Shown in pieces: positions 1 through 64,000 of a DNA stretch of 64,000 nucleotides. The DNA comes from Clostridiales bacterium (lineage in GTDB: Bacteria; Bacillota; Clostridia; Christensenellales; Pumilibacteraceae). The stretch is taken from contig JAFLVD010000004.1 in the NCBI GenBank assembly GCA_022508485.1, positions 1,495 to 65,494 on the forward strand. Reading direction: 5' to 3'. The notes under the pieces are model-generated. The model was not told where the DNA came from. It worked only from the letters and a program-made list of their open reading frames with translations, and did no database searches. The number at the start of each line of letters is the position of its first letter. Position 1 is the stretch's first letter. The position numbers and the translations under genes were made by a program.

Positions 1-971
1 CCTGCGACGGATGCGACGAAAAGCAGTACGGCGACCACGACTACGGCACAAGCGGTACGTGCGTTTGCGGCAAAACAAAGCCCGAAACAGACGTTCCCGC
101 CGAAAGCGTTTCTCTCGATAAAACGGATATAGAGCTTGAAGTAGGCGGCGCAGGAACAAAGCTGACCGCAACCGTTTTGCCCGAAAACGCCACGGATAAA
201 ACAGTAACGTATTCGGTCGCGCCTGCCGGAGTTGTAAGCGTAGACGAGGGCGGCAACGTAATCGCCATATCGGACGGCACGGCGGTTATCACGGCTACGA
301 CATCTAACGGCAAAACCGCAACCTGCAACGTTACAGTAACCAAACCGCTCACCAACGCAGAGGTTTTAGAGTTTTTGAATGAGAATGTCTTGATTGAAGC
401 CGCTAAAAGTGCTCTTCCAAGCACAGCAACGGTTAATGAGAGTACAATAAAGAATGCTACTTGGTATCTAACGAAAGAAGGCGATAATGTAAAAAGCGCT
501 AATCTTGTATTTATCGGAATAATTGAAGATACTTTTTATTATTTAACCTTATGTAAAGTTGATTTTGTTACGCCTTTAACACCGCAGAATATTAAAGATG
601 GTGAAATAGGATCGCCTACTTATTCGAGAATATATAGACAAGCAATCAACCCCACCATTCAAGACGAGCATGCCGAGCTGACAAATGCAATCTGCGATTT
701 GCTATTTGGCGCAAAAGTAGGTGCGACAAGATATATTATTGACCAGATGTGGAATGATCTTGATAGTAAATTAGGTTATGCTAAATATTTTACTGTAATC
801 GAAGTTACGGGAAGCGGCATTAAACAAAAATCTATTGCTATTACTTATTCGAGCGACAATAGCGTATTGATTTCTAATCTTTCAGACAGTGAAAATTATT
901 ACACCTATGACGAAGATATATCCCACGCTATCACAGGCACAAAGTTAGAAAACAACGACTCGGCGTTTTGA
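1..971 (+). CDS. Ig-like (BIG_2-type) surface protein, 3' part
   Basis: The open frame enters from the left edge (first full codon at base 3), so the N-terminus is missing; the track's ATG at 177 is internal. The visible part opens with a small cysteine cluster (CDGC, then CVC), a possible metal-binding or disulfide knob. It is followed by a bacterial Ig-like BIG_2 domain (about residues 35-115, with the typical GTAVITATTSNGKTATCNVTV ending) and a C-terminal region of about 200 residues that I do not recognise. BIG_2 domains are usual in secreted or surface proteins. Base composition changes sharply near base 365: GC-rich in the Ig part, AT-rich after it, as if two sources were joined. It ends in TGA just before a terminator. 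Confidence 0.7.
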   Translation, partial: CDGCDEKQYGDHDYGTSGTCVCGKTKPETDVPAESVSLDKTDIELEVGGAGTKLTATVLPENATDKTVTYSVAPAGVVSVDEGGNVIAISDGTAVITATTSNGKTATCNVTVTKPLTNAEVLEFLNENVLIEAAKSALPSTATVNESTIKNATWYLTKEGDNVKSANLVFIGIIEDTFYYLTLCKVDFVTPLTPQNIKDGEIGSPTYSRIYRQAINPTIQDEHAELTNAICDLLFGAKVGATRYIIDQMWNDLDSKLGYAKYFTVIEVTGSGIKQKSIAITYSSDNSVLISNLSDSENYYTYDEDISHAITGTKLENNDSAF

Positions 972-991
972 TACTTTCCGATATAAATAAT

Positions 992-1019
992 GCGTTCACG
1001 GTTACGTGGGCGCTTTTTT
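992..1019 (+). terminator. Rho-independent terminator
   Basis: A 9-bp stem (GCGTTCACG / CGTGGGCGC, with two G-T pairs), a GTTA loop, then six T residues. It lies just after the Ig-like protein gene. Confidence 0.7.
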
Positions 1020-1067
1020 ATTGCGGAAAGCGTTCGGTGGGGAAGCGCGCCGTTTGTAGGAAAGATA

Positions 1068-1096
1068 TTGACAAGTGTTGTGGAATATGGTATTAT
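1068..1096 (+). promoter_or_regulatory. Sigma-A promoter for the DUF6933-like gene
   Basis: TTGACA, 17-bp spacer, TATTAT, about 80 nt before the start codon at 1178. The region from the upstream terminator to here holds nothing else I can see. Confidence 0.7.
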
Positions 1097-1177
1097 ATAT
1101 AATAGTAAAATTATCTATTTTGTGAAGAGATTATTTAAAAAGACTAATCCGCACCGAATACGATTAAGGAGTACGAC

Positions 1178-1744
1178 ATGATTGTATACGCCTCTGAAAA
1201 AGCGATATCCGGCCTGAATATTAAAACCTACGACAAGATAGAGGGGGCGCAAAGCCTCCTTGCCAAGTATCACTACGACAAGGAAAACGGCAACCCCGTA
1301 CTTGAATGGGGATGCGAGATGTTCTACTTTCTCGGAAAGCGCGGTCTTCAAGTCGTGCACGCCGCGTCGGGGCTTACCGTATTTCTTTTTAACCTGAATT
1401 ACGACGAGTGGCCGCTTATCGGGCAGCAGGTAAAAAGTGCGGTCGGGCATATATTTGAAGAGACCGTGGATATCCACCCCCAGCTTAAAAAATTCTTTGT
1501 CGACGCGCCGGAGTTCGTTTTCGCGCCGCTCGAAGATAAAGCGCTTACCGCGCAGTTAAACCGCATTACGCTCGAAACGGCGGAAGGGCTTGATTTTAAC
1601 AATTATATGGATAACGGTGTGCTTCGCACGCGCAAGCTTAACAGTGTGTATAACTGGAACAAGCTTTTCTCGTTCGGCAAAGGACACAAAAAGGATATAA
1701 AAGCCGCCCAGGCATTTATAAACGTATTAAAAGAGCATTATTAA
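1178..1744 (+). CDS. DUF6933-like protein
   Basis: 188 residues, cytosolic, no membrane segment. The start is set by a Shine-Dalgarno AAGGAG 7 nt before ATG. The layout resembles the DUF6933 family: a short N-terminal strand region, NPVLEWGCEMFYFLGKRGL, a central helix, and an LNRITLETA stretch near residue 130 matching the family's conserved late LN segment. This is from memory of the family, not a search. Members often sit in small stand-alone genes or beside pRiA4b ORF-3-like domains, and their biochemical role is unknown. It has its own promoter; the next gene follows 54 nt later. Confidence 0.5.
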   Translation: MIVYASEKAISGLNIKTYDKIEGAQSLLAKYHYDKENGNPVLEWGCEMFYFLGKRGLQVVHAASGLTVFLFNLNYDEWPLIGQQVKSAVGHIFEETVDIHPQLKKFFVDAPEFVFAPLEDKALTAQLNRITLETAEGLDFNNYMDNGVLRTRKLNSVYNWNKLFSFGKGHKKDIKAAQAFINVLKEHY

Positions 1745-1798
1745 ACAGGCGAGTTTTTGTTTTTCGGCTTATTCTTCGGTTAAACGTTTTTATTATTT

Positions 1799-2350
1799 AT
1801 GGAAAAAGACAAAAACGGCATTTCATTTCGCGATATAGACTCAACCCTTACCGACGGCAAAATGTTTGTCGGTAAGGGTTGGTTAGTTCTTATAATAGTA
1901 TTATCCGTTTTGATAGGGTTGTGTTTTGTAAGTTTTATTGCTATGTTAATTTCAGCCTCAATGGAAAGCAATCCGGATTACAAAGATACTTTAATTTATC
2001 TCGCTGTTTTACAGGCCCCTTTGCTTGGTTATAGTGTTGTTGTGCTTTTTTATGCCGTGCAAAAAAAGAAGCTTAAACGGTGGCTTCAAGACGCCGTTAT
2101 ATTAAACGCGAAGGTAGAAAAAGTTTTTTCCGAGACGCAAATGTCTCACCCCGGTGTTTTGATTGTAATAGGGGCGACAGCTATAAAAGTAAGGTTTACA
2201 TACGACGGGCATAAACGCGTAAGGTACAGCGAGTACAAGGGAAGAGGTCGAGCATTACATACATATAACAAATTTGTAGGTAAGATAGTAAGGATTGCAT
2301 ATTCGCCCAAATACGACAAAGTAATGCTGCTTAAACCCGATAAGCGTTAG
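1799..2350 (+). CDS. Hypothetical two-TM membrane protein
   Basis: 183 residues that I cannot assign to a family. A hydrophilic N-terminus of about 27 residues precedes two hydrophobic segments (about 28-52 and 67-90). A basic stretch (QKKKLKRWLQ) and a soluble C-terminal domain of about 85 residues follow, with a beta-rich look and the element RFTYDGHKRVRYSEYKG. A DUF3592-like extracytoplasmic or cytoplasmic beta domain is possible but not established. No good Shine-Dalgarno precedes the ATG, only T/A-rich DNA. The gene is more AT-rich than its neighbours. It probably shares a transcript with the upstream gene and ends at the convergent terminator. Confidence 0.55.
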   Translation: MEKDKNGISFRDIDSTLTDGKMFVGKGWLVLIIVLSVLIGLCFVSFIAMLISASMESNPDYKDTLIYLAVLQAPLLGYSVVVLFYAVQKKKLKRWLQDAVILNAKVEKVFSETQMSHPGVLIVIGATAIKVRFTYDGHKRVRYSEYKGRGRALHTYNKFVGKIVRIAYSPKYDKVMLLKPDKR

Positions 2351-2371
2351 GCTCAAAAATATATAAATAAT

Positions 2372-2410
2372 AAATCCCACCGCTAAGTGCGTAGCGGTGG
2401 GATTTGTTTT
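2372..2410. terminator. Bidirectional terminator between convergent genes
   Basis: A perfect 13-bp stem (AAATCCCACCGCT / AGCGGTGGGATTT) with an 8-nt loop, followed by a T-rich run on the plus strand and an A/T-rich run on the other. It can end both the 1799 gene and the flotillin operon. Confidence 0.85.
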
Positions 2411-2418
2411 TAAGTTAT

Positions 2419-3894
2419 TTACTTTTCGGTTTTGGAACCTGCGGAAGATTTTTTACTTTCCTTCTTTTCGGGCTTTTCCGCTTCGGTCGGCTTAACGGCT
2501 TCGCCGTTTTCGGATACCGTTCCGAGGTATGCCGGAAGCTGCATGCCGCTCATTTTAAACAGCTCTTGAAGCGGGGGAACGGAGCCGAGCATTCCCGAAA
2601 GGAAGCCTGCGGTAGTCGATTTGCCGTCTTTCATGCTGTCCCAAACGGTAACCTTGTCTATCTTGATGTTCTTTATCGCCTCGACCTGCATTGCGACAAG
2701 CTCTTCCATCTTGTCGGCGAGCATAAGCTTTACCGCGTCGTCGCTCGATCCGCCTGCGGCGGTAATAATCTTGCCGAAGCCTTCCGCTTGCTTAGAGAGG
2801 ATCTCGAGCTGACCGTTAGCTTCCGCAACTCGCATTGCGTATGCGGCGTCCGCTTCGCCCTTTGCACGGCGGCGGATACGTTCCGCTTCGGCTTCCGCTT
2901 CGATTTCCGCTTTTTGCTTTTCGATTTCGGCGTTGACGATTACGTCCGCTTCGAGCGTTGCGCGCTCGCGCTTTGCTCTTTCCGCTTCGGCCTGGCGTTC
3001 CGCCTTATACGCTTCCTCGTTGGCGCGAGCCTGCGCGACCGATTCGGCGGCTTCGGCGAGTCTGTTCGCTTCGGCTTCCGCTTCGCGAAGCTTCGCGTTG
3101 GACTGGCTTATAAGCACCTTCGATCTGTTTTCGCCCTCGATAGCTTCGGAATTTGCCGCGGCGACCTGAATTCTCTCGTCCTTGTTGGCGTTGGCTTCGC
3201 CGATAGAGCCGTCGCGGTTCTTTTCCGCAACCGACTTTTTGGCGTCGTTTATAGCCTTTGCGGCGGCCTCTTTACCGAGCGCCTCGATATATCCAGACTC
3301 GTCGTTTATGTCCGTTACGTTAACGTTTATAAGGCGGAGACCTATCTTTTTAAGCTCGCCCTCGACGTTGATGGAAACCGCTTCGAGGAATTTGTCGCGG
3401 TTGGTGTTTATTTCCTCGATGTCCATCGTCGCGATTATAAGCCTTAACTGACCGAAGATAATGTCCTCGGCAAGGCGCTGTATCTCGTTGAGGGGAAGGG
3501 AACGAAGCCTTTCCGCCGCGTTCTGCATTACGCCCGGCTCGGTGGAAATTCCTACCGTAAAGCGCGAGGGGACGTCGATACGAATGTTCTGGCGCGACAG
3601 CGCGTTTTTAAGGTCGACCTGAATGGAAATGGGCGTGAGGTCCAAAAAGCTGTACGACTGAATGAACGGTATGATAAACGCCGCACCGCCGTGAATACAT
3701 TTAGATGAGCGCGGCGTGCCGTCCTCGGTCTTGCCGAGGTGCGCACCGTAAATGACCATTACTTTGTCGGACGGGCACTTTTTAAACCGCGTCGCGAGCA
3801 GTATGATGATGATGAGTACAAGTATAACGGCTGTAACGATAAGCGCAACGATTCCGCCAATCATGCCGCCTTCGGCACTCGATAGTAGTTGCAT
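2419..3894 (-). CDS. floT: Flotillin-like SPFH/band-7 protein (YuaG/FloT type)
   Basis: 491 residues. The track starts at a TTG, but that TTG lies in the Shine-Dalgarno (TTGGAGGTAAACATT-ATG), so the ATG at 3894 is the real start. One membrane segment sits at about residues 10-33, then an SPFH domain (about 45-250) and a long alanine/glutamate-rich coiled coil (about 210-380), as in flotillins. The length fits B. subtilis FloT (about 510) better than FloA (about 330). Flotillins scaffold functional membrane microdomains and influence signalling, secretion and cell-wall enzymes. It lies 23 bp after an NfeD-family gene, the same partnership as yuaF-yuaG. The C-terminal tail is lysine/serine/glutamate-rich and variable. 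Confidence 0.85.
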   Translation of the reverse strand: MQLLSSAEGGMIGGIVALIVTAVILVLIIIILLATRFKKCPSDKVMVIYGAHLGKTEDGTPRSSKCIHGGAAFIIPFIQSYSFLDLTPISIQVDLKNALSRQNIRIDVPSRFTVGISTEPGVMQNAAERLRSLPLNEIQRLAEDIIFGQLRLIIATMDIEEINTNRDKFLEAVSINVEGELKKIGLRLINVNVTDINDESGYIEALGKEAAAKAINDAKKSVAEKNRDGSIGEANANKDERIQVAAANSEAIEGENRSKVLISQSNAKLREAEAEANRLAEAAESVAQARANEEAYKAERQAEAERAKRERATLEADVIVNAEIEKQKAEIEAEAEAERIRRRAKGEADAAYAMRVAEANGQLEILSKQAEGFGKIITAAGGSSDDAVKLMLADKMEELVAMQVEAIKNIKIDKVTVWDSMKDGKSTTAGFLSGMLGSVPPLQELFKMSGMQLPAYLGTVSENGEAVKPTEAEKPEKKESKKSSAGSKTEK

Positions 3895-3917
3895 AATGTT
3901 TACCTCCAAAATGTTAG

Positions 3918-4577
3918 TTATTTACTTTTTTTGACGAGAAGAAGATTGTCGCCGAGATGGGCTATTACGGTAATGTTTGCGCCGGTGGGGATAGCTTCCT
4001 CGCTGTCTGTTACGGCGTCGTACTCCTTATAGCGCTCGGACACGAGCACGCTGACCTTGCCTTTGCCGCTTCTTTTGGGCGGAATGGCAAGATACGCGGT
4101 GCCCGATTTACTTATTGCGGCGACCGGGTTGATTGTGCCGTTTGCCTGAAGCTTTTCTATACCGATTATTGCGGCGGCCATTAAACACGCCGCGGCAAGC
4201 CCTGCGACGACGCCTATTATAAGCGCAAAGTACCAATTGAGCACGTAGCCTACCGTGTACGTAACCCAGCCGCCGACAGCCAAAAGGGCGAGGATAGATC
4301 GAAGCGAAAGCAGTCTGAATCCAAAGTGCGCCGCACCGCCTCCGCCCGAGCCGGAGACTTCGCCGTCCGAAACGCCGCCGGAAAAACTGTCGGCAATACC
4401 GTCGCCGTCGAGGTCGACGTCGCTCGCGCCCGAAATATCGGTTACGTCAGTCGATACGTCCGCATCTATTTCGCCGCCGACGAGCATAATTATAATCTGT
4501 ATAATAAGAATAAGAGTAGCGGCACAGGCAATAATAAACGCCGTGCGCTGTGTGATATCCATTCCTTCCCACCACAT
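3918..4577 (-). CDS. NfeD-family membrane protein (YuaF-like)
   Basis: 219 residues. The track's GTG start lies directly against the AGGAGG; the ATG at 4577 has proper 9-nt spacing. It has an N-terminal membrane helix, an acidic glycine-rich extracytoplasmic loop (SGGVSDGEVSGSGGGG), two further membrane helices at about 85-140, and a C-terminal OB-fold-like NfeD domain of about 70 residues (GTAYLAIPPKRSGKGKVSV). This short, protease-less form partners flotillin. It is first in a two-gene operon with the flotillin and is driven by the promoter at 4645-4674. Confidence 0.8.
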   Translation of the reverse strand: MWWEGMDITQRTAFIIACAATLILIIQIIIMLVGGEIDADVSTDVTDISGASDVDLDGDGIADSFSGGVSDGEVSGSGGGGAAHFGFRLLSLRSILALLAVGGWVTYTVGYVLNWYFALIIGVVAGLAAACLMAAAIIGIEKLQANGTINPVAAISKSGTAYLAIPPKRSGKGKVSVLVSERYKEYDAVTDSEEAIPTGANITVIAHLGDNLLLVKKSK

Positions 4578-4644
4578 AACCTGCACCTCCTTTTAGGTTT
4601 GTTGCCGGCAAGATCGCCTTTATGCAATCTTGATTACGAAATTG

Positions 4645-4674
4645 ATTATAGCACATTTAAAAAAACGCTGTCAA
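4645..4674 (-). promoter_or_regulatory. Sigma-A promoter of the NfeD-flotillin operon
   Basis: On the minus strand: TTGACA, 18-bp spacer, TATAAT. It is about 68 nt upstream of the NfeD start and divergent from the next promoter. Confidence 0.8.
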
Positions 4675-4759
4675 TGCGGTATATGAATTTTTGTATCGAT
4701 TTAATCAAAATATAATTTTTTTAATCGTTTTATAATCTTATGAGTTTTGGCGCGGCGTA

Positions 4760-4789
4760 TTGACATGCGTCGGCATTTTTTGGTATAAT
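4760..4789 (+). promoter_or_regulatory. Promoter placed for a leaderless mRNA (DUF3810 gene)
   Basis: TTGACA, 18-bp spacer, TATAAT. The -10 box ends 6 nt before the ATG at 4796, so transcription should begin at or next to the start codon. Confidence 0.75.
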
Positions 4790-4795
4790 CGCCGT

Positions 4796-6088
4796 ATGGG
4801 ATTTTTCTGCGCGAAAAACAAATTCGAGCGTGCGCTTAAAGAGGTTAAGTTTTGGCGCTACGCCGGAATCCCGATAAGCAGACCGCTTAAATTGAAGCGG
4901 TTCATTCTCGCCGCCGTTTTGTGCGCGCTTCTTATTCCGCTTATTCTTATGAACCATTACCGCACCGACAGTGCGATTGCCGAGTTTTGGACAAGCAATA
5001 TCGCGCGCGGTTGGGAACAAGCGGCAGGGACGGTAACTTCCGTTTTTCCGTTTTCCGTTTTCGAGTTTTTTGTGTGCGTACTTGTTCTCGTCGGTGCGTA
5101 TCTTTTCGTTCGGCTTGTAATTAACCTTTGCCGCGCGCGTTTTAAAAGAATTCTTACCGGGCTTCTTGCCGTCGCGGTCGGCGCGATTGCCGTTTTCGAT
5201 TTTTATATGATGTCGATGGGGTTCGGGTACTACCGCGCGCCTATGCCGCTGTACGTGTCGGGCGCCGATTATAAGGCCGAGCAGGCAAGGGCGGTTGTCG
5301 AGTACTTTTTGCCCGATTACAACGCGCTTGCCGATAAGTTTGAGCGCGACGAAAACGGCTGTGTAATTCCGCCGTACTCGTTCGGCGAGCTTGCGAAAAG
5401 GCTTAAAAAAGAGTACGGTAAGCTCGACGACGACTACTTTTTTTCGTACACGCCGAGCGGTAAGCCCATTGTTAACAGCTGGTTCCTTTCGGCGGTGAAC
5501 ATTACAGGCATAACGTTCCTGCCGACCGGCGAGGCAAACCTCAACACGCTTACGCCGCCGTCGTACGCAACGTTTACGCTCGCGCACGAGATTGCGCACA
5601 CAAAGGGCATTCAGCGTGAGGGCGACGCCAACATAATTGCGCAGTACATTTTGCTTAACGCCGACGACGATTATCTAAGGTACTGCGGCTACTATAAAGC
5701 TTTTTTCGACCTTGTGGGCGCGGTGTCTCTTGCCGGCGACAACGAAGGGTGGCTCGAGCTGTATAAAAAAATCAATCCGCTTGTGTTTGCGGAACGGCGG
5801 TACGAAAACAGCTACTGGGCGAGTCAGCCGACTTTTATGCGCGACCTCGGTGAGTTTTTCAACAATATTTACCTAATTTTCAACGGCGCGGACAACGGCA
5901 CCGGCAGCTACACCGACGGCAATAAGACCGACACTGTAACGCCCGTCGACCCCGATACCGGCGAGCCTGAACGCGATCCCGAAACGCAAGAGCCGGTTAT
6001 AATCCCCGTGTATTCCACCGTGCAAAAAATGTTCTTTTATATCTACGAGTCGAGAGTGGGAAGCGCGCCGCCTATTGTAAGTGAATAG
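4796..6088 (+). CDS. DUF3810-family membrane zinc metalloprotease
   Basis: 430 residues. The track's start at 4760 is the promoter's TTGACA; the ATG at 4796 is the first codon downstream of the -10 box. Three membrane segments lie in the first third (about 37-55, 83-106, 113-132). The rest is outside or soluble and carries a zinc-protease motif HEIAH (H264, E265, H268) followed by GIQREGDAN, where the downstream glutamate or aspartate may be the third ligand. This matches the DUF3810 arrangement (family recalled, not searched). The substrate is unknown. An alanine-free, threonine/proline-rich linker (about 375-405) precedes the C-terminus. It is probably monocistronic; no terminator is obvious before the repeat-like DNA. 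Confidence 0.72.
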   Translation: MGFFCAKNKFERALKEVKFWRYAGIPISRPLKLKRFILAAVLCALLIPLILMNHYRTDSAIAEFWTSNIARGWEQAAGTVTSVFPFSVFEFFVCVLVLVGAYLFVRLVINLCRARFKRILTGLLAVAVGAIAVFDFYMMSMGFGYYRAPMPLYVSGADYKAEQARAVVEYFLPDYNALADKFERDENGCVIPPYSFGELAKRLKKEYGKLDDDYFFSYTPSGKPIVNSWFLSAVNITGITFLPTGEANLNTLTPPSYATFTLAHEIAHTKGIQREGDANIIAQYILLNADDDYLRYCGYYKAFFDLVGAVSLAGDNEGWLELYKKINPLVFAERRYENSYWASQPTFMRDLGEFFNNIYLIFNGADNGTGSYTDGNKTDTVTPVDPDTGEPERDPETQEPVIIPVYSTVQKMFFYIYESRVGSAPPIVSE

Positions 6089-6094
6089 GTAATA

Positions 6095-6195
6095 GTGAAA
6101 AGTGAATAGGTGGGGACCGCTTCGCGGTGAGATTTAAGAATGAAAATGCTTCGCGGCGCTGAGGTAAAGATTCCTCGCTTTTTCTCGGATTGACA
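6095..6195. repeat. Intergenic dispersed-repeat remnant
   Basis: GTGAATAG-type short tandem units, a small hairpin (ACCGC-TTC-GCGGT) and a stretch ending in TTCCTCGCTTTTTCTCGGATTGAC. This resembles the short non-coding repeats scattered between genes in gut Clostridia. No coding capacity is visible. Identification is by resemblance only; a genome-wide count would settle it. Confidence 0.4.
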
Positions 6196-6224
6196 AAAAT
6201 AAATCCCTCGGTATCGAGGGATTT
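6192..6224 (-). terminator. Terminator after the tautomerase gene
   Basis: A perfect 10-bp stem (AAATCCCTCG / CGAGGGATTT) with a GTAT loop. On the minus strand it is followed by ATTTTTGT. It ends the two-gene ECF/tautomerase transcript. Confidence 0.75.
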
Positions 6225-6234
6225 TAAAGTGAAA

Positions 6235-6474
6235 TTATAATAAAATTTTGGGGTCGTATTCGGGCTTTTTAAAAACCACTTCGTCGGGCTTGTCGGCAAT
6301 TTCGGTTTTAAAAACCTCTTGCCACTCTTCCGCGGTGTAGTCCTCTATGGTGCAGGTTATCCAATGCTTATCCGCACCGAGGTCGCGCGAGAGCACCTCC
6401 ACAAGGTCCTTAGCAAGCTTTTCCTTTTGGGCTTGTGTTCTGCCTTCCAGCATTTTAATAGAGATATTGGGCAT
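6235..6474 (-). CDS. 4-oxalocrotonate-tautomerase-family protein
   Basis: 79 residues starting MPNISIKMLEGRT. The proline exposed after removal of Met is the catalytic base of the tautomerase superfamily, and the GRTQAQKEKLAKDLVEVL helix is typical. The usual length is about 62; here a C-terminal extension of about 15 residues (KPDEVVFKKPEYDPKILL) is added. Family members isomerise enol or keto acids, but the physiological substrate is often unknown and is unknown here. The start lies 2 nt after the stop of the ECF gene, so the two are co-transcribed. Confidence 0.8.
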   Translation of the reverse strand: MPNISIKMLEGRTQAQKEKLAKDLVEVLSRDLGADKHWITCTIEDYTAEEWQEVFKTEIADKPDEVVFKKPEYDPKILL

Positions 6475-6476
6475 AA

Positions 6477-7100
6477 TTATCCACCGTCCTTTACGTTTGG
6501 TTTTAGTTCGGGAAGCATTTTAAGCTTTTTGAGAAGGGGTATCATCGGTATCGTAAGCGCTATATTGATTGCGGCTACTACCGGCTGCATCGTGCGGAAT
6601 GCGACGAAGTAGGCAGGGAATGACAGTGTTTTATAGTATCCGTAGCCGTACCATATTGCCGCCGAATTTATAAGGCATGTGCAAAGACCCGTACAGACTA
6701 TGCCCATTATCAAAAACTTAACGTAGTGGTTTTTAATAGGTACAAGTCTAAACGTCGCCCCGGCTATTACTCCGTACATTGTGTTGCCGAGTACGACGAA
6801 GGGGTTTATGTCGCCTTTGGGCAGTATAAACGCGCCGAGTATGTCCGATATAAAACACACGAGTCCGCCGCGAACTATTCCGAGACATGCCGCCGCCATA
6901 AGCCAAATAAGATATATAAACGTTATCTTAAAGCTGGGCGTCAGCGTTAAGTATTGGCCGATAATCTTCATGACGACCGCGAGCGCCGCAAACGCGGCAG
7001 TGTAAGTCATTTTTCTTGTTTCCGATAGCGTGCTTTGCGAACGGACTACTTTTTTCTCTTGATCGTCCGGAGTCGCAATTTCCTGTTGAGTGTTGCTCAA
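6477..7100 (-). CDS. ECF transporter substrate-binding (S) component
   Basis: 207 residues. The track begins at an upstream TTG, but the Shine-Dalgarno AAAGGAG lies between that codon and a second TTG at 7100 (MSNTQQEIATP), with about 9-nt spacing, so 7100 is preferred. After a cytosolic tail of about 35 residues come six membrane segments. The first has the ECF S-component signature TRKMTYTAAFAALAVVMK, whose small-residue helix docks on EcfT. The overall look is of the folate/FolT-like branch, but the vitamin cannot be fixed by reading. It needs shared EcfA/A'/T, which are not in the window. Transcribed first in a pair with the tautomerase. Confidence 0.72.
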   Translation of the reverse strand: MSNTQQEIATPDDQEKKVVRSQSTLSETRKMTYTAAFAALAVVMKIIGQYLTLTPSFKITFIYLIWLMAAACLGIVRGGLVCFISDILGAFILPKGDINPFVVLGNTMYGVIAGATFRLVPIKNHYVKFLIMGIVCTGLCTCLINSAAIWYGYGYYKTLSFPAYFVAFRTMQPVVAAINIALTIPMIPLLKKLKMLPELKPNVKDGG

Positions 7101-7127
7101 TGTCGGGCTTCTCCTTTTATAGAAAAT

Positions 7128-7157
7128 GTACGGCAATAGTCTCGACTATCACCGTAC
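7128..7157. promoter_or_regulatory. 30-bp palindrome at the transcription start of the ECF S gene
   Basis: GTACGG-CA-ATAGTC / GACTAT-CA-CCGTAC around a TC centre: 12 of 14 positions per arm are complementary, broken by one 2x2 mismatch. It begins at the predicted +1 (about 7153) of the promoter at 7160-7188 and ends before the Shine-Dalgarno. It could be a repressor operator or a 5' mRNA hairpin. Confidence 0.6.
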
Positions 7158-7159
7158 TC

Positions 7160-7188
7160 ATTATACATTAAAAGCGTCTGTATGTAAA
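7160..7188 (-). promoter_or_regulatory. Sigma-A promoter of the ECF S/tautomerase pair
   Basis: On the minus strand: TTTACA, 17-bp spacer, TATAAT. Confidence 0.75.
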
Positions 7189-7226
7189 GTAAAAAAAGGC
7201 GTTTTGATACAATCGTCCTAAAAAGT

Positions 7227-8732
7227 TTACCGAGCAAGTTTGGACTTTGGTTTCAGTAGTTTTTTGGGCGATTTTTTCTTGCGCTTTCCTATATGTATCT
7301 CGAAGTCGACCGCGCCGAATATGACGGCGAGAAGCGCCATGCTCGCCGCGCCGCCGATTGCGGATACTATCATCGACAAAATTCCGTTTTCTATCAAACC
7401 GCTTATAAACTCCGTTAATAGCCACGACGGATAGGCGGACACAAGACAAATAATAAGCGGTCGAAGAAAGGTGAGCTTAAAGCCGGTGCGCCGTTTGATG
7501 TCTATTATATCGAGTACGGACGACACCACAAGGCTTCCGCCGAACGCTATCATGTATATATCCATGTTAAACCGCGAGTAGAAACAGAAGCAAACGACGT
7601 ACATAACCCCGGCGCCGATAAGGTAGTTTATAAGCGACTTTTTTTCGAGGTCGAGCGAGTTAAGCATTGACGAGGCGATGTTTTCAAACGACAGCGGAAT
7701 AAGAAGCCACGCCGATTTTTTTAAGAATATGCCGGCGTCGACGTTGTCGTAAAGCAGTATTCCTATTTCGTCGCCGAGCGAAGCGATTACGGGAAGGGCA
7801 ATGGCGGCGACGATTACCGAAAAGGTGAGAGCGTTTTGCACTTGAGAGCATACGCTCTTTTTATCGTTATCGGCGTAAGACTGGGACAGCGTGGGAATCA
7901 TTACAAACGCGAGCGAGCCGACGACGGTTATCGGCATGTACAGCAGCGGCATAGCCATGCCCACGCACGAACCGAAAACGTACATCGACTGCTCGGAGTT
8001 AAGACCTGTCGACATCAACAAAAAAGGTATCGCCACGGCCGTTATGTAGCCGTTTACGCTCGATGTGGTTCGGGAAAGCGTTATCGGAACGGACGAGGAC
8101 AAAAGCGGCTTAAAATGGCCGCGAGGGCTTTTAAGACGGCGGCGTCCTGCAAAGTAGAATATTGCGCACGCGCCTGCACTCACCGCGCACGCTATAACCA
8201 TAGATAGGGCGACCGAGTGAATTTTGTTTCCTGCGACGAGGAAAAGCACTATGCAAACGGCGATACGCGCCACCTGCTCGATTAACTCCACCGCGCTTAC
8301 CGCGACGAATTTCTTTTCGCCCCAAAGCACGCCTCTAAACGACGAGTATATGCCCGAAAAGAGCAGCGCAGGAAGCATGATAAGCACGAGCGTCATCGAC
8401 TCGCGCTCGGCAAACAGCGAGCCTATCGGCTTATTTAACGCGAGGGCGAACAGGCATATAGCTATCGCCGCGATAAGCTCTACTATTAACGCCGCCGAGC
8501 ACACGCCGCCAGACTCGGCGCCGTTTTTTGCGGTAAGCTTTGATACGACAAGAGGAACGCCCGAAACGATCAGCGTAAGAAGAACGAAGAAAAACGAGGT
8601 CGCCACCGAGTAAATTCCCATGCCGACCGCGCCTATCTCGCGTGATAGGTATATCTTAAACAGAAAGCCGAGCGCGCGCTCTACCACGTTGAATATCGTT
8701 ATTGTCAGGACCGCTTTTGCGATAGGTTTCAT
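7227..8732 (-). CDS. SpoVB/MurJ-like MATE-superfamily lipid flippase
   Basis: 501 residues with about 14 hydrophobic segments. The N-terminus (KAVLTITIFNVVERALGFLFKIYLSREIG) is characteristic of the SpoVB/YtgP branch of the oligosaccharidyl-lipid flippases. These move lipid-linked wall precursors, or Wzx-type units, across the membrane. SpoVB acts in spore cortex synthesis; paralogues serve vegetative peptidoglycan or polysaccharide, and sequence reading cannot separate these roles. The C-terminus is strongly basic (KKKSPKKLLKPKSK). The ATG at 8732 has no Shine-Dalgarno. A poor TATCAT box 6 nt upstream hints at another leaderless start, without a good -35. It stands alone, divergent from the lipoprotein pair. 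Confidence 0.8.
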   Translation of the reverse strand: MKPIAKAVLTITIFNVVERALGFLFKIYLSREIGAVGMGIYSVATSFFFVLLTLIVSGVPLVVSKLTAKNGAESGGVCSAALIVELIAAIAICLFALALNKPIGSLFAERESMTLVLIMLPALLFSGIYSSFRGVLWGEKKFVAVSAVELIEQVARIAVCIVLFLVAGNKIHSVALSMVIACAVSAGACAIFYFAGRRRLKSPRGHFKPLLSSSVPITLSRTTSSVNGYITAVAIPFLLMSTGLNSEQSMYVFGSCVGMAMPLLYMPITVVGSLAFVMIPTLSQSYADNDKKSVCSQVQNALTFSVIVAAIALPVIASLGDEIGILLYDNVDAGIFLKKSAWLLIPLSFENIASSMLNSLDLEKKSLINYLIGAGVMYVVCFCFYSRFNMDIYMIAFGGSLVVSSVLDIIDIKRRTGFKLTFLRPLIICLVSAYPSWLLTEFISGLIENGILSMIVSAIGGAASMALLAVIFGAVDFEIHIGKRKKKSPKKLLKPKSKLAR

Positions 8733-8787
8733 CGTTTTATGATATGAACGGCCGCGCGGAATAATGCCTTGCCTATGCGCTCTAACA

Positions 8788-8820
8788 TTATAATTTGATT
8801 ATAATTGTCTTATAATTCGA
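8788..8820. repeat. Three tandem 11-bp TTATAATTnnn units
   Basis: TTATAATTTGA, TTATAATTGTC and TTATAATTCGA lie end to end in the divergent spacer between the flippase and the Ig/transglutaminase lipoprotein. The 11-bp period places A/T tracts on roughly one helix face, as in UP elements or regulator arrays. Confidence 0.6.
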
Positions 8821-8828
8821 TTGTTTTC

Positions 8829-8857
8829 TTGATAAATCGCGCGTAAGGTGCTATAAT
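8829..8857 (+). promoter_or_regulatory. Promoter placed for a leaderless mRNA (lipoprotein 1)
   Basis: TTGATA, 17-bp spacer, TATAAT. The -10 box ends 7 nt before the ATG at 8865. Confidence 0.75.
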
Positions 8858-8864
8858 GTATTAT

Positions 8865-11315
8865 ATGGAAGTATGCGCAAAAAAGCCGGTATATAAATGG
8901 TTATTACTGCCGATTGTGTTCGCGCTTTTTTTCGCTTTTTCTTTTTTGCTCGGCTGCTCGGAAAACGTAACGCTTTCCTTTACCGTGGAAAAGCTCACTC
9001 TGTTTATAGGCGACAGCCGAGACATTTTTCCGTATATTTCGTTTACTCCGGCGGTCGCGGTCGACAAGTCCGTTAAGGTTAGCTCTGACGGCGACTGCGT
9101 GAAAGTGAACGGCACGACCGTTTTTGCCGTAAAGGAAGGAAGCGCAAGAGTTACCGCTACCAACGGCGTCGGCTCGGCTTATATCGACGTAACGTGCGTG
9201 TACCGCCCAGCAGGGCGCATTACCGTTTCCGTCGACAAAAAGGTTCAGAGCGCGACAAGACAAACCGACATTTCGCCGGTGGTGTTTACCGCAGAGCTTG
9301 ACGACTACGTTTCCCCGGAAGTAAGCCCCGTATGGTACGTCGACGGTACGGAAGAGGCGAGCGGAATGACGTTTACGTTTAATCCGCCCGATTTCGGGCT
9401 GTACGAGGTTTCGGCGGTCGTCGGCGAAGTCTTTTATACCGTTAACGCTTCGGTGTACAGGTCAACCTCGGCGCATATCGAGGCGAAGGGCGAGCTTACC
9501 CAAAACAAAAACTATACGCCCGTAACCTTTATCGCGCGCGAGGATATTGATACTCGCAATCCGAATTCGGTATACGAGTGGACGGTTAACGGCGAGGTTG
9601 TCTCGTCCGCCATGATTTACGAGTTTATTCCTCACTCCGCCGGGGAATACAAAATAGCGTTGTCGGTTAACGGCGCGCCCGTTAAGTACGGCGAGAGCGA
9701 TTTTGCGCTCGTTTCCGTAACCGGCGAACGTGCGCCAGTCGGCACGGTCGAGTTTGACGACGTTAACGGCGTTATTGTTACGTGGCGCGATAAGCAAAGC
9801 GTTACTTCGGTATCTATTACTTCGCCGGACGGCGTTAGGCGTACGTTTAACCGCGCAGATCTCGCGCACTCGTACAGGTTTCATACCGAGTACTTTGACG
9901 CGGACGGACTGATAGAGGTGTGCGCCGACAATCCTCGGGACTACACGGTAAGACTGACGGCGGAGGGCGCAGGCGAGGAATTCACATTCACCCAGATCTC
10001 GACAAACGCCAAGCATTTTTTGGATACGAAGCTGCTTTGTCGCAACGCGTTTATTTCGAGCGAATACGACGCTGAAATGTGGATAAAAGAATTGTATTCG
10101 CTCGGCGAAAGCTCTGCCGTCGGGTATATTTTCGGGCTGACCGAAGAAATGTTAAAGGCGGCTGTCAAAAAGGCTTCCGAGGAAGTGGGACTCGGAGTTA
10201 CCGTCGCGTTAGACGGCAATACGGTTTCGGTCAATCTCGGCGAATACGTTAACACGCCGACCGAGCCTGTTTCCGCAGAAAAAAGATACATGTACATCGA
10301 GCTTCCGCATATAGAATACGACAAAAACAACTTGCGGTACGTAACCGACAAAAGCTCGTACAAGCTTAATATCGAGCGGATTTCTTCCTCGGTTACCGTC
10401 AACAATTCCGAACAGCTGCTTTTGGCCGCTATGAGCGGATATAAGCCGAGCTTTACGGCGGAAAGCGCCGTCTCTTCGATTTTCTCGCAGGCGAAGGATA
10501 TACTTCTTTCGATTATCGGTTACGGCTACGACGACTTTAAAAAGGTTCACGCTATTTACGACTGGCTGCAATGGGTTACGCGCAGAACGGAAGGCGGCGC
10601 GGCAAAAACGTGCGATTACGTCGAGGCGTACTTTCCTGGGTCCATGACTCTTCCCGAGGGGTACGATATAGGCGCGGCGTCGAGTAAGGGCGCCGCCAAA
10701 GCGTTTGCGCTGCTTTGCGCAATGGAAGGAATTCCGTGCGATATCGTTTTATACAGCGACGGAGTAAAGACTTTTTACCGTAACGTCGTTAACATAGACG
10801 GCGCATACTATAATGTAGACGTCTACGGCGGAAAGGCGGTTGTCGATGGGGTCGAACTGACCTCGCACTTCGGACTTTTTACCGCCGGCGACGAAAATAC
10901 GGATGAAGAGTACGGAGTGTTCGATTTAAGTAAAACGTACTACACGCAAAAGAGCGTTTACGGCGGAAAGCTGTTCGATAGGTATATAGCGACCGAGGAA
11001 ACGAACTACTCCGATATAAAAGCAGTTGTTTTCGGCGCGTTCGATTGTTCGCGTATAGGCGAGGTTACAATTCCGCTCGTAGGCTCTACCGTTACCGTCG
11101 CCGTGTCTACCTACGGCGCCGAAATTTCGCTCGATTCGTCTCTTTTCGAGGATGAGGACAAGTATAACGCCGTCGTCCTAAGTATAGAAAAAGCCGTTAA
11201 AGAGTATCTCGCCGCTTTGGGCGCGAGCGAGGACGGCACGGTGTATAAAATCCACAAGATAGGCAGGTATATCCACGCTATTGCGTCAAAGCCTGTCGTT
11301 TCGTCCGAAGGTTAA
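8865..11315 (+). CDS. Ig-like/transglutaminase-like lipoprotein with degenerate catalytic triad
   Basis: 816 residues. The track's ATG at 8856 is part of the -10 box; 8865 is the start. A lipoprotein signal ends in FLLGC (about residue 30). Next come a BIG_2-like domain (about 38-110), two PKD/Ig-like segments (about 115-290), a fibronectin-like stretch, and a C-terminal transglutaminase-like domain (about 540-680). Aligned with its neighbour, the catalytic Cys is Ser607 (SSKGAAKAF against VCDGMSKAY) and the His is Phe; only the Asp (NVD) remains. It therefore probably lacks Cys-dependent activity and may act as a binder or scaffold on the cell surface. The second paralogue follows 11 nt after its stop, so they form one operon. 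Confidence 0.75.
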   Translation: MEVCAKKPVYKWLLLPIVFALFFAFSFLLGCSENVTLSFTVEKLTLFIGDSRDIFPYISFTPAVAVDKSVKVSSDGDCVKVNGTTVFAVKEGSARVTATNGVGSAYIDVTCVYRPAGRITVSVDKKVQSATRQTDISPVVFTAELDDYVSPEVSPVWYVDGTEEASGMTFTFNPPDFGLYEVSAVVGEVFYTVNASVYRSTSAHIEAKGELTQNKNYTPVTFIAREDIDTRNPNSVYEWTVNGEVVSSAMIYEFIPHSAGEYKIALSVNGAPVKYGESDFALVSVTGERAPVGTVEFDDVNGVIVTWRDKQSVTSVSITSPDGVRRTFNRADLAHSYRFHTEYFDADGLIEVCADNPRDYTVRLTAEGAGEEFTFTQISTNAKHFLDTKLLCRNAFISSEYDAEMWIKELYSLGESSAVGYIFGLTEEMLKAAVKKASEEVGLGVTVALDGNTVSVNLGEYVNTPTEPVSAEKRYMYIELPHIEYDKNNLRYVTDKSSYKLNIERISSSVTVNNSEQLLLAAMSGYKPSFTAESAVSSIFSQAKDILLSIIGYGYDDFKKVHAIYDWLQWVTRRTEGGAAKTCDYVEAYFPGSMTLPEGYDIGAASSKGAAKAFALLCAMEGIPCDIVLYSDGVKTFYRNVVNIDGAYYNVDVYGGKAVVDGVELTSHFGLFTAGDENTDEEYGVFDLSKTYYTQKSVYGGKLFDRYIATEETNYSDIKAVVFGAFDCSRIGEVTIPLVGSTVTVAVSTYGAEISLDSSLFEDEDKYNAVVLSIEKAVKEYLAALGASEDGTVYKIHKIGRYIHAIASKPVVSSEG

Positions 11316-11326
11316 AGGAGGTTACC

Positions 11327-13912
11327 TTGAAAAAACCGATTAAAAAACTTGTAAAAGCTTTGACCGCGATACTTGCTGTATCGGCGCTGTGTTTTCAGCT
11401 TTTTGCGCTGACGGGGTGTTCGCTGCTTGCATTTTTGTTCTCGACGGACTACGTCGGCTTTACGCGTTCGTCGCTCACGCTGTACGTGGGCGATACATAC
11501 GACCTTGCCGAGATTATAGAGTCCGATTACGGCAGCTACGAGCTATCCGTTTCGCCGTCGTCTTTGGCGTCGCTCAGCGGCACTAACATAACCGCGCTTA
11601 AAGCCGGAAGCGGCACTGTTACCGTCGAATCGCAAACCGATTACGACACGCTCGCTCTTACCGTAAAAGAACGCATGCCGAGTACGCTTTCCATAGAGAC
11701 GGACGGGAAGCTTCTTCAAAGCATAGACAGTATAAGCGACGTAGTGTTTATTCCTAAGGCTACCGGGGAAACTTCCGGCGGTATCGAATGGGCGGTTAAC
11801 GGCACGAAAAAGGACACGCTTTCCGCGTCCACTCCGTACACGTTTACGCCGAGCGCGGTGGGTTCCTACGTTATCACGGCAAGCATGGATAACCTCAGCG
11901 CAAGCGAAACGGTGTCGGTATTCTATCCCGTCGCCGCGTCGTGCTCGTACTCGGGCGAGACAAATCAGGACGCGCCGTACACGCCCGTCAGCTTTACCGC
12001 GACCGCGGAAGAAAATCCGCTCAATCCCGAAAACGTTTTCGAGTGGTTTGTGGACGGCGTTAAGGTCAATACGGTTAACGAAAGCGCGTTTACCTACATG
12101 CCGACCGCAGGCACTCATACCGTTACGCTTAAAGTAAACGGAATGACGGTAGACATAGAAAACCGCGAATACTTGACGATTGTCTGCTACGGGTCGATTG
12201 TGCCGAGCACGCCGACCATAGAATTCGACAATCTTTATCCGCACGTTTATCTTAACCACGACGCGCAAGGCGCGGTCTGCGTGGAAATAACGCCGCAGGG
12301 CGAGTCGGCTCAAGAATACAGCCAAACCGATTCGAGATACGCAAGGCTGTTTGAGGACGGAAGAGTGGATGTCGGCGAGCTTATCAGTCTATGCGCGTCC
12401 GGCACTACGCGAAAGGTATACGGTTTTAGGGTAAAGTCGCTCGGCGACGGCGGCGCGCTGCGCGAAAGCGCTTATTCCGATACGCTCAGCTTTACACAGC
12501 TCGCTAAGGAAGCCGCCGCATATATCTCCTCGTTGTACTACGACAGAGACTATTACATCACCTCCGACGAGGAATATGTAAACATTCTCGAATATAAGAT
12601 AATATCGCGCACCAAAACGGTCAACGCTCGCGTTTCGTTCGACGTGTATATCGGATATAATCTGTCGGGAAGCGCAAAGGATTTGTGGAACGAGGCGTTC
12701 CCCATAGCGGCAACCAGCGGCAGCTATACGAGCATTTCCGTCAATATGACCAACAAGGTTATGTCCACCTCGTTTAAGGTAGACACCGTTAACTCTCCGA
12801 CGCGCCAGACTCGCGACTCCAACAGAGATACGGCGTACTCGACACAGCTTCACGCCATTGTTCCGCATATTAACTTCGACGAGGATAAATACCGTCCGAG
12901 TTCGTACGTTTTCCATATCGACGCGCTCGAAAAAACGCAGTCTGTAACCTATACCGACGAACTGTACCTTGCGGCGCAGAATAACACCCGTCCGATTCCC
13001 ACGTCCGGCTCGGCGGCGGAAACCGTTTACAATTTGGCGCGAGACGTTCTTCGCAAGATTTGCACCGACGATATGACCGACGCGCAAAAGGCGCACGCTA
13101 TCTACGACTGGATTATGTGGCAGGTAACGTACGATACGCCGGCGACAACGTACCGCGGTACGTCCGAAACTCTTTCCGCATACTACCTCGAAGGAGTGTT
13201 CGGCGACGGGAAAACGCCTATCGGCGGCGTTGTTTACAAGCCGTACGCAGTGTGCGACGGCATGAGTAAGGCGTATTCGCTCTTGTGCAATATGGAAGGA
13301 ATACCGTGCGTTCGCGTTCCCGGTCTTGCCGGAAGCAGCCTCGGCTCGGCAGGCGGTCATGCCTGGAATAAGGTGTTTATAGACGGGCAGTGGTATATAG
13401 TGGACTGCACCTGGGGCGACGTTACCGGCACGCTTACGATCGGCAACAAAACCGGCGACTACGAGCTTGGCATACACGACCACCTGTTTATTACCGACGA
13501 GATGGTGGAGGGCAACCACTTCGAACCGTACCAGAGCGGCGAAACGAACATAGTGTATACGCCGTCGACCGCGGCAAATCCCTATCCTGTGTATTCGGAA
13601 TACGTCTATAACGGCGTTCCGATAAACTGCGAAATATTGGACTTCGAGGACGCCAAATCGCGCCTTAGCACAATCGCAAAAAGCTTTGCAAGAGCATACA
13701 CCTCGCGTTCGAGCATAAAGGTTCCCGGTTACGGCAACGGCGTTTATACGCTTACTTACGAAGGGATAGAGGTGCACTTCCGAAGCGGAGTAACTCTTTC
13801 GACTTCGAGCATTTCCTCTACGGTAACGAGCGCGATACGGACGTTGCTGCCTCGTGCTGACGTCAGAGTGCTTGCCTACGGCAATACCGTAATAATCCTT
13901 ATCGATAATTGA
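11327..13912 (+). CDS. Ig-like/transglutaminase-like lipoprotein with intact triad
   Basis: 861 residues, starting at a TTG 7 nt after AAAGGAGG. Lipobox LTGC near residue 31; BIG_2-like domain (about 40-110), two Ig/PKD-like segments (about 115-290), a fibronectin-like part, and a transglutaminase-like domain (about 590-700). The Cys-His-Asp triad is complete: C643 in AVCDGMSKAY, H678 in GGHAWNKV, D693 in YIVDCTWGD. In this superfamily bacterial surface members are usually proteases or peptide-processing enzymes rather than cross-linkers. It is a paralogue of the upstream gene, with the same domain order and recurring phrases (SLLCNMEGIPC, HAIYDWI). The surface substrate is unknown, but cell-wall or host-peptide targets are plausible. 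Confidence 0.8.
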   Translation: MKKPIKKLVKALTAILAVSALCFQLFALTGCSLLAFLFSTDYVGFTRSSLTLYVGDTYDLAEIIESDYGSYELSVSPSSLASLSGTNITALKAGSGTVTVESQTDYDTLALTVKERMPSTLSIETDGKLLQSIDSISDVVFIPKATGETSGGIEWAVNGTKKDTLSASTPYTFTPSAVGSYVITASMDNLSASETVSVFYPVAASCSYSGETNQDAPYTPVSFTATAEENPLNPENVFEWFVDGVKVNTVNESAFTYMPTAGTHTVTLKVNGMTVDIENREYLTIVCYGSIVPSTPTIEFDNLYPHVYLNHDAQGAVCVEITPQGESAQEYSQTDSRYARLFEDGRVDVGELISLCASGTTRKVYGFRVKSLGDGGALRESAYSDTLSFTQLAKEAAAYISSLYYDRDYYITSDEEYVNILEYKIISRTKTVNARVSFDVYIGYNLSGSAKDLWNEAFPIAATSGSYTSISVNMTNKVMSTSFKVDTVNSPTRQTRDSNRDTAYSTQLHAIVPHINFDEDKYRPSSYVFHIDALEKTQSVTYTDELYLAAQNNTRPIPTSGSAAETVYNLARDVLRKICTDDMTDAQKAHAIYDWIMWQVTYDTPATTYRGTSETLSAYYLEGVFGDGKTPIGGVVYKPYAVCDGMSKAYSLLCNMEGIPCVRVPGLAGSSLGSAGGHAWNKVFIDGQWYIVDCTWGDVTGTLTIGNKTGDYELGIHDHLFITDEMVEGNHFEPYQSGETNIVYTPSTAANPYPVYSEYVYNGVPINCEILDFEDAKSRLSTIAKSFARAYTSRSSIKVPGYGNGVYTLTYEGIEVHFRSGVTLSTSSISSTVTSAIRTLLPRADVRVLAYGNTVIILIDN

Positions 13913-13918
13913 TAATAA

Positions 13919-13946
13919 AAAAGCCTTGCGCATTTGCAAGGCTTTT
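13919..13946. terminator. Bidirectional terminator
   Basis: An 11-bp stem (AAAAGCCTTGC / GCAAGGCTTTT) with a GCATTT loop. T/A runs on both sides serve the convergent lipoprotein and esterase genes. Confidence 0.85.
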
Positions 13947-13959
13947 GTTGTGTGTGAGT

Positions 13960-14712
13960 TTAAAACTTAGCTTTTGAAAAATCGCTTATAAATTCGAGCG
14001 CCGGTTTTCGCCAGTATACTTCGTCGTGAACGGCGTCGTTTTCCAGCCTTGCGCGAATAGAAGTCGCGCCGCCGCGCCTTAGTCCTTTAACGAGAATGTG
14101 CGCGGCGTCTACGTAAAGGTCGGGGATAAGCTTGGAATATTCCCCTGCGTCCGCCGTTTCTTTTCCTCCGACGTACACGTAGTACGAAGCCGCGGAGTCG
14201 AATTTAGTTTCGTTTAAAAACTTGTCGAAGGCGGAGGGGCATAAAAACAGCGGTGGGGAAAACAGCCCGTACGCTTTTATCTTAGGGTCCTTTTTTGCCG
14301 CGTAATAAAGGGTGGCGGTCGAGCCTGCCGACGAGCCGAGCATTGCGTAATGCTTAAAGTTAAAGCGTTTTTCCAAATACGGAAAAACGGTCGAGGAAAT
14401 GTAGTCGCAGTATACGTCGGTATTTCCGCCTGCTTTTTTCCCGAACTGCTCTAACTCGATAGGAAACGGCAGGTAGTCGTCAAGCCGAGTTTCGGTGCAG
14501 TCGATGCCGATAATCGCCGTGTTTTTTGCGCCGCACTCTTTGATAAGGTCGAGAGTGCGCCAGCTTTTTTTGTAAGCGGCGTCCTCGTCGTAAAAAACGT
14601 TTTGACCGTCGTGCATAATGATTGCGCGGTCGGCGCTTTTCGGCGCGTATATTCTGAGAGTTCGCGCATAGTCGCCCATCGATAAAACCGCTATCTCGTA
14701 TTTACGTTTCAT
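13960..14712 (-). CDS. Esterase-D-like alpha/beta hydrolase
   Basis: 250 residues, no signal peptide. The start has AAGGAG 9-10 nt upstream. Features of the putative-esterase family (PF00756): the HDGQNVF motif near residue 34, and a nucleophile elbow GSSAGS (about 147) whose second serine should be the nucleophile. A late acid and His are likely in NDAVHDEVYW near the C-terminus, where this family keeps its catalytic His before the W. Family members cleave acyl esters, including feruloyl or siderophore esters and S-formylglutathione. The substrate here is not deducible. Single gene with its own promoter. Confidence 0.78.
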   Translation of the reverse strand: MKRKYEIAVLSMGDYARTLRIYAPKSADRAIIMHDGQNVFYDEDAAYKKSWRTLDLIKECGAKNTAIIGIDCTETRLDDYLPFPIELEQFGKKAGGNTDVYCDYISSTVFPYLEKRFNFKHYAMLGSSAGSTATLYYAAKKDPKIKAYGLFSPPLFLCPSAFDKFLNETKFDSAASYYVYVGGKETADAGEYSKLIPDLYVDAAHILVKGLRRGGATSIRARLENDAVHDEVYWRKPALEFISDFSKAKF

Positions 14713-14732
14713 ATACCTTTTCTCCTTACCGT

Positions 14733-14761
14733 ATTCTACACCAAATCATACGTATTGTCAA
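14733..14761 (-). promoter_or_regulatory. Sigma-A promoter of the esterase gene
   Basis: On the minus strand: TTGACA, 17-bp spacer, TAGAAT, with the Shine-Dalgarno a few bases downstream. Confidence 0.75.
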
Positions 14762-14802
14762 TATCGAAATTGCGTATATACGTAAAGCGCCGACGAAAAC
14801 AG

Positions 14803-14831
14803 TTGATTTTATGTCGGCGGCATGGTATACT
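14803..14831 (+). promoter_or_regulatory. Promoter placed for a leaderless mRNA (cca)
   Basis: TTGATT, 17-bp spacer, TATACT. The -10 box ends 6 nt before the ATG at 14838. Confidence 0.7.
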
Positions 14832-14837
14832 TTTCGT

Positions 14838-16211
14838 ATGAAAATACAATTAGACGAAAGATCCGCAGAGTTTATAAAAGGGCTTGGAGACAACGTGTAT
14901 GTGGTAGGCGGCTATGTGCGTAACTGCCTATGCGGTTTTCGTCCGACCGATATCGACCTTGCCGGGCCTACGCCGGCGCAGCTTCTCACGCTTCCGCGCG
15001 GCGCGACGCTTGTCATGGTCAATCACCGAATGGGGACGGCGCAGATTACTTACGACGGAGTTAAGTACGAGTATACGCCTTTCCGCACCGAGGTTTACGA
15101 CGAGGGTGGCGCGCACACGCCCAGTCAGGTGTTTTTTACCGACGATATTAACGCGGACGCCGCGCGCCGCGACTTTTGCTGCAACGCGATATATTACAGC
15201 GTGGTCCGCGACGAAATAGTCGATCCGCTCGGCGGAGTACGGGATACTGAGCTTCAAATACTTAGAGGTTGCAACAAGCGTGTGTTCGATTCGGACGGGC
15301 TTAGGCTTTTGCGGCTTGTCCGGCTTGCGAGCGAGCTGGGATTTAAGATAGAGGGCGAGACCGCCGCTTCCGCTAAGGCTCACGCCCAAAACCTAAGCGA
15401 TATAACTTCCGAAAGAAAGCGCGTCGAGCTGGATAAAATACTTTGCGCCGACGGAGTTAACGGCATACAAAACGCGCACTACCGCGGACTTAGGCTTTTA
15501 AAGCAGCTCGGGTTATGGCAATACCTTATTCCCGAAGTAGCCGAATGCGACGGGCTTATGCAGCCGCCCGAGTACCATAGATTCGACGTAATGGAACACT
15601 CGTTCAGATGCGTGCTTTACGCGCCGCCTATGGTCAACCTCAGGTTGGCGGCGCTATTACACGACGTGGGAAAAGCGTACTGCAAAAAGCACTTCGATTC
15701 CTTCCACGGCCACGAGAAAAGCTCGGAAATGCAGGCAAGGTCGATACTTACGAGGCTTCGCTATCCAAACGACGTAATAGACCAGGTGAGTAAGCTTTGC
15801 GGACTTCACATGTACGATATGCGCGGCGATATGCGCGAGGCAAAGGTCAGAGTGTTCGTCGCGAAAAATTACAATCTTATAGACAAGCTTGTGGCGCTTA
15901 TCCGCGCGGACAGGCTCGCGACGGGGCTTGCGTCTTCGGAAGAGGTGGGAAAGCCGCACAGATTCGAGGTAACTCTTCAAAAAATGATTGCCGAGTCGGC
16001 GCCTATTTTAAAACGCTCTCTTCGCATTTCGGGCAAAGACCTTGCGGAAATGGGCTTCGAGAGCGAGGCGATTTCGAGCGCGCTCGATGTTTTGTGGCGC
16101 GAGTGCATAATCGATCCGAAAAACAACAACCCCGACTGGCTTAAAAAAATGGCGGAACGCCTTCCCAAAAAGCCGGAGGACTTACCCAAAAACAAATCGG
16201 AAAAAAATTAA
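14838..16211 (+). CDS. cca: tRNA CCA nucleotidyltransferase / poly(A) polymerase with HD domain
   Basis: 457 residues. The track's start (14811) lies inside the promoter spacer; 14838 follows the -10 box. The class II nucleotidyltransferase head shows VYVVGGYVRNCL and the metal-binding DID (about 44-46), then the RRDFCCNAI and RLLRLVRLA motifs. After about residue 240 comes an HD domain (VMEHSFRC, LLHDVGKA), which can give phosphatase or phosphodiesterase activity. It adds or repairs the 3' CCA of tRNAs, although the tRNA-Leu in this window already encodes CCA. A basic tail (LPKKPEDLPKNK) ends it. VanW follows 40 nt later. Confidence 0.9.
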   Translation: MKIQLDERSAEFIKGLGDNVYVVGGYVRNCLCGFRPTDIDLAGPTPAQLLTLPRGATLVMVNHRMGTAQITYDGVKYEYTPFRTEVYDEGGAHTPSQVFFTDDINADAARRDFCCNAIYYSVVRDEIVDPLGGVRDTELQILRGCNKRVFDSDGLRLLRLVRLASELGFKIEGETAASAKAHAQNLSDITSERKRVELDKILCADGVNGIQNAHYRGLRLLKQLGLWQYLIPEVAECDGLMQPPEYHRFDVMEHSFRCVLYAPPMVNLRLAALLHDVGKAYCKKHFDSFHGHEKSSEMQARSILTRLRYPNDVIDQVSKLCGLHMYDMRGDMREAKVRVFVAKNYNLIDKLVALIRADRLATGLASSEEVGKPHRFEVTLQKMIAESAPILKRSLRISGKDLAEMGFESEAISSALDVLWRECIIDPKNNNPDWLKKMAERLPKKPEDLPKNKSEKN

Positions 16212-16251
16212 GCGCATACTTTCCGCTATATTTCGACATAATATATGCGAA

Positions 16252-17499
16252 ATGATTAAGCGCTTTTTAACAATTTTATCGGTAATATCGGCGGCGCTTG
16301 TATGCGCCGTCTTTTGCTATTCCGAAAGGAGAGTCGTTTATGCGTACGACGCCGAGCGCCGAGCGCATATAGAGATAGAAGCGGACGGCAAAACATTTAC
16401 CTACGACGACGATATTATCGTCCCGAGCGATTTTTCGGTCGGAGAGGAAATAGAAAAGCGAGGAATCAACCTAAGCCTCGACGGCAAGCTTGTCCTCGTC
16501 GACGAATACTTACGCGGCGGCGCCGACTACAAAACCGCGCTTTCGGTATGCTTTCCGCGGCTTATAAAGTTTATCGACAGTATAGCGGATAGGGTGAATA
16601 TCCCTGCGCGCGATTCTGAGGTGGTTTATAAAGACGGCGAGTTTTTTGCGAGTAACGATTTTTCGGGCCGCAAGCTCGACGAAAACGCGCTTTACTTATC
16701 CGTGTACTACACTTTGAGATACGGTTCGGACGAAAAGATAAAAGCAAGCACGGTTAAACTTTTTCCGAATATAAAAAAGAGTGAGCTTAAAGAAAAGCTC
16801 GTGCTTCGCGGACAGTATACCACAAACTATTCCTCGTCGACGTCTATGCGCGCTGACAATATAGTTCTTGCGCTCTCGAAGATAGACGGAATGTGTATCG
16901 AAGCCGGCGGAGTTATGTCGTTTAACGCCGCTGTGGGCGAAAGAACGGCCGAAAATGGCTTTAAAACCGCCAAAATAATCTCGGACGGTAAATACGTCGA
17001 CGGAGTGGGCGGCGGCGTTTGTCAGGCTTCTACGGCCGTGTACAACGCGGCGCTTCGCTCAGGACTTAGATGCGTTGCAAACGCGCATTCCATTTGTCCG
17101 GCGTATTGCGACCCGGGGCTTGACGCAATGATAAGCAGCGTAAGCGACCTTGTTATTTACAACAATACGGACAGCCCGATTTATATTTCTGCAAGGTCGA
17201 ATAATCGAAGCTCAACCGTTAGGTTTTTCGGCGTGAAAAACGAGTACGATAGGATAGTGCCCGAAAGCGAGGTGGTATCAACCGAAAGATTTCAAGAGGT
17301 GGAAACCGTAGACTACGAGCGCAAGTTTTTTTCTCCCGATACGCCGAGCGGCGACAGGCTTCTCGTCGCGCCCGGAAGAAACGGTTTTAAGAGCGAAACA
17401 TACTTGTGCTACTACGTGGGCGGCGTATTGACAAAGCGCGACAGAATTCGCACAAATAGCTATAAGTCGTCGCCGCAAATAATTGCGATAGCGCCGTAA
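16252..17499 (+). CDS. VanW-family protein
   Basis: 415 residues with an N-terminal signal/anchor helix (about 4-22). A variable region precedes the VanW core from about residue 180: TNYSSSTSMRADNIVLALSKIDG, VMSFNAAVGERT, and GVGGGVCQASTAVYNAALRSGL. Despite the name, VanW proteins are not in themselves resistance enzymes; many Clostridia carry several, some wall- or spore-linked, with function unknown. No Shine-Dalgarno precedes the ATG. An ATTTCGACATAAT element 9 nt upstream could be a -10 region for a short-leader transcript. It could also be read through from cca. Confidence 0.82.
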   Translation: MIKRFLTILSVISAALVCAVFCYSERRVVYAYDAERRAHIEIEADGKTFTYDDDIIVPSDFSVGEEIEKRGINLSLDGKLVLVDEYLRGGADYKTALSVCFPRLIKFIDSIADRVNIPARDSEVVYKDGEFFASNDFSGRKLDENALYLSVYYTLRYGSDEKIKASTVKLFPNIKKSELKEKLVLRGQYTTNYSSSTSMRADNIVLALSKIDGMCIEAGGVMSFNAAVGERTAENGFKTAKIISDGKYVDGVGGGVCQASTAVYNAALRSGLRCVANAHSICPAYCDPGLDAMISSVSDLVIYNNTDSPIYISARSNNRSSTVRFFGVKNEYDRIVPESEVVSTERFQEVETVDYERKFFSPDTPSGDRLLVAPGRNGFKSETYLCYYVGGVLTKRDRIRTNSYKSSPQIIAIAP

Positions 17500-17502
17500 T
17501 AC

Positions 17503-17531
17503 TTGACAATTTGCTATTCTTAGGCTATAAT
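17503..17531 (+). promoter_or_regulatory. Sigma-A promoter of the pncB operon
   Basis: TTGACA, 17-bp spacer, TATAAT. It leaves an unusually long leader of about 105 nt (17538-17642) before the first start codon. The leader holds a GCGC-TTAGT-GCGC hairpin and two GTAAACGG repeats. Confidence 0.8.
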
Positions 17532-17642
17532 CAAGCGTGGATTTTTATGTTTATCCGTAAATAAAGCGGCGCTTAGTGCGCGCGTAAACGGCGAAAAACG
17601 ATATTTTCTCGAAATTTAAGCCGCAAGTAAACGGAGGAGTTC

Positions 17643-18191
17643 ATGAACGAAGTCGGGTCGAGCGAGGTGCTTCCGCTCACCAAAAAGCAAAAGTACGCCT
17701 GCTATATTGTAACGGGCGCGTTTTTGCTTGCCGCAGGACTTATCCTCGTGCTTTCGGGCGTCGGCGTTATAAGTGCGAGCGTCGGCGACGTCGCCGCGCC
17801 GACGGTGCTTTACGCACTCGGCGTTTCGATTCTCATAAGCGCGGTAATAACCAAAAACTCAATCAGTCTGTGGATTGCCGGCGTAATGCTTACTTGCGCG
17901 AGCGCTTCGCTTATAGAAGTGGTTACTTCGGCTACGTACGGCAATCTTTACCCGATGTACATAGCCGCGCCCGGAGTTGGGTGCGCGTTTTCGTTATGGC
18001 TCGCCGAGGATAAACCGTTCGTTATAAAGCCGATGATATTTTTCGGCGGACTTGCCGCGGTGTTTTCGCTTAACAGCTCGGGTGCGTGCGGCTGGGGCAT
18101 AACCGGCGGAGTTCTCGCCGCGTATATAGGTTTGGTAATAATAGCGATTGCTATAAACGCTTATTTAGGCAGGAATAAAAACAATGCGTAA
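17643..18191 (+). CDS. Hypothetical five- to six-TM membrane protein upstream of pncB
   Basis: 182 residues, almost entirely hydrophobic after a short cytosolic N-terminus: about five or six membrane segments rich in Gly, Ala and Ser. The start has GGAGG 6 nt upstream. I do not recognise a family. It is first in an operon and overlaps pncB by 8 nt, so it is probably translationally coupled to nicotinate phosphoribosyltransferase. That context makes a role in uptake of nicotinate or a related pyridine conceivable, but nothing in the sequence proves transport. Confidence 0.6.
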   Translation: MNEVGSSEVLPLTKKQKYACYIVTGAFLLAAGLILVLSGVGVISASVGDVAAPTVLYALGVSILISAVITKNSISLWIAGVMLTCASASLIEVVTSATYGNLYPMYIAAPGVGCAFSLWLAEDKPFVIKPMIFFGGLAAVFSLNSSGACGWGITGGVLAAYIGLVIIAIAINAYLGRNKNNA

Positions 18192-19605
18192 TTTAACCAT
18201 GATGACCGATCTTTATCAGCTTACGATGATGAACGGTTATTTTTTAAAGGGGAAGGCAAAAGAAGAATGCGTTTTCGATTTGTTCTTCCGCCAGAAAAGC
18301 ACCATTAACTATGCCGTGTTCGCAGGGCTCGATCAGGCTGTCGACTATATCCAAAATCTGCATTTTACTAAGGACGATATCGAGTATCTGCGTTCGCTCG
18401 GCACCTTCCACGAAGACTTTTTAAAATATCTCGAGGGGTTTAAGTTTACCGGCGATATGTATTCGGTGCGCGAAGGGGATATTGTCTATCCGCAAGAGCC
18501 TATCGTCGTAATAAAAGCGCCTTTAATCGAAGCGCAGCTCATAGAAACGGCGCTTCTTAATATCATAAGCCACCAAACGCTTATCGCAACCAAGTCGTCG
18601 AGGATTGTTCACGCCGCCAACGGTAAGAGCGTGGTGGAATTCGGACTGCGCCGCGCGCAAGGCCCCGACGCAGGTATTTACGGCGCGAGGGCGGCGGTTA
18701 TCGGCGGCTGCAACGGAACAAGCAACGTGCTTACAGGTCAGATGTTTAACATACCGGTAAAGGGCACTCATGCGCACAGCTGGGTTATGAGCTTCGACAG
18801 CGAGCTTGAAGCTTTTCGCGCTTTTGCCGAGATTTATCCCGACTCGTGCCTACTGCTTGTCGACACCTACGATTCCGTTCAGGGCATAAAAAACGCGATA
18901 ACCGTATTTAAAGAGCTTAAAGCGAAAGGGCATAAGCCGGTTGGCATAAGGCTTGACAGCGGCGACCTTGCATACCTTTCAAAGCTTGCAAGGCGAATGC
19001 TGGACGAGGCGGGATTTAAAGACGCAATCGTTATGGCGTCGGGCGACATAGACGAGTACCTGCTCGAGTCGCTCAGAAACCAGGGCGCCATGATAGACGT
19101 TTTCGGCGTTGGCACCAAGCTTATTACAAGCGAGGATACTCCGTCGCTCGGCGGCGTGTACAAGCTGTCCGCAATCGAGCGTAACGGAGTAATGGAACCG
19201 AGAATGAAAATATCCGATTCCATTGTAAAGGTTACCAACCCCGGATTTAAAACGCTTTACAGACTTTACGAAAAGGGCAGCGGCATGGCTTTTGCCGATT
19301 TAATCGCGCTAAACGGCGAAAAGATAGGTAAGCCGCTCGTTCTCACTCACGAAACCGAACGCTGGAAAACCACCACGCTCGAGGACTACGACATTCGTTG
19401 CATGTTGTATAAGATATTCGAAAAGGGCAAAAATCTGTACGTCGCACCGGCGCTCGAGGATATAGTCAAGTTCGCAACCGCGGAAAAGGCCAAGTTCTGG
19501 GACGAGTACAAGCGCATTGACAATCCGCATATTTACAAGGTTAATCTTTCGGACAAGCTGTACGAGCTTAAACAATCGATACTGAAAAAACGCAAGAGCC
19601 GCTGA
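18184..19605 (+). CDS. pncB: Nicotinate phosphoribosyltransferase
   Basis: 473 residues, cytosolic. Converts nicotinate and PRPP to nicotinate mononucleotide in NAD salvage, with ATP use. Recognised by the N-terminal LTMMTDLYQLTMMNGYF, the VEFGLRRAQGPDAG stretch, FNIPVKGTHAHSWVMSF (the His here is the one phosphorylated in the family), GIRLDSGDLAYLS and the later FGVGTKL phosphate-binding loop. The length fits the Gram-positive PncB type. It overlaps the preceding membrane-protein gene by 8 nt; AGGA lies 9 nt before the ATG. The coiled-coil gene follows after 27 nt. Confidence 0.93.
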   Translation: MRNLTMMTDLYQLTMMNGYFLKGKAKEECVFDLFFRQKSTINYAVFAGLDQAVDYIQNLHFTKDDIEYLRSLGTFHEDFLKYLEGFKFTGDMYSVREGDIVYPQEPIVVIKAPLIEAQLIETALLNIISHQTLIATKSSRIVHAANGKSVVEFGLRRAQGPDAGIYGARAAVIGGCNGTSNVLTGQMFNIPVKGTHAHSWVMSFDSELEAFRAFAEIYPDSCLLLVDTYDSVQGIKNAITVFKELKAKGHKPVGIRLDSGDLAYLSKLARRMLDEAGFKDAIVMASGDIDEYLLESLRNQGAMIDVFGVGTKLITSEDTPSLGGVYKLSAIERNGVMEPRMKISDSIVKVTNPGFKTLYRLYEKGSGMAFADLIALNGEKIGKPLVLTHETERWKTTTLEDYDIRCMLYKIFEKGKNLYVAPALEDIVKFATAEKAKFWDEYKRIDNPHIYKVNLSDKLYELKQSILKKRKSR

Positions 19606-19632
19606 TAAATAATAAAAGTAAAACGGTGAAAA

Positions 19633-20223
19633 ATGGACGATAAAAAGAAAATCTATACAAAGTCCGACTTCGAAACATATACCGAGGCGGTAAAAAACGA
19701 GTTTTCCTCTACGATACTTCGCCAGCGCGAGCGCATAGAGGAATTAAAGTCGGCGCTCGACCTTGCCGAAAAAAAGGTCGCCGAGCTTGAAAAGCAAAAG
19801 GCGCTGACGTACAGAGCGATTACCGCCGCGCTTAAAAAAGCGGACGAAATCGAGCGCGTCGCTCTTATTAAGTACAACCAAGAGATTGCTCAGCTTAAAA
19901 GCTTTCACAGCAAGTGGGTGGGCTACTTTAACAGAATTATCGAGCGCTATCCGCTTAACGACGAGCTTGTCGCCGCCGGTAGGGTTAACGGTAAAATAGC
20001 CGAGGTGCTCGGGGCGACGCCCGACCTTTCCGAGCAGTACGAACGGGAAAGGGAAAAGCTTATCGAGTCGCTCGAGGACGAGGACGTCGCGTCCGCTCGG
20101 CAGGAACGCGATGAGTATTCTGCGGATAGGTCGCCCGCCGGATTCTCTTTCCAGGAAGCACTCCACCCTACGGAGGACCTAAGAGACATTATGCGCGAGC
20201 TTGGCGTAATAATGGACGAATAA
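19633..20223 (+). CDS. Coiled-coil protein, DivIVA/GpsB-like in style
   Basis: 196 residues, hydrophilic, no signal. A long coiled coil (about 20-80, heptads rich in Glu, Lys, Ala, Leu) is followed by a compact helical part with FHSKWVGYFNRIIERYPL, a disordered acidic segment (about 140-165) and a short conserved-looking C-terminus (RDIMRELGVIMDE). This resembles cell-division or septum adaptor proteins such as DivIVA/GpsB in build only; the diagnostic N-terminal DivIVA lipid-binding motif is not visible. Only a weak Shine-Dalgarno (CGGTGA) is present. Probably co-transcribed with pncB. Confidence 0.5.
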   Translation: MDDKKKIYTKSDFETYTEAVKNEFSSTILRQRERIEELKSALDLAEKKVAELEKQKALTYRAITAALKKADEIERVALIKYNQEIAQLKSFHSKWVGYFNRIIERYPLNDELVAAGRVNGKIAEVLGATPDLSEQYEREREKLIESLEDEDVASARQERDEYSADRSPAGFSFQEALHPTEDLRDIMRELGVIMDE

Positions 20224-20234
20224 AAACCGCAAAC

Positions 20235-20273
20235 AAAAACGCCCTAAGGAATTTCCTTTAAGGGCGATTTTTT
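20235..20273. terminator. Bidirectional terminator
   Basis: Hairpin CGCCCT-AAGG ... CCTT-TA-AGGGCG, with ATTTTTT on the plus side and a run of five A (T on the minus strand) on the other. It serves the coiled-coil gene and rpsT. Confidence 0.8.
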
Positions 20274-20293
20274 ATGGATTAACGGGAAGGGGA

Positions 20294-20860
20294 TTACTCG
20301 GCCTTTTCCTCGGGCTTTTCTTCCTCTTTTTCCTTCTTAGCCTTCTTGGGCTTTTCCGCCTTTTCGGGCTTTTCGACTTTTTCTACCTTTTTCTCTTTCT
20401 TTTCCTTTTTGGGCTTTTCCTCTTCTACCTTTTCCTTTTCCGTCTTCTTCTTTTTCTGCGCGGTCTTTTCCGCTTCCTTTTCAAGCTGCTTGGCGCGGAA
20501 CTCGGCGCGTGCCGCTTCGCGCGCTTCCTTTGCGGCGCGAGCCTTTTCGGCGGCGATGGTCTTGTTGTCCTTTTTGACGGTAACGGTTATCTTGCCGCTC
20601 TTAATGTCGCTGAGGTGCTTGGAAAGGGCAGACTTCCTGTTGGCGGCGGCATTCTTGTGAATAATGCCTGCGGAAACGCTCTTATCGATTATGGAAATGG
20701 TAAGAGGGAGAAGTCTTTCCGCCTCCTCGATGTTGGCGGAATCGATTGCTTTATTGAACGCCTTAATCGCGTTGTTCATTTTGGAACGGTCGCTCTTGTT
20801 GCGTGCATTCCTCTTTTTGGTAATGAGTACGCGCTTTTTGGCGGATTTGATGTTGGGCAC
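20294..20860 (-). CDS. rpsT: 30S ribosomal protein S20 with long charged C-terminal extension
   Basis: 188 residues from a GTG start with AGGAG about 7 nt upstream. Residues 1 to about 88 are a complete S20: MPNIKSAKKRVLITKKRNARNK, then the KNAAANRKSALSKHL helix that lies against 16S rRNA. Ordinary S20 stops there. Here about 95 more residues follow: first an alanine/arginine/glutamate helix (EKARAAKEAREAARAEF), then a very low-complexity Lys/Glu/Pro tail with repeating EKPEKAEKPKKAKK units. The frame is open with no frameshift sign, and the tail ends at a strong terminator, so the extension appears genuine. Its role is unknown. Confidence 0.93.
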   Translation of the reverse strand: MPNIKSAKKRVLITKKRNARNKSDRSKMNNAIKAFNKAIDSANIEEAERLLPLTISIIDKSVSAGIIHKNAAANRKSALSKHLSDIKSGKITVTVKKDNKTIAAEKARAAKEAREAARAEFRAKQLEKEAEKTAQKKKKTEKEKVEEEKPKKEKKEKKVEKVEKPEKAEKPKKAKKEKEEEKPEEKAE

Positions 20861-20900
20861 GGTAATACTCCTTTTATCTACTTTTTAGTTTAACCACAAA

Positions 20901-20929
20901 ATTATAACATATAAAAAAGGTTTTTGCAA
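20901..20929 (-). promoter_or_regulatory. Sigma-A promoter of rpsT
   Basis: On the minus strand: TTGCAA, 17-bp spacer, TATAAT. Confidence 0.75.
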
Positions 20930-21019
20930 CTAAATGTAACTATTTATTAAGTAATTTTTTTATCAGGGCGAGGTTTTTGTCGATAAAAAACGGCAACTGC
21001 GCCGCATAAAAGCCAAATC

Positions 21020-21838
21020 GTGCGCTCTCGCATAAACAAAACCCCTTTTACAGACAATAACGGCATGAAAAAAGTAAGCCTTTTAACCGACATGGCGGTC
21101 GAGTTTTGTAAGAGCAGTCCCAAGCGCGACGACGGGACGATTAAGTATTACGAGGTCGATATAGACGACGCGCTTTCCCGTAAGCTTCGCCGCCCGATAG
21201 GAAAGTACTCGACGCTCGAAACGTCCTGCGTGGTAAACGGCGAGTCGGACTGTTTTCAACGGCTGTCCGAAGCGTTAAGCAGGTGCCTTAAAAGCTATCT
21301 TAAAGGGTGCAAAAAAATAATGGCGGTGGGGCTTGGCAATCCCGATCTTACCGCCGACGCGCTCGGCGACAGGGTTTTTAAGCGGCTTAACGTTAACAGA
21401 CATTTATCGGACGAGGAAAGGTATCTTTGCGCGCTTACTCCAAACGTTCTCGGTATGACGGGGATAGAAAGCTACGATATAATAGCCGCCGTAGCAGGGC
21501 GCATAAAGCCGGACGCGGTGATTGTTGTGGACGCGCTTACTGCGGCGGCGTCCGAGCGAATAGCTTCCGCGTTTCAGGTAACGGACAGCGGAATAACGCC
21601 CGGAAGCGGCGTCGACAATCACAGACAGCGGATAGACAGAGATTCGCTCGGCGTAAAGGTGGTGTCGGTGGGAGTTCCGCTTGTCGTGTACGCTTCCACC
21701 ATAGCACGCGACTATTGCGGCGAGGAAAAAAGCGGACGCAACGACATGATCGTTACGCCGAAGGACGTTGACGTTCTCGTAGAGGACTGCGCAAAAATCA
21801 TTGCGGACGGGATAAACGGCGCGTTTTCCCATAAATAG
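21020..21838 (+). CDS. gpr: Germination protease GPR (spore protease)
   Basis: 272 residues from GTG; an internal ATG at 21065 is an alternative, and neither has a clear Shine-Dalgarno. GPR degrades the small acid-soluble proteins that coat spore DNA, at germination. Recognised by VGLGNPDLTADALGDRV, the TPNVLGMTGIES stretch, VVDALTAAASERI, ITPGSGVDNHR and SVGVPLVVYAST. The N-terminal residues before LTDMAVEF would be the auto-processed propeptide, which favours the longer start. Its presence indicates a spore-forming lineage. No sigma-A promoter is obvious in the 159-nt upstream spacer, which would suit forespore-specific sigma control, but I could not identify a convincing sigma-G site. murI lies 39 nt downstream. 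Confidence 0.9.
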   Translation: MRSRINKTPFTDNNGMKKVSLLTDMAVEFCKSSPKRDDGTIKYYEVDIDDALSRKLRRPIGKYSTLETSCVVNGESDCFQRLSEALSRCLKSYLKGCKKIMAVGLGNPDLTADALGDRVFKRLNVNRHLSDEERYLCALTPNVLGMTGIESYDIIAAVAGRIKPDAVIVVDALTAAASERIASAFQVTDSGITPGSGVDNHRQRIDRDSLGVKVVSVGVPLVVYASTIARDYCGEEKSGRNDMIVTPKDVDVLVEDCAKIIADGINGAFSHK

Positions 21839-21877
21839 GCGATAACAAAAAAACAACTTCGTGCATATACACTATGT

Positions 21878-22594
21878 ATGGATCGACCGATTGGTGTATT
21901 TGATAGCGGAATAGGGGGACTTAACGTTCTTCACGAGTGCGCCGCGCTTTTAAAAAACGAAAGCTTTATCTACCTTGCCGATTACGCGGCTATGCCGTTC
22001 GGCGAAAAGGGCGAGGACGAGGTTAGGCGGATTGCAGTAAACAACGCCGAACGGCTTGTCGAAATGAACTGTAAGGCAATCGTCGTCGCGTGCAATACCG
22101 CAACGGCAATAGGATTAGAGGACATAAGGCGGCTGTATCCGAGCGTAATTTCGCTCGGGTTAGAGCCGGCAATAAAGCCGTGCGCCGTCGAGCATGACGG
22201 CGGATATGCGGTCGCGCTCGTTACGCCGGCCACCGCAAAGAGTAAACGGTTTAACGAGCTTATGAACCTTTACGGCGATAATATCGTTGCGGTAAGGTGT
22301 TCGGGCCTTGCGAAAAGCATAGAGGAAAATATCTTTAATCTCGAAAATATTCGTGCCGACGTATACGACATTTTAAGCGACTACCGCGGCGCGTCGGCGG
22401 TCGTACTCGGCTGTTCGCATTACTCGTACATATCTAACATGATTAAGGATTATTACGGCGGCAGGGTAAATATTTACGACGGCGCGAGGGCGCTCGCGCT
22501 AAACTTAAAGCGGCGGCTCGATTGGGAAAACCTTATTTCCGCCGCCGACGAGCGGACGATTCGCTTTTACTCGACAAAAAAAATTCGCTCTTAA
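21878..22594 (+). CDS. murI: Glutamate racemase
   Basis: 238 residues. Interconverts L- and D-glutamate for peptidoglycan. N-terminal GVFDSGIGGLNVL, the first catalytic cysteine in VVACNTATA (about residue 70) and the second in VVLGCSHYSY (about 183) are all present. The family usually has C-N-T-A and GCTH(Y/F); here the second motif reads GCSHY, Ser for Thr, a mild change. At 238 residues it is at the short end of the family (about 260-270). No Shine-Dalgarno is visible before the ATG. Follows gpr and converges with glmS. Confidence 0.88.
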   Translation: MDRPIGVFDSGIGGLNVLHECAALLKNESFIYLADYAAMPFGEKGEDEVRRIAVNNAERLVEMNCKAIVVACNTATAIGLEDIRRLYPSVISLGLEPAIKPCAVEHDGGYAVALVTPATAKSKRFNELMNLYGDNIVAVRCSGLAKSIEENIFNLENIRADVYDILSDYRGASAVVLGCSHYSYISNMIKDYYGGRVNIYDGARALALNLKRRLDWENLISAADERTIRFYSTKKIRS

Positions 22595-22608
22595 AAAGCG
22601 TATTTTTT
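22576..22608. terminator. Bidirectional terminator between murI and glmS
   Basis: Eight A, a CGCT/AGCG stem that overlaps the murI stop codon, then TATTTTTT. The A/T arms can pair to extend the stem. Confidence 0.6.
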
Positions 22609-22623
22609 ATTTGGGATTTATGT

Positions 22624-24456
22624 TTATTCGACCGTTACCGATTTTGCGAGGTTCCTCGGCTTGTCGATCTCGCAGCCGCGCTTTAACGCGACGTAGTACG
22701 CAAAAAGCTGAAGCTGAACGGCGGTAAGAACGGGGGAGATGTCGTCGTCGCATTCGGGTATCGTAAGAAGCAGGTCCGAGCACGATTTTATTTTGGAATT
22801 TGCTCTCGAAGCGAGCGCAATAACCGTGCCGCCGCGCGCCTTTACCGCCTTTATGTTCGATTCCATTTTGTGGTACAGCTTTTCCTGCGTTACGAGGGCG
22901 AGCGTCAGCGTGTCGTCCTCTATAAGCGATATCGTGCCGTGTTTAAGCTCGCCGGCGGCGTACGCCTCGGCGTGGATATAAGATATTTCTTTTAGCTTTA
23001 ATGCGCCTTCGAGCGAGGCGGCGTAATCGGTGCCGCGCCCCATAAAAAACACACATTTGTGATTGTAAAACTTTTCGGCGTATTCTTTTATTTTTTCGAC
23101 CTCGGTTTCGAGCAGCATATCTTCCACTTTGTCGGGAAGCTTTGTAAGTCCTCGTATAAGCTCTTTGTAACGCTTGGTTGTGATTGTGCCTTTTTTAAGC
23201 GCCATTTTAAGCCCTATAAGGTACAATGCCACTATCTGCGTGGTGTAACCCTTAGTGGTAGCCACCGCTATTTCCGGCCCGGCGTGGGTGTACAGCACGT
23301 CGTCCGCCGCGCGCGCTATTGCGCTTTGTACGACGTTTACGACGGCGAGCGTTTTGGACCCGCGCGAGTGGGCAAGTTTAAGCGCGGCGAGCGTGTCCGC
23401 CGTTTCGCCGCTCTGCGAAATGATTATCGTAAGCGTTTTGGGTCCCGTTATCGGGTCGGAGTAAATGTACTCGCTTGCGAGGAAGTTGTTTACCGGAATT
23501 CTGCAATGCTTTTCTATAAACGACCTTCCGACGATTCCGGCGTGGTACGCGGAACCGCAGCCGATTATGTCGATGCGTTCGACAGAGGACAGGTGTTCGG
23601 CGTCGAATTCGATTTTATCGAGCTTAATTTCGTCGCCTGATATGCGCGGACGGAGAGTCCTCGTAAGCGCTTTGGGCTGCTCGTAAATCTCTTTAAGCAT
23701 AAAGTGATTGTATCCGCCTTTTTGCGCTTCCTCTATATTCCACTCAATAGTGTACGGCGTTTTTTTGACAAGCTTTCCGTTTATATCGTAGAACTTGGTT
23801 GAGGTCGCCGTTATTTCGGCTATCTCTTTGTCGTCGAGAAGAACGAACCGTTTGGTGTGTTCGAGCGCGGCGGTGTAGTCGGAGGCTATAAAGTTTTCGC
23901 CGTTTCCAAGCCCCACGACGAGCGGATTGTCCTTTCTTATGGCATACAGCGTATCGGGCTTGTCGGCGGATATAATCCCTACGGCATACGAGCCTTCGAG
24001 CCTGTCGATAACCGCTCGAAGCGCCGAAATAATGTTACCGTTATAAAGGTGCTGAATGAGTTTTGCTATAACCTCGCTGTCCGTCTCTCCGACGAACTTA
24101 TATCCGAGGCTTTTAAGCTCGGTGCGAAGCGACTCGAAATTTTCTATTATGCCGTTATGAACTATCGCAAAGCGTTTGTCGGAGGAAAGGTGAGGGTGGG
24201 AGTTGACGTCGCTCGGCGCGCCGTGAGTCGCCCACCTGGTGTGCCCGATGCCCACCGTGCCGTTAAGAAGCTCGCCGCCACTGCATTTTTCGTCGAGCGC
24301 TTCAATCATTCCGACCGATTTGATAACCGAAATGACGCCGCCGTCGATAACGGCAATGCCGCTCGAATCGTAGCCGCGGTATTCGAGCTTTTTAAGCCCG
24401 TCGAGAAGTATAGGACCGGCCTTTTTATTCCCTATATAGCCAATAATTCCGCACAT
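22624..24456 (-). CDS. glmS: Glutamine-fructose-6-phosphate aminotransferase (isomerising)
   Basis: 610 residues. Makes glucosamine-6-phosphate for peptidoglycan and, with glmM nearby, starts UDP-GlcNAc synthesis. The N-terminal glutaminase begins MCGIIGYIGNK, with the catalytic Cys next to Met and HTRWATHGAPS. Two SIS isomerase domains follow (IDIIGCGSAYHAG, ISQSGETADT; and a second at about 450-590), ending in the standard LAKSVTVE. Shine-Dalgarno AAAGGAG sits in the end of the preceding gene; only 1 nt separates that stop and this ATG. There is no room for, and no trace of, a glmS ribozyme in front. Confidence 0.95.
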   Translation of the reverse strand: MCGIIGYIGNKKAGPILLDGLKKLEYRGYDSSGIAVIDGGVISVIKSVGMIEALDEKCSGGELLNGTVGIGHTRWATHGAPSDVNSHPHLSSDKRFAIVHNGIIENFESLRTELKSLGYKFVGETDSEVIAKLIQHLYNGNIISALRAVIDRLEGSYAVGIISADKPDTLYAIRKDNPLVVGLGNGENFIASDYTAALEHTKRFVLLDDKEIAEITATSTKFYDINGKLVKKTPYTIEWNIEEAQKGGYNHFMLKEIYEQPKALTRTLRPRISGDEIKLDKIEFDAEHLSSVERIDIIGCGSAYHAGIVGRSFIEKHCRIPVNNFLASEYIYSDPITGPKTLTIIISQSGETADTLAALKLAHSRGSKTLAVVNVVQSAIARAADDVLYTHAGPEIAVATTKGYTTQIVALYLIGLKMALKKGTITTKRYKELIRGLTKLPDKVEDMLLETEVEKIKEYAEKFYNHKCVFFMGRGTDYAASLEGALKLKEISYIHAEAYAAGELKHGTISLIEDDTLTLALVTQEKLYHKMESNIKAVKARGGTVIALASRANSKIKSCSDLLLTIPECDDDISPVLTAVQLQLFAYYVALKRGCEIDKPRNLAKSVTVE

Positions 24457-24457
24457 G

Positions 24458-25234
24458 TTACTTCTCCTTTGCCGAATCGCCGTCTCGATTTCGGTTTTTT
24501 TCGTTAGTTATATTATATTCCGAAGAGGGGACCGCCGTCTCACTGTGATTTAAGTTTTCGGTTTTTTCCGCCGCGACCGGTCGGTCGTCGTCTGTTTTAG
24601 GTTTATACACGATAAGCTTAATTATAAGCACTATGACGATAATAAGCGCGATTGCGGCAAAGCCTATCGTAATCCATATCAGGTAATTTTTGAACAAAAC
24701 GCCGATTAGGGTTATTATTCCGCAAGCTACGGCGTTTCCCACGATTACACCTATAAGTCCCTTTACAAAACCTATATCTAAAATGGACGCGACCGCGCTG
24801 CCCGTCCACACGCCGGTGAGCGGTATGGGTATTGCTACGAATCCGGCGGTGCCGCCGATTTTTTTCATGTCCGATTTTGTTATTTTAAATTTTCTTTTTT
24901 CACCGCTCGGTTTGCCTTCGTCTGCGGTAATGCCGAGCGAACGCGATTTCTTTTCGAACTTGTCGTAAAGAAATTTGCCTATCTTGGAAAAGAATTTGGT
25001 TTTAGAAAGGGCTTTTATAATGGGTATAAGCACAAGCAAAAGTATGGGCGCCATAAGCGACGAGCCTAAAAACGCATATCCGAACGCCTCGCCGGGGGTT
25101 AGCCCTATCGTCATTCCGACGAGTATAGCGCCGCGCGCTTCGAAAATCGGTATCATGGCAATAAGCATGACCGTAAGCGGTGCACCGATCGAATTTTGTA
25201 TGGCTTCCGCCATTTGTAAAGCCAATTCTTCCAT
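24458..25234 (-). CDS. Small multidrug export-family (PF06695-like) membrane protein
   Basis: 258 residues. Recognised by IPIFEARGAILVGMTIGLTPGEAFGYAFLGS near the N-terminus and IPIPLTGVWTGSAVASIL in the middle, the two hairpin halves of this DedA-like family. There are about five membrane segments, a basic cytosolic loop (about 80-120) and a hydrophilic disordered tail after about residue 210. The name of the family is historical; a transport or lipid-scramblase-type role is likelier than proven drug export. Its promoter leaves only 8 nt between the -10 box and ATG. It forms an operon with glmS, 1 nt apart, an unusual partner. Confidence 0.78.
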   Translation of the reverse strand: MEELALQMAEAIQNSIGAPLTVMLIAMIPIFEARGAILVGMTIGLTPGEAFGYAFLGSSLMAPILLLVLIPIIKALSKTKFFSKIGKFLYDKFEKKSRSLGITADEGKPSGEKRKFKITKSDMKKIGGTAGFVAIPIPLTGVWTGSAVASILDIGFVKGLIGVIVGNAVACGIITLIGVLFKNYLIWITIGFAAIALIIVIVLIIKLIVYKPKTDDDRPVAAEKTENLNHSETAVPSSEYNITNEKNRNRDGDSAKEK

Positions 25235-25242
25235 ACCGTTAT

Positions 25243-25272
25243 ATTATAGTAGTTACACGCCGAATATGTCAA
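25243..25272 (-). promoter_or_regulatory. Promoter placed for a near-leaderless mRNA (export protein-glmS)
   Basis: On the minus strand: TTGACA, 18-bp spacer, TATAAT, ending 8 nt before the ATG at 25234. Divergent from the glmM promoter 36 bp away. Confidence 0.8.
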
Positions 25273-25308
25273 TCGAATTGAGGAAATAGGCGACTACGCG
25301 ATTATTTG

Positions 25309-25337
25309 TTGACACAAAGTGTTTAATATATTATAAT
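25309..25337 (+). promoter_or_regulatory. Sigma-A promoter of glmM
   Basis: TTGACA, 17-bp spacer, TATAAT, about 43 nt before the ATG. Confidence 0.8.
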
Positions 25338-25380
25338 TTCCGCATAAGATATTATATACATCACCCGATTGGAGGATAGA

Positions 25381-26670
25381 ATGGGTAAGTACTTCGGTAC
25401 AGACGGAATAAGAGGAAAGTACGGCGACAATCTCGACGCCGCGCTTGCGTACAAGGTGGGGCTTGCGATAGTGGCGTACTTCGGTAAGGGCGTGTGCGTT
25501 GTCGGCCGCGATACTCGCGTGTCCGGGCCGGAGATAGAGGAATCGCTTATAAGCGGACTTAAACGCGGCGGCGCGGAGGTATTGCAGGTGGGCGTTCTTC
25601 CCACGCCCGGTATCGCGCGCCTTGCTATGATGAACAACGCGCTTTGCGGCATAGTTATTTCCGCCTCGCACAATCCGCCCGAATACAACGGCATTAAAAT
25701 ATTCGACGGCAGCGGCGTTAAACTGTCAGAAGAGCAAGAGGGCAGTATCGAGTACTATATCGAAAATCCCACCGAGATGCGTGCGGTCGGTTCGGTAAGA
25801 AAAATCCCCGACGCGGCGCAAAAGTACATCGACTACCTCGTAGACGTTGTCGATACCGATATGACGGGCGCAAAGGTTTGGCTGGACTGCGGATACGGCG
25901 CGGCAGGCGTCGTCGCGAAGCAGGCGTTTGAAAAGCTGGGCGCCTCGGTAATGATGGAAAACTGCTCACTCCGCGGCGAAAAGATAAACTGCGGCTGCGG
26001 CGCGCTTCACCCCGATTACGTGCTTCACTCAATGGTAGGCACCGACTATAAGCTCGGCTTTGCGTACGACGGCGACGCCGACAGATTGTCGTTCGTCTTT
26101 GACGGAAAGGTTATGGACGGCGACTCTGTGCTTTATAACATCGGGCGCGACCTTACGCTTAAAGACAACGTGGTCGTAGGCACCGTTCTTACAAATACCG
26201 CGCTCGAGCGCAGGCTCGAAAAGGACGGGCGCAGGCTTATCCGCACCCCCGTCGGCGACAAGTATATTTGCGACCTCATGTTCAAAAAGGGGTACAACCT
26301 CGGCGGCGAGCAGAGCGGACACTATATCGTGTATCCGCACGCCACGACGGGCGACGGAATACTTTCGAGTATGATTATAACCAAAACGCTTTATAGCGGC
26401 GGCAAGCTCGGCGAGTTTTTGGAACTTAATCTGTTTCCGCAAAAAGCGATTGCGGAATACGCCGAGCAGTCCATTATGTACGAAAAGGAAATGGTGGGCT
26501 TAATAGAAGAGTACACGTCAAGGCTTTCGGGAATAGGCAGGCTTATTGTGAGAATGTCGGGCACCGAGCCGAAGGTACGGGTTATGTGCGAGTGCGAGGA
26601 CGCGCGCAAAATAGACGAGGTGCTTTCCGTTTTCCGTAAGTACATCAATTCGAGAAGGGTTAACCAGTAA
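25381..26670 (+). CDS. glmM: Phosphoglucosamine mutase
   Basis: 429 residues. The track's TTG is part of the Shine-Dalgarno (TTGGAGGATAGA-ATG), so the start is 25381. Converts glucosamine-6-phosphate to the 1-phosphate, the step after GlmS. Begins MGKYFGTDGIRGKYG; the phosphoserine loop is ISASHNPPEYNGIK (about residue 97), the metal loop is YDGDADRLSF (DGDADR), and the phosphate-binding RMSGTEPKVRV lies near the end. Slightly shorter than the usual 445-450 residues. It is divergent from the export protein-glmS operon, so the two GlcN-pathway genes share one 146-bp control region. Confidence 0.94.
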   Translation: MGKYFGTDGIRGKYGDNLDAALAYKVGLAIVAYFGKGVCVVGRDTRVSGPEIEESLISGLKRGGAEVLQVGVLPTPGIARLAMMNNALCGIVISASHNPPEYNGIKIFDGSGVKLSEEQEGSIEYYIENPTEMRAVGSVRKIPDAAQKYIDYLVDVVDTDMTGAKVWLDCGYGAAGVVAKQAFEKLGASVMMENCSLRGEKINCGCGALHPDYVLHSMVGTDYKLGFAYDGDADRLSFVFDGKVMDGDSVLYNIGRDLTLKDNVVVGTVLTNTALERRLEKDGRRLIRTPVGDKYICDLMFKKGYNLGGEQSGHYIVYPHATTGDGILSSMIITKTLYSGGKLGEFLELNLFPQKAIAEYAEQSIMYEKEMVGLIEEYTSRLSGIGRLIVRMSGTEPKVRVMCECEDARKIDEVLSVFRKYINSRRVNQ

Positions 26671-26748
26671 ATAGATTTTTGTTTCCGCTCGGGACGGCTT
26701 GCGACTACTCATCATTCCGAGCTTGTTTTTAACCCTCGGTCTGCGTTT

Positions 26749-26775
26749 AAAAAAGAGCCGAAAAGGCTCTTTTTT
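26749..26775 (+). terminator. Rho-independent terminator after glmM
   Basis: AAAAAAGAGCC / GGCTCTTTTTT stem with a GAAAA loop. The DNA from 26671 to 26748 shows no gene. Confidence 0.85.
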
Positions 26776-26850
26776 GTTTTAGACTTGAACCAAACGTCGA
26801 ACGAAAAAGCGGCAAATAGCTACAAAAAATGACTAAAGTGGCAAATAACA

Positions 26851-26880
26851 TTGACAACACCTTTAGGGATACTGTATAAT
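26851..26880 (+). promoter_or_regulatory. Sigma-A promoter of the nucleotide-sugar dehydratase
   Basis: TTGACA, 18-bp spacer, TATAAT, 34 nt before the ATG. Confidence 0.82.
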
Positions 26881-26914
26881 ATTAGTCGGTTTTGTAAAGC
26901 ATTTACGGAGTATT

Positions 26915-28990
26915 ATGTCGAAAGAGCAAAACAAGGACAATAAAAATAACGTCGAGAAAAAGAACAAGAACAAAATGCCCGACTTACAAGCTGTTTTTTC
27001 TCCGCGTTACCGTAACGTTATTTTAACGTTTTTGCTTGACGTGGCGCTTGTCGTCGGCTGTTTTTGGTTTGCTCGGTTTGTTATGTATTACAGCCCGGAC
27101 GTCAATCCGCCCCCGGGGTACTTGGATTTCGAGATTCCGCTCATGCTTATCATGGTGGCGGTGCCTATCTGTATGCTTGCGCTTTTCGACTGCTACAACG
27201 TCGTTTGGAAGTACGCCGGCAGGGTCGAGGTATTAAAATTCATCGCCTCGTACGTAACCTCGTTTATTGTTTTCGTTGTCGTAAGAATTATCGTTAACGA
27301 GTCGTTTAGGGCAGAGCTTTGGATGACGCAGATACTTTTGTTTGTGTTTTTCTGCTTTATGACGACGGGCGCGATAAGGTTTTTCCATATCGGCATAAGG
27401 TACGCAGAGTATATAAGAAAAGGCGTCGTTACGGAAGACGACGAGCAAAAAATGATCCGCACTATTATTATAGGGGCGGGCAATATCGGTACGGCGCTTC
27501 TTAACAGGTTTTTGGGCAACATTCAGGAAGGATATCTCCCCGTTGCGCTCGTCGACGACGACGAGGAAAAGCAGAACAGAACGATAAGCGGCGTTATAGT
27601 CGCAGGCGGTCTCGACCAAATAGACTCCATTGTCGAAACGTACGCGCCCGACACCTTTGTTATAGCTATTACAGAGCTTACCAAGTCGCAGTTAAAAAGC
27701 ATTTACGAGCGGCTCAGCAAGTTTAACATTCCCATTAAAATGCTGCCGCGCATAAGCGACGCGCAAGCGGAAGCCGGCTCGTCGCTCGAGCTTAGGGACA
27801 TAAAGATAGAATCGCTTCTCGGCAGGGACGAGTTTAAGGTAAAAACCGAGCTTGTCAATATGTGCGTTAAGGACAAAATAGTTATGGTAACGGGCGGCGC
27901 CGGGTCAATAGGCTCCGAGCTTTGCCGTCAGTCGCTTAACTTCGGCTGCAAACACCTTATTATTTTCGACCAGCACGAAAACGGAATGTTCAATATCGAT
28001 CAGGAGTTTTCCAAAGTTTACGACAAGTCGCGGTACACTCTCGTGGTGGGCACGGTTCGCGAGGCGGACAAGCTGCGTGAAACGCTTAATAAATTCAAGC
28101 CCGAAACGGTGTTCCACGCCGCGGCGTACAAGCACGTTCCCATGATGGAAATTGCGCCCACCGAGGCGATTAAAAACAACGTGTTCGGCACCAAAAACGT
28201 AATAGAGCAGTGCCAAAAGGCAGGAGTAAAGCGGTTCGTTTTGATTTCTACGGACAAGGCGGTTAACCCGGCAAACGTTATGGGTGCGTCCAAACGCCTT
28301 GCGGAAATGCTCGTTCAGACGAGGGCGGCGGACAGCTCTATGCAGATGGCGGCGGTGCGGTTCGGAAACGTTCTCGGTTCGAGCGGCTCGGTTATTCCCA
28401 CGTTCTTGCAGCAGATTCACGACGGCGGACCTGTAACGGTTACCGACAGAAACATAAAGCGCTACTTTATGACCATTCCGGAAGCGGTAAGGCTTGTTCT
28501 TCAAACGGGCGCGCTTGCGTCCAGCGGCGAGGTTTTCGTACTCGATATGGGCGAGCCGGTGTATATCTACGACCTTGCGTGCAGTCTTATCCGCCTTAAC
28601 GGCTACGTTCCAAACGAGGATATACAAATCGTCATTTCCGGGCTTAGGCCGGGCGAAAAGCTTTTCGAAGAGCTGCGCTACGATAAAGAGGACGTGGACA
28701 AAACGCTTCACGACGGCATTTTCGTTACCAAGCTCGAAAAAATCGACCGCAAAAAATTCGATAAGAATATCGAAGAGCTTAAAAAGCTCGCGTTTGCCGA
28801 GGACGAGGAAGGCGTCGAGAAAAAGGTGTTTTCAATCGTTCCGTCCGGCGCGAGAGAGCAGGCCATAAGGGAAAGGGAATCTTCTCTCCGCGCCGCAATG
28901 GCGGAGGCTGGCATGACGGACGAACATAATGACGTTGCCGAACAGCCGAGCGAAAATCTCGAGCAGTCTGTGGCAAAAGTTTCCGCATAG
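26915..28990 (+). CDS. Membrane UDP-sugar 4,6-dehydratase (CapD/PglF/WbpM type)
   Basis: 691 residues. A basic N-terminus of about 30 residues and four membrane helices (about 40-170) precede a first Rossmann-like domain (GAGNIGTALLNRF, about 189) and a catalytic SDR domain (VTGGAGSIGSELCRQ, about 330). In the active-site motif TDKAVNPANVMGASKRLAE the usual YxxxK Tyr is Met, as in WbpM/PglF relatives that dehydrate UDP-GlcNAc. These enzymes start synthesis of amino- or deoxy-sugars for surface polysaccharide or glycoprotein. An acidic tail of about 60 residues follows. ACGGAG gives a good ribosome site. uppP follows after 69 nt, consistent with an envelope-glycan context. Confidence 0.85.
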   Translation: MSKEQNKDNKNNVEKKNKNKMPDLQAVFSPRYRNVILTFLLDVALVVGCFWFARFVMYYSPDVNPPPGYLDFEIPLMLIMVAVPICMLALFDCYNVVWKYAGRVEVLKFIASYVTSFIVFVVVRIIVNESFRAELWMTQILLFVFFCFMTTGAIRFFHIGIRYAEYIRKGVVTEDDEQKMIRTIIIGAGNIGTALLNRFLGNIQEGYLPVALVDDDEEKQNRTISGVIVAGGLDQIDSIVETYAPDTFVIAITELTKSQLKSIYERLSKFNIPIKMLPRISDAQAEAGSSLELRDIKIESLLGRDEFKVKTELVNMCVKDKIVMVTGGAGSIGSELCRQSLNFGCKHLIIFDQHENGMFNIDQEFSKVYDKSRYTLVVGTVREADKLRETLNKFKPETVFHAAAYKHVPMMEIAPTEAIKNNVFGTKNVIEQCQKAGVKRFVLISTDKAVNPANVMGASKRLAEMLVQTRAADSSMQMAAVRFGNVLGSSGSVIPTFLQQIHDGGPVTVTDRNIKRYFMTIPEAVRLVLQTGALASSGEVFVLDMGEPVYIYDLACSLIRLNGYVPNEDIQIVISGLRPGEKLFEELRYDKEDVDKTLHDGIFVTKLEKIDRKKFDKNIEELKKLAFAEDEEGVEKKVFSIVPSGAREQAIRERESSLRAAMAEAGMTDEHNDVAEQPSENLEQSVAKVSA

Positions 28991-29059
28991 CGGAATAAAT
29001 CGCCGTATTTTTTAATAAACATTAGGTGGCAAAATATACTGGCCTTCGGAGGTCGTAAG

Positions 29060-29866
29060 TTGAGTATGGTATGGTGGCAAGCCATGGTTTTGGGGCTTGT
29101 TCAAGGATTTACCGAATTTTTACCGGTTTCGTCGAGCGGACATCTTATTCTCGTTCGAGAATTGATGGGGCTTAACTCGACCGTAAATTCCGCGTATAAC
29201 CGTTTTTTCGACATAGCGGTGCACGTCGGTACGCTTGTTGCCGTCGCTATCGTGCTGTATAAAGATATATTGGGGCTTTTCCGTAAGCCGTTTAAGCGCC
29301 TTTTAATGCTTATAGTCGCGACCGTTCCTGCGGTCGTCGTCGGCTTCTCTTTGGAAAAAACGGGCGTTATCGACGAGTATTTTTCCTCGGCGCGGTATCT
29401 ATGCTTTTTCTTCCTGTTTACCGCGGTTATAATGCTCGTAAGCGAAATTGTCGCTAAGCGCACAAAAAAGAAAAAAGATTTATCGTGGGGCGGTGCCGTC
29501 GCTATGGGCGTAATGCAGGGGATAGGAGTGTTCCCCGGCGTTTCGAGATCGGGTTCTACCATATTCGGCGGAACGGTTACCGGCACGGACACCAAGCAGG
29601 TTGCAACGTTTTCGTTTTTAATGAGCATACCTGTTATTCTCGGTTCTTTGCTTTTGGACGTTATCTCGATAGGGGGCAGCGGTGCGCTCGGCTCGGCGGA
29701 CTGGTTTAATATTGTCGTCGGTATGTTAACGGCGTTCGCTTCGGGATATTTTTCGGTGCGCGTAATGCTTAAACTGATAGAAAAAGCCAATTTTAAGTGG
29801 TTTTCGCTCTATCTGTTTATCGTTTCCGTACTTACTTTTTCGTTCTGTTTCGTGCCTTCGCTTTAA
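29060..29866 (+). CDS. uppP: Undecaprenyl-diphosphatase
   Basis: 268 residues from a TTG, 7 nt after GGAGG; the ATG two codons on is too far for ideal spacing. Membrane enzyme that recycles the C55 carrier lipid for peptidoglycan and polysaccharide synthesis; overexpression of the family confers bacitracin tolerance. Recognised by VQGFTEFLPVSSSGHLIL near residue 15 and GVFPGVSRSGSTI near residue 155, the two halves of the catalytic site, within about eight membrane segments. Sits between a glycan dehydratase and ddl, both using this lineage's wall pathway. Confidence 0.93.
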   Translation: MSMVWWQAMVLGLVQGFTEFLPVSSSGHLILVRELMGLNSTVNSAYNRFFDIAVHVGTLVAVAIVLYKDILGLFRKPFKRLLMLIVATVPAVVVGFSLEKTGVIDEYFSSARYLCFFFLFTAVIMLVSEIVAKRTKKKKDLSWGGAVAMGVMQGIGVFPGVSRSGSTIFGGTVTGTDTKQVATFSFLMSIPVILGSLLLDVISIGGSGALGSADWFNIVVGMLTAFASGYFSVRVMLKLIEKANFKWFSLYLFIVSVLTFSFCFVPSL

Positions 29867-29872
29867 AAACTC

Positions 29873-29904
29873 TTCACAACAAGGTAACGGCAATCATATA
29901 CAAT
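29873..29904 (+). promoter_or_regulatory. Promoter placed for a leaderless mRNA (ddl)
   Basis: TTCACA, then TACAAT with a 20-bp spacer (or TATACA with 18). The -10 region ends 6 nt before the ATG at 29911. Confidence 0.55.
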
Positions 29905-29910
29905 CGGTGT

Positions 29911-30981
29911 ATGATTGCTGTTTTTTTCGGTGGAAGATCGTGCGAGCACGACATCAGTATAATAACGGGACTTCAAGCGCTGTCCGCGTGTAAAAGAGCG
30001 GCCGTCGGCGTGTACATAGACGGCGACGGTATTTGGCACGCGAGCGATTCGTTCGACAGCGTTAACGCGGTCAGAAACGGCAGGTTTAAAGCAAAGACAG
30101 TGCATATCCGTCCGGGCGAACCGTACTTGTACTGTAAGAACCGCAGGCTGTATAAAATAAGCGCCGCGCTGTTATGTATGCACGGAATGTTCGGCGAGGA
30201 CGGAAGCCTTCAAGGCCTTCTCGAGCTAAGCGGAATTCCGTACACTGGAAGCGGAATTCTGCCGTCCGCAATCGGCATGAACAAGCTTTACAGCAAGCGC
30301 GTTTTCGAGGCGGCCGGGCTTAAAGTTTTGCCGTACGAGGCCGTTACTCGCGACAGCTATTTGTCCGACCCTCTCGCCGCGGTAAAACCGATACTCGATA
30401 AAATTCCGTTCCCCATGATAGTCAAGCCGTGCAACCTCGGAAGCTCGATCGGAATAAGTATGGCTGATAATCTAAACGACTTGTATTCGGCGCTTCGTAT
30501 CGCGTTCGAGTGGGACGACGTTGCCGTCGTCGAAAAGGCGCTCGTCGGTTTTACCGAGGTTAACTGCGCCGTACTCGGCGACGAGGACTGCACCCCGTCC
30601 GAAACCGAACAGCCCGTCGGCTGGAAAAGCTTTTTGACTTTTTCGGATAAGTACTCGGGCGACGTGAAGTCATCCCGGCACAAAATCCCTGCGGATATAG
30701 GAATAGAGAAAAACGAAGAGGTTAAAGAGCTTGCCGTAGCCGCGTTTAAGGCGGTGGGGTGTTCCGGGGTTGCGAGGATAGATTTTCTTATTAAGGACGA
30801 CGATATTTACATAAACGAGATAAACACAATCCCCGGCTCTTTGTCGTGCGCGCTGTTCCGCGGCGATATGAACTTTTCCACGCTTATCGAAAGGCTTATA
30901 GAAATAGCCGAAAAACGCAAAAAGCGGTCGGATAGGCTAAGGCGCATGTACACTCCGCCCGAGCCGATAATAGGAAAGTAA
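29911..30981 (+). CDS. ddl: D-alanine-D-alanine ligase
   Basis: 356 residues. The track's frame starts inside uppP; the genuine N-terminus is MIAVFFGGRSCEHDISI at 29911, the standard ATP-grasp opening. Further signatures: LLCMHGMFGEDGSLQGLLELSGIPYTGSG, PMIVKPCNLGSSIGI, SRHKIPADI, CSGVARIDF and the metal/product loop INEINTIPGSL. Makes the D-Ala-D-Ala dipeptide of peptidoglycan. The C-terminal residues (RLRRMYTPPEPIIGK) are basic. There is no Shine-Dalgarno; the start lies just downstream of a -10 box, suggesting leaderless translation. Confidence 0.92.
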   Translation: MIAVFFGGRSCEHDISIITGLQALSACKRAAVGVYIDGDGIWHASDSFDSVNAVRNGRFKAKTVHIRPGEPYLYCKNRRLYKISAALLCMHGMFGEDGSLQGLLELSGIPYTGSGILPSAIGMNKLYSKRVFEAAGLKVLPYEAVTRDSYLSDPLAAVKPILDKIPFPMIVKPCNLGSSIGISMADNLNDLYSALRIAFEWDDVAVVEKALVGFTEVNCAVLGDEDCTPSETEQPVGWKSFLTFSDKYSGDVKSSRHKIPADIGIEKNEEVKELAVAAFKAVGCSGVARIDFLIKDDDIYINEINTIPGSLSCALFRGDMNFSTLIERLIEIAEKRKKRSDRLRRMYTPPEPIIGK

Positions 30982-30998
30982 AAATACAGTAAAGTCAA

Positions 30999-31023
30999 AA
31001 CGCCGAGTATGTCGGCGTTTTTT
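30999..31023 (+). terminator. Rho-independent terminator after ddl
   Basis: AACGCCGA / TCGGCGTT stem, GTATG loop, then a T run. Confidence 0.8.
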
Positions 31024-31080
31024 GTCATATTGACAATTCTTTCCTCATACAATTTTAGCATTGAAGGAAAGGAGACTGTT

Positions 31081-32544
31081 ATGAGAAAGAAAATCACAGC
31101 TATTATTCTTGCCGCCGCAGTGTCGCTGCCGCTTGCCGCATGCTCGCCGGCACAAGAGGAAGGACGGACGGTTTACTCTATAAACGCGACGCTTTCCGCG
31201 GACAACGTGCTTACCGCTCAGGTGAGCGTCGATTATCTTAACAATACCGACGTTTCGCAGAACGAGCTGTGGTTTAACCTTTATCCAAACGCATACCGCG
31301 AGGGCGCTAAGTTCTGTCCCATTCCGGCGGACAAAATAATCTCGGCGTACCCTAACGGGCGGAGTTACGCAAAGCTCGATATCGAATCGGTTGCGGTAGG
31401 TGGAAAGCAGGTAGAGTATAGGGTAGGCGGCGAGGACGAAAACGTGCTGATTGTACCGCTCGATTCTTCGCTCGAGCCTACCGACAGAGTTAACGTGGAC
31501 GTAGAATACACGCTTAAACTTCCAAACGTAAAGCATCGACTCGGCTATACTAATAAGTCGGTTAACCTTGCCAACTTTTATCCGATAGCGTGCGTATACA
31601 GCGGCGGCGAGTTTATAGCCGACCCGTACTATTCGGTGGGCGATCCGTTTTACAGCGAGTGCGCCGACTACAACGTTACTCTTTCCGTACCGAGCAAGTT
31701 TACCGGCGCGTTTACCGGCGAGGTGAAAAGCGTAAACGAAGCCGAGGACGGCAAAATCTTCGTGATAAAGGCAAACAACGTTCGCGACTTTGCGGCCGTA
31801 ATCGGCGAGTACGAAAAGGCGAGCGGACTTGCCGGAACCACCGTCGTAAACTATTACTACTATTCGGATACCGCGCCGGAAAAAGCGCTTAACACCGCGA
31901 TAGACGCCATTAACGTGTTTTCCGATATGTTCGGCGCGTACCCGTATCCCGAATATTCGGTGGTGCAGACCTCGTTTACTCACGGCGGAATGGAATATCC
32001 CAACCTTTCCATGATTTCCGACGCGTATGTATCGGACGCATACAACGACATAATCGTTCACGAAACGGCGCACCAATGGTGGTACGGCGTCGTAGGCAAC
32101 GACGAGGTTAGGTGCGCCTGGCTCGACGAAGGGCTTACCGAGTATTCGACCATGCTCTTTTACGAAAAGGCGGACGGGTATAATTACACCTTCGACGCAA
32201 AGCGTGCGGACGCGCTCGCGGCTTACATGTTGTACTGCGAAACGTATAAAAACAACGGACTCGGCGACACTTCCATGAACCGCGCAATCAACGAGTACGA
32301 GGGCGATATCGAGTATTCGTACATGACGTACGTAAAGGGCGCGCTTATGCTCGACGACGTAAGAAACGCGGTGGGCGACGCGGCGTTCTTTAAGGGAATA
32401 AAAAACTACTACCGCGATAATAAGTACAAAATCGCGCGCCCCGAGCATCTTATAGGCGCAATCGAAAAAACGTCGAGAAAAAAGGTGGGCGAGCTGTTCG
32501 ACTCGTGGCTTAAAGGTAACGTAAAGCTGTATTCCAAAAACTGA
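31081..32544 (+). CDS. M1-family zinc metallopeptidase lipoprotein
   Basis: 487 residues. The track begins upstream; AAAGGAG directly before the ATG at 31081 and the signal peptide fix the start. Signal MRKKITAIILAAAVSLPLAAC is a lipobox, so the enzyme is anchored outside the cell. An N-terminal beta-sandwich precedes the gluzincin domain: GGMEYPNLSMI (exopeptidase-like GxMEN variant), HETAHQWWYG (HExxH) and DEGLTEYSTM with the third zinc ligand Glu 19 residues on. It is shorter than true aminopeptidase N and lacks the C-terminal helical domain, like other compact bacterial M1 proteins. Substrate unknown, probably peptides outside the membrane. Confidence 0.85.
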   Translation: MRKKITAIILAAAVSLPLAACSPAQEEGRTVYSINATLSADNVLTAQVSVDYLNNTDVSQNELWFNLYPNAYREGAKFCPIPADKIISAYPNGRSYAKLDIESVAVGGKQVEYRVGGEDENVLIVPLDSSLEPTDRVNVDVEYTLKLPNVKHRLGYTNKSVNLANFYPIACVYSGGEFIADPYYSVGDPFYSECADYNVTLSVPSKFTGAFTGEVKSVNEAEDGKIFVIKANNVRDFAAVIGEYEKASGLAGTTVVNYYYYSDTAPEKALNTAIDAINVFSDMFGAYPYPEYSVVQTSFTHGGMEYPNLSMISDAYVSDAYNDIIVHETAHQWWYGVVGNDEVRCAWLDEGLTEYSTMLFYEKADGYNYTFDAKRADALAAYMLYCETYKNNGLGDTSMNRAINEYEGDIEYSYMTYVKGALMLDDVRNAVGDAAFFKGIKNYYRDNKYKIARPEHLIGAIEKTSRKKVGELFDSWLKGNVKLYSKN

Positions 32545-32596
32545 GCGAAACAGTAAATATCGTTTTCTACACTTTTCGACATAATTTAACAGCAAG

Positions 32597-32625
32597 TTAT
32601 GCACTTTTGCACATAGTTATGCACA
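32597..32625 (+). repeat. Direct repeat AGTTATGCAC (DnaA-box-like) before the amidase
   Basis: TTATGCACT at 32597-32605 and TTATGCACA at 32617-32625 are exactly 20 bp apart (two helical turns). A third TGCAC core lies between them at 32608-32612. The second copy fits the DnaA consensus TTATNCACA. Confidence 0.6.
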
Positions 32626-32636
32626 TTTCATAGTAT
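32607..32636 (+). promoter_or_regulatory. Possible promoter of the CwlD-like gene
   Basis: TTGCAC, 18-bp spacer, TAGTAT, 9 nt before the ATG. Overlaps the TTATGCAC repeats, so a protein bound there would block it. The boxes are weak matches. Confidence 0.4.
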
Positions 32637-32645
32637 GGGGATCGT

Positions 32646-33338
32646 ATGCCGTTTATCACGATAAAAAGAAAGACTGTTGCAGTTATACTTGTTCTTGTTC
32701 TCGCCGTCGTAGCCGTTGCGGCTACGGCGGCGTCCGTCATTACCTCTACGCGCGCCGAAAACGGCGTTACGATAGTAATCGACCCCGGACACGGCGGCGC
32801 GGACGGTGGCGTGGTTGGAAGATCGACGGGCACTAAGGAGAGCGATATTAACCTTTCCGTCGCCAAGTATCTTGCCGACTACTTTAAAAAGAGCGGTTAC
32901 AACGCCGTGCTTACGAGAAACGATATGGGTTCCGTAGAGGGCGCGGTAAAATACAGCAAACGCGGCGATATGAAGGCGCGGCGGCAAATTGTTGAAAAGT
33001 GCTCGCCCGACCTTGTTATCAGCGTACACTGCAATTCCTATCCTATGGAATCGGTGTCAGGTGCGCAGGTTTTTTATTCTAAAAGCGCAACGCTCGGAAA
33101 GCAGTTTGCGGACACCGTTCAGGGCTACTTTAACGAGGTGCTGAACAAAAAGGCGCGCAGCGCCGCGGTGGGCGACTATTACATACTTAACTGTACGGAG
33201 TACCCGTCTATACTTTGCGAATGCGGCTTTTTGTCCAACCGCGAGGACGAAAAAAATTTAATTACGGCGTCCTATCAGGAAAAGGTCGCTTACACGATTT
33301 TTTCGGCGGTCAATTCGGTTTTTTACGACAAGGCATAG
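32646..33338 (+). CDS. cwlD: N-acetylmuramoyl-L-alanine amidase (Amidase_3, CwlD-like)
   Basis: 230 residues with an N-terminal membrane anchor (about 10-32) and one catalytic domain. Zinc ligands of the family are visible: His in IDPGHGGADGG, Glu in TKESDINLSVA, His in LVISVHCNSY; the catalytic Glu is in ILCECGFLSN. There is no SH3 or LysM wall-binding domain. Length and anchor match CwlD (about 237), which strips peptides so that muramic delta-lactam can form in spore cortex; gpr elsewhere in the window supports sporulation. A general cell-separation amidase remains possible. Confidence 0.78.
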   Translation: MPFITIKRKTVAVILVLVLAVVAVAATAASVITSTRAENGVTIVIDPGHGGADGGVVGRSTGTKESDINLSVAKYLADYFKKSGYNAVLTRNDMGSVEGAVKYSKRGDMKARRQIVEKCSPDLVISVHCNSYPMESVSGAQVFYSKSATLGKQFADTVQGYFNEVLNKKARSAAVGDYYILNCTEYPSILCECGFLSNREDEKNLITASYQEKVAYTIFSAVNSVFYDKA

Positions 33339-33373
33339 AGGGTTTGCTCTATCCGCGTAATTTAAAAAATAAC

Positions 33374-33402
33374 TTGCAAAATTTGCCGCCGTGTGATATA
33401 CT
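33374..33402 (+). promoter_or_regulatory. Sigma-A promoter of the shikimate operon
   Basis: TTGCAA, 17-bp spacer, TATACT, leaving a leader of about 47 nt with a GCGC-TTT-GCGC hairpin before tyrA. Confidence 0.75.
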
Positions 33403-33455
33403 CTAATCGGTGAAGTGTGCGCTTTGCGCGCTAAATCTTTCGCCTAAGAGTATCG

Positions 33456-34466
33456 ATGAAAAAAAAGGTCGGCATAATCGGATTGGGGCTTATCGGCGGC
33501 TCTATAGCGTACGCGCTGCGCAACGTGTTCGATATCGTGTTTTACGATACCGATACTTTTACGCGCGAGTATGCGGAAAACAACGGCTTGGGTCGCTTTA
33601 CGCCCGTCGAGGACATGAAAGAATGCGAGGCCGTGTTTGTTTGCGTGCCTCTTGCCGTAACTAAGTCCGTTTTGGAAAGTACGGTAAAGCTTTTGCCCGA
33701 CGTGATTGTAGCCGACGTGGCGTCGGTTAAAGAGCCGTTCGATTCAGTGGGCGGCAGGTATGTGGGTACTCACCCTATGGCAGGGACCGAAAAGGGCGGA
33801 GTTTGCGCCGCAAAAGCGCACCTATTCGAAAACGCGTACTGGATTATAACGGCATGCGGCGGCGACGCCGAAGTCGTAGAAAGTATAATTAAGCACACCG
33901 GCGCAAGGCCGGTTAAAATGACGGCGAGCGAGCACGACAAGGCGGTTGCTTTTTTTTCGCACGCGCCGCACGCCGTTTCTTATTCGCTCGTTTCGGCTTC
34001 CGTGGGGGAAGCCTCGCCTATAGCCGGCAGCGGCTTTTTCGACACGACGCGCATTGCGGCGTCCTCGGGCGAGTTTTGGTCGGAGGTTTTTAAGCAAAAC
34101 AAGGACAACGTTTTGTTTGCGCTCGGCCGCATAGAAAAAGAGCTTGATAAAATCAAGGCTTTGCTCGGCGCGGACAGGTACGACGAGCTTGCCTCTTACA
34201 TGAACGCCGCAAAGCTTAAACGCGAGGCGATATTTTACGGCGAGGCGTCGGGCGAAGCGATCTACGTCGATCTCGTCGACAGAATCGGCGAGTTCGAGCG
34301 CATTACCGGAAAGCTTGCTTCCGCCGGGATTAACGTTAAATCAATCGCGCTTATGCCGGGACGAGAGGGCGCCGGCGGCGCGCTCAGGCTCGAATTCGAA
34401 AGCGGCGCGGACGCTCTTCTCGCAAAAGCGGCGCTGGGCATTACGGAAGATAAGGAGAAGAAATGA
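33456..34466 (+). CDS. tyrA: Prephenate dehydrogenase with C-terminal ACT domain
   Basis: 336 residues. Makes 4-hydroxyphenylpyruvate for tyrosine. N-terminal NAD site VGIIGLGLIGGSIAYAL, the HPMAGTEKGG loop that binds prephenate, then FFSHAPHAVSYSLVSA with the second conserved His. Residues from about 265 (IYVDLVDRIGEFERITGKLASAGINVKSIAL) form an ACT domain, likely the tyrosine feedback site. The ribosome site is weak. It leads the operon; its stop overlaps the aroC start (ATGA). Confidence 0.9.
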   Translation: MKKKVGIIGLGLIGGSIAYALRNVFDIVFYDTDTFTREYAENNGLGRFTPVEDMKECEAVFVCVPLAVTKSVLESTVKLLPDVIVADVASVKEPFDSVGGRYVGTHPMAGTEKGGVCAAKAHLFENAYWIITACGGDAEVVESIIKHTGARPVKMTASEHDKAVAFFSHAPHAVSYSLVSASVGEASPIAGSGFFDTTRIAASSGEFWSEVFKQNKDNVLFALGRIEKELDKIKALLGADRYDELASYMNAAKLKREAIFYGEASGEAIYVDLVDRIGEFERITGKLASAGINVKSIALMPGREGAGGALRLEFESGADALLAKAALGITEDKEKK

Positions 34467-35614
34467 TAGAATACATTACGGCAGGCGAATCGCACGGACC
34501 TATGCTCGTCGGGATTATCAAAAATCTACCGGCAGGGCTTGCGATTGACAAAACGTTTATAGACGGCGAGCTGGCGCGCCGTATGCTCGGCTTCGGGCGC
34601 GGCGGCAGAATGAAGATAGAGCGCGACGCCGCGGAATTTGTTACCGGCGTTCGCGGCGGAAAAACGCTCGGAAGTCCGCTGACCGCGATTATTTATAACC
34701 GCGATCACGAAAACTGGAAGGACGTTATGGGCTTTGCCGCAACGGACGACGGCATGGCGAGTAGGCGAGTTACAGCCGTTCGGCCGGGACATGCGGATCT
34801 ATCCGGTTCGGTTAAATACGGCTTTAACGACGCGCGTAACGTCTTGGAACGGGCGTCCGCACGCGAGAGCGCAATGCGCGTATGCCTGGGCGCGGTCGCC
34901 AAACTGTACTTGCGCGAACTGGGTATCGAGATTTACAGCCACACGGTTTCTATCGGCGGCGTTACTGCGGAACAAACAGCCGACTTTAAAAACATTAACG
35001 AACGCGCGGACGGCAATCCCGTGCGCTGTCTCGACGAAAAGGCAAGCGTACTGATGCAAGATGCGATTTCCGCGGCAGGCGAAAAGGGCGACACCGTGGG
35101 CGGCGTTACCGAGATTGTAATTATAGGCTGTAAGTCGGGAATAGGCAGTTACGTTTCGAGCGACAGAAAGCTCGACGGGATTATTATGAGCGAGGTGGGA
35201 TCGGTCCAGTCCGTTAAGGCGGTGGAAATAGGCGACGGGATAGTAAACGCGTCGCTTTTAGGCTCTTCCGTTCACGACGAGCTGTTTACGAAAAACAAAA
35301 AGCTTTACCGCAAAACCAACCGCGCCGGCGGACTCGAGGGCGGAATGAGTAACGGCGAGTCTATCGTTATCCGCGCTTACTGTAAGCCCATTCCCACTCT
35401 TAAATGCGGACTTAATACCGTGGATATCGAGAGCGGAAAGGCGGTAAAAGCCACGCCTGAGCGAAGCGACGTTTGCGCAGTTCCAGCGGCAGGCGTCGTG
35501 TGCGAGGCCGCCGCGGCGCTTGCGCTTACGAAAGCGCTTAGCGACATGCTCGGCGGCGACACTATGGACGAGGTAAAAGCTCGGTACGAGTTAAAGAGGT
35601 CGTTTAATGGATAA
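34463..35614 (+). CDS. aroC: Chorismate synthase
   Basis: 383 residues. Flavin-dependent final step from EPSP to chorismate. Recognised by MIEYITAGESHGPMLVGII, GRGGRMKIERD, RPGHADLSGSVKYG, the AREsAMRV run (ASARESAMRVCLGAVA), GLEGGMSNGESIV and the late TPERSDVCAVPAAGVV. Length is standard. Start overlaps tyrA by 4 nt and its end overlaps aroB by 8 nt, so translation is coupled through the operon. Confidence 0.95.
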   Translation: MIEYITAGESHGPMLVGIIKNLPAGLAIDKTFIDGELARRMLGFGRGGRMKIERDAAEFVTGVRGGKTLGSPLTAIIYNRDHENWKDVMGFAATDDGMASRRVTAVRPGHADLSGSVKYGFNDARNVLERASARESAMRVCLGAVAKLYLRELGIEIYSHTVSIGGVTAEQTADFKNINERADGNPVRCLDEKASVLMQDAISAAGEKGDTVGGVTEIVIIGCKSGIGSYVSSDRKLDGIIMSEVGSVQSVKAVEIGDGIVNASLLGSSVHDELFTKNKKLYRKTNRAGGLEGGMSNGESIVIRAYCKPIPTLKCGLNTVDIESGKAVKATPERSDVCAVPAAGVVCEAAAALALTKALSDMLGGDTMDEVKARYELKRSFNG

Positions 35615-36614
35615 GGTAAGCAATATTCTTTGCGGAAAGGATTTAACCGAGGACGCGGCGGCGGCGATAAAAGAATGTAGATTTGTCGTAACGGACAGCA
35701 ATCTCGCGTCGCTTTATCCCGAGCTTACTTCGGGCGCGTTCGTTATCCCGGCAGGGGAAAACAGTAAGCGTCAAAGCGTGCTGTTTAACATTCTTTCCGC
35801 AATGCAAAAAAAGGGGATTAAACGGTCGGACAGAGTGTGCTCTGTCGGCGGCGGCGTAGTGAGCGACATAACGGGGCTTGCCGCGGCAATGTATATGCGC
35901 GGCGTGGAATGGGTCAATATCCCAACCTCTCTTCTTGCAATGGTGGACGCAGGTATCGGCGGAAAAACCGCTATCAATTTTAACGGCGTAAAAAACCTCG
36001 TCGGGGCGTTCCACCTGCCCGAAAGAATAGTTATTTCCGCAATCTTTTTAAAAACTCTTCCCGATCGCGAGTGGCTTGACGGCGCCGGCGAACTGATTAA
36101 AACGTGCCTTCTTACCGAGGACGCGTATAAGGCGCTAAACGCTAACCTCGACGGACTGAAAGCAAAGGATATTGACAAGGTGTATCCGCTTATATCGCTT
36201 TGCGTCGACATTAAAAACGCCGTCGTAAAAGCCGACCCCAAAGAGGGCGGACTTAGAAAAATTCTCAACGTGGGACATACGGTCGGACACGCGCTCGAGA
36301 GTATCGAAAAGTACAAGCTAAGCCACGGCGAGTACGTTTTAAAGGGCATGATGACCGAGCTTACAATGTGCAAGGATATTGTCGATAATAGCTTTTACCG
36401 CGAGATTTTGCCTATCCTTCGCTCGTTTACGAATCCGCCTACCGCCGCGGCAAGCGCGGTGTGCCGCCGTTCGCTTTCCGACAAGAAAAACGACGCGAAT
36501 ACGATTTCGGTCATGGTTCCGACGTCGCCGGGAAAGGTAACAGAGGTCAAAATGCGGCAAGACGATTATAAATCGCGCTATGCTTCGGCGTTAAAGGAGT
36601 TGAATGCTTTATGA
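35607..36614 (+). CDS. aroB: 3-dehydroquinate synthase
   Basis: 335 residues. Closes DAHP to 3-dehydroquinate using NAD and a divalent metal. Motifs: PAGENSKRQS, VCSVGGGVVSDITGLAAAMYMRGVEWVNIPTSLLAMVDAGIGGKTAIN, the metal ligands Glu in GAGELIKTCLL, His in LNVGHTVGHALE and a later His in LSHGEYV. It is about 20-25 residues shorter than typical AroB (about 360), mostly at the N-terminus. Overlaps aroC by 8 nt and aroA by 4 nt. Confidence 0.93.
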   Translation: MDKVSNILCGKDLTEDAAAAIKECRFVVTDSNLASLYPELTSGAFVIPAGENSKRQSVLFNILSAMQKKGIKRSDRVCSVGGGVVSDITGLAAAMYMRGVEWVNIPTSLLAMVDAGIGGKTAINFNGVKNLVGAFHLPERIVISAIFLKTLPDREWLDGAGELIKTCLLTEDAYKALNANLDGLKAKDIDKVYPLISLCVDIKNAVVKADPKEGGLRKILNVGHTVGHALESIEKYKLSHGEYVLKGMMTELTMCKDIVDNSFYREILPILRSFTNPPTAAASAVCRRSLSDKKNDANTISVMVPTSPGKVTEVKMRQDDYKSRYASALKELNAL

Positions 36615-37861
36615 GCGTTACGACCGTAAAAAAGCTTGAGCGTTACGACAAGGTAATCGACTGCATGCCCGATAAAAGCATGTCGATTAGATCGGTGCTT
36701 TTTAACGCGTACTCGATAGGAAGCGCGACGGTTAAAAACCTTCTTTTAAGCGACGACGTTCTGTCGTGTATAGACTGCGTGCGCCGACTCGGCGCTTCCG
36801 TCGAGCTTGACGGAACAACCGCGCATATTAAGGGCGCGCCATTTGTCGGCGGAACGCTCGACTGCGGCAATTCGGGAACGACGGCGCGGCTTTTAATAGG
36901 GCTACTCTCGGGGCTTAACGGCGTGTTTACGTTAATCGGCGACGAGTCGCTGTCATCTCGTCCCATGAAACGAGTTACCGATCCGCTTAAAGCGATGGGC
37001 GCGAGAATAACCGATACCGACGGACACCTGCCCGTTAAGGTGGTAGGCTCGCCCCTTCACGGAATAGATTACGATATGCCGGTAGCGTCCGCTCAGGTAA
37101 AAAGCGCGATACTTCTCGCCGGGCTTAACGCGGAGGGAAAAACGACCGTCCGCGAAAAAACGGTAAGCCGCAACCATACCGAAAACATGCTTTCCGAAAT
37201 GAACGCCAAGCTAAGCGTAAACGGCGCCGCCGTCTCTGTTGAGCGCAGCGTGATTTACTCTAAGGATTTTACGGTGGGTGGCGACATTTCTTCCGCGACT
37301 TATCCGCTGTGCCTTGCGCTTATGGTAAAAGGCGGAAGGTGTACCGTTAAAAACGTCGGCATAAACAAAACGCGCACCGGGCTTCTCGACGTGTTTAAAG
37401 AAATCGGCGCGGATTTTACTTTATCCAACGTAAAAGAGGGCGCCGAGCCGACTGCGGACGTAACGGTAAAGCAGGGAAAACTGAAACCGTTTAATATAGG
37501 CGGCGAGCTTATTCCGCGCCTTGTAGACGAAATTCCGGCGCTCTGCGCGCTCGCTTGCTTTATAGACGGGGTAAGCAGGGTGAGCGGCGCGCGCGAGCTT
37601 AAAGTAAAAGAGACGGACAGAATATCGACGACGGTCGCCGCGCTTAAAAGTCTGGGCGCGGATATAGAAGGAACCGACGACGGCATGATAATAAGGGGAG
37701 GAAGGCCGCTCAAATTCGGCGTGGCTGACAGCAAGCTCGACCACCGTATAGCAATGTCGGCGGCGATTGCCGGCGCCGCAGGCGACGGCGTTAAGATAGT
37801 GGACGCGGAATGCGCGTCGGTAAGCTACCCCAACTTTTTCGGCGAGGTGATAGGTGTATAA
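36611..37861 (+). CDS. aroA: EPSP synthase (3-phosphoshikimate 1-carboxyvinyltransferase)
   Basis: 416 residues. Joins PEP to shikimate-3-phosphate. N-terminal PDKSMSIRSVLFNAY, LDCGNSGTTARLLIGLLSG (PEP-binding segment), GDESLSSRPMKRV, VASAQVKSAILLAGL and the C-terminal ELKVKETDRISTTV and DHRIAMSAAIAG are present. In the glyphosate-relevant loop the sequence reads DCGNSGTTAR, class I-like at the Gly-Thr/Ala positions; sensitivity cannot be deduced reliably. ATGA overlap with aroB; aroE begins 8 nt before its end. Confidence 0.95.
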   Translation: MSVTTVKKLERYDKVIDCMPDKSMSIRSVLFNAYSIGSATVKNLLLSDDVLSCIDCVRRLGASVELDGTTAHIKGAPFVGGTLDCGNSGTTARLLIGLLSGLNGVFTLIGDESLSSRPMKRVTDPLKAMGARITDTDGHLPVKVVGSPLHGIDYDMPVASAQVKSAILLAGLNAEGKTTVREKTVSRNHTENMLSEMNAKLSVNGAAVSVERSVIYSKDFTVGGDISSATYPLCLALMVKGGRCTVKNVGINKTRTGLLDVFKEIGADFTLSNVKEGAEPTADVTVKQGKLKPFNIGGELIPRLVDEIPALCALACFIDGVSRVSGARELKVKETDRISTTVAALKSLGADIEGTDDGMIIRGGRPLKFGVADSKLDHRIAMSAAIAGAAGDGVKIVDAECASVSYPNFFGEVIGV

Positions 37862-38630
37862 GTTGGCGTTACTCGGCAGGGATATAGGCTACACAAAGTC
37901 GCCTGCCGTTCATAAGGCGATAGCGAGAGCGTTCGGAGTCGAGGTGGATTTCGAGGTGTGCGACGTTACGCTCGATAAGCTCGACGGCGCGGTTAATTCG
38001 CTTATGGAAAGCAAGGACGCGTTTTTTATAACAAAGCCGTATAAAAACGACGTAAAAAAATACTTGTCGAAGATAAACACCAAGTGCGGCGTTAATTTTG
38101 TTTTGTGCCGCGAAAAATCGGGGTACAACACCGACGGCGTAGGGTTTATATCTTCGCTCGACGGGACTTATCCGTCCTGGCGCGGCGAAGTGGAAAGCGC
38201 GCTTGTTCTCGGCGCCGGCGGCTCGGCGTACGCAGTTACCGAAGCGCTAATAAACGCCGGAAAAAAGGTGTACGTATTAAACCGCACGCTTATGAACGCG
38301 GCAAAGCTTTGTTCTCATCTCGGTGCGGAAATATACTTAAACCAGCCTGCGGAACTTATTGTTAACTGTACGAGTCTCGGGCTTCACGGCGAGGACGCGC
38401 TGTACACTCTGTGCGTTATGCCCGGCTTTAAATACGGCTTCGACCTTGTATATTCGGGCGGCGAAACTCCGTTTCTGCGCCGGCTGAGAGAAGCTGGCGG
38501 CAAGGTGAAGGACGGCATGGACATGCTCGTGTACCAGGCGATAGCAGGCGATAAAATCCTTTTGGGCGACGATTCAATCGATACCGAAAAGGTTTTTAAG
38601 AGTGTTAATAAAATTTTAAACGAAGGTTAA
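37854..38630 (+). CDS. aroE: Shikimate dehydrogenase
   Basis: 258 residues from GTG, with GAGG 6 nt upstream inside the end of aroA. Reduces 3-dehydroshikimate with NADPH. Substrate motif SPAVHKAIARAFG, the catalytic Lys in ITKPYKNDVKKYL (the family usually has NVTxPxK), NTDGVGFISSL, and the cofactor loop LVLGAGGSAYAV followed by VLNRTL, whose Arg favours NADP. Shorter than the usual 270-280 residues. Spaced 15 nt from aroQ. Confidence 0.9.
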   Translation: MYKLALLGRDIGYTKSPAVHKAIARAFGVEVDFEVCDVTLDKLDGAVNSLMESKDAFFITKPYKNDVKKYLSKINTKCGVNFVLCREKSGYNTDGVGFISSLDGTYPSWRGEVESALVLGAGGSAYAVTEALINAGKKVYVLNRTLMNAAKLCSHLGAEIYLNQPAELIVNCTSLGLHGEDALYTLCVMPGFKYGFDLVYSGGETPFLRRLREAGGKVKDGMDMLVYQAIAGDKILLGDDSIDTEKVFKSVNKILNEG

Positions 38631-38645
38631 AAAGAGGAAAGCATT

Positions 38646-39065
38646 ATGAAGATTCTTGTTTTAAACGGACCTAATCTCAACATGACGGGAAAGCGCGAGG
38701 CGATATACGGCGCGGAAACGCTCGACGAGATTAACGCGCGCATAGCAAAAGCGGCTAAAAAGAAGTGCGTCGAGGTAGAGTTTTTTCAGTCGAACGGCGA
38801 GGGCGCGATAATAGATAAGCTTCAAGCCGGCGGCTTCGACGGGCTTATTATAAACGCCGGCGCGTACACCCACTATTCGTACGCCATTTCGGACGCGCTC
38901 TATTCCGTAAAGGCGAAAAAGATAGAGGTGCACATGACCAACATTCTCGCGCGCGAGGAGTTTAGAAAGACAAGCGTCATATCCAAAAACTGCGACGGCG
39001 CGGTAATGGGGCTCGGCGCCGACGTGTACTTGCTCGCGTTGGAGTATTTGACATGGGGAATATAA
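38646..39065 (+). CDS. aroQ: 3-dehydroquinate dehydratase, type II
   Basis: 139 residues. Dehydrates 3-dehydroquinate. Type II signature: KILVLNGPNLNMTGKREAIYG with the catalytic Tyr at YGAETLDEI, FFQSNGEGAIIDKLQ, IINAGAYTHYSYAISDAL (catalytic His), and VEVHMTNI with the family's HLSN-type loop reading HMTNI. Good ribosome site AAGAGGAAAGC. The last 13 nt overlap aroK. Confidence 0.93.
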   Translation: MKILVLNGPNLNMTGKREAIYGAETLDEINARIAKAAKKKCVEVEFFQSNGEGAIIDKLQAGGFDGLIINAGAYTHYSYAISDALYSVKAKKIEVHMTNILAREEFRKTSVISKNCDGAVMGLGADVYLLALEYLTWGI

Positions 39066-40219
39066 CCCTTAAACGAAAGCTTGCCCTCATCGGGCCGATG
39101 GGTAGCGGAAAGAGCAATCTTTGTCGCCGCCTTACTAAGTTTTTCGGTTATAAGTCGTTTGACACCGACAAGGAATTCGTTGCGCGCTACGGACCGATTC
39201 CCGAATTTTTTTCAGCACACGGCGAGGCTGAATTCAGGTCGATCGAGTGCGAGCTTCTTAAAGAAGCGGCGGCTTCCGGCGTCGATATTATCGCGACGGG
39301 CGGCGGCGCGGTGCTTAACAAGCAGGGAATGAACGCGCTTAGAAAAAACTGCGATATAGCGTATCTTACCGCGCCGATAGAGGTATTAAAGACGCGGATA
39401 GAGCGCAGCGACAGACCGCTTAAAAACGACATAGAGCGCATAATGGAAGTGCGCGCGCCGCTGTATAATAAGTACGCGGACTATGTGGTGGATTCTTCGG
39501 TCGACTCGCTCGCCGAGCTTGAAAAAAAGCTCGCTCTTCCTCGCAGAAACCGTTACGATATCCTTCTTGTCGATTCGGACGACACAATACTCGACTTTCA
39601 TTTTGCGAGCGCGTACGCGCTTAAAAAGACGCTTAAAAGCCTTAACGTTTCGTTCGACGGCGACCGCGCGGTGGAATTGTTTCGCCCGATAGTTAAGGAC
39701 GTGTGGGCGCGGCTCGAGCGCGGCGAGATAACTCGCGACGAGCTGTTTACTCTTCGGGAAAGTAATTTCGGAAAAGCTATTGGCGTTAACTTCGAGGTGG
39801 GTCGGTTTACCGCCGAGTACAGAAAAAACCTCAGAGAAACGCAGTTTGTCCGAGACGGCGCAATCGATTTTTTAAAAAGCGTTCGCTCGCGCGGAATAGC
39901 GGTTTACATAATCACAAACGCCGACGTTTACTGCGCAAGCAACAGACTTGTTCCCGTTTTGCCGTACGTAGACGGCGCGTTTATCTCGGAGGAGGTAGGG
40001 TTCGCCAAGCCGGATAAACGTTACTTCGACGTCGTTTTCGGCAGGCTCGATAATCCAGATAAAAACAGGGTTGCGGTTTTCGGCGACAGTGAGTCGTCCG
40101 ATATTGCCGGCGGATTGAATTACGGACTGGACACAGTTCTGTATGCGCCGAGCGGACAAAGAGAAACCGCCGCGGACTTTACCGTTACAAGCTACGACGA
40201 GTTATTGTCGCTCGTTTGA
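39053..40219 (+). CDS. aroK: Shikimate kinase fused to a HAD-family phosphatase
   Basis: 388 residues in one uninterrupted frame. Residues about 8-165 are a complete shikimate kinase: P-loop LIGPMGSGKSN, FDTDKEFV, FRSIECELL, TGGGAVLNKQGM and the lid Arg segment RSDRPLKND. Residues about 168-388 are a complete HAD-IA hydrolase of YjjG type: motif I VDSDDTILDF (D, D), motif II IITNADV, motif III Lys in VGFAKPDKRYF, motif IV FGDSESSDI. All catalytic residues of both halves are kept, so both should be active. Last gene of the operon; GGAG lies 9 nt before the ATG within aroQ. What the phosphatase acts on is not evident. Confidence 0.9.
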   Translation: MGNITLKRKLALIGPMGSGKSNLCRRLTKFFGYKSFDTDKEFVARYGPIPEFFSAHGEAEFRSIECELLKEAAASGVDIIATGGGAVLNKQGMNALRKNCDIAYLTAPIEVLKTRIERSDRPLKNDIERIMEVRAPLYNKYADYVVDSSVDSLAELEKKLALPRRNRYDILLVDSDDTILDFHFASAYALKKTLKSLNVSFDGDRAVELFRPIVKDVWARLERGEITRDELFTLRESNFGKAIGVNFEVGRFTAEYRKNLRETQFVRDGAIDFLKSVRSRGIAVYIITNADVYCASNRLVPVLPYVDGAFISEEVGFAKPDKRYFDVVFGRLDNPDKNRVAVFGDSESSDIAGGLNYGLDTVLYAPSGQRETAADFTVTSYDELLSLV

Positions 40220-40258
40220 TAAATATAGTATATTATGGCGAAAAACGCCTAAAAGCAT

Positions 40259-40287
40259 TTGTCAAAAAACGCAATAACTGTTATAAT
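40259..40287 (+). promoter_or_regulatory. Sigma-A promoter of the hexose-phosphate mutase gene
   Basis: TTGTCA, 17-bp spacer, TATAAT, with a leader of about 85 nt before the ATG at 40379. A second TATAAT at 40358-40363 has no -35 partner. Confidence 0.7.
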
Positions 40288-40378
40288 ATATATCGGCTGA
40301 ATTGTGTGGAAACGAGTGGAAGCCGTAACGAAACAAAAGATAATTGCGAGATCGAGGTATAATAACAAAGGAGGGTGT

Positions 40379-42169
40379 ATGGGAAACTACGCAGTACTTA
40401 AAAGCGGAACAGATATTCGCGGCCGCGCGATAGAAAATAACGGCAAGCTTGCCATTCTCACCGACAAGGCGGTAGGGGATCTTGCTGCGGCGTTTGTTTG
40501 CTGGCTGAGCGAGTCGCTCGGAAAAACAAATCTTAAAATCGCGATGGGCAGAGACAGCCGCATTACCGGCGAGCGTTTTTCGAGAGTAATCGTAAAAACG
40601 CTTAGATTCAGTCAACTGGACTTTTTCGATTGCGGACTTATTTCCACTCCCTCGGCGTTTATGCTCACTCAGTTTCCCTCGATGAAGGTGGACGGCGCCA
40701 TTATGATAACGGCAAGCCACCACCCGTACGATATAAACGGACTTAAATTTTTTACCGCGGAGGGGGGAGTAAACTCCGCGCAGCTCGACGAGATTATCGC
40801 GCTTGCCGATCAGGGCGTACGACCCAATACCAACGTTCACTCCACGGTGCTTCGTAAGGACGGATTGCGCCTTTACTGCGATATGCTTTGCGAGACCATT
40901 CGTAAAGGAACAGGGCTTTTTAAGCCGCTTAAAGACATGAAAATCGTTGTCGACGCCGGACACGGCGCCGGCGGATTCTTTGCCAACCGCGTTCTTATGC
41001 CGCTCGGCGCCGATATTTCCGGCTCGCAGTTCCTTGAACCGGACGGCAATTTCCCTGCGCATGTCCCCAATCCCGAGGACCCCGAAGCGATGGAATCGCT
41101 TAAAAACAGAGTTTTGGAAACGGGCGCCGACCTCGGTATTATTTTCGACGCGGACGTAGACCGTTGCGGACTTGTAGCCGACGACGGTACGGAGATTAAC
41201 AGATGCGCGCTTATCGCGCTTGCCGCGGCGCTTACTCTTCCCGATCACCCGGGCGCGACAATCGTAACCGATTCCGTTACGACCGAGGGATTAAGACAGT
41301 TTATCGAGAGCAAGGGCGGACATCAAAAAAGGTTCCGCCGCGGTTACCGCAACGTAATAGACGAGGCCAAGCGTCTTATAGAAGAGGGCGTCGACGCGCC
41401 GCTTGCCATCGAGAGCAGCGGACACGCCGCGTTTGCCGACAACTACTTCCTCGACGACGGCGCGTACTTTATAGCAAAGGTTCTCGTCGCGCTAAGTAAG
41501 CTTCGCGCGGAAGGGCTGTCGCTTACCGATTTAATCGCCGACCTTCACACTCCGCTCGAGGAAGCGGACATAAGGCTCAACCTTGTCGGGATAGATTGGC
41601 GCGACACCGTCGCTAAGATAATATCTCGCTTAAAATCCGTTTCCGAGCGCCTACTTAAAATCAACGACGAATCGTACGAAGGCGTTAGGGCGTATATCGT
41701 ACACGCAAAGGGCTATTTTATAGTCCGTGCAAGCGTTCACGACCCCGTGATACCCATTTATATCGAATCGGACAAGCCCGGCGGTGCGCTTTCCGTAGCG
41801 AGATTTTTGTACTCGTTTATGCGCGGCTTCCGCGGCGTGGACGTAACTCCGCTCGAAACGTTTATCGCCAAAGCGGAAAAAGAGTATAGCGAGCGCGTGG
41901 CGCGCGGCGAGTTTAACGAGGAAGAGTACGAGGAGGAAGAATACGCCTCCGAGCAAACAGACGAGGTTCTCGATACTCCCGAGCAAGGGGAAGGCGTTTC
42001 CGCCGCAGACGAATATTCTGAGGACGCTTCGACGGTAGAAGGCGAGTACGACGAGAACGCCGTTTACGACGAGGGCGGCGTTTATGACGAGAATGCCGTT
42101 TACGACGAGAGCGGAGAGTACGTTCAGTCCGACTTCGGCGCGGTCGATGGTACGCCCGACGAGTTTTAA
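40379..42169 (+). CDS. Phosphomannomutase/phosphoglucomutase-family enzyme with acidic tail
   Basis: 596 residues. The track's start lies upstream; AAAGGAGGG before the ATG at 40379 decides it. Alpha-D-phosphohexomutase fold: phosphoserine S113 in MITASHHPYDINGLKFF, metal loop FDADVDRCGLV, sugar loop AIESSGHAAFADNYFLDDGAY, and the phosphate site rather degenerate (VRASVHDPVIPIYIESD in place of RxSGTEP). After about residue 500 a tail of about 95 residues rich in Asp, Glu and Tyr follows, with a YDENAVYDE(G/S)G repeat seen twice. Whether glucose- or mannose-phosphate is the substrate cannot be read. Upstream of transketolase. Confidence 0.8.
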   Translation: MGNYAVLKSGTDIRGRAIENNGKLAILTDKAVGDLAAAFVCWLSESLGKTNLKIAMGRDSRITGERFSRVIVKTLRFSQLDFFDCGLISTPSAFMLTQFPSMKVDGAIMITASHHPYDINGLKFFTAEGGVNSAQLDEIIALADQGVRPNTNVHSTVLRKDGLRLYCDMLCETIRKGTGLFKPLKDMKIVVDAGHGAGGFFANRVLMPLGADISGSQFLEPDGNFPAHVPNPEDPEAMESLKNRVLETGADLGIIFDADVDRCGLVADDGTEINRCALIALAAALTLPDHPGATIVTDSVTTEGLRQFIESKGGHQKRFRRGYRNVIDEAKRLIEEGVDAPLAIESSGHAAFADNYFLDDGAYFIAKVLVALSKLRAEGLSLTDLIADLHTPLEEADIRLNLVGIDWRDTVAKIISRLKSVSERLLKINDESYEGVRAYIVHAKGYFIVRASVHDPVIPIYIESDKPGGALSVARFLYSFMRGFRGVDVTPLETFIAKAEKEYSERVARGEFNEEEYEEEEYASEQTDEVLDTPEQGEGVSAADEYSEDASTVEGEYDENAVYDEGGVYDENAVYDESGEYVQSDFGAVDGTPDEF

Positions 42170-42266
42170 TCGGTAAAATCACGGTTATTGCGAAAAACAA
42201 ACGTATAACATTATTGCACAAAGGATCGATATCATTTTTTAGGGTAAAAAACCCGAGGAGATAAAT

Positions 42267-44285
42267 ATGACAAACGATGAACTGACGATATCCACAATCC
42301 GCGTTCTCTCCGCCGAAGCTATCGAAAAGGCGAAGAGCGGACACCCCGGAATTTGTCTCGGCGCGGCGCCTGCGGCGTACACGCTGTTTTCGAGGGTGTT
42401 AAAGCACAATCCCAAAAACCCCAACTTTTTCGACAGGGACAGGTTCGTGCTTTCCGCCGGACACGGTTCGGCGCTACTGTACTCGCTGCTTCACATCTTC
42501 GGCTACGGCTTATCCAAAGAGGATTTGATGCGGTTTCGTCAGCACACGTCAAAAACCCCCGGCCACCCCGAGTACGGCGTTACCGCCGGCGTCGAGGTTT
42601 CTACCGGTCCGCTCGGTCAGGGCATAGCTAACGCAGTTGGCTTCGCTCTTGCCGAAAAGGTTCTCGCCGACAAGTTCAACGAGCCGGACCTTAAACTTGT
42701 AGACCACTACACTTACGCACTTTGCGGCGACGGCTGCATGATGGAAGGCATAGAGAACGAGGCGGCGTCCTTAGCCGGCACGCTCAAACTCGGGAAGCTG
42801 ATTGTAATTTACGACAGCAACCGCATCACGATAGAGGGCAGTACAGACCTTGCGTTTACCGAGGACGTCGGAAAACGGCACGAGGCGCTCGGCTGGCAGG
42901 TTCTTAAAGTAAACGACGGCGAAAACATCGACAGCATCGAGGCGGCGTTAAAGCTTGCAAAGGACGAGACCGAAAAACCGTCGCTCGTTATAGTAAACAC
43001 GACGATAGGCTACGGCTCGCCGCTTGCCGGTACCAGCAAGTGCCACGGCGCGCCGCTCGGCGCGGATAACGTCAAGCAGCTTCGCGCAAACCTTTCCTAC
43101 AAGGCGAAGCCGTTTGAGGTAGCGCCGCAGGTAACGGATCACATTGCCTCTCTCGCGCCCACATTTAATAAGTACGAGTCGGAATGGAATAAAATCGTCA
43201 AGGCGTATAAAACCAAGTATCCCGAAAAGTACGAGGAATTCCAGGTATGGCGCAAGGGCGAAATCGATTTCGAGGCGCTTGACAGCATTTACGACATGCC
43301 CGAAAAGAGTGAGGCGACGCGCGCTTCGTCGCAGCGCATACTTAACAAAATAGCCGAGCAAAATCCGTTTATCATAGGCGGATCCGCCGACCTTGCTACG
43401 TCCAACATGGTCGTTATAGCGAACGGCGGCGACCTGTCCGCAACCGAGCTTGGCAGAAACATTCACTTCGGAATACGCGAGCACGCAATGGGAGCGATCT
43501 GCAACGGAATGTATTTGCACGGCGGACTGTTGCCGTTCTGCGCTACGTTTACAGTGTTTTCCGACTACATGAAAGCGGCTATCCGTATGAGCGCGCTTAT
43601 GAATATTCCCGTGGTGTACGTTTTCTCTCACGACTCGATAGGCGTGGGCGAGGACGGTCCTACCCACCAGCCGATTGAGCAGCTTGCAATGCTTCGCACC
43701 ATTCCCAACATAAAGGTTTTCCGCCCGGCGGACAGCAAGGAAACCGCGGCGGCGTACGAATCGGCGTGGACGGGCAAAAGTCCTACCGTAATCGTGCTAT
43801 CCCGTCAAAGCCTTCCTCAGCTCGACTGCACGACAACCGACGCGCTTTACGGCGGTTATATCGTAGCGGACAGCGAAAAGGAAACGCCGGACACTATTCT
43901 TATTTCCAACGGGTCCGAGCTGTCGCTCGCTCTCGCCGCCAAAAAGCAACTTAAAAAAGAGGGAATCGACGCAAGGGTCGTCAGTATGCCGTGCATGGAA
44001 CTGTTCGATATACAGACCCAAAAGTACCGCGAATCGGTGCTTCCGACCAGAGTGCGCGCTCGTGTTGCGATAGAGGCCGGAAGATCCCAAAGCTGGTATA
44101 AGTACGTCGGGCTTGACGGCGAGTGCTGCTGTATCGACACCTTCGGTATGTCCGCACCTGCCGATATAATGTTTGAAATCTGCGGCTTTAACGTGGATAA
44201 CGTTGTTAAGCTCGCCAAAAAGACAATTAAGACGTGCGCAAAATCGGCCGCATTTGTCGGAACGGAAGCGAGCGATGACGAGTAA
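42267..44285 (+). CDS. tkt: Transketolase
   Basis: 672 residues, complete single-chain enzyme. Thiamine-diphosphate-dependent two-carbon transfer in the pentose phosphate pathway; supplies erythrose-4-phosphate for the neighbouring shikimate genes. Motifs: [48 protein letters not shown], the diphosphate site [33 protein letters not shown] with the catalytic Glu, and [21 protein letters not shown] ([15 protein letters not shown]). Good Shine-Dalgarno GAGGAG. Ends overlapping yfbR by 11 nt. Confidence 0.95.
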
Positions 44286-44859
44286 GTTTTTCGGTTTTTT
44301 GGATAGAATGAAGCTCATCGACAGATGGGCGCTTATGCGTAACACCGCAAAAGAGGACGTCGCCCAGCACACAATGCAGGTCGCGCTGATTGCGCACGCG
44401 CTTTGCGTTATAGAAAACAAGCTGTACGGCGGAAAGCTCGACGCGGAAAAGGCGGCGGTGCTCGCGCTTTATCACGAGTCGGCGGAGGTCGTTACCGGCG
44501 ATCTTCCCACACCCGTAAAGTACTACGACGCGGATATAAACAGAGCGTACAAAAACATCGAGGAAAGAGCGGAAAAGAAGCTTATCGAAACGCTTCCCGA
44601 CGAGCTTAAAGAATGCTTTGCGCCGTGCGTTCAGCCCGACAAGACCTCGCAAGAGTACGTCATGGTTAAACGTGCGGATAAGCTTAGCGCTCTTATTAAA
44701 TGCGCGGAAGAGCTTGCCGCAAACAACAACGAGTTTAAGTCCGCCTACGACTCCACGCTTAAAATCCTTTCTATCGCGCCCGAAAAATCGGTAAAATACT
44801 TTATCGACGTATTTCTTCCTGCTTATTCCGAGAGCCTCGACTATCTTTTGGACGAGTAG
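44275..44859 (+). CDS. yfbR: YfbR-type 5'-deoxynucleotidase (HD domain)
   Basis: 194 residues. The track's frame starts inside tkt; ATG 44275 gives the family N-terminus [21 protein letters not shown]. Hydrolyses deoxynucleoside 5'-monophosphates. Metal and substrate motifs: [13 protein letters not shown] and [20 protein letters not shown]. The HD pair after the second His reads HE rather than HD, a conservative Asp-to-Glu change in a metal ligand. Late [16 protein letters not shown] holds the last Asp. Overlaps tkt by 11 nt, so co-expressed; ends before a shared terminator. Confidence 0.88.
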
Positions 44860-44883
44860 AATAAAAAAGTATTTTGTAAAAAA

Positions 44884-44913
44884 CAACCCACCGTTAAAAT
44901 CGCGGTGGGTTTT
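44884..44913. terminator. Bidirectional terminator
   Basis: AACCCACCG / CGGTGGGTT stem with a 9-nt loop and TTTTT on the plus side. Serves yfbR and the convergent membrane-protein gene. Confidence 0.8.
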
Positions 44914-44930
44914 TCGATTGGATATTCGAG

Positions 44931-45494
44931 TTAGTTTTTTGCGTTTTCGTATACTTTGGTATTATTATTGTTTTCCTTAATAATTTCTTCCGCTTTTTCC
45001 CGAAGCTCGTCGGATTCCTTACCCTTAGTGAGTTTCCATTTAGATAATGCATTTAAGAATTCGCTGAATTTGCCCCTGTAGATATGCCATTTTACAATAA
45101 AGAGCGTTAAAAGCGTTGATCCTCCTAAAAAGGCAAAAATTGCCGGAAAAAATAAATAAAACATATCGTTGTCAATTGTGGTTTCAATAATAGCAACTAT
45201 CAGAAAAATAGTTGCAAAAACAAGGGCGATAATGCCCCAAGTTAGCAATGCCTTGCTCGGTTTGTCTTCTGTCCATTCCGGTTTAGTCTCAGTGATTTCG
45301 TAGAATTGTTTTTCTAATTCCGCAACCTCTTGATACCAAGGTGAATTTTTTTCACGTACAAATGTTAAATTGGCAAGAGTATAAAGGGGGCGATTGTCAG
45401 TCATTTCCCACCCAAAAGACTCATGTGTTTTAGATATTTCATTGACACTGTATTCATCAGGATTACACTGTACAGTCTTTGTTTCTTTTGCCAT
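44931..45494 (-). CDS. Hypothetical AT-rich two-TM protein
   Basis: 187 residues, family not recognised. A hydrophilic N-terminal domain of about 80 residues, two membrane helices (about 86-107 and 114-137), then a charged helical tail with KSDELREKAEEIIKEN. The N-terminal ETKTVQCNPDEYSVNEISKTHESFGWEM may sense or bind something in the cytosol. Clearly more AT-rich than its neighbours, with codons such as AAA, GAA, ATA dominating, which hints at acquisition. Ribosome site GCGAGG. Own promoter; no partner genes. Confidence 0.55.
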   Translation of the reverse strand: MAKETKTVQCNPDEYSVNEISKTHESFGWEMTDNRPLYTLANLTFVREKNSPWYQEVAELEKQFYEITETKPEWTEDKPSKALLTWGIIALVFATIFLIVAIIETTIDNDMFYLFFPAIFAFLGGSTLLTLFIVKWHIYRGKFSEFLNALSKWKLTKGKESDELREKAEEIIKENNNNTKVYENAKN

Positions 45495-45517
45495 AAAAAC
45501 CTCGCTTATTACAATAA

Positions 45518-45547
45518 AGTATATTATAATGATATATTTATTGTCAA
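45518..45547 (-). promoter_or_regulatory. Sigma-A promoter of the AT-rich membrane-protein gene
   Basis: On the minus strand: TTGACA, 18-bp spacer, TATACT. Confidence 0.7.
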
Positions 45548-45580
45548 GCTTTTTTAGCTGTAAGATTAGAGTATATATGA

Positions 45581-45599
45581 CTCCCCTTACACAGGGGAG
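45581..45599. repeat. CTCCCC-TTACACA-GGGGAG hairpin, possible dispersed repeat fragment
   Basis: A short inverted repeat in a 227-bp spacer that otherwise shows no gene. The CTCCCCTTACACAGGGGAGGC form resembles a repeat often found between genes in gut Clostridia (from memory). Confidence 0.4.
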
Positions 45600-45721
45600 G
45601 CTTTATATAATACGCAGCTTTATACCACGCCTAATTTACTTTGATATATAAATTGCCTAATGCAGTGCGTTTTTTTGGGGTCGAGATTATTGTTGTATAA
45701 TTGATTAAGTTTTGCGGCGTG

Positions 45722-46582
45722 CTAATCTTCCTTTCTTGTGTCGCCGGTAAAGAATAGGGCGACGGTGCCGGGGCCGGAATGACTGCCTATAACAAAGCCG
45801 AGCGGCAGAATGAGAGGGGAAAGACCGAGCTTAGACTGTATCTCGTCGGCAACGTATTTAGCGTCGTCGTAGCAGTCGCCGTGCGTAATGTATACGGTTT
45901 TGCTTGCGCCGTTATAGCGTTCTTCGATTTTGTCCACAAGACATTTAAGCGATTTGCGCCTGCCCATAGTCTTTTTTATTGCGATAAGCCTGCCTTCCTC
46001 GTCGACGTGGAGTAACGGCTTAATGTTTAAAATCTTTCCGAGTATCGCCGAACCGCGGCTTAATCTTCCGCCACGAGCAAGGTATTTAAGGTCGTCGACA
46101 ACAAAGTAGTGAAGAATGTGGCCGCGAAGCGATAGGGCGTAATCGTATGCTTGTTCTGCGGACAGACCTTCGTTCCGCTTTTCGTTTACAAGCGTTACGA
46201 ATAAGCCTTCGCCGCCCGACGCGCACTTGCTGTCCACGACGTACACCTTGTTTGCGCTACTTTCGTTTAACGTTTTTGCGGCGGCTTTAAAGCACTCGTA
46301 CGTACCCGAAAGCACGCTTGCAAACGACAAAAACAGCACGTCCTTTCCGTGAGAGAGAAGTTCTTTTAAAAACTCGGTTGCGGCTTGCTCGTTCGCCATC
46401 GAGGTGGACGTTTTCGCGCCGCTGCGCATCATATCGTAAAAGTCCTTGGCGGAAAGCGAGCTTTGGTCCGAGTACTCTTTGTCGTTTACAAAAAACGACA
46501 AAGAAATACAACGGATATCCTTTTCGTTAAGCATATCCGTCGTAAGGTCGCAGGTGGAATCGGTTGCGAGAATAAATTCCAT
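45722..46582 (-). CDS. DegV-family fatty-acid-binding protein
   Basis: 286 residues. DegV/FakB proteins bind a fatty acid and present it to FakA kinase for phospholipid synthesis; no FakA is in the window. Signatures: ILATDSTCDLTTDML at the N-terminus, TSTSMANEQAATEFL, FASVLSGTYECFKAA, VVDSKCASGGEGLFV, and the C-terminal HSGPGTVALFFTGD. The motif after Asp (LSGTY) is the usual fatty-acid-carboxylate site. GAGGTG lies 8 nt before the ATG. It trails the argF-GNAT genes by 56 nt and may be on their transcript, though unrelated to arginine. Confidence 0.88.
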   Translation of the reverse strand: MEFILATDSTCDLTTDMLNEKDIRCISLSFFVNDKEYSDQSSLSAKDFYDMMRSGAKTSTSMANEQAATEFLKELLSHGKDVLFLSFASVLSGTYECFKAAAKTLNESSANKVYVVDSKCASGGEGLFVTLVNEKRNEGLSAEQAYDYALSLRGHILHYFVVDDLKYLARGGRLSRGSAILGKILNIKPLLHVDEEGRLIAIKKTMGRRKSLKCLVDKIEERYNGASKTVYITHGDCYDDAKYVADEIQSKLGLSPLILPLGFVIGSHSGPGTVALFFTGDTRKED

Positions 46583-46638
46583 TAGTAAACACCTCTATAA
46601 ATTATGTACTTTTTCGTGGGGTGCTTCTATGTGTTTGT

Positions 46639-47145
46639 TTACTGTAAAAAGGCAGGGGACAAATCGACGCCGCCGTCGGTTAAGTCGAGTACGAAAAGCG
46701 CTCTTACGTATCCGCGGTCGAACGAGGTGGAGTGAACGTAAAACTGTTTGCCGTAGTAATAGCGCGCGAGCCTGTAATACTTGGAATTTGAATGAAGAGC
46801 GATGCTCTTTGCGCCGTTATTCTGCGCAAACGTTACCGCCGCGTCAAGCAGGGCGGAACCGAGGCCGGAGTTGGTTATCTTGGGGCTTACGCCGAAACGG
46901 TAGATATACCAAAGGTCGTCGGACAGCTTTTTAACCCTTATCGAGCCGCACATCTCGCCGAAGCGTTCTACGACGAACACGGCGTGGTTTACTATGTCGC
47001 TGAGCGTCGTCTCGATTGTTTCGCTAAGCGCCTTTACCTCGTACTTTACGTTAAGCTCGTCTTGATAGAGCGAAAACGATTCTTTTGTAATCCTAAGGAC
47101 GTCGGGCGCGTCCTCGGCAACGGCTTGTCTTATTGCAAGATACAT
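46639..47145 (-). CDS. GNAT acetyltransferase, candidate N-acetylglutamate synthase
   Basis: 168 residues, GNAT fold: IRQAVAEDAPDVLRI at the N-terminus, the central VVERFGEMCGSIRV strand pair, and an acetyl-CoA loop region VSPKITNSGLGSALLDAAVTFAQNNG (Q/RxxGxG/A reads NSGLGS). Its ATG shares a base with the argF stop (TAATG), so it is translated directly after argF. The operon lacks argJ, argA and argE. A GNAT so tightly linked to arginine genes could make N-acetylglutamate. This is inference from position; it lacks anything diagnostic, and a protein-acetylating role is equally possible. Confidence 0.6.
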   Translation of the reverse strand: MYLAIRQAVAEDAPDVLRITKESFSLYQDELNVKYEVKALSETIETTLSDIVNHAVFVVERFGEMCGSIRVKKLSDDLWYIYRFGVSPKITNSGLGSALLDAAVTFAQNNGAKSIALHSNSKYYRLARYYYGKQFYVHSTSFDRGYVRALFVLDLTDGGVDLSPAFLQ

Positions 47146-48092
47146 TATTTTTTACCCATAAGTAGGCACATGACCGCTTTTTGCGCGTGCAGACGGTTTT
47201 CCGCTTCCTCGAAAATTATCGAGCGCGACGAGTCGATTACGTCCACGGTAACTTCCTCGCCGCGGTGGGCGGGCAGGCAGTGCATAAACACCGCGTTTTT
47301 GTTTGCGAGCGCGAGCACGTCGCCGTTAACCTGGTAGGGCATAAGCGCCTTTTCCTTTGCCGGGTCTTTGGCTTGTCCCATAGAGAAGAATACGTCGGTG
47401 TACAGCGCGTCGGCGTCCTTTGCGGCTTCCTCGACGCTGTTCGTTACCGTTACGTCGCCTATCTTTTTTGCTGCGGCGACGATATCGGGGTTGGGCTCAA
47501 AACCTTTGGGCGAGCAGACGCACACCTTCATGCCGGTTTTGGCGCCTGCAAGCATAAGCGAGTGCGCCATGTTGTTTCCGTCGCCGAAGTAGGAAAGCTT
47601 AACGCCCTCGAGCCTGCCGTACGTTTCCCAAAGCGTGAATATGTCGGCAAGAGCCTGGCAGGGGTGAAAGTCGTCGGTAAGTCCGTTTATAACCGAAAAG
47701 GTGCCGTACTGCGCGAGCATGTCCACGTCCGACTGCTTAAAGGTTCTTATCATTACGCCGTCAATCCCGTACCTGGAAAGCACGCGTGCGGTGTCCTCTA
47801 TCGTTTCGCCCCTGCCGAGCTGAATGTCGTTGCTCGAAAGAAAGAGCGAGTGTCCGCCGAGCTGGTGCATACCCATTTCGAACGATACGCGAGTGCGCGT
47901 CGACGACTTGGAAAAAATCATCGCAAGGGTTTTGCCCTTTAACAGCTCGTGCTTTTTGCCGCGACGGAACGCCGATTTGAGCGACGCCGCAAGATGTAAT
48001 ATTTCGTATATGTCCGAAGAGGAATAATCGAGTAGGTTGAGAAGGTGTTTATGTTCTATCCGGCCCTTCGGCTTGTAAGACGATATGTCCAT
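47145..48092 (-). CDS. argF: Ornithine carbamoyltransferase
   Basis: 315 residues. Makes citrulline from ornithine and carbamoyl phosphate. Carbamoyl-phosphate loop SKSSTRTRVSFEMGMHQLGGHSL, RTFKQSDVDMLAQYG, HPCQALADIFTLWE, the ornithine loop DVFFSMGQAKD (family DxxxSMG), and FMHCLPAHRGEEV. Ribosome site AAAGGAG. It has its own promoter (48158-48186), separated from argD by a terminator, so argF-GNAT can be expressed apart from argCBD. Anabolic role is favoured by context. Confidence 0.93.
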   Translation of the reverse strand: MDISSYKPKGRIEHKHLLNLLDYSSSDIYEILHLAASLKSAFRRGKKHELLKGKTLAMIFSKSSTRTRVSFEMGMHQLGGHSLFLSSNDIQLGRGETIEDTARVLSRYGIDGVMIRTFKQSDVDMLAQYGTFSVINGLTDDFHPCQALADIFTLWETYGRLEGVKLSYFGDGNNMAHSLMLAGAKTGMKVCVCSPKGFEPNPDIVAAAKKIGDVTVTNSVEEAAKDADALYTDVFFSMGQAKDPAKEKALMPYQVNGDVLALANKNAVFMHCLPAHRGEEVTVDVIDSSRSIIFEEAENRLHAQKAVMCLLMGKK

Positions 48093-48157
48093 GTTTCTCC
48101 TTTGCGTTTATACGCCTTATTCTCGGCATAAAGCCGCGGCTGTATAATTATGTATAT

Positions 48158-48186
48158 ATTATAACAGTTTTGTTATTTTAAAGCAA
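48158..48186 (-). promoter_or_regulatory. Promoter of argF with AT-rich candidate ArgR site
   Basis: On the minus strand: TTGCTT, 17-bp spacer, TATAAT, followed at once by ATATACATAATTATACA. The adjacent TGTATAATTATGTATA-type inverted repeat fits an ArgR box in style only. Confidence 0.6.
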
Positions 48187-48247
48187 GTAAAAGTAACGGC
48201 TTTTGATTTTTAGTTGCTTTTTTAAGGGCGAAAAACCGCGTTTTATG

Positions 48248-48276
48248 AAAAAAGCGGCAGATTATGCCGCTTTTTT
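48248..48276 (-). terminator. Terminator between argD and argF
   Basis: A perfect 12-bp stem (AAAAAAGCGGCA / TGCCGCTTTTTT) with a GATTA loop; on the minus strand a six-T run follows. Confidence 0.85.
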
Positions 48277-48299
48277 CAGTATCGATGAAACGATTTAAA

Positions 48300-49490
48300 C
48301 TAAATGTTTGTCGAGGCGCAAATTTCGTCGAGCGCAGATATAAGTCCGTCGATTTCCTCTTTCGTAATAGTAAGGGGCGGAATGAGCCTTATCGTGTTGT
48401 TGCCTGCCACGTTTACAAGGTATCCGCGCTCTCTTAATTTGTTGTCGAACACCGCCGCCGGAAGCTTGTCGATAAGCTGAATTCCGCGCATAAGTCCTTT
48501 GCCTCGAATGTCCGATATAAAGTTATATTTAGAGAAGTGGGCGAGCCGTTCGCCTAAATATTCGCCTACGGCCGCCGAGCTTTCGAGAAGTCCGCTCGTT
48601 AAAATTTCGAGCGTCTTTTTTGCCGCCGCGCAGGCAAGCGAGTTGCCGCCGAATGTAGAGCCGTGGTCGCCGAGCCTGAATGCGGTGCCGACTTCCTCGC
48701 TCGCAAGGCAGGCGCCCATCGGGATTCCGCCTGCAATACCCTTTGCCATTGTGATAATGTCGGGCTGTATGCCGAAGTGCTCGAACGAGAAAAGCTTGCC
48801 CGTTCTGCCCATGCCGGTCTGAACCTCGTCGACCGCGAAAAGTATTCCACGCGACTTGCAAAGCGCGTACGCGTTGACTATAAAATCGTTGGTAAAAGGG
48901 CGCACGCCGCGCTCGCCCTGAATCGTTTCGATAAGCACGCCGCACACCGAGTCGTCGAGCTTACTTTTAAAGTCCTCGAAGTCGTTATACTTAAAGTGCT
49001 CGAAGCCCTCGGGAAGCGGTGCATACGCCTCGTGCTGCGAGGCGTTGTCGGTTGCGGTGAGCGTTGCGAGCGTTCTGCCGTGGAACGCGCCCTCCGACGC
49101 GAGGATTTTGCACGGCTTGCCGCTGTTTGCCGCGTATCTACGCATAAGCTTTATGGCGCACTCGTTGGCCTCCGCGCCGCTGTTGCATAAAAATATGCGT
49201 TTAAAGCCCGATTTTTCGGCGAGAAGGGCGAGATACTCCGACTGCACCTGCGTATAGTAGTGGTTGGACACGTGCATCAGTTTATGCACCTGCTCGCACA
49301 CCGCCGCGGTGTATTCGGGGTGGTTGTAGCCGAGGATATTCGTGGCGATGCCTGCGACAAAATCGACGTACTTGTTGCCGTTTATGTCGTAAAGACAGTT
49401 GCCTTCGCCGTGATCGATGCAAAGATTATGCCGCGAAAATACCGGCATGTAGTTCTCCGCCTCGATTTCCTTGATTTTATTTAAATTCAT
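48300..49490 (-). CDS. argD: Acetylornithine aminotransferase
   Basis: 396 residues from ATG 49490; the track's TTG lies in front of a GGTGGG that is better read as the ribosome site, 7 nt upstream of this ATG. PLP enzyme converting N-acetylglutamate semialdehyde to N-acetylornithine. Motifs: VDFVAGIATNILGYNHPEY, CNSGAEANECAIKLMRRY, FHGRTLATLTAT, the PLP Asp in FAVDEVQTGMGRTGKLF, the Schiff-base Lys in ITMAKGIAGGIPMGA and GSTFGGNSLACAAA. Third gene of argC-argB-argD, ended by the terminator at 48248. Confidence 0.93.
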   Translation of the reverse strand: MNLNKIKEIEAENYMPVFSRHNLCIDHGEGNCLYDINGNKYVDFVAGIATNILGYNHPEYTAAVCEQVHKLMHVSNHYYTQVQSEYLALLAEKSGFKRIFLCNSGAEANECAIKLMRRYAANSGKPCKILASEGAFHGRTLATLTATDNASQHEAYAPLPEGFEHFKYNDFEDFKSKLDDSVCGVLIETIQGERGVRPFTNDFIVNAYALCKSRGILFAVDEVQTGMGRTGKLFSFEHFGIQPDIITMAKGIAGGIPMGACLASEEVGTAFRLGDHGSTFGGNSLACAAAKKTLEILTSGLLESSAAVGEYLGERLAHFSKYNFISDIRGKGLMRGIQLIDKLPAAVFDNKLRERGYLVNVAGNNTIRLIPPLTITKEEIDGLISALDEICASTNI

Positions 49491-49617
49491 TTTTTTGCCC
49501 ACCAATCATTTTATTGTTGTCAAGCGTATGCAGTCTGTTTGTATTTATCTGTTAGTTTAACAAGCAGGCTTTTGCCCACCTATATTTATTTTTTGCGTGT
49601 TGTGTAATGCGCGAACT

Positions 49618-50481
49618 TTACCGTTCTATCATTGTGCCTACGCCGTCGTCGGTGAACAGCTCTAAGAGTATCGAGTGGGGAAGCGTGCCGTTTAGAACGA
49701 GGACGCTGCCTATTCCGCGCTCGATTGCGTCGATACAGCTGTTGGCCTTAGGCACCATGCCTCCCGAGATTGCGCCGCTGTCTATCATCTTTCTAAGCTC
49801 GGCGACCGAAATTCTGTCGATAAGCGTTTCTTTGTCGTTCTTGTTTGCCATAATGCCGTCGATGTCGGACAGGAACAGCAGCTTTTCGGCGTGCATTGCC
49901 GCGCCTATTGCCGCCGCGGCAGTATCCGCGTTTACGTTGTAGCTGTTGCCTTCCTCATCGGTCGCTATGGAAGCTATAACGGGGATAAACTCGTCCTTTG
50001 CAAGCACTTCGAGAAGCTTTGCGTTGATTTCTGTGATTTTTCCGACGTAGCCGAGGTTGTCGTCGAGCTTTTCCGCCTTTATCAGCTGGGAATCCTTGCC
50101 GCAAAGCCCGATTGCCTTTACGCCGAGCGTGTTCAACGTGCCGGCGATGTTCTTGTTAAGCTTGCCGCAAAGAATCATTTGCGCGACTTCCATAGTATCC
50201 TCGTCGGTTACTCTGAGTCCGTTGCAAAACTGCGGCTTAATGCCGAGACGGGAGAGCATCTTGTTTATCTCGGGTCCGCCGCCGTGGACGAGTATGGGGT
50301 TTACGCCCACGATCTTTAACGCGGCGATATCTTGAAGTATAGTCGCCGTTATTTCCTCGTCGCCCATTGCGTTTCCGCCGTATTTAATGACTATCGTTTT
50401 GCCCGAGTACTGGTGTATGTAGGGTAACGCTTCGCAGATTATCTTTGCGCGCTCGATTGTCGATTTGAATGATTCCTTCAT
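49618..50481 (-). CDS. argB: Acetylglutamate kinase
   Basis: 287 residues. Phosphorylates N-acetylglutamate. Motifs: VIKYGGNAMGD, VHGGGPEINKMLSRLG, NGLRVTDEDTMEVAQMIL, GLCGKDSQLI, the late LFLSDIDGIM and SGGMVPKANSCIDAIERG. No N-terminal helix of the arginine-inhibited hexameric type is obvious: the protein begins directly before the kinase fold with a 25-residue helix (KESFKSTIERAKIICEAL), so feedback inhibition is uncertain. Ribosome site GAGGAA 9 nt upstream. Confidence 0.94.
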   Translation of the reverse strand: MKESFKSTIERAKIICEALPYIHQYSGKTIVIKYGGNAMGDEEITATILQDIAALKIVGVNPILVHGGGPEINKMLSRLGIKPQFCNGLRVTDEDTMEVAQMILCGKLNKNIAGTLNTLGVKAIGLCGKDSQLIKAEKLDDNLGYVGKITEINAKLLEVLAKDEFIPVIASIATDEEGNSYNVNADTAAAAIGAAMHAEKLLFLSDIDGIMANKNDKETLIDRISVAELRKMIDSGAISGGMVPKANSCIDAIERGIGSVLVLNGTLPHSILLELFTDDGVGTMIER

Positions 50482-50600
50482 TATATATATTCCTCTTGTC
50501 TTGATGTCGTGATTGTAATGTGGCCTTGTTAGTTAGGTTAGGTAAACGGCAGTCGCTCTTAACTGTAAGCAGGTAAATCCGAGAACCGAATCCGCGATTG

Positions 50601-51599
50601 TTATATCGGTGCGTTTACGGGAAGTCCGCTCGTTTCCTCGAAGCCGAACATGATGTTCATGTTTTGCACGGCCTGACCTGCGGCGCCCTTTAAAAGATTG
50701 TCGAGTACGGACACTATAATTCCGTGTCCCACGCCGTCGAACCTTGCCGAAAAAACGCATTTGTTGGTGTGTGCAACGTGCGCTATTTCGGGAAGCGAAT
50801 CCGAATAAGATACGAACGTTTCGCCCTCGTACGCGCCCTTTAAAGCCGATTTAGCCGCTTCCTCGTCCTTAACCGTAAAGTAGACGGTGGAAAGTATTCC
50901 GCGTTTTATGGGCAGAAGGTGAGGTGTGAATATAATTTTGTGCCCGATTTTTTCCTCTATCTCGGGTGCGTGGCGGTGGGTAAAAACACCGTACGCTTTA
51001 AAGTTTTCGTCGAGCGTTGTAAACGAGTACGCCTCGTCGCTTTTTCTGCCGGCGCCGCTCACTCCGCTCTTGCTGTCGATAACGACGTTATCTATAAGCT
51101 TGTTTTTTGTAAGCGGAATAAGAGGAAGCACAGCGCTCGTTACGTAGCAGCCGGGATTGGATACGAGTGCGGCGGTCTTTATTTTATCGCGGTTAACCTC
51201 GCACAGTCCGTACACCGCTTTTTTGTTAAGGTCGGGTCGGGGGTGGGTTACGCCGTACGTTTTTTCGTAGACCGAAATATCGTCGAAGCGGTAGTCGGCG
51301 GACAGGTCGATAACGCGTATTCCTTTGTCGATAAGGTTTCCGCAAATCTCCGCGCCGGCGGTCTGCGGAAGAGCGACGAACACGACGTCGCATGCGTAAA
51401 TGTCGGCGGAGTCCGGCTCGGTAAAAGTGAGAGCACACGAGAGCGCAGGGAAAGCCTCGCACACCTTTTTACCTAACTGCGCGCGGCTTGTTACCGCGTT
51501 AAGCTCGGCGTACGGGTGAGAGGATATAAGCCGCAAAACTTCCATACCGGCATAGCCGTTGGCGCCGATTATTCCTACCTTGATTTTAGCTTTCTTCAT
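50601..51599 (-). CDS. argC: N-acetyl-gamma-glutamyl-phosphate reductase
   Basis: 332 residues. The track begins ten codons earlier, but that ATG is only 2 nt from the -10 box; MKKAKIKVGIIGANGYAGMEVLRLI from 51599 is the proper N-terminus. NADPH reduction of N-acetylglutamyl phosphate. Cofactor loop GANGYAG, catalytic Cys in LVSNPGCYVTSAVLPL, and the C-terminal catalytic His region TPHLLPIKRGILSTVYF. First gene of argC-argB-argD. argJ, usual between argC and argB, is absent. Confidence 0.92.
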   Translation of the reverse strand: MKKAKIKVGIIGANGYAGMEVLRLISSHPYAELNAVTSRAQLGKKVCEAFPALSCALTFTEPDSADIYACDVVFVALPQTAGAEICGNLIDKGIRVIDLSADYRFDDISVYEKTYGVTHPRPDLNKKAVYGLCEVNRDKIKTAALVSNPGCYVTSAVLPLIPLTKNKLIDNVVIDSKSGVSGAGRKSDEAYSFTTLDENFKAYGVFTHRHAPEIEEKIGHKIIFTPHLLPIKRGILSTVYFTVKDEEAAKSALKGAYEGETFVSYSDSLPEIAHVAHTNKCVFSARFDGVGHGIIVSVLDNLLKGAAGQAVQNMNIMFGFEETSGLPVNAPI

Positions 51600-51631
51600 A
51601 TCAACCCAATCGAAATATTTATTATACATTG

Positions 51632-51660
51632 ATTATATACAAATTCGATAAAAAAAGCAA
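51632..51660 (-). promoter_or_regulatory. Promoter of argCBD
   Basis: On the minus strand: TTGCTT, 17-bp spacer, TATAAT, then CAATGTATAATAAATATT, a candidate ArgR half-site. Same boxes and spacing as the argF promoter. Confidence 0.65.
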
Positions 51661-51733
51661 CAAATATAACTATATTTTATAAACAGTAGCTTATGACATA
51701 AACAGTAGACGATGCCGTGCGAGCTAAAAACAC

Positions 51734-51762
51734 TTGACAAAGAATGTACAATAAAGTATAAT
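51734..51762 (+). promoter_or_regulatory. Promoter of tRNA-Leu
   Basis: TTGACA, 17-bp spacer, TATAAT, 13 nt before the mature tRNA. Confidence 0.85.
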
Positions 51763-51775
51763 CAACCTTAGCCAT

Positions 51776-51863
51776 GCCGGTGTGGTGGAATTGGCAGACG
51801 CGCCGGACTCAAAATCCGGTGGACTAATAATCCGTATCGGTTCGACCCCGATCACCGGCACCA
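51776..51863 (+). tRNA. tRNA-Leu (anticodon CAA)
   Basis: Acceptor GCCGGTG pairs with CACCGGC. The anticodon arm is CCGGA-CTCAAAA-TCCGG, giving anticodon CAA for UUG codons. It has a long type II variable arm, the TΨC arm ATCGG-TTCGACC-CCGAT, discriminator A and an encoded CCA. tRNA genes are common integration sites; no copy of its 3' end was found elsewhere in the window by eye. Confidence 0.93.
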
Positions 51864-51985
51864 AAGCGGCGCTATCCGCGCCTAAATGAATAGATAAGAG
51901 ATAATAGATAAGAATTAATAAAGCGAAAACTATCGTCGCCGCTTTGTATTTTTATCTCTTATCTCTTATCTTTTATTTTTTATCT
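51863..51985 (+). repeat. Nested imperfect inverted repeats between tRNA-Leu and the four-helix-bundle gene
   Basis: Outer pair: AAAGCGGCG (51863-51871) with CGCCGCTTT (51937-51945). A second pair, overlapping it in extent, joins TAGATAAGAGATAATAGATAAG (from 51891) with the TTATCTCTTATCT-rich arm ending TATCTA (to 51985); each arm is built from GATAAGA-type heptamers. The CGCCGCTTTGTATTTTT part can also act as a tRNA terminator. Confidence 0.6.
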
Positions 51986-51998
51986 AAACGAGGTTACT

Positions 51999-52349
51999 AT
52001 GTCGCAAGATAACGTGTTGCAAGAAAAGTCGCTGTTGTTTGCCGCAAGAATCGTAAAGCTGCATAATTATCTTTGCAAAGAAAAACACGAAACGATAATT
52101 TCCAAACAAATAATCCGAAGCGGAACCAGCATCGGTGCAAACATTAACGAAGCTACTTACGGGGCAAGCAAGGCCGACTTTGTTGCTAAATTGCATATAG
52201 CCTTAAAGGAAACAGCCGAAACCGAATATTGGTTAAGGCTGCTTACTCTTACTGAATATTTAACTGCTTCGGAAAGTGAATCGCTTATCGAAGATTGTAT
52301 GGAAATAAAGCGGATACTTGTTTCCTCGTTAAAAACTTCCAAGGCATAA
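51999..52349 (+). CDS. Four-helix-bundle protein (S23/IVP, avd-like family)
   Basis: 116 residues, all helical. It matches the small four-helix-bundle family whose members are encoded in 23S rRNA intervening sequences and, as Avd, beside diversity-generating retroelements. The signature IIRSGTSIGANINEATYGASKADFVAKLHIALKETAETEYWLRLL is the conserved core of helices 2 and 3. No reverse transcriptase, variable repeat or rRNA is in the window, so this is a stand-alone copy. GAGG lies 7 nt before ATG. Directly preceded by a long imperfect inverted repeat, which suggests a small mobile or structured unit. Convergent with the IMPase gene. Confidence 0.78.
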   Translation: MSQDNVLQEKSLLFAARIVKLHNYLCKEKHETIISKQIIRSGTSIGANINEATYGASKADFVAKLHIALKETAETEYWLRLLTLTEYLTASESESLIEDCMEIKRILVSSLKTSKA

Positions 52350-52386
52350 ATATAATAAAAACACTTTTATTGTTGTTCTAAATAAT

Positions 52387-53172
52387 TCACATCTCAATTT
52401 TACAGTCTTTCGCCGCGTTAAGGATGAGTTTTAGGTTTTCCTCGCTGTTTGCGACGACGAGGCCCGATTCGCCGTAGCGGTAGGGCGAGCCGTCTATTGC
52501 GGCGTACACACAGCCTGCTTCCTTAGCGGCGAGCAGTCCCGGGGAAATGTCCCATACCTTAGAGTAGTACGTTATATACGCGAGCGCATGACCGCAAACG
52601 ATTAGCGAAAAATCGATACACGCCGCGCCGAAATGCCGCGTTTTTAAAAATGAGGGCTGTAATTTTTCCACGAGCGAAAACTGCTTTTGCATAGGTACGG
52701 AAACATCGCCGTAGTAGTCGCTTATAATAAGCATGCCGTCCGCCGCTTTTTGTGAATGGTCTACGCGCAGGCGCACGCCGTTAAAGTACGCACCGTTGCC
52801 GTCGATTGCGGTTAAAACGTCGTCGTGCTTGGGAAAGTACAGCACGGACGCGCGGCAAACCTCGTCCTCGAAGTACGCGATTTGAATTCCGTAGAGGGTA
52901 AGACCTGCGGCAAAGTTGCACGTTCCGTCGATAGGGTCGACGACGTAGCAGCGGCCCGAAAGACTTCCTCTCGAATAGTTTTCCTCGCTTATAACCGAAG
53001 CGGACGGGTCGAACCGTTTAATTTTTTCTACTATAAAATTCTCTATCAGAATATCGTTTTCGGTGAGTAGATCGTTTTTCGTTTTGTGGCGCGATACGAC
53101 AACTTCCTGGGCAAGCAGCTTTTTGCCGGCCTCGCGCACAATGGTCTCAATCTGTTTAATCCGTTCAGTCAA
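52387..53172 (-). CDS. Inositol-monophosphatase-family phosphatase
   Basis: 261 residues from a TTG with GGAGG 8 nt upstream, inside the end of the TIR-NACHT gene (8-nt overlap). Lithium-sensitive phosphatase fold: metal ligands in SEENYS, VDPIDGTCNFA and VWDISPG. Family members hydrolyse inositol phosphate, histidinol phosphate, fructose bisphosphate, 3'-phosphoadenosine phosphates or NADP; the choice cannot be read. Translational coupling to a TIR-STAND protein is unusual and suggests a role with it, for example on a nucleotide made or used by the TIR domain. That role is inference. Last gene of a three-gene operon. Confidence 0.85.
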   Translation of the reverse strand: MTERIKQIETIVREAGKKLLAQEVVVSRHKTKNDLLTENDILIENFIVEKIKRFDPSASVISEENYSRGSLSGRCYVVDPIDGTCNFAAGLTLYGIQIAYFEDEVCRASVLYFPKHDDVLTAIDGNGAYFNGVRLRVDHSQKAADGMLIISDYYGDVSVPMQKQFSLVEKLQPSFLKTRHFGAACIDFSLIVCGHALAYITYYSKVWDISPGLLAAKEAGCVYAAIDGSPYRYGESGLVVANSEENLKLILNAAKDCKIEM

Positions 53173-56014
53173 GGCTTTTACCTCCGTTTTGAATGAGCTT
53201 GCCGATATATTCGACCCACTTATCTATGTACTCGTTATCTTCCGTTTCCGAGCGGTGCTTGTCGCCGGTTAGGGAAGAGATAAGCCCTATGAGTAAATCG
53301 CATTCCGCCGTTTCGAGATAGGCGTCGATTGCGTCGTAGGCCTCCGCGCCGGCGCGCGCGTATTTTAATCCCGACGCCAGCTCGTTTGCGTCGTTTTTAC
53401 AGTTCATGTACGCGTTAAGCGCGAGGTAGAATTCCACCTGGCCTTTGTCGTACGAGCTTACCGCCTCGTTGTTTAAGATGTTTTCGAGGTCCTCTCTTAT
53501 GCCGGCGGCGTCGCCGCGCATTATGCGTAAAAAGAGCGAGGTGTATTTATAGCGAACGTAATAGCGGTCGACGCACGAATTGTTTTTGTCGTAAATCTCT
53601 TTGCACGACATAAGACATTCCTCCGCCGCCTCGTAGTCCGCCTGCCAGATATATGCGTCGGCAAGAACGCGGTAGTCCTCGGCAAGAAACAGGGTGTTGG
53701 AAATGCGCTTGTCGGTGTTGGGCATATCCTCAATCCTGCGTTTAAGCGTTTTTATGGCGGTGCGAATACTCTTGTTGCCGCTCGAAAACTCGAGCATGTG
53801 CAGATATATTTTTCCTCTTATGAGGTACGCCATACTCTTTTCGAACTCGGGATCGCTGTTTTTCGGATCGATTTCGCTGTCGAGCACCTTTTCCACGTGC
53901 TCTATGCTCTTATCGAAGCTTTCCATAGCCTCGTCGAAAAGAACGAGCTTGCGTTCCGAAAGACCTTTAACGTTGTACAGCTCGGAAAGCAAAAGGTCGT
54001 TTCCGTTCAGCTCGGCATGGCTTGATAAAAGCTGCTTCGCCTTTTTAATGGCGCGGTTAAAATCCTCGACGATGTAATAGTAGAACACCTTGCCGATTTC
54101 GCCCTCTATTCCCCAGTCGGAATTGTCGCTTCTTAGTGCGACTGTAAGACCGATACGTTTAAGAGTAAAGAACATACCCGAGTTGTAAAGAAGCCTGCGG
54201 TTTTCAGAGAAAATGCGTATAAACGTAGGGCGAGTGAGAAGCTCTATGCACTTTTCAGGTATATGATTGTTAAGCTCTTTGAGTTCCTCCAAATACCTGC
54301 CCAGTCCGAAATCGAAGTCGAGTTTTTCTATAACGCAGCGCTGATATTCGTAGTTGTCGAGGCTTTGCGCCAGCTCTTCGTATAGTTCAAGCTCGATAAG
54401 GGTAGCGCCGTAGTAACGCAAAACGTAAAGATTGGAGTAGTTGCCAGCCGAGTAGTCCTTTTCGATAAAGGTGCGAAGGCGCTTGAATCCGCTCTTTTTA
54501 CTGATAAAGAAAATCTGCGTAATGTCGTCGAGAGTGAGCCAGTCTATAAGCGATTTGTGAAGCGGCTCGATAAAGTTGTCGCGCACGGGGAAAAGTCCGC
54601 TTATCCGCGCGAGAATGCCTTTAAGCTCGTACTCCGACCACTCGAGGTAGTCCTCTAAGAATTTAATGTTGGTCGGTTCCTGCGCGATACAGAGAAATTC
54701 GAGAAGGGGCTTGACGTCCTCGTAGGTAAGTCCGCTGTCGCGCCCGAAGATTCGGGAAAAGCAGTCGTTAAAAAACCCGTAAATGCCGACCGGGAAAAAG
54801 TCGATGTCCTCGAGACTGCGGTTGTCCTCTTTAATCTCTTTTGTTATCTCGCTTGCGTAGAGGAACGAGCCCTCCGACTTTTTTAACAGCGCTTCGATTT
54901 TATCCTCGACGGCGTCGGGGAATTGCGATTTATAATACTCGCGCAAATCGTCCTCGGTCTCGTCCGCGGAGAGAACGCATTCCACCGAAATGGGGTAGAT
55001 GGTGCGGCGGATTTCCGCCTCGTTGCGGCTCGAAAGCACAAACTTCAACCAGGGCGGAACGCTGTCCTTCATGCGTGCGAGCACCGAGCACAGCTCGTTT
55101 TCGCCGCGCCAGGAACATTCGTCGAGCGCGTCGATTACTATTACGACCGGTCGATCCATCGTAATGTCCTGCATCGGCTCGACAAGCAAATACTCGAAAA
55201 TTCGCGCCGCGCTCTTTTCGAAAATAGAGTCGAGGTCGATAAGGCTTAAAAGCTTTTCCTTGTACGCCGGGATTGCGCTTGCGAGCTGGTAGGCGATAGA
55301 GGACAGGATATTTTTGGGATTTACTCTGTCGGAGTTGTTGAATTTACAAAAGTGCACGGCGCTGACGTATTCCGGATATTTCCAAACGAGCATGCTCGTA
55401 AACGCCGTTTTGCCTATTCCCGGCCGTGCGTTTATCCAGAAAAAGCGTTTATTCGATTTTAAAAAGCCGTCGAACGCCGCAAACGCGCTTCGTCTGCCGC
55501 AAAACGTGCCGTAATACTTAAACGCGTTTTCGCGAGAAAATATCGGCTTTAAAAGTGTTCTGAGCCGAAGCTCTCTGTCCGAAAACCCGAGCTGAACGTT
55601 TCCGTTTAAAATATCGGTGAGGCTTTTGAAAAAGTCGTCGTATTTTGCGGTAATAAGCTCGCCCGACGGGTCGAGACAATCCATAAGCGAAAGCCGTTGA
55701 AACTTGTTTATGCTGAGCGGAATAAGAGAATCGTCGAGCTTGACGGGGATTATTACCGCGTTGTTTTCGCCTGCGCGGCAAAGCTCGTTTAAACAGTACC
55801 CGTCGCTCGAAGTCGAACGGGCGGAGACGAGAAAAATAAAGTACTTGCAGGATAGAATATGCTCGTCGATTATTCTTTCCCAATCGCCCGTTTTAAGATA
55901 GTCTACGTCGAGGAAAACCTGAAAACCGGCGCCGCGCAAATCTTCCGCAAACTTTTTAACCGCGTCGTCGTGGTGTCCGTGGCCGTAGCTTATAAAGACG
56001 TGCTTTGCGTTCAT
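53165..56014 (-). CDS. TIR-NACHT-TPR STAND protein (bacterial NLR-like)
   Basis: 949 residues. The track's start is 13 codons early; GAGGTG 7 nt before ATG 56014 decides it. TIR domain (about 1-140): HVFISYGHGHHDD, the D/W loop KTGDWERI, and the catalytic-Glu motif SSDGYCLNEL (E77), so NADase or cyclase activity is plausible. NACHT/STAND ATPase (about 165-450): Walker A NARPGIGKTAF (K202), Walker B VIVIDALDEC (D295, D298-E299), sensor LSSRNE. The C-terminal half (about 560-949) is helical with TPR-like units (GLSERKLVLFDEAMESFDKSI). Such proteins act as nucleotide-gated immune sensors against phage. Start overlaps the MBL stop (ATGA) and its end overlaps the IMPase gene. Confidence 0.88.
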   Translation of the reverse strand: MNAKHVFISYGHGHHDDAVKKFAEDLRGAGFQVFLDVDYLKTGDWERIIDEHILSCKYFIFLVSARSTSSDGYCLNELCRAGENNAVIIPVKLDDSLIPLSINKFQRLSLMDCLDPSGELITAKYDDFFKSLTDILNGNVQLGFSDRELRLRTLLKPIFSRENAFKYYGTFCGRRSAFAAFDGFLKSNKRFFWINARPGIGKTAFTSMLVWKYPEYVSAVHFCKFNNSDRVNPKNILSSIAYQLASAIPAYKEKLLSLIDLDSIFEKSAARIFEYLLVEPMQDITMDRPVVIVIDALDECSWRGENELCSVLARMKDSVPPWLKFVLSSRNEAEIRRTIYPISVECVLSADETEDDLREYYKSQFPDAVEDKIEALLKKSEGSFLYASEITKEIKEDNRSLEDIDFFPVGIYGFFNDCFSRIFGRDSGLTYEDVKPLLEFLCIAQEPTNIKFLEDYLEWSEYELKGILARISGLFPVRDNFIEPLHKSLIDWLTLDDITQIFFISKKSGFKRLRTFIEKDYSAGNYSNLYVLRYYGATLIELELYEELAQSLDNYEYQRCVIEKLDFDFGLGRYLEELKELNNHIPEKCIELLTRPTFIRIFSENRRLLYNSGMFFTLKRIGLTVALRSDNSDWGIEGEIGKVFYYYIVEDFNRAIKKAKQLLSSHAELNGNDLLLSELYNVKGLSERKLVLFDEAMESFDKSIEHVEKVLDSEIDPKNSDPEFEKSMAYLIRGKIYLHMLEFSSGNKSIRTAIKTLKRRIEDMPNTDKRISNTLFLAEDYRVLADAYIWQADYEAAEECLMSCKEIYDKNNSCVDRYYVRYKYTSLFLRIMRGDAAGIREDLENILNNEAVSSYDKGQVEFYLALNAYMNCKNDANELASGLKYARAGAEAYDAIDAYLETAECDLLIGLISSLTGDKHRSETEDNEYIDKWVEYIGKLIQNGGKSLD

Positions 56015-56688
56015 TCGTTCACCTCGGCAACAAGAAATCCGTCCGCCTCGCACTCTTTCATAAACTCGTCGCTGTCAAAGTGCATTAGGCAGACCTTATC
56101 CCTTATGGGCGTGGGGAACGCGCGTTTAAGCTCGCTTATATGCGTATGAATGGGCGAGGACGAGCAGGTTGCTTCGTGGTAAATGCGGTCTATTTTGCCG
56201 CTGTTAAGCTCGTTTACCGCGCGAGGATTTATTTTGCACGTGTCGCCGCTGTAAAAAAAGGAAAACTCGCCGTAAAAGAAAAATCCGTAGCTGAAAGGTA
56301 TGTGCTTTTGAGGCACGCAGTCTATTTTATAGCCGGCAAGCTCATTGGGCACTTGTTCTATTTCGAACGGAAAGTCGACGCCGGTAAGCTTTAACAGCTG
56401 TTTAAGCCGTGCCGCCCTCGGATAGAAGATGTGAAACTCTTTATGTAAAAATTTTTCGTTATAGTAAATAAGCGCTTCGAGCGAGCCGATGTGGTCGCTG
56501 TGCGTGTGGGTAATAAAGACGCAGATTTTATCCGCCTTTGTCAGTACGCCAAGCTTTATAAGGCGGTTGCAAATGCTCTCGCCGCAGTCGAAAATAATGA
56601 GCGTTTCTTCCGAAAAGAAGTATGCGGCAGTGTTGTACGCGCCGTAGTGAAAGGCAGACCCGTTCCCGAGAAAAGTCAGTTCGTTCAT
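56011..56688 (-). CDS. Metallo-beta-lactamase-fold hydrolase (RNase Z-like)
   Basis: 225 residues from ATG 56688, with GGAGG 10 nt upstream; the track's start lies earlier in the leader. Motifs of the MBL superfamily: FLGNGSAF at the N-terminus, IFDCGES, the metal motif ITHTHSDHIGSLEAL (HxHxDH), FSYGFFFYGEFSFFYSGDT with the bridging Asp, and late THISELKRAF and LMHFDSDEF with further His ligands. It resembles the RNase Z/ElaC and phosphodiesterase branch. First gene of the MBL, TIR-NACHT, IMPase operon. An MBL protein also accompanies STAND NTPases in type 1 AVAST systems, a useful parallel. Confidence 0.82.
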   Translation of the reverse strand: MNELTFLGNGSAFHYGAYNTAAYFFSEETLIIFDCGESICNRLIKLGVLTKADKICVFITHTHSDHIGSLEALIYYNEKFLHKEFHIFYPRAARLKQLLKLTGVDFPFEIEQVPNELAGYKIDCVPQKHIPFSYGFFFYGEFSFFYSGDTCKINPRAVNELNSGKIDRIYHEATCSSSPIHTHISELKRAFPTPIRDKVCLMHFDSDEFMKECEADGFLVAEVNE

Positions 56689-56747
56689 CAGCGTTTTTCC
56701 TCCGTTGTCAGACGTCGTAATCGCGTAGTTATTTTTACGGCGCATCT

Positions 56748-56776
56748 ATTTTAGCACAGCCGCACGGAAAAATCAA
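56748..56776 (-). promoter_or_regulatory. Promoter of the MBL/TIR-NACHT/IMPase operon
   Basis: On the minus strand: TTGATT, 17-bp spacer, TAAAAT, about 60 nt before the MBL start. Divergent from the SGNH promoter. Confidence 0.65.
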
Positions 56777-56818
56777 GATATGGAGTGTTTTTTGTGCGCC
56801 GCTTTTTGCAAATACCTC

Positions 56819-56848
56819 TTGCAAACGCAATGCCGCTTATGCTATAAT
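56819..56848 (+). promoter_or_regulatory. Promoter of the SGNH lipoprotein genes
   Basis: TTGCAA, 18-bp spacer, TATAAT, 29 nt before the GTG. Confidence 0.7.
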
Positions 56849-56877
56849 CGTGTAAACATATTATTGCGAGGGAAATT

Positions 56878-58242
56878 GTGAAAATCAAAAAATGTTGTAC
56901 GGCTGTTATTACTGCGCTTATAACGGCGACGCTGTTTTGCGCAGCCACCGTATCGTGCGGAGAGCGCGGCGACGAAAAGAATCCGCCGCACGAAATTCCG
57001 TATAACGCGTTTTACGACGCCGATAACTGGGAAACCATGACGAATAACTCGGGCGCGTCGCTCGATACGGGCGAGAAGCCGGTGTCGCTGTACGACGGCT
57101 CTATAAGGTTTTTCCGCGCGAACCAAGCGTACGAGCTTGGCGATAAGTCTAACGATACCGTTTCGTTTTTATTAAAAGCGACGCACGATTTTTCGATTTG
57201 GCTTAATTCAAGCTCTAAGGACAACGGCGTAAATAACAGCTACCGTCTTGTTCATGCGAATAACGAGCTTTCCCTCGTCGTTTCGGATAAGCCGAACGAG
57301 GCGGCGGTTGTTTCCTCTACATACGAGTCGGGGCAGTGGAACAGGTTCGATATAGATTTTATCACCGAAAACAACGTAACGCGCATTGTCGTTAACGTAA
57401 ACGACGAGCCGGCGGCGCTTTCGCCGGGCAAAAACATATCCGAAGTCAAAGTGGAAAACGACATACTGTTCCATTACGCGCCCGAAAGCTTTAAAACCGG
57501 CGGCTGGTTTGCCGTCAAGGTTTGGGACGCTTGCGACTACGTTCAACTTAAGCCGGTAGAGCTTGCCGTCGAAGTAGACGTGCCTATCGTCGCGGTGATA
57601 GGCGACTCGATTACCGAAGGGTCGGGCGCAACAAACGCATATACCGACAGTTATCCGTCGCAAATGCAAAAAATGCTCGGAAAGGACTACAACGTTATCA
57701 ACTTCGGAAAGAGCGGCCGCACCGCGCGCACGGACCTGCCTTCGGACGGAAGCGCCCCAGTGGGCTGGCTCGACAACTTGCAGTGGCAGGGCGTAAAGGC
57801 TATCGTGCCCGACATTGCCATAATCAACATAGGCACCAACGATTCGAAAACGTCGCTCAATCCCAAAACAACGGCGGAAAACTTTAAGGAAGCGTACGAG
57901 CGCATTATCGACGAGGTGCTTAAAGTAAATCCCAAAACAAAAATATACCTTTGTACGTCCGCCTATGCGTATTCTTCCGCCTATGCCATAAACAACGGCA
58001 ACATAGAAAGCATAATCGTTCCGGTGCAAAAGCAGGTGGCGGAAGAGCGCGGATATCCGATAATCGATATTCACGAGATAACAAAAAACAAGTCGGCGCT
58101 TTTCCCGGACGGAATTCACCCTAACTCGAAGGGGTACACCATGCTTGCCGAGGTGTTTACTAAGGTTATTAAGGACGGCGTTTCTTCGCTTACGAGCGAG
58201 TTTTTGGACGACGTCAACGCGCGCTACAACGACGAGGCGTAA
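56878..58242 (+). CDS. SGNH/GDSL-hydrolase lipoprotein with N-terminal beta domain
   Basis: 454 residues from GTG, with GAGGG 5 nt upstream. Lipoprotein signal ending in TVSCG. Residues about 40-230 form a concanavalin/carbohydrate-binding-like beta region; the SGNH hydrolase follows with block I AVIGDSITEGSG (catalytic Ser), block II FGKSGRTA, block III INIGTNDSK (Asn) and block V FPDGIHPNSKGY (Asp, His). Such enzymes commonly de-acetylate polysaccharides, e.g. plant xylan or wall glycans, outside the cell. The gene is 11 nt before a second SGNH lipoprotein gene and faces away from the TIR operon. Confidence 0.85.
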   Translation: MKIKKCCTAVITALITATLFCAATVSCGERGDEKNPPHEIPYNAFYDADNWETMTNNSGASLDTGEKPVSLYDGSIRFFRANQAYELGDKSNDTVSFLLKATHDFSIWLNSSSKDNGVNNSYRLVHANNELSLVVSDKPNEAAVVSSTYESGQWNRFDIDFITENNVTRIVVNVNDEPAALSPGKNISEVKVENDILFHYAPESFKTGGWFAVKVWDACDYVQLKPVELAVEVDVPIVAVIGDSITEGSGATNAYTDSYPSQMQKMLGKDYNVINFGKSGRTARTDLPSDGSAPVGWLDNLQWQGVKAIVPDIAIINIGTNDSKTSLNPKTTAENFKEAYERIIDEVLKVNPKTKIYLCTSAYAYSSAYAINNGNIESIIVPVQKQVAEERGYPIIDIHEITKNKSALFPDGIHPNSKGYTMLAEVFTKVIKDGVSSLTSEFLDDVNARYNDEA

Positions 58243-58253
58243 AGGGGAATATA

Positions 58254-59204
58254 ATGAAAAAGCTTTTGTTTGTAGCGGCGGCGGCCGCGCTTCTCGTGCC
58301 GACGGCGGCTTGCTCGCAAAAAACGGCGACTCAGTCGGGCGACGTTTCGCCTATTACGAAAGGATACTTTTCGGGACTTGCCGCCGCAAACTCGGTTACG
58401 GTTAATCTCGACGACTACGTACAAAAGAACGGAACCTCGGTTTCCTATACCGCGTCCGGCGATAACGACGAAATAGTGGGTTTGACGGTGAACGGCAGCG
58501 AGCTTACGGTTACGCTTAACGGCGGCGAGGGCGTCGCCACCGTTACGGTAAACGTCAATTCCGACGGAAAGAAGGCTTTTACTATGTCGTTTTCGGTTTC
58601 CGTATTTAAATGCGAACGCGTCGCGTGCATAGGCGATAGTCTTACGTACGGCCACGCCTGGCATAACGAGTCTTACCCCGTGTACCTGCAAGAGCTACTG
58701 GGCGGCGGTGTCGAGGTAAAAAACTTCGGCGTTAATGGTTCCGCGGTTACTAACCGCAACGAGAGCGGTTACAAGCTTAAATACGACACGTTAAAGGAGT
58801 ATTCAGACAGTATTGCGTTTAAGCCCGATATTGCGGTTATTATGCTTGGGTCTAACGACGGCTACAACTGGAATGGGGCCGAACCCACCTTCGACGCCGA
58901 ATACGAAAAGCTTGTCGAGTCGTACTTTACAAACGGCGCCGATCGGGTGGTTTTGCTTACCGCGCCGCCCACGCTCGAAAACAACGCGTTTAATATTTCG
59001 GACGACGTTTTAAAAACCGAGGTGTGTCCGAGACAGCGACAGCTTTCGGAGTCGCTCGGCACTCCGCTCGTCGACCTTAGGGAAGTACTCGAAGCGCTCG
59101 ACGATTTGGGGCCGCTTTACCGTCCGGGCGACGGTGTGCATTTTTCGGTAGAGGGCGCAAAAAAGGTCGCCTCTACCGTCCGCGACGCCTTAATAAAGCT
59201 GTAA
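58254..59204 (+). CDS. SGNH/GDSL-hydrolase lipoprotein
   Basis: 316 residues. Lipobox TAACS near residue 20. A short Ig-like region (about 40-118) precedes the SGNH domain: block I CIGDSLTYGHA (Ser), block II FGVNGSAVT, block III VIMLGSNDGYNW (Asn) and block V DGVHFSVEGAK (Asp, His). Ribosome site AAAGGGG. Follows the previous SGNH gene by 11 nt, so both are made together; they differ in N-terminal module, which suggests two esterases acting on the same or related glycans. Sugar target unknown. Confidence 0.85.
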   Translation: MKKLLFVAAAAALLVPTAACSQKTATQSGDVSPITKGYFSGLAAANSVTVNLDDYVQKNGTSVSYTASGDNDEIVGLTVNGSELTVTLNGGEGVATVTVNVNSDGKKAFTMSFSVSVFKCERVACIGDSLTYGHAWHNESYPVYLQELLGGGVEVKNFGVNGSAVTNRNESGYKLKYDTLKEYSDSIAFKPDIAVIMLGSNDGYNWNGAEPTFDAEYEKLVESYFTNGADRVVLLTAPPTLENNAFNISDDVLKTEVCPRQRQLSESLGTPLVDLREVLEALDDLGPLYRPGDGVHFSVEGAKKVASTVRDALIKL

Positions 59205-59251
59205 CAACCTCGGTAAAGTTATATGCTTTTGGCGCAAAATAAGCGCTTTAA

Positions 59252-59261
59252 TTACATGTAA
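59252..59261. promoter_or_regulatory. TTACATGTAA palindrome before hen1
   Basis: A perfect 10-bp palindrome 15 nt before the hen1 ATG. A nearby AAGCGCTT palindrome lies at about 59241. Possible operator; no good promoter boxes are visible. Confidence 0.35.
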
Positions 59262-59276
59262 ATAGAGAGAGAAAAT

Positions 59277-60668
59277 ATGTTACTTACAATAACCTACGAA
59301 GGAAAAAATACACAGGAACTCGGATTTTTGTTGTATAAAAATCCGAACAAGACGCAGCAGTTTGAATTAAGCTACGGAAAAGCGTACGTTTTTTATCCGG
59401 AAGTAAGCGATACCCGTACGACCGCGGCGCTTCTTATTGATATCGACCCAATCGACCTTGCAAGAGGTAAGCTCGGATCTTCCGTCGGCGGACTTTTCGA
59501 TTACGTCAACGACAGACCGTACGCTTCGACCTCGTTTTTGAGTACCGCAATTTCGCGCGTTTTCGGCACGGCCATGAGCGGAAAGTGCGAAGGCAGACAA
59601 GCCCTTGCCGACGCGCCGTTAAAGCTTACGGCGCGCATTTACTCGATTCGGGACGGCGGCGAGGACGACCTTGCGGCACAGCTTTTCGAACCGCTCGGAT
59701 ATACTGTCCGAACGGAGAGGACCGTGCTTGACGAAAGATTTCCAGAATGGGGAAGGTCGCCGTACGTTAACCTAACGGTAAGCGGCACGGTAAAGCTGTC
59801 CGTGCTGTTAAACCAGCTTTACGTGCTTATTCCCGTATTCGACAGGCAAAAGCATTACTACATGTCCGAGGACGAAATCCATAAGCTTATCGATCACGGC
59901 GAGGGCTGGCTTAGCGCCCACCCTCAAAGAGAGAAAATAGCGCACAGATATTTTAACGCGAAAAGAAGCTATGCAAAAAAGGCGCTCGACGTTTTGCTTG
60001 CCGACGAGGCGGACGAATCGGACAAGGCGGAAGAGGAAACGGCCGAGGAAAAGGTTGTCCGTTCGCCGCTAAACGCGTTAAGAATGGAAAGCGTAAAGTC
60101 TGCCGTTCTTTTAAGCGGCGCGACAAGCGTAATAGACCTCGGGTGTGGGGAATGTCGGCTTACGGCGCTACTTCTTAACGAGCCGCAAATAAAAAAGATT
60201 ACCGCTTGCGATGTGTCGGTAAGCGTGCTCGAAAAGGGCGCGCAAAGGCTAAATATCGACCGAATGCCGAAGTACAAGCAGGATAAATTGACGCTTATGC
60301 AAGCTTCGCTTACGTATAGGGACAAAAGGTTCGAGGGCTTCGACTGCGCGTGCGTTATAGAGGTTATTGAGCACATAGAGCCCGCGCGCATACCGGCGTT
60401 CGAGCGCTCGGTGTTCGAGTTCGCCGCGCCTCGGACTGTTATTGTTACGACGCCTAACAAGGAATATAACACGGTTTACGAGAAGATGCAAGAGGATGCC
60501 ATGCGTCACGGCGACCACCGTTTCGAGTGGACGAGAGCGGAGTTTAAGAAATGGACGGAACACGTTTGCAGTGTGTTTGGATATTCGTGCGAGATAAGCG
60601 GAATAGGCGAGAGCGACGAAAGGTACGGAACGCCTACGCAGATGGGGGTGTTTACAAAAAATGGATAA
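59277..60668 (+). CDS. hen1: RNA 3'-terminal 2'-O-methyltransferase Hen1
   Basis: 463 residues. Bacterial Hen1 methylates the 2'-OH at the 3' end of a cleaved RNA before Pnkp ligates it, making repaired tRNA resistant to a second cut. The N-terminal half (about 1-240) is the bacterial-specific Pnkp-activating domain. The C-terminal half is the methyltransferase: SAM loop VIDLGCGECRLTALLL (about 285), the metal residues in CVIEVIEHI (E, E, H) and a further His in GDHRFEWTR. Weak ribosome site (GAGAGAG). It overlaps pnkp by 8 nt, the usual two-gene repair cassette. Confidence 0.92.
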   Translation: MLLTITYEGKNTQELGFLLYKNPNKTQQFELSYGKAYVFYPEVSDTRTTAALLIDIDPIDLARGKLGSSVGGLFDYVNDRPYASTSFLSTAISRVFGTAMSGKCEGRQALADAPLKLTARIYSIRDGGEDDLAAQLFEPLGYTVRTERTVLDERFPEWGRSPYVNLTVSGTVKLSVLLNQLYVLIPVFDRQKHYYMSEDEIHKLIDHGEGWLSAHPQREKIAHRYFNAKRSYAKKALDVLLADEADESDKAEEETAEEKVVRSPLNALRMESVKSAVLLSGATSVIDLGCGECRLTALLLNEPQIKKITACDVSVSVLEKGAQRLNIDRMPKYKQDKLTLMQASLTYRDKRFEGFDCACVIEVIEHIEPARIPAFERSVFEFAAPRTVIVTTPNKEYNTVYEKMQEDAMRHGDHRFEWTRAEFKKWTEHVCSVFGYSCEISGIGESDERYGTPTQMGVFTKNG

Positions 60669-63237
60669 AGATAAATATATATTAGAGCTTCCCGAGTTTT
60701 GCCTTGTTGCTTTGGTCGGTTCCACGTCCTCGGGCAAAAGCAGCTTTGCGAAAAAGCATTTTAAGCCGACGGAGATACTGTCGTCAGACTTTTTCAGAGG
60801 AATGGTGTGCGATGACGAAAACGACCAGAGCATTTCCGCCGACGCTTTTTCGTTGCTTCATTTTGCGGCGGAAAAGCGGCTTAAAAACATGAAGCTTACC
60901 GTAATAGACGCTACAAACATTCAGCAAAACGCAAGAAAACAAATAATCGACCTTGCAAAAGAACAAAACGTTCACGCGGCGGCGATAGTTTTAAACCTTC
61001 CCGAAGCGATTATGCAAGAGCGGAACAAAGCCCGTCCCGACAGGAATTTTCCCGAACGAGTTATTAAACAGCACTGCCGCGAGGTAAAGCAGAGCATAAA
61101 ATCTCTTAAAAAAGAAGGGTTTCGTTTCGTATACGTAATCAATTCGCTCGAGCAGCTTGAGTCCGTAGAGATTGTCCGCACCAAGCTTTGGAATGATAAG
61201 CGCGACGAACACGGGCCTTTTGATGTGATAGGCGATATTCACGGCTGCTACGACGAGCTTGAACTTTTACTCGGTAAGCTCGGTTACGAAAAGAAAGACG
61301 GCGTGTATTCTCATTCGCAAGGCAGAAAAGTCGCCTTTCTCGGCGATTTTTGCGACAGAGGACCGAGAAACGCCGACGTGCTTCGTCTCGTAATGGACAT
61401 GGTAAAATCGGGTAATGCCATAGCCGTGCCCGGAAACCACGACGTCAAGCTACTGAAATATCTTAAAGGCAAAGATATCGCATTGACTCACGGCATAGAT
61501 CTTACCATTGCCGAGCTTAACGAAAAAGGGGAAGAGTTTAAAAACGAGGTCGCTTTATTTATCGACGGGCTCATCAGTCATTACGTTCTGGACGGCGGTA
61601 AGCTTGTTATCGCTCACGCCGGACTCAAACAGGAATACATAGGTCGCGGATCCGCAAAGGTCAGAGAGTTCTGTCTTTACGGCGAGACGACGGGCGAGCT
61701 CGATACCTACGGCCTTCCGTGCAGGCTCGATTGGGCGGCGGACTACCGCGGCCACGCTACGGTGGTGTACGGGCACATAGCGTCGAGAGAGGTGCGAGCG
61801 CAAAACGGAACGTACTGCATAGACACGGGCTGTGTTTTCGGCGGAAAGCTGACGGCATACCGCTATCCCGAAAGGACGATCGAAAGCGTTAATGCGCTTA
61901 AAGTGTACTGCGAGCCGACTAAGCCGCTCGACGAACAAATTGACGAGAGCATGGGCGATATGCTTACCGTTGGTGATTTTAACCGTAAAATGCATATTGC
62001 CACCGAGCTGATGCCGTCCATAGACGTTCACGAAAACAACGCCGCGGCGGCTTTGGAAATAATGTCGCGCTATGCCGCCGATCCGCATTGGCTTATTTAC
62101 CTTCCGCCTACAATGTCGCCGTGCGAAACGAGTAACCTCGACGAGTATCTCGAACACCCCGTTCAGGCGTTCGACTACTATGCCAAAAGCGGCATAACGC
62201 AGGTGGTCTGCGAAAAGAAACACATGGGCTCGCGCGCCGTGATTGTGCTGTGCAAAAACGGCGGAGTTGCCAAAAACCGTTTCGGCGTTTCGGACGGAAC
62301 GACGGGTATAGTTTACACACGAACGGGCAGGCGGTTTTTCGACGACTCGGCAACCGAACAAGCGGTGCTCGAAAGGCTTAACCGCGTCCTCGACTCGACC
62401 GGGTTTTGGACTGATTTCGATACGGATTGGGTTTGCCTGGATACAGAGCTTATGCCCTGGTCGGAAAAGGCGATTGCGCTTATCCGCAGTCAGTACGCGC
62501 CTACTGGAAACGCGGCAACGGGAAGCATTTCCGTCGCGGTCGAGCTTCTCGAAAAAACGTGCGGAAGCGGAAAGTCCGTCCCTAATGCAACTGACGGATC
62601 TGACAGAAGCGTCGACCCGAGCGATATTTTAAAGCGCTACACCGGCAAGCTTTCCGACATTGAAAAATACGTTAAGGCATACCGCGAGTATTGCTGGACA
62701 GTTAACGGCATAGACGATTACCGCATTGCGCCGTTCCATATTCTTGCGACAGAGGGTAAGGTTTTCACGTCCGAAAAGCACGTTTGGCACATGGAAACAA
62801 TAAAAAGGTACATGACCGGCGTCGACCCTATTTTTATGGAAACGCCGTATATCTGCGTAAATACGGAGGACGAGGAAAGCGTTAAGGCCGGCGTTGACTG
62901 GTGGCTTAACCTAACCGCAAGCGGCGGCGAGGGAATGGTCGTTAAACCCGAAACGTACACCGCAAAGCAGGGCGCAAAGCTTTTGCAGCCTGCTGTAAAG
63001 TGTAGAGGCAGGGAATATCTCAGGATTATTTACGGCGCGGAGTATCTCGAAAAGCAGCATTTGGACAGGCTGAAGGTGCGCTCGCTTAACCGTAAACGCG
63101 CGCTCGCTTTACGGGAATTTTCGCTCGGTGTGGAAGCGCTATGTCGGTTTGTGAAGGGCGAGCCGCTTTACAGAGTTCACGAATGCGTATTCGGGGTGCT
63201 CGCTTTCGAGAGCGAGCCGGTGGACCCGAGACTTTAA
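60661..63237 (+). CDS. pnkp: Polynucleotide kinase-phosphatase-ligase Pnkp
   Basis: 858 residues, three modules. Kinase (about 1-165) with P-loop VGSTSSGKSSF (K26, 5'-OH phosphorylation). Metallophosphatase (about 185-400) with GDIHGCYDE, FLGDFCDRGPRN, PGNHD and a late YGH (heals 2',3'-cyclic phosphate). Adenylyltransferase (about 470-858) with motif I KHMGSR (K520), CLDTELMPW and EGMVVKP. It needs Hen1 to complete ligation. Target in this family is tRNA cut by ribotoxins or anticodon nucleases. Start lies in the last codons of hen1. Confidence 0.94.
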   Translation: MDKDKYILELPEFCLVALVGSTSSGKSSFAKKHFKPTEILSSDFFRGMVCDDENDQSISADAFSLLHFAAEKRLKNMKLTVIDATNIQQNARKQIIDLAKEQNVHAAAIVLNLPEAIMQERNKARPDRNFPERVIKQHCREVKQSIKSLKKEGFRFVYVINSLEQLESVEIVRTKLWNDKRDEHGPFDVIGDIHGCYDELELLLGKLGYEKKDGVYSHSQGRKVAFLGDFCDRGPRNADVLRLVMDMVKSGNAIAVPGNHDVKLLKYLKGKDIALTHGIDLTIAELNEKGEEFKNEVALFIDGLISHYVLDGGKLVIAHAGLKQEYIGRGSAKVREFCLYGETTGELDTYGLPCRLDWAADYRGHATVVYGHIASREVRAQNGTYCIDTGCVFGGKLTAYRYPERTIESVNALKVYCEPTKPLDEQIDESMGDMLTVGDFNRKMHIATELMPSIDVHENNAAAALEIMSRYAADPHWLIYLPPTMSPCETSNLDEYLEHPVQAFDYYAKSGITQVVCEKKHMGSRAVIVLCKNGGVAKNRFGVSDGTTGIVYTRTGRRFFDDSATEQAVLERLNRVLDSTGFWTDFDTDWVCLDTELMPWSEKAIALIRSQYAPTGNAATGSISVAVELLEKTCGSGKSVPNATDGSDRSVDPSDILKRYTGKLSDIEKYVKAYREYCWTVNGIDDYRIAPFHILATEGKVFTSEKHVWHMETIKRYMTGVDPIFMETPYICVNTEDEESVKAGVDWWLNLTASGGEGMVVKPETYTAKQGAKLLQPAVKCRGREYLRIIYGAEYLEKQHLDRLKVRSLNRKRALALREFSLGVEALCRFVKGEPLYRVHECVFGVLAFESEPVDPRL

Positions 63238-63255
63238 TCGGAAAGAGGTGGTGTT

Positions 63256-64000
63256 ATGAAGTTTACATTGCGTGGGGATACGGCGGTTTTCGGCGCCGGA
63301 AAGAATATGCGCGGCGTTCAGACGGACGGAAAAATCGTTCGGGTTTTCGACTGCGCGGTTGAACTCGATCCGCTCGTAAAGCTCGATTTTAACCCCGTTC
63401 CGCCCGATATAGAGGGTGATAAGCTTGTTATCGGCGGTTATACTCTATGCGCCGACGAAAAAAAGCGGCTAACCGTACGAAACGGCGACGGCGCTGTCGT
63501 TTACAGCGATTACGCCGGCGATTCCGTGGTTAACGCCGATGACGGCGACAATTCGATAGCCGAGCTCGAAGGGCATAAGGTCGAAAAGAAAATCGCCGAA
63601 TTTTCAGCCAAAATCGATATACGCCTCGACGACGGCGCCGCCGTTTACGGCCTCGGCGATAAGGCGGCGGCGGTCGATAGGCGCGGGTACGAGTACGTTC
63701 AGTGGAACACGGACGACCCATCTCAACACAACGAAAACTACAAAAGCCTTTATAAGTCGATTAACTTTGTCGTCGTTTCGGGAAAGAACGGCATGTTCGG
63801 GCTGTTCTGTCCATGCACGTACAGAACGGTGTTCAATATCGGTAAATACAAGCCCGACCTATTGTATATCGCGCAAGAGGGCGGAAAGCTCGATTATTAC
63901 ATTATCCTCGGCGACACTCCCAAAGAGATAGTAAGCGCGTACACCGCGCTCGTCGGAAGGCCCCTTCTTCCGCGGCTTAAAATGCTCGGGTTTCAGCAGT
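63256..64000 (+). CDS. Glycoside hydrolase family 31 protein, 5' part
   Basis: The frame runs off the right edge, so only the first 248 residues are visible and the track omits it. ATG 63256 has AGAGGTG 6 nt upstream, 18 nt after pnkp. The N-terminal beta-sandwich of GH31 (about 40-215) is recognisable: VYGLGDKAAAVDRRGYEYVQWNTDDP (the GLGE-type turn), SLYKSINFVVVSGKNGMFGLF, ILGDTPKEIVSAYTALVGRP and then LPRLKMLGFQQ, which leads into the catalytic barrel. Family members are alpha-glucosidases or alpha-xylosidases. No signal peptide, so likely intracellular. The catalytic Asp lies beyond the window. Confidence 0.82.
   Translation, partial: MKFTLRGDTAVFGAGKNMRGVQTDGKIVRVFDCAVELDPLVKLDFNPVPPDIEGDKLVIGGYTLCADEKKRLTVRNGDGAVVYSDYAGDSVVNADDGDNSIAELEGHKVEKKIAEFSAKIDIRLDDGAAVYGLGDKAAAVDRRGYEYVQWNTDDPSQHNENYKSLYKSINFVVVSGKNGMFGLFCPCTYRTVFNIGKYKPDLLYIAQEGGKLDYYIILGDTPKEIVSAYTALVGRPLLPRLKMLGFQQ

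Follow-up and report, generated by a model that had tools for sequence, protein, structure and literature searches.

In-frame fusion of shikimate kinase to a YjjG-like phosphatase in the genus of Anaerocaecibacter muris: two halves that look functionally separable

The last gene of a shikimate operon in a Clostridiales bacterium with a 2.07-Mb genome encodes a shikimate kinase (SK), which the synthesis of aromatic amino acids requires, and a HAD-IA phosphatase in one frame, with the catalytic residues of both intact, which confirms the core of the original prediction. The gene lies in a window of 64,000 nucleotides (the whole stretch of DNA that was analysed, to which positions refer). Our preferred reading, which we regard as reasonably probable, is that of a bifunctional protein in which SK is accompanied by an independent housecleaning-type phosphatase of shifted specificity, fused for the sake of co-expression. 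The N-terminal half would be the cell's only SK, and the C-terminal half an active HAD-IA phosphatase that came from a YjjG/YfnB-type nucleotidase and became attached, in frame, behind aroK in the genus ancestor, placing two enzymes side by side in one protein. Such a fusion would secure co-expression with the aromatic pathway without the need for a shared reaction, and the phosphatase would hydrolyse a small phosphorylated metabolite independently of the kinase, in a substrate pocket moved away from that of YjjG. We infer that the fusion serves co-expression and, from the sequence, that both halves are catalytically active and that the specificity of the HAD half has shifted.

The reading frame runs for 388 codons without interruption (ATG 39053 to TGA 40219; Table 1). 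The Pfam SKI profile matches residues 16–152 (104.9 bits against a cut-off of 22.1 for PF01202), the SK domain of the protein being residues 8–152, and the HAD Hydrolase profile (PF00702) matches residues 168–356 with an E value of 3e-17. The kinase residues present are the P-loop (G14-x-MGSGK20), D39 of DTD and R62 for shikimate binding, the GGG at 83–85, the LID arginine R121 of RP and R134 of RxPLY, and those of the phosphatase are D174-x-D176-D-T (motif I), T288-N289 (motif II), K319 (motif III), and D345 and D350 (motif IV). All of these residues are invariant across the 17 fused proteins, save T288, which is Ser in one. The AF2 model of the whole protein is confident throughout (pLDDT 95.8, pTM 0.91), its N-terminal half matches shikimate kinases (4y0a), and neither the Pfam search nor the model contains an allosteric domain.

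Table 1 Features of the fusion gene, its operon and the related aroE-aroK genes (window positions unless a locus is named).
Feature	Position	Strand	Basis
tyrA, prephenate dehydrogenase, first operon gene	33456..34466	+	family profile matches
aroC, chorismate synthase	34463..35614	+	family profile matches
aroB, 3-dehydroquinate synthase	35607..36614	+	family profile matches
aroA, EPSP synthase	36611..37861	+	family profile matches
aroE, shikimate dehydrogenase	37854..38630	+	family profile matches
aroQ, type II dehydroquinase; end overlaps fusion start by 13 bases	38646..39065	+	frame and profile matches
SK-HAD fusion gene, 388 aa	39053..40219	+	one open frame; PF01202 and PF00702 matches; AF2 model
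SK half, approximately residues 1–160	39053..39532	+	PF01202 E 6e-30; genome's only SK; fold match 4y0a
Interdomain linker, residues 161–166 (PRRN region)	39533..39550	+	alignment; coil 161–169 in AF2 model
HAD-IA phosphatase half, residues 167–388, YjjG/YfnB type; D174 nucleophile, D176 acid/base	39551..40216	+	TIGR02254 score; YfnB 3i76 match
Residue 214 codon: Asn in 40/40 stand-alone YjjG relatives, Val in window	39692..39694	+	
Residue 295 codon: Gln in 40/40 stand-alone YjjG relatives, Ala in window	39935..39937	+	
Extended -10 promoter-like site between fusion and phosphoglucomutase-family gene	40259..40287	+	11/12 matches; pattern match only
aroE-aroK fusion, 408 aa, second operon of G009, G010, G011	L052:8057-9283, L053:7327-8553, L054:7960-9186		

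Placement at the end of a shikimate operon, also part of the original prediction, is borne out by the gene order tyrA-aroC-aroB-aroA-aroE-aroQ-fusion, with a promoter-like site separating the fusion from the phosphoglucomutase-family gene that comes next. Transketolase, which supplies erythrose-4-phosphate, is encoded downstream of the fusion. The fused SK is the sole SK of a genome whose aro operon is otherwise complete; exactly one SK exceeds the Pfam cut-off in each of the 20 genus genomes, and in 17 of these it is the fused one.

The genus, one of gut bacteria, is that of A. muris (Pumilibacteraceae, Clostridia, in the NCBI taxonomy), and the isolate A. muris CLA-AA-M11 (G001) was included. 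Within a search of 74 family genomes, the fusion was found in one frame in 17 of the 20 genus genomes, the window included, and in none of the others. Sampling 396 genomes of the order, 391 of the class and 399 of the phylum likewise gave none outside the genus; the samples partly overlap and amount to more than 800 distinct genomes, over 780 of them outside the genus, and fusions with another domain order or strong divergence would escape such limited samples. The fusion thus stands up both to the possibility of a frameshift and to that of absence in close relatives. An assembly or frameshift artefact is ruled out by the identical frame in the genomes of 17 species, among them an isolate whose assembly has a coverage of 444 according to its contig name. 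Matches in Halieaceae (L125, L149 and L166, residues 9–271) were considered as an independent second fusion and rejected; there the SK frame hits a stop and aroB follows. In the openly accessible literature that was searched, we found neither an SK-HAD fusion nor a shikimate-3-phosphate phosphatase. One sister-genus genome (G036), and only that one, encodes SK and transketolase as one in-frame fusion protein (837 aa, L070:2112-4625, - strand), with a different partner at the same operon position.

The 17 fusions are 44–84% identical to the window protein (the window included in the count). In close pairs, dN/dS was 0.05–0.23 for the SK half and 0.13–0.20 for the fused HAD half, and comparisons involving stand-alone HADs gave 0.10–0.15; these are simple Nei-Gojobori counts and, with dS approaching or exceeding 1 in several cases, should be read as rough. 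Both halves are under purifying selection, and so are the stand-alone HADs. Could the HAD half be catalytically unimportant, and instead help the kinase to fold, dimerise or be regulated? In the AF2 model the halves are packed together with high overall confidence (pTM 0.91), which such a role would explain and which a fusion for mere co-expression would not require. However, the nucleophile, acid/base, Lys and metal Asp are invariant in all 20 genus proteins, stand-alone HADs included, and the HAD half persists where the fused kinase is gone, making this explanation highly improbable.

The HAD half belongs to the YjjG/YfnB family, a point absent from the original prediction. TIGR02254 is its best HAD family match in 17/17 fused proteins, and the closest solved relative is YfnB of B. 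subtilis (3i76; TM 0.90 on the target, rmsd 1.8, 32% identity). E. coli YjjG acts on pyrimidine monophosphates, with approximately 500-fold discrimination against ribose-5-phosphate (PMC10116470; PMC8475336), and has been described as a housekeeping or house-cleaning nucleotidase (review PMC8475336). The housecleaning role suggested originally for the phosphatase therefore fits the family and is plausible as a class of function.

If the HAD half were an ordinary pyrimidine nucleotidase (for dUMP, dTMP, UMP or non-canonical analogues) merely carried by aroK, the family match and the YfnB structure would be readily explained, as would the cap residues W218, E222 and R235, kept in 20/20 genus proteins, and the rank of this HAD as the top YjjG match in every genome of the genus. 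Nevertheless, the window protein scores 136.9–138.7 bits against the curated TIGR02254 cut-off of 159.9, which none of the 20 genus genomes reaches (best, 158.3). Two amide residues that are kept in all 40 stand-alone relatives compared, E. coli YjjG and B. subtilis YfnB among them, are changed: Gln295, after motif II (TNGxxxxQxxR), is lost in all 20 genus proteins and Asn214, in the cap, in 19 of them. In addition, two residues are deleted after R298, and the stem branch leading to the genus clade in the HAD tree is long (0.85). Since amide side chains often read pyrimidine edges, the loss of residues 214 and 295 suggests a changed substrate, but these positions may instead be structural. On this evidence, a nucleotidase with its substrate unchanged appears rather unlikely.

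Genomes of sister genera (G028, G030 and G062) have a plain aroK and no HAD in the shikimate operon, and the YjjG-type genes inspected in sister genera sit away from aro genes within the fetched DNA. Given the plain aroK and the HAD-free operons, the most likely origin of the fusion is the joining of a YjjG-like gene to aroK in an ancestor of the whole genus.

Although the HAD half is retained in 20/20 genus genomes, three of these (G009, G010 and G011) lack the fused kinase. In the operon slot of the fusion they encode a HAD of 231 residues that stands alone, adjoining aroB or aroE and preceding the phosphoglucomutase gene. Their SK is encoded by an aroE-aroK fusion gene (Table 1) of a second shikimate operon, and the aro proteins of that operon share only 26–48% identity with the native ones; this second operon appears to be a foreign gain with its own SK. 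Similar aroE-aroK fusions are seen in the family genomes G037, G058 and G060. Intermediate states are represented by G014, G015 and G002, with foreign aroA, aroC and aroQ and native aroB, aroE and fusion. G010 (L051, L053) retains native aroB, aroA and aroE alongside a complete foreign shikimate gene set, a pathway replacement in progress.

All genus proteins fall into one clade of the HAD tree (support 100/99), inside which the stand-alone HAD of G010 groups with G003 and G002 (82/76), and those of G011 and G009 group with G013 (83/65). The stand-alone HAD of G011 and the fused one of G013 share 81% identity. A single clade of fused proteins only is rejected (AU p 0.00018). A tree of neighbouring genes (phosphoglucomutase, transketolase and AroB) also rejects a fused-only clade (p 1.5e-5), as well as a single clade of the three stand-alone genomes (p 1.7e-7). 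Because the stand-alone HADs are scattered inside the fused clade, the ancestral state is the fusion, from which the kinase half has been lost at least two times; the two trees rule out the stand-alone HADs as a pre-fusion state. The stand-alone proteins start with VRPNKYD, VQRNKYD and HRQNRYD, compared with PRxNRYD at the corresponding place in the fusions, and relatives outside the genus have no such start; linker residue R164 is retained in 19/20 genus proteins, stand-alone HADs included. Judged from these sequences, the N-termini look like a remnant of the linker.

Retention of the phosphatase after loss of the fused kinase indicates that it works without that kinase, and counts against a dedicated balance on shikimate-3-phosphate. 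Such a balance had been part of the original prediction and gains no support, given the persistence of the HAD under purifying selection in the three genomes and the HAD-free shikimate operons of sister genera. Shikimate-3-phosphate could still be a substrate of the HAD, because G009, G010 and G011 have another SK. More broadly, the two halves might act against or around each other, with the HAD dephosphorylating shikimate-3-phosphate, a side product or an upstream intermediate (erythrose-4-phosphate, DAHP or a damaged form) and thereby balancing or repairing the pathway. The fusion to SK, the operon position, the downstream transketolase and the changes at candidate specificity residues all fit this explanation; so does the finding that, wherever a fetched contig spans both native aroB and the HAD, the genome has kept the two together. 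We nonetheless consider it improbable: at least two losses of the kinase half left the HAD in place, the protein has no allosteric domain, the HAD of sister genera is unlinked to the pathway, and a shikimate-3-phosphate phosphatase would create a futile ATP cycle. The persistence of the HAD in its slot could reflect a role tied to the adjoining aroB, phosphoglucomutase and transketolase, that is, a link to the pathway. In one form of this idea, which we likewise hold to be quite unlikely, a phosphatase of new specificity would repair a phosphorylated by-product, or limit its amount, where the shikimate pathway begins (the transketolase/DAHP/AroB side); if so, the fusion would point to a metabolite-repair step not yet described for aromatic biosynthesis.

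Both halves resemble known systems, although with differences. The fused SK shares with AroK/AroL (PF01202; PDB 4y0a, 2iyz) all substrate and nucleotide residues, the location in an aro operon and the status of sole SK, but carries a C-terminal phosphatase and a LID loop (window 39413–39466) that is 3–6 residues shorter than in sister-genus kinases and typical SK. SK is also part of multidomain proteins in the AroK-AroB fusions (PRK13951, PRK14021), AROM and the SK-type regulator PRK08154, where its partners are pathway enzymes or a DNA-binding part, whereas here the partner is a phosphatase. The HAD half has the fold, cap type and catalytic motifs of the YjjG/YfnB family (TIGR02254; HAD-IA; PDB 3ed5, 3i76), and departs from it in score, in the lost amides and the deletion described above, in its fusion to SK and in being encoded in a shikimate operon. 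PFK-2/FBPase-2 likewise unites kinase and phosphatase in a single polypeptide, where they work in opposite directions on one metabolite. In contrast to that regulatory pair, the phosphatase described here outlives the kinase, occurring without the fused kinase in three genomes that each have another SK; thus, a common substrate of both halves is not indicated.

A domain fusion fixed in a genus normally hints at shared function. Here, nature has carried out the separation, since more than one lineage discarded the kinase but retained the phosphatase. The parts of this Rosetta-stone fusion therefore look separable in function. The analysis also draws attention to a small phosphatase that should be easy to assay and whose substrate pocket has putatively changed. 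Should this enzyme act on a metabolite of the aromatic pathway, that pathway would gain a repair step; otherwise, the protein would neatly exemplify fusion for co-expression alone.
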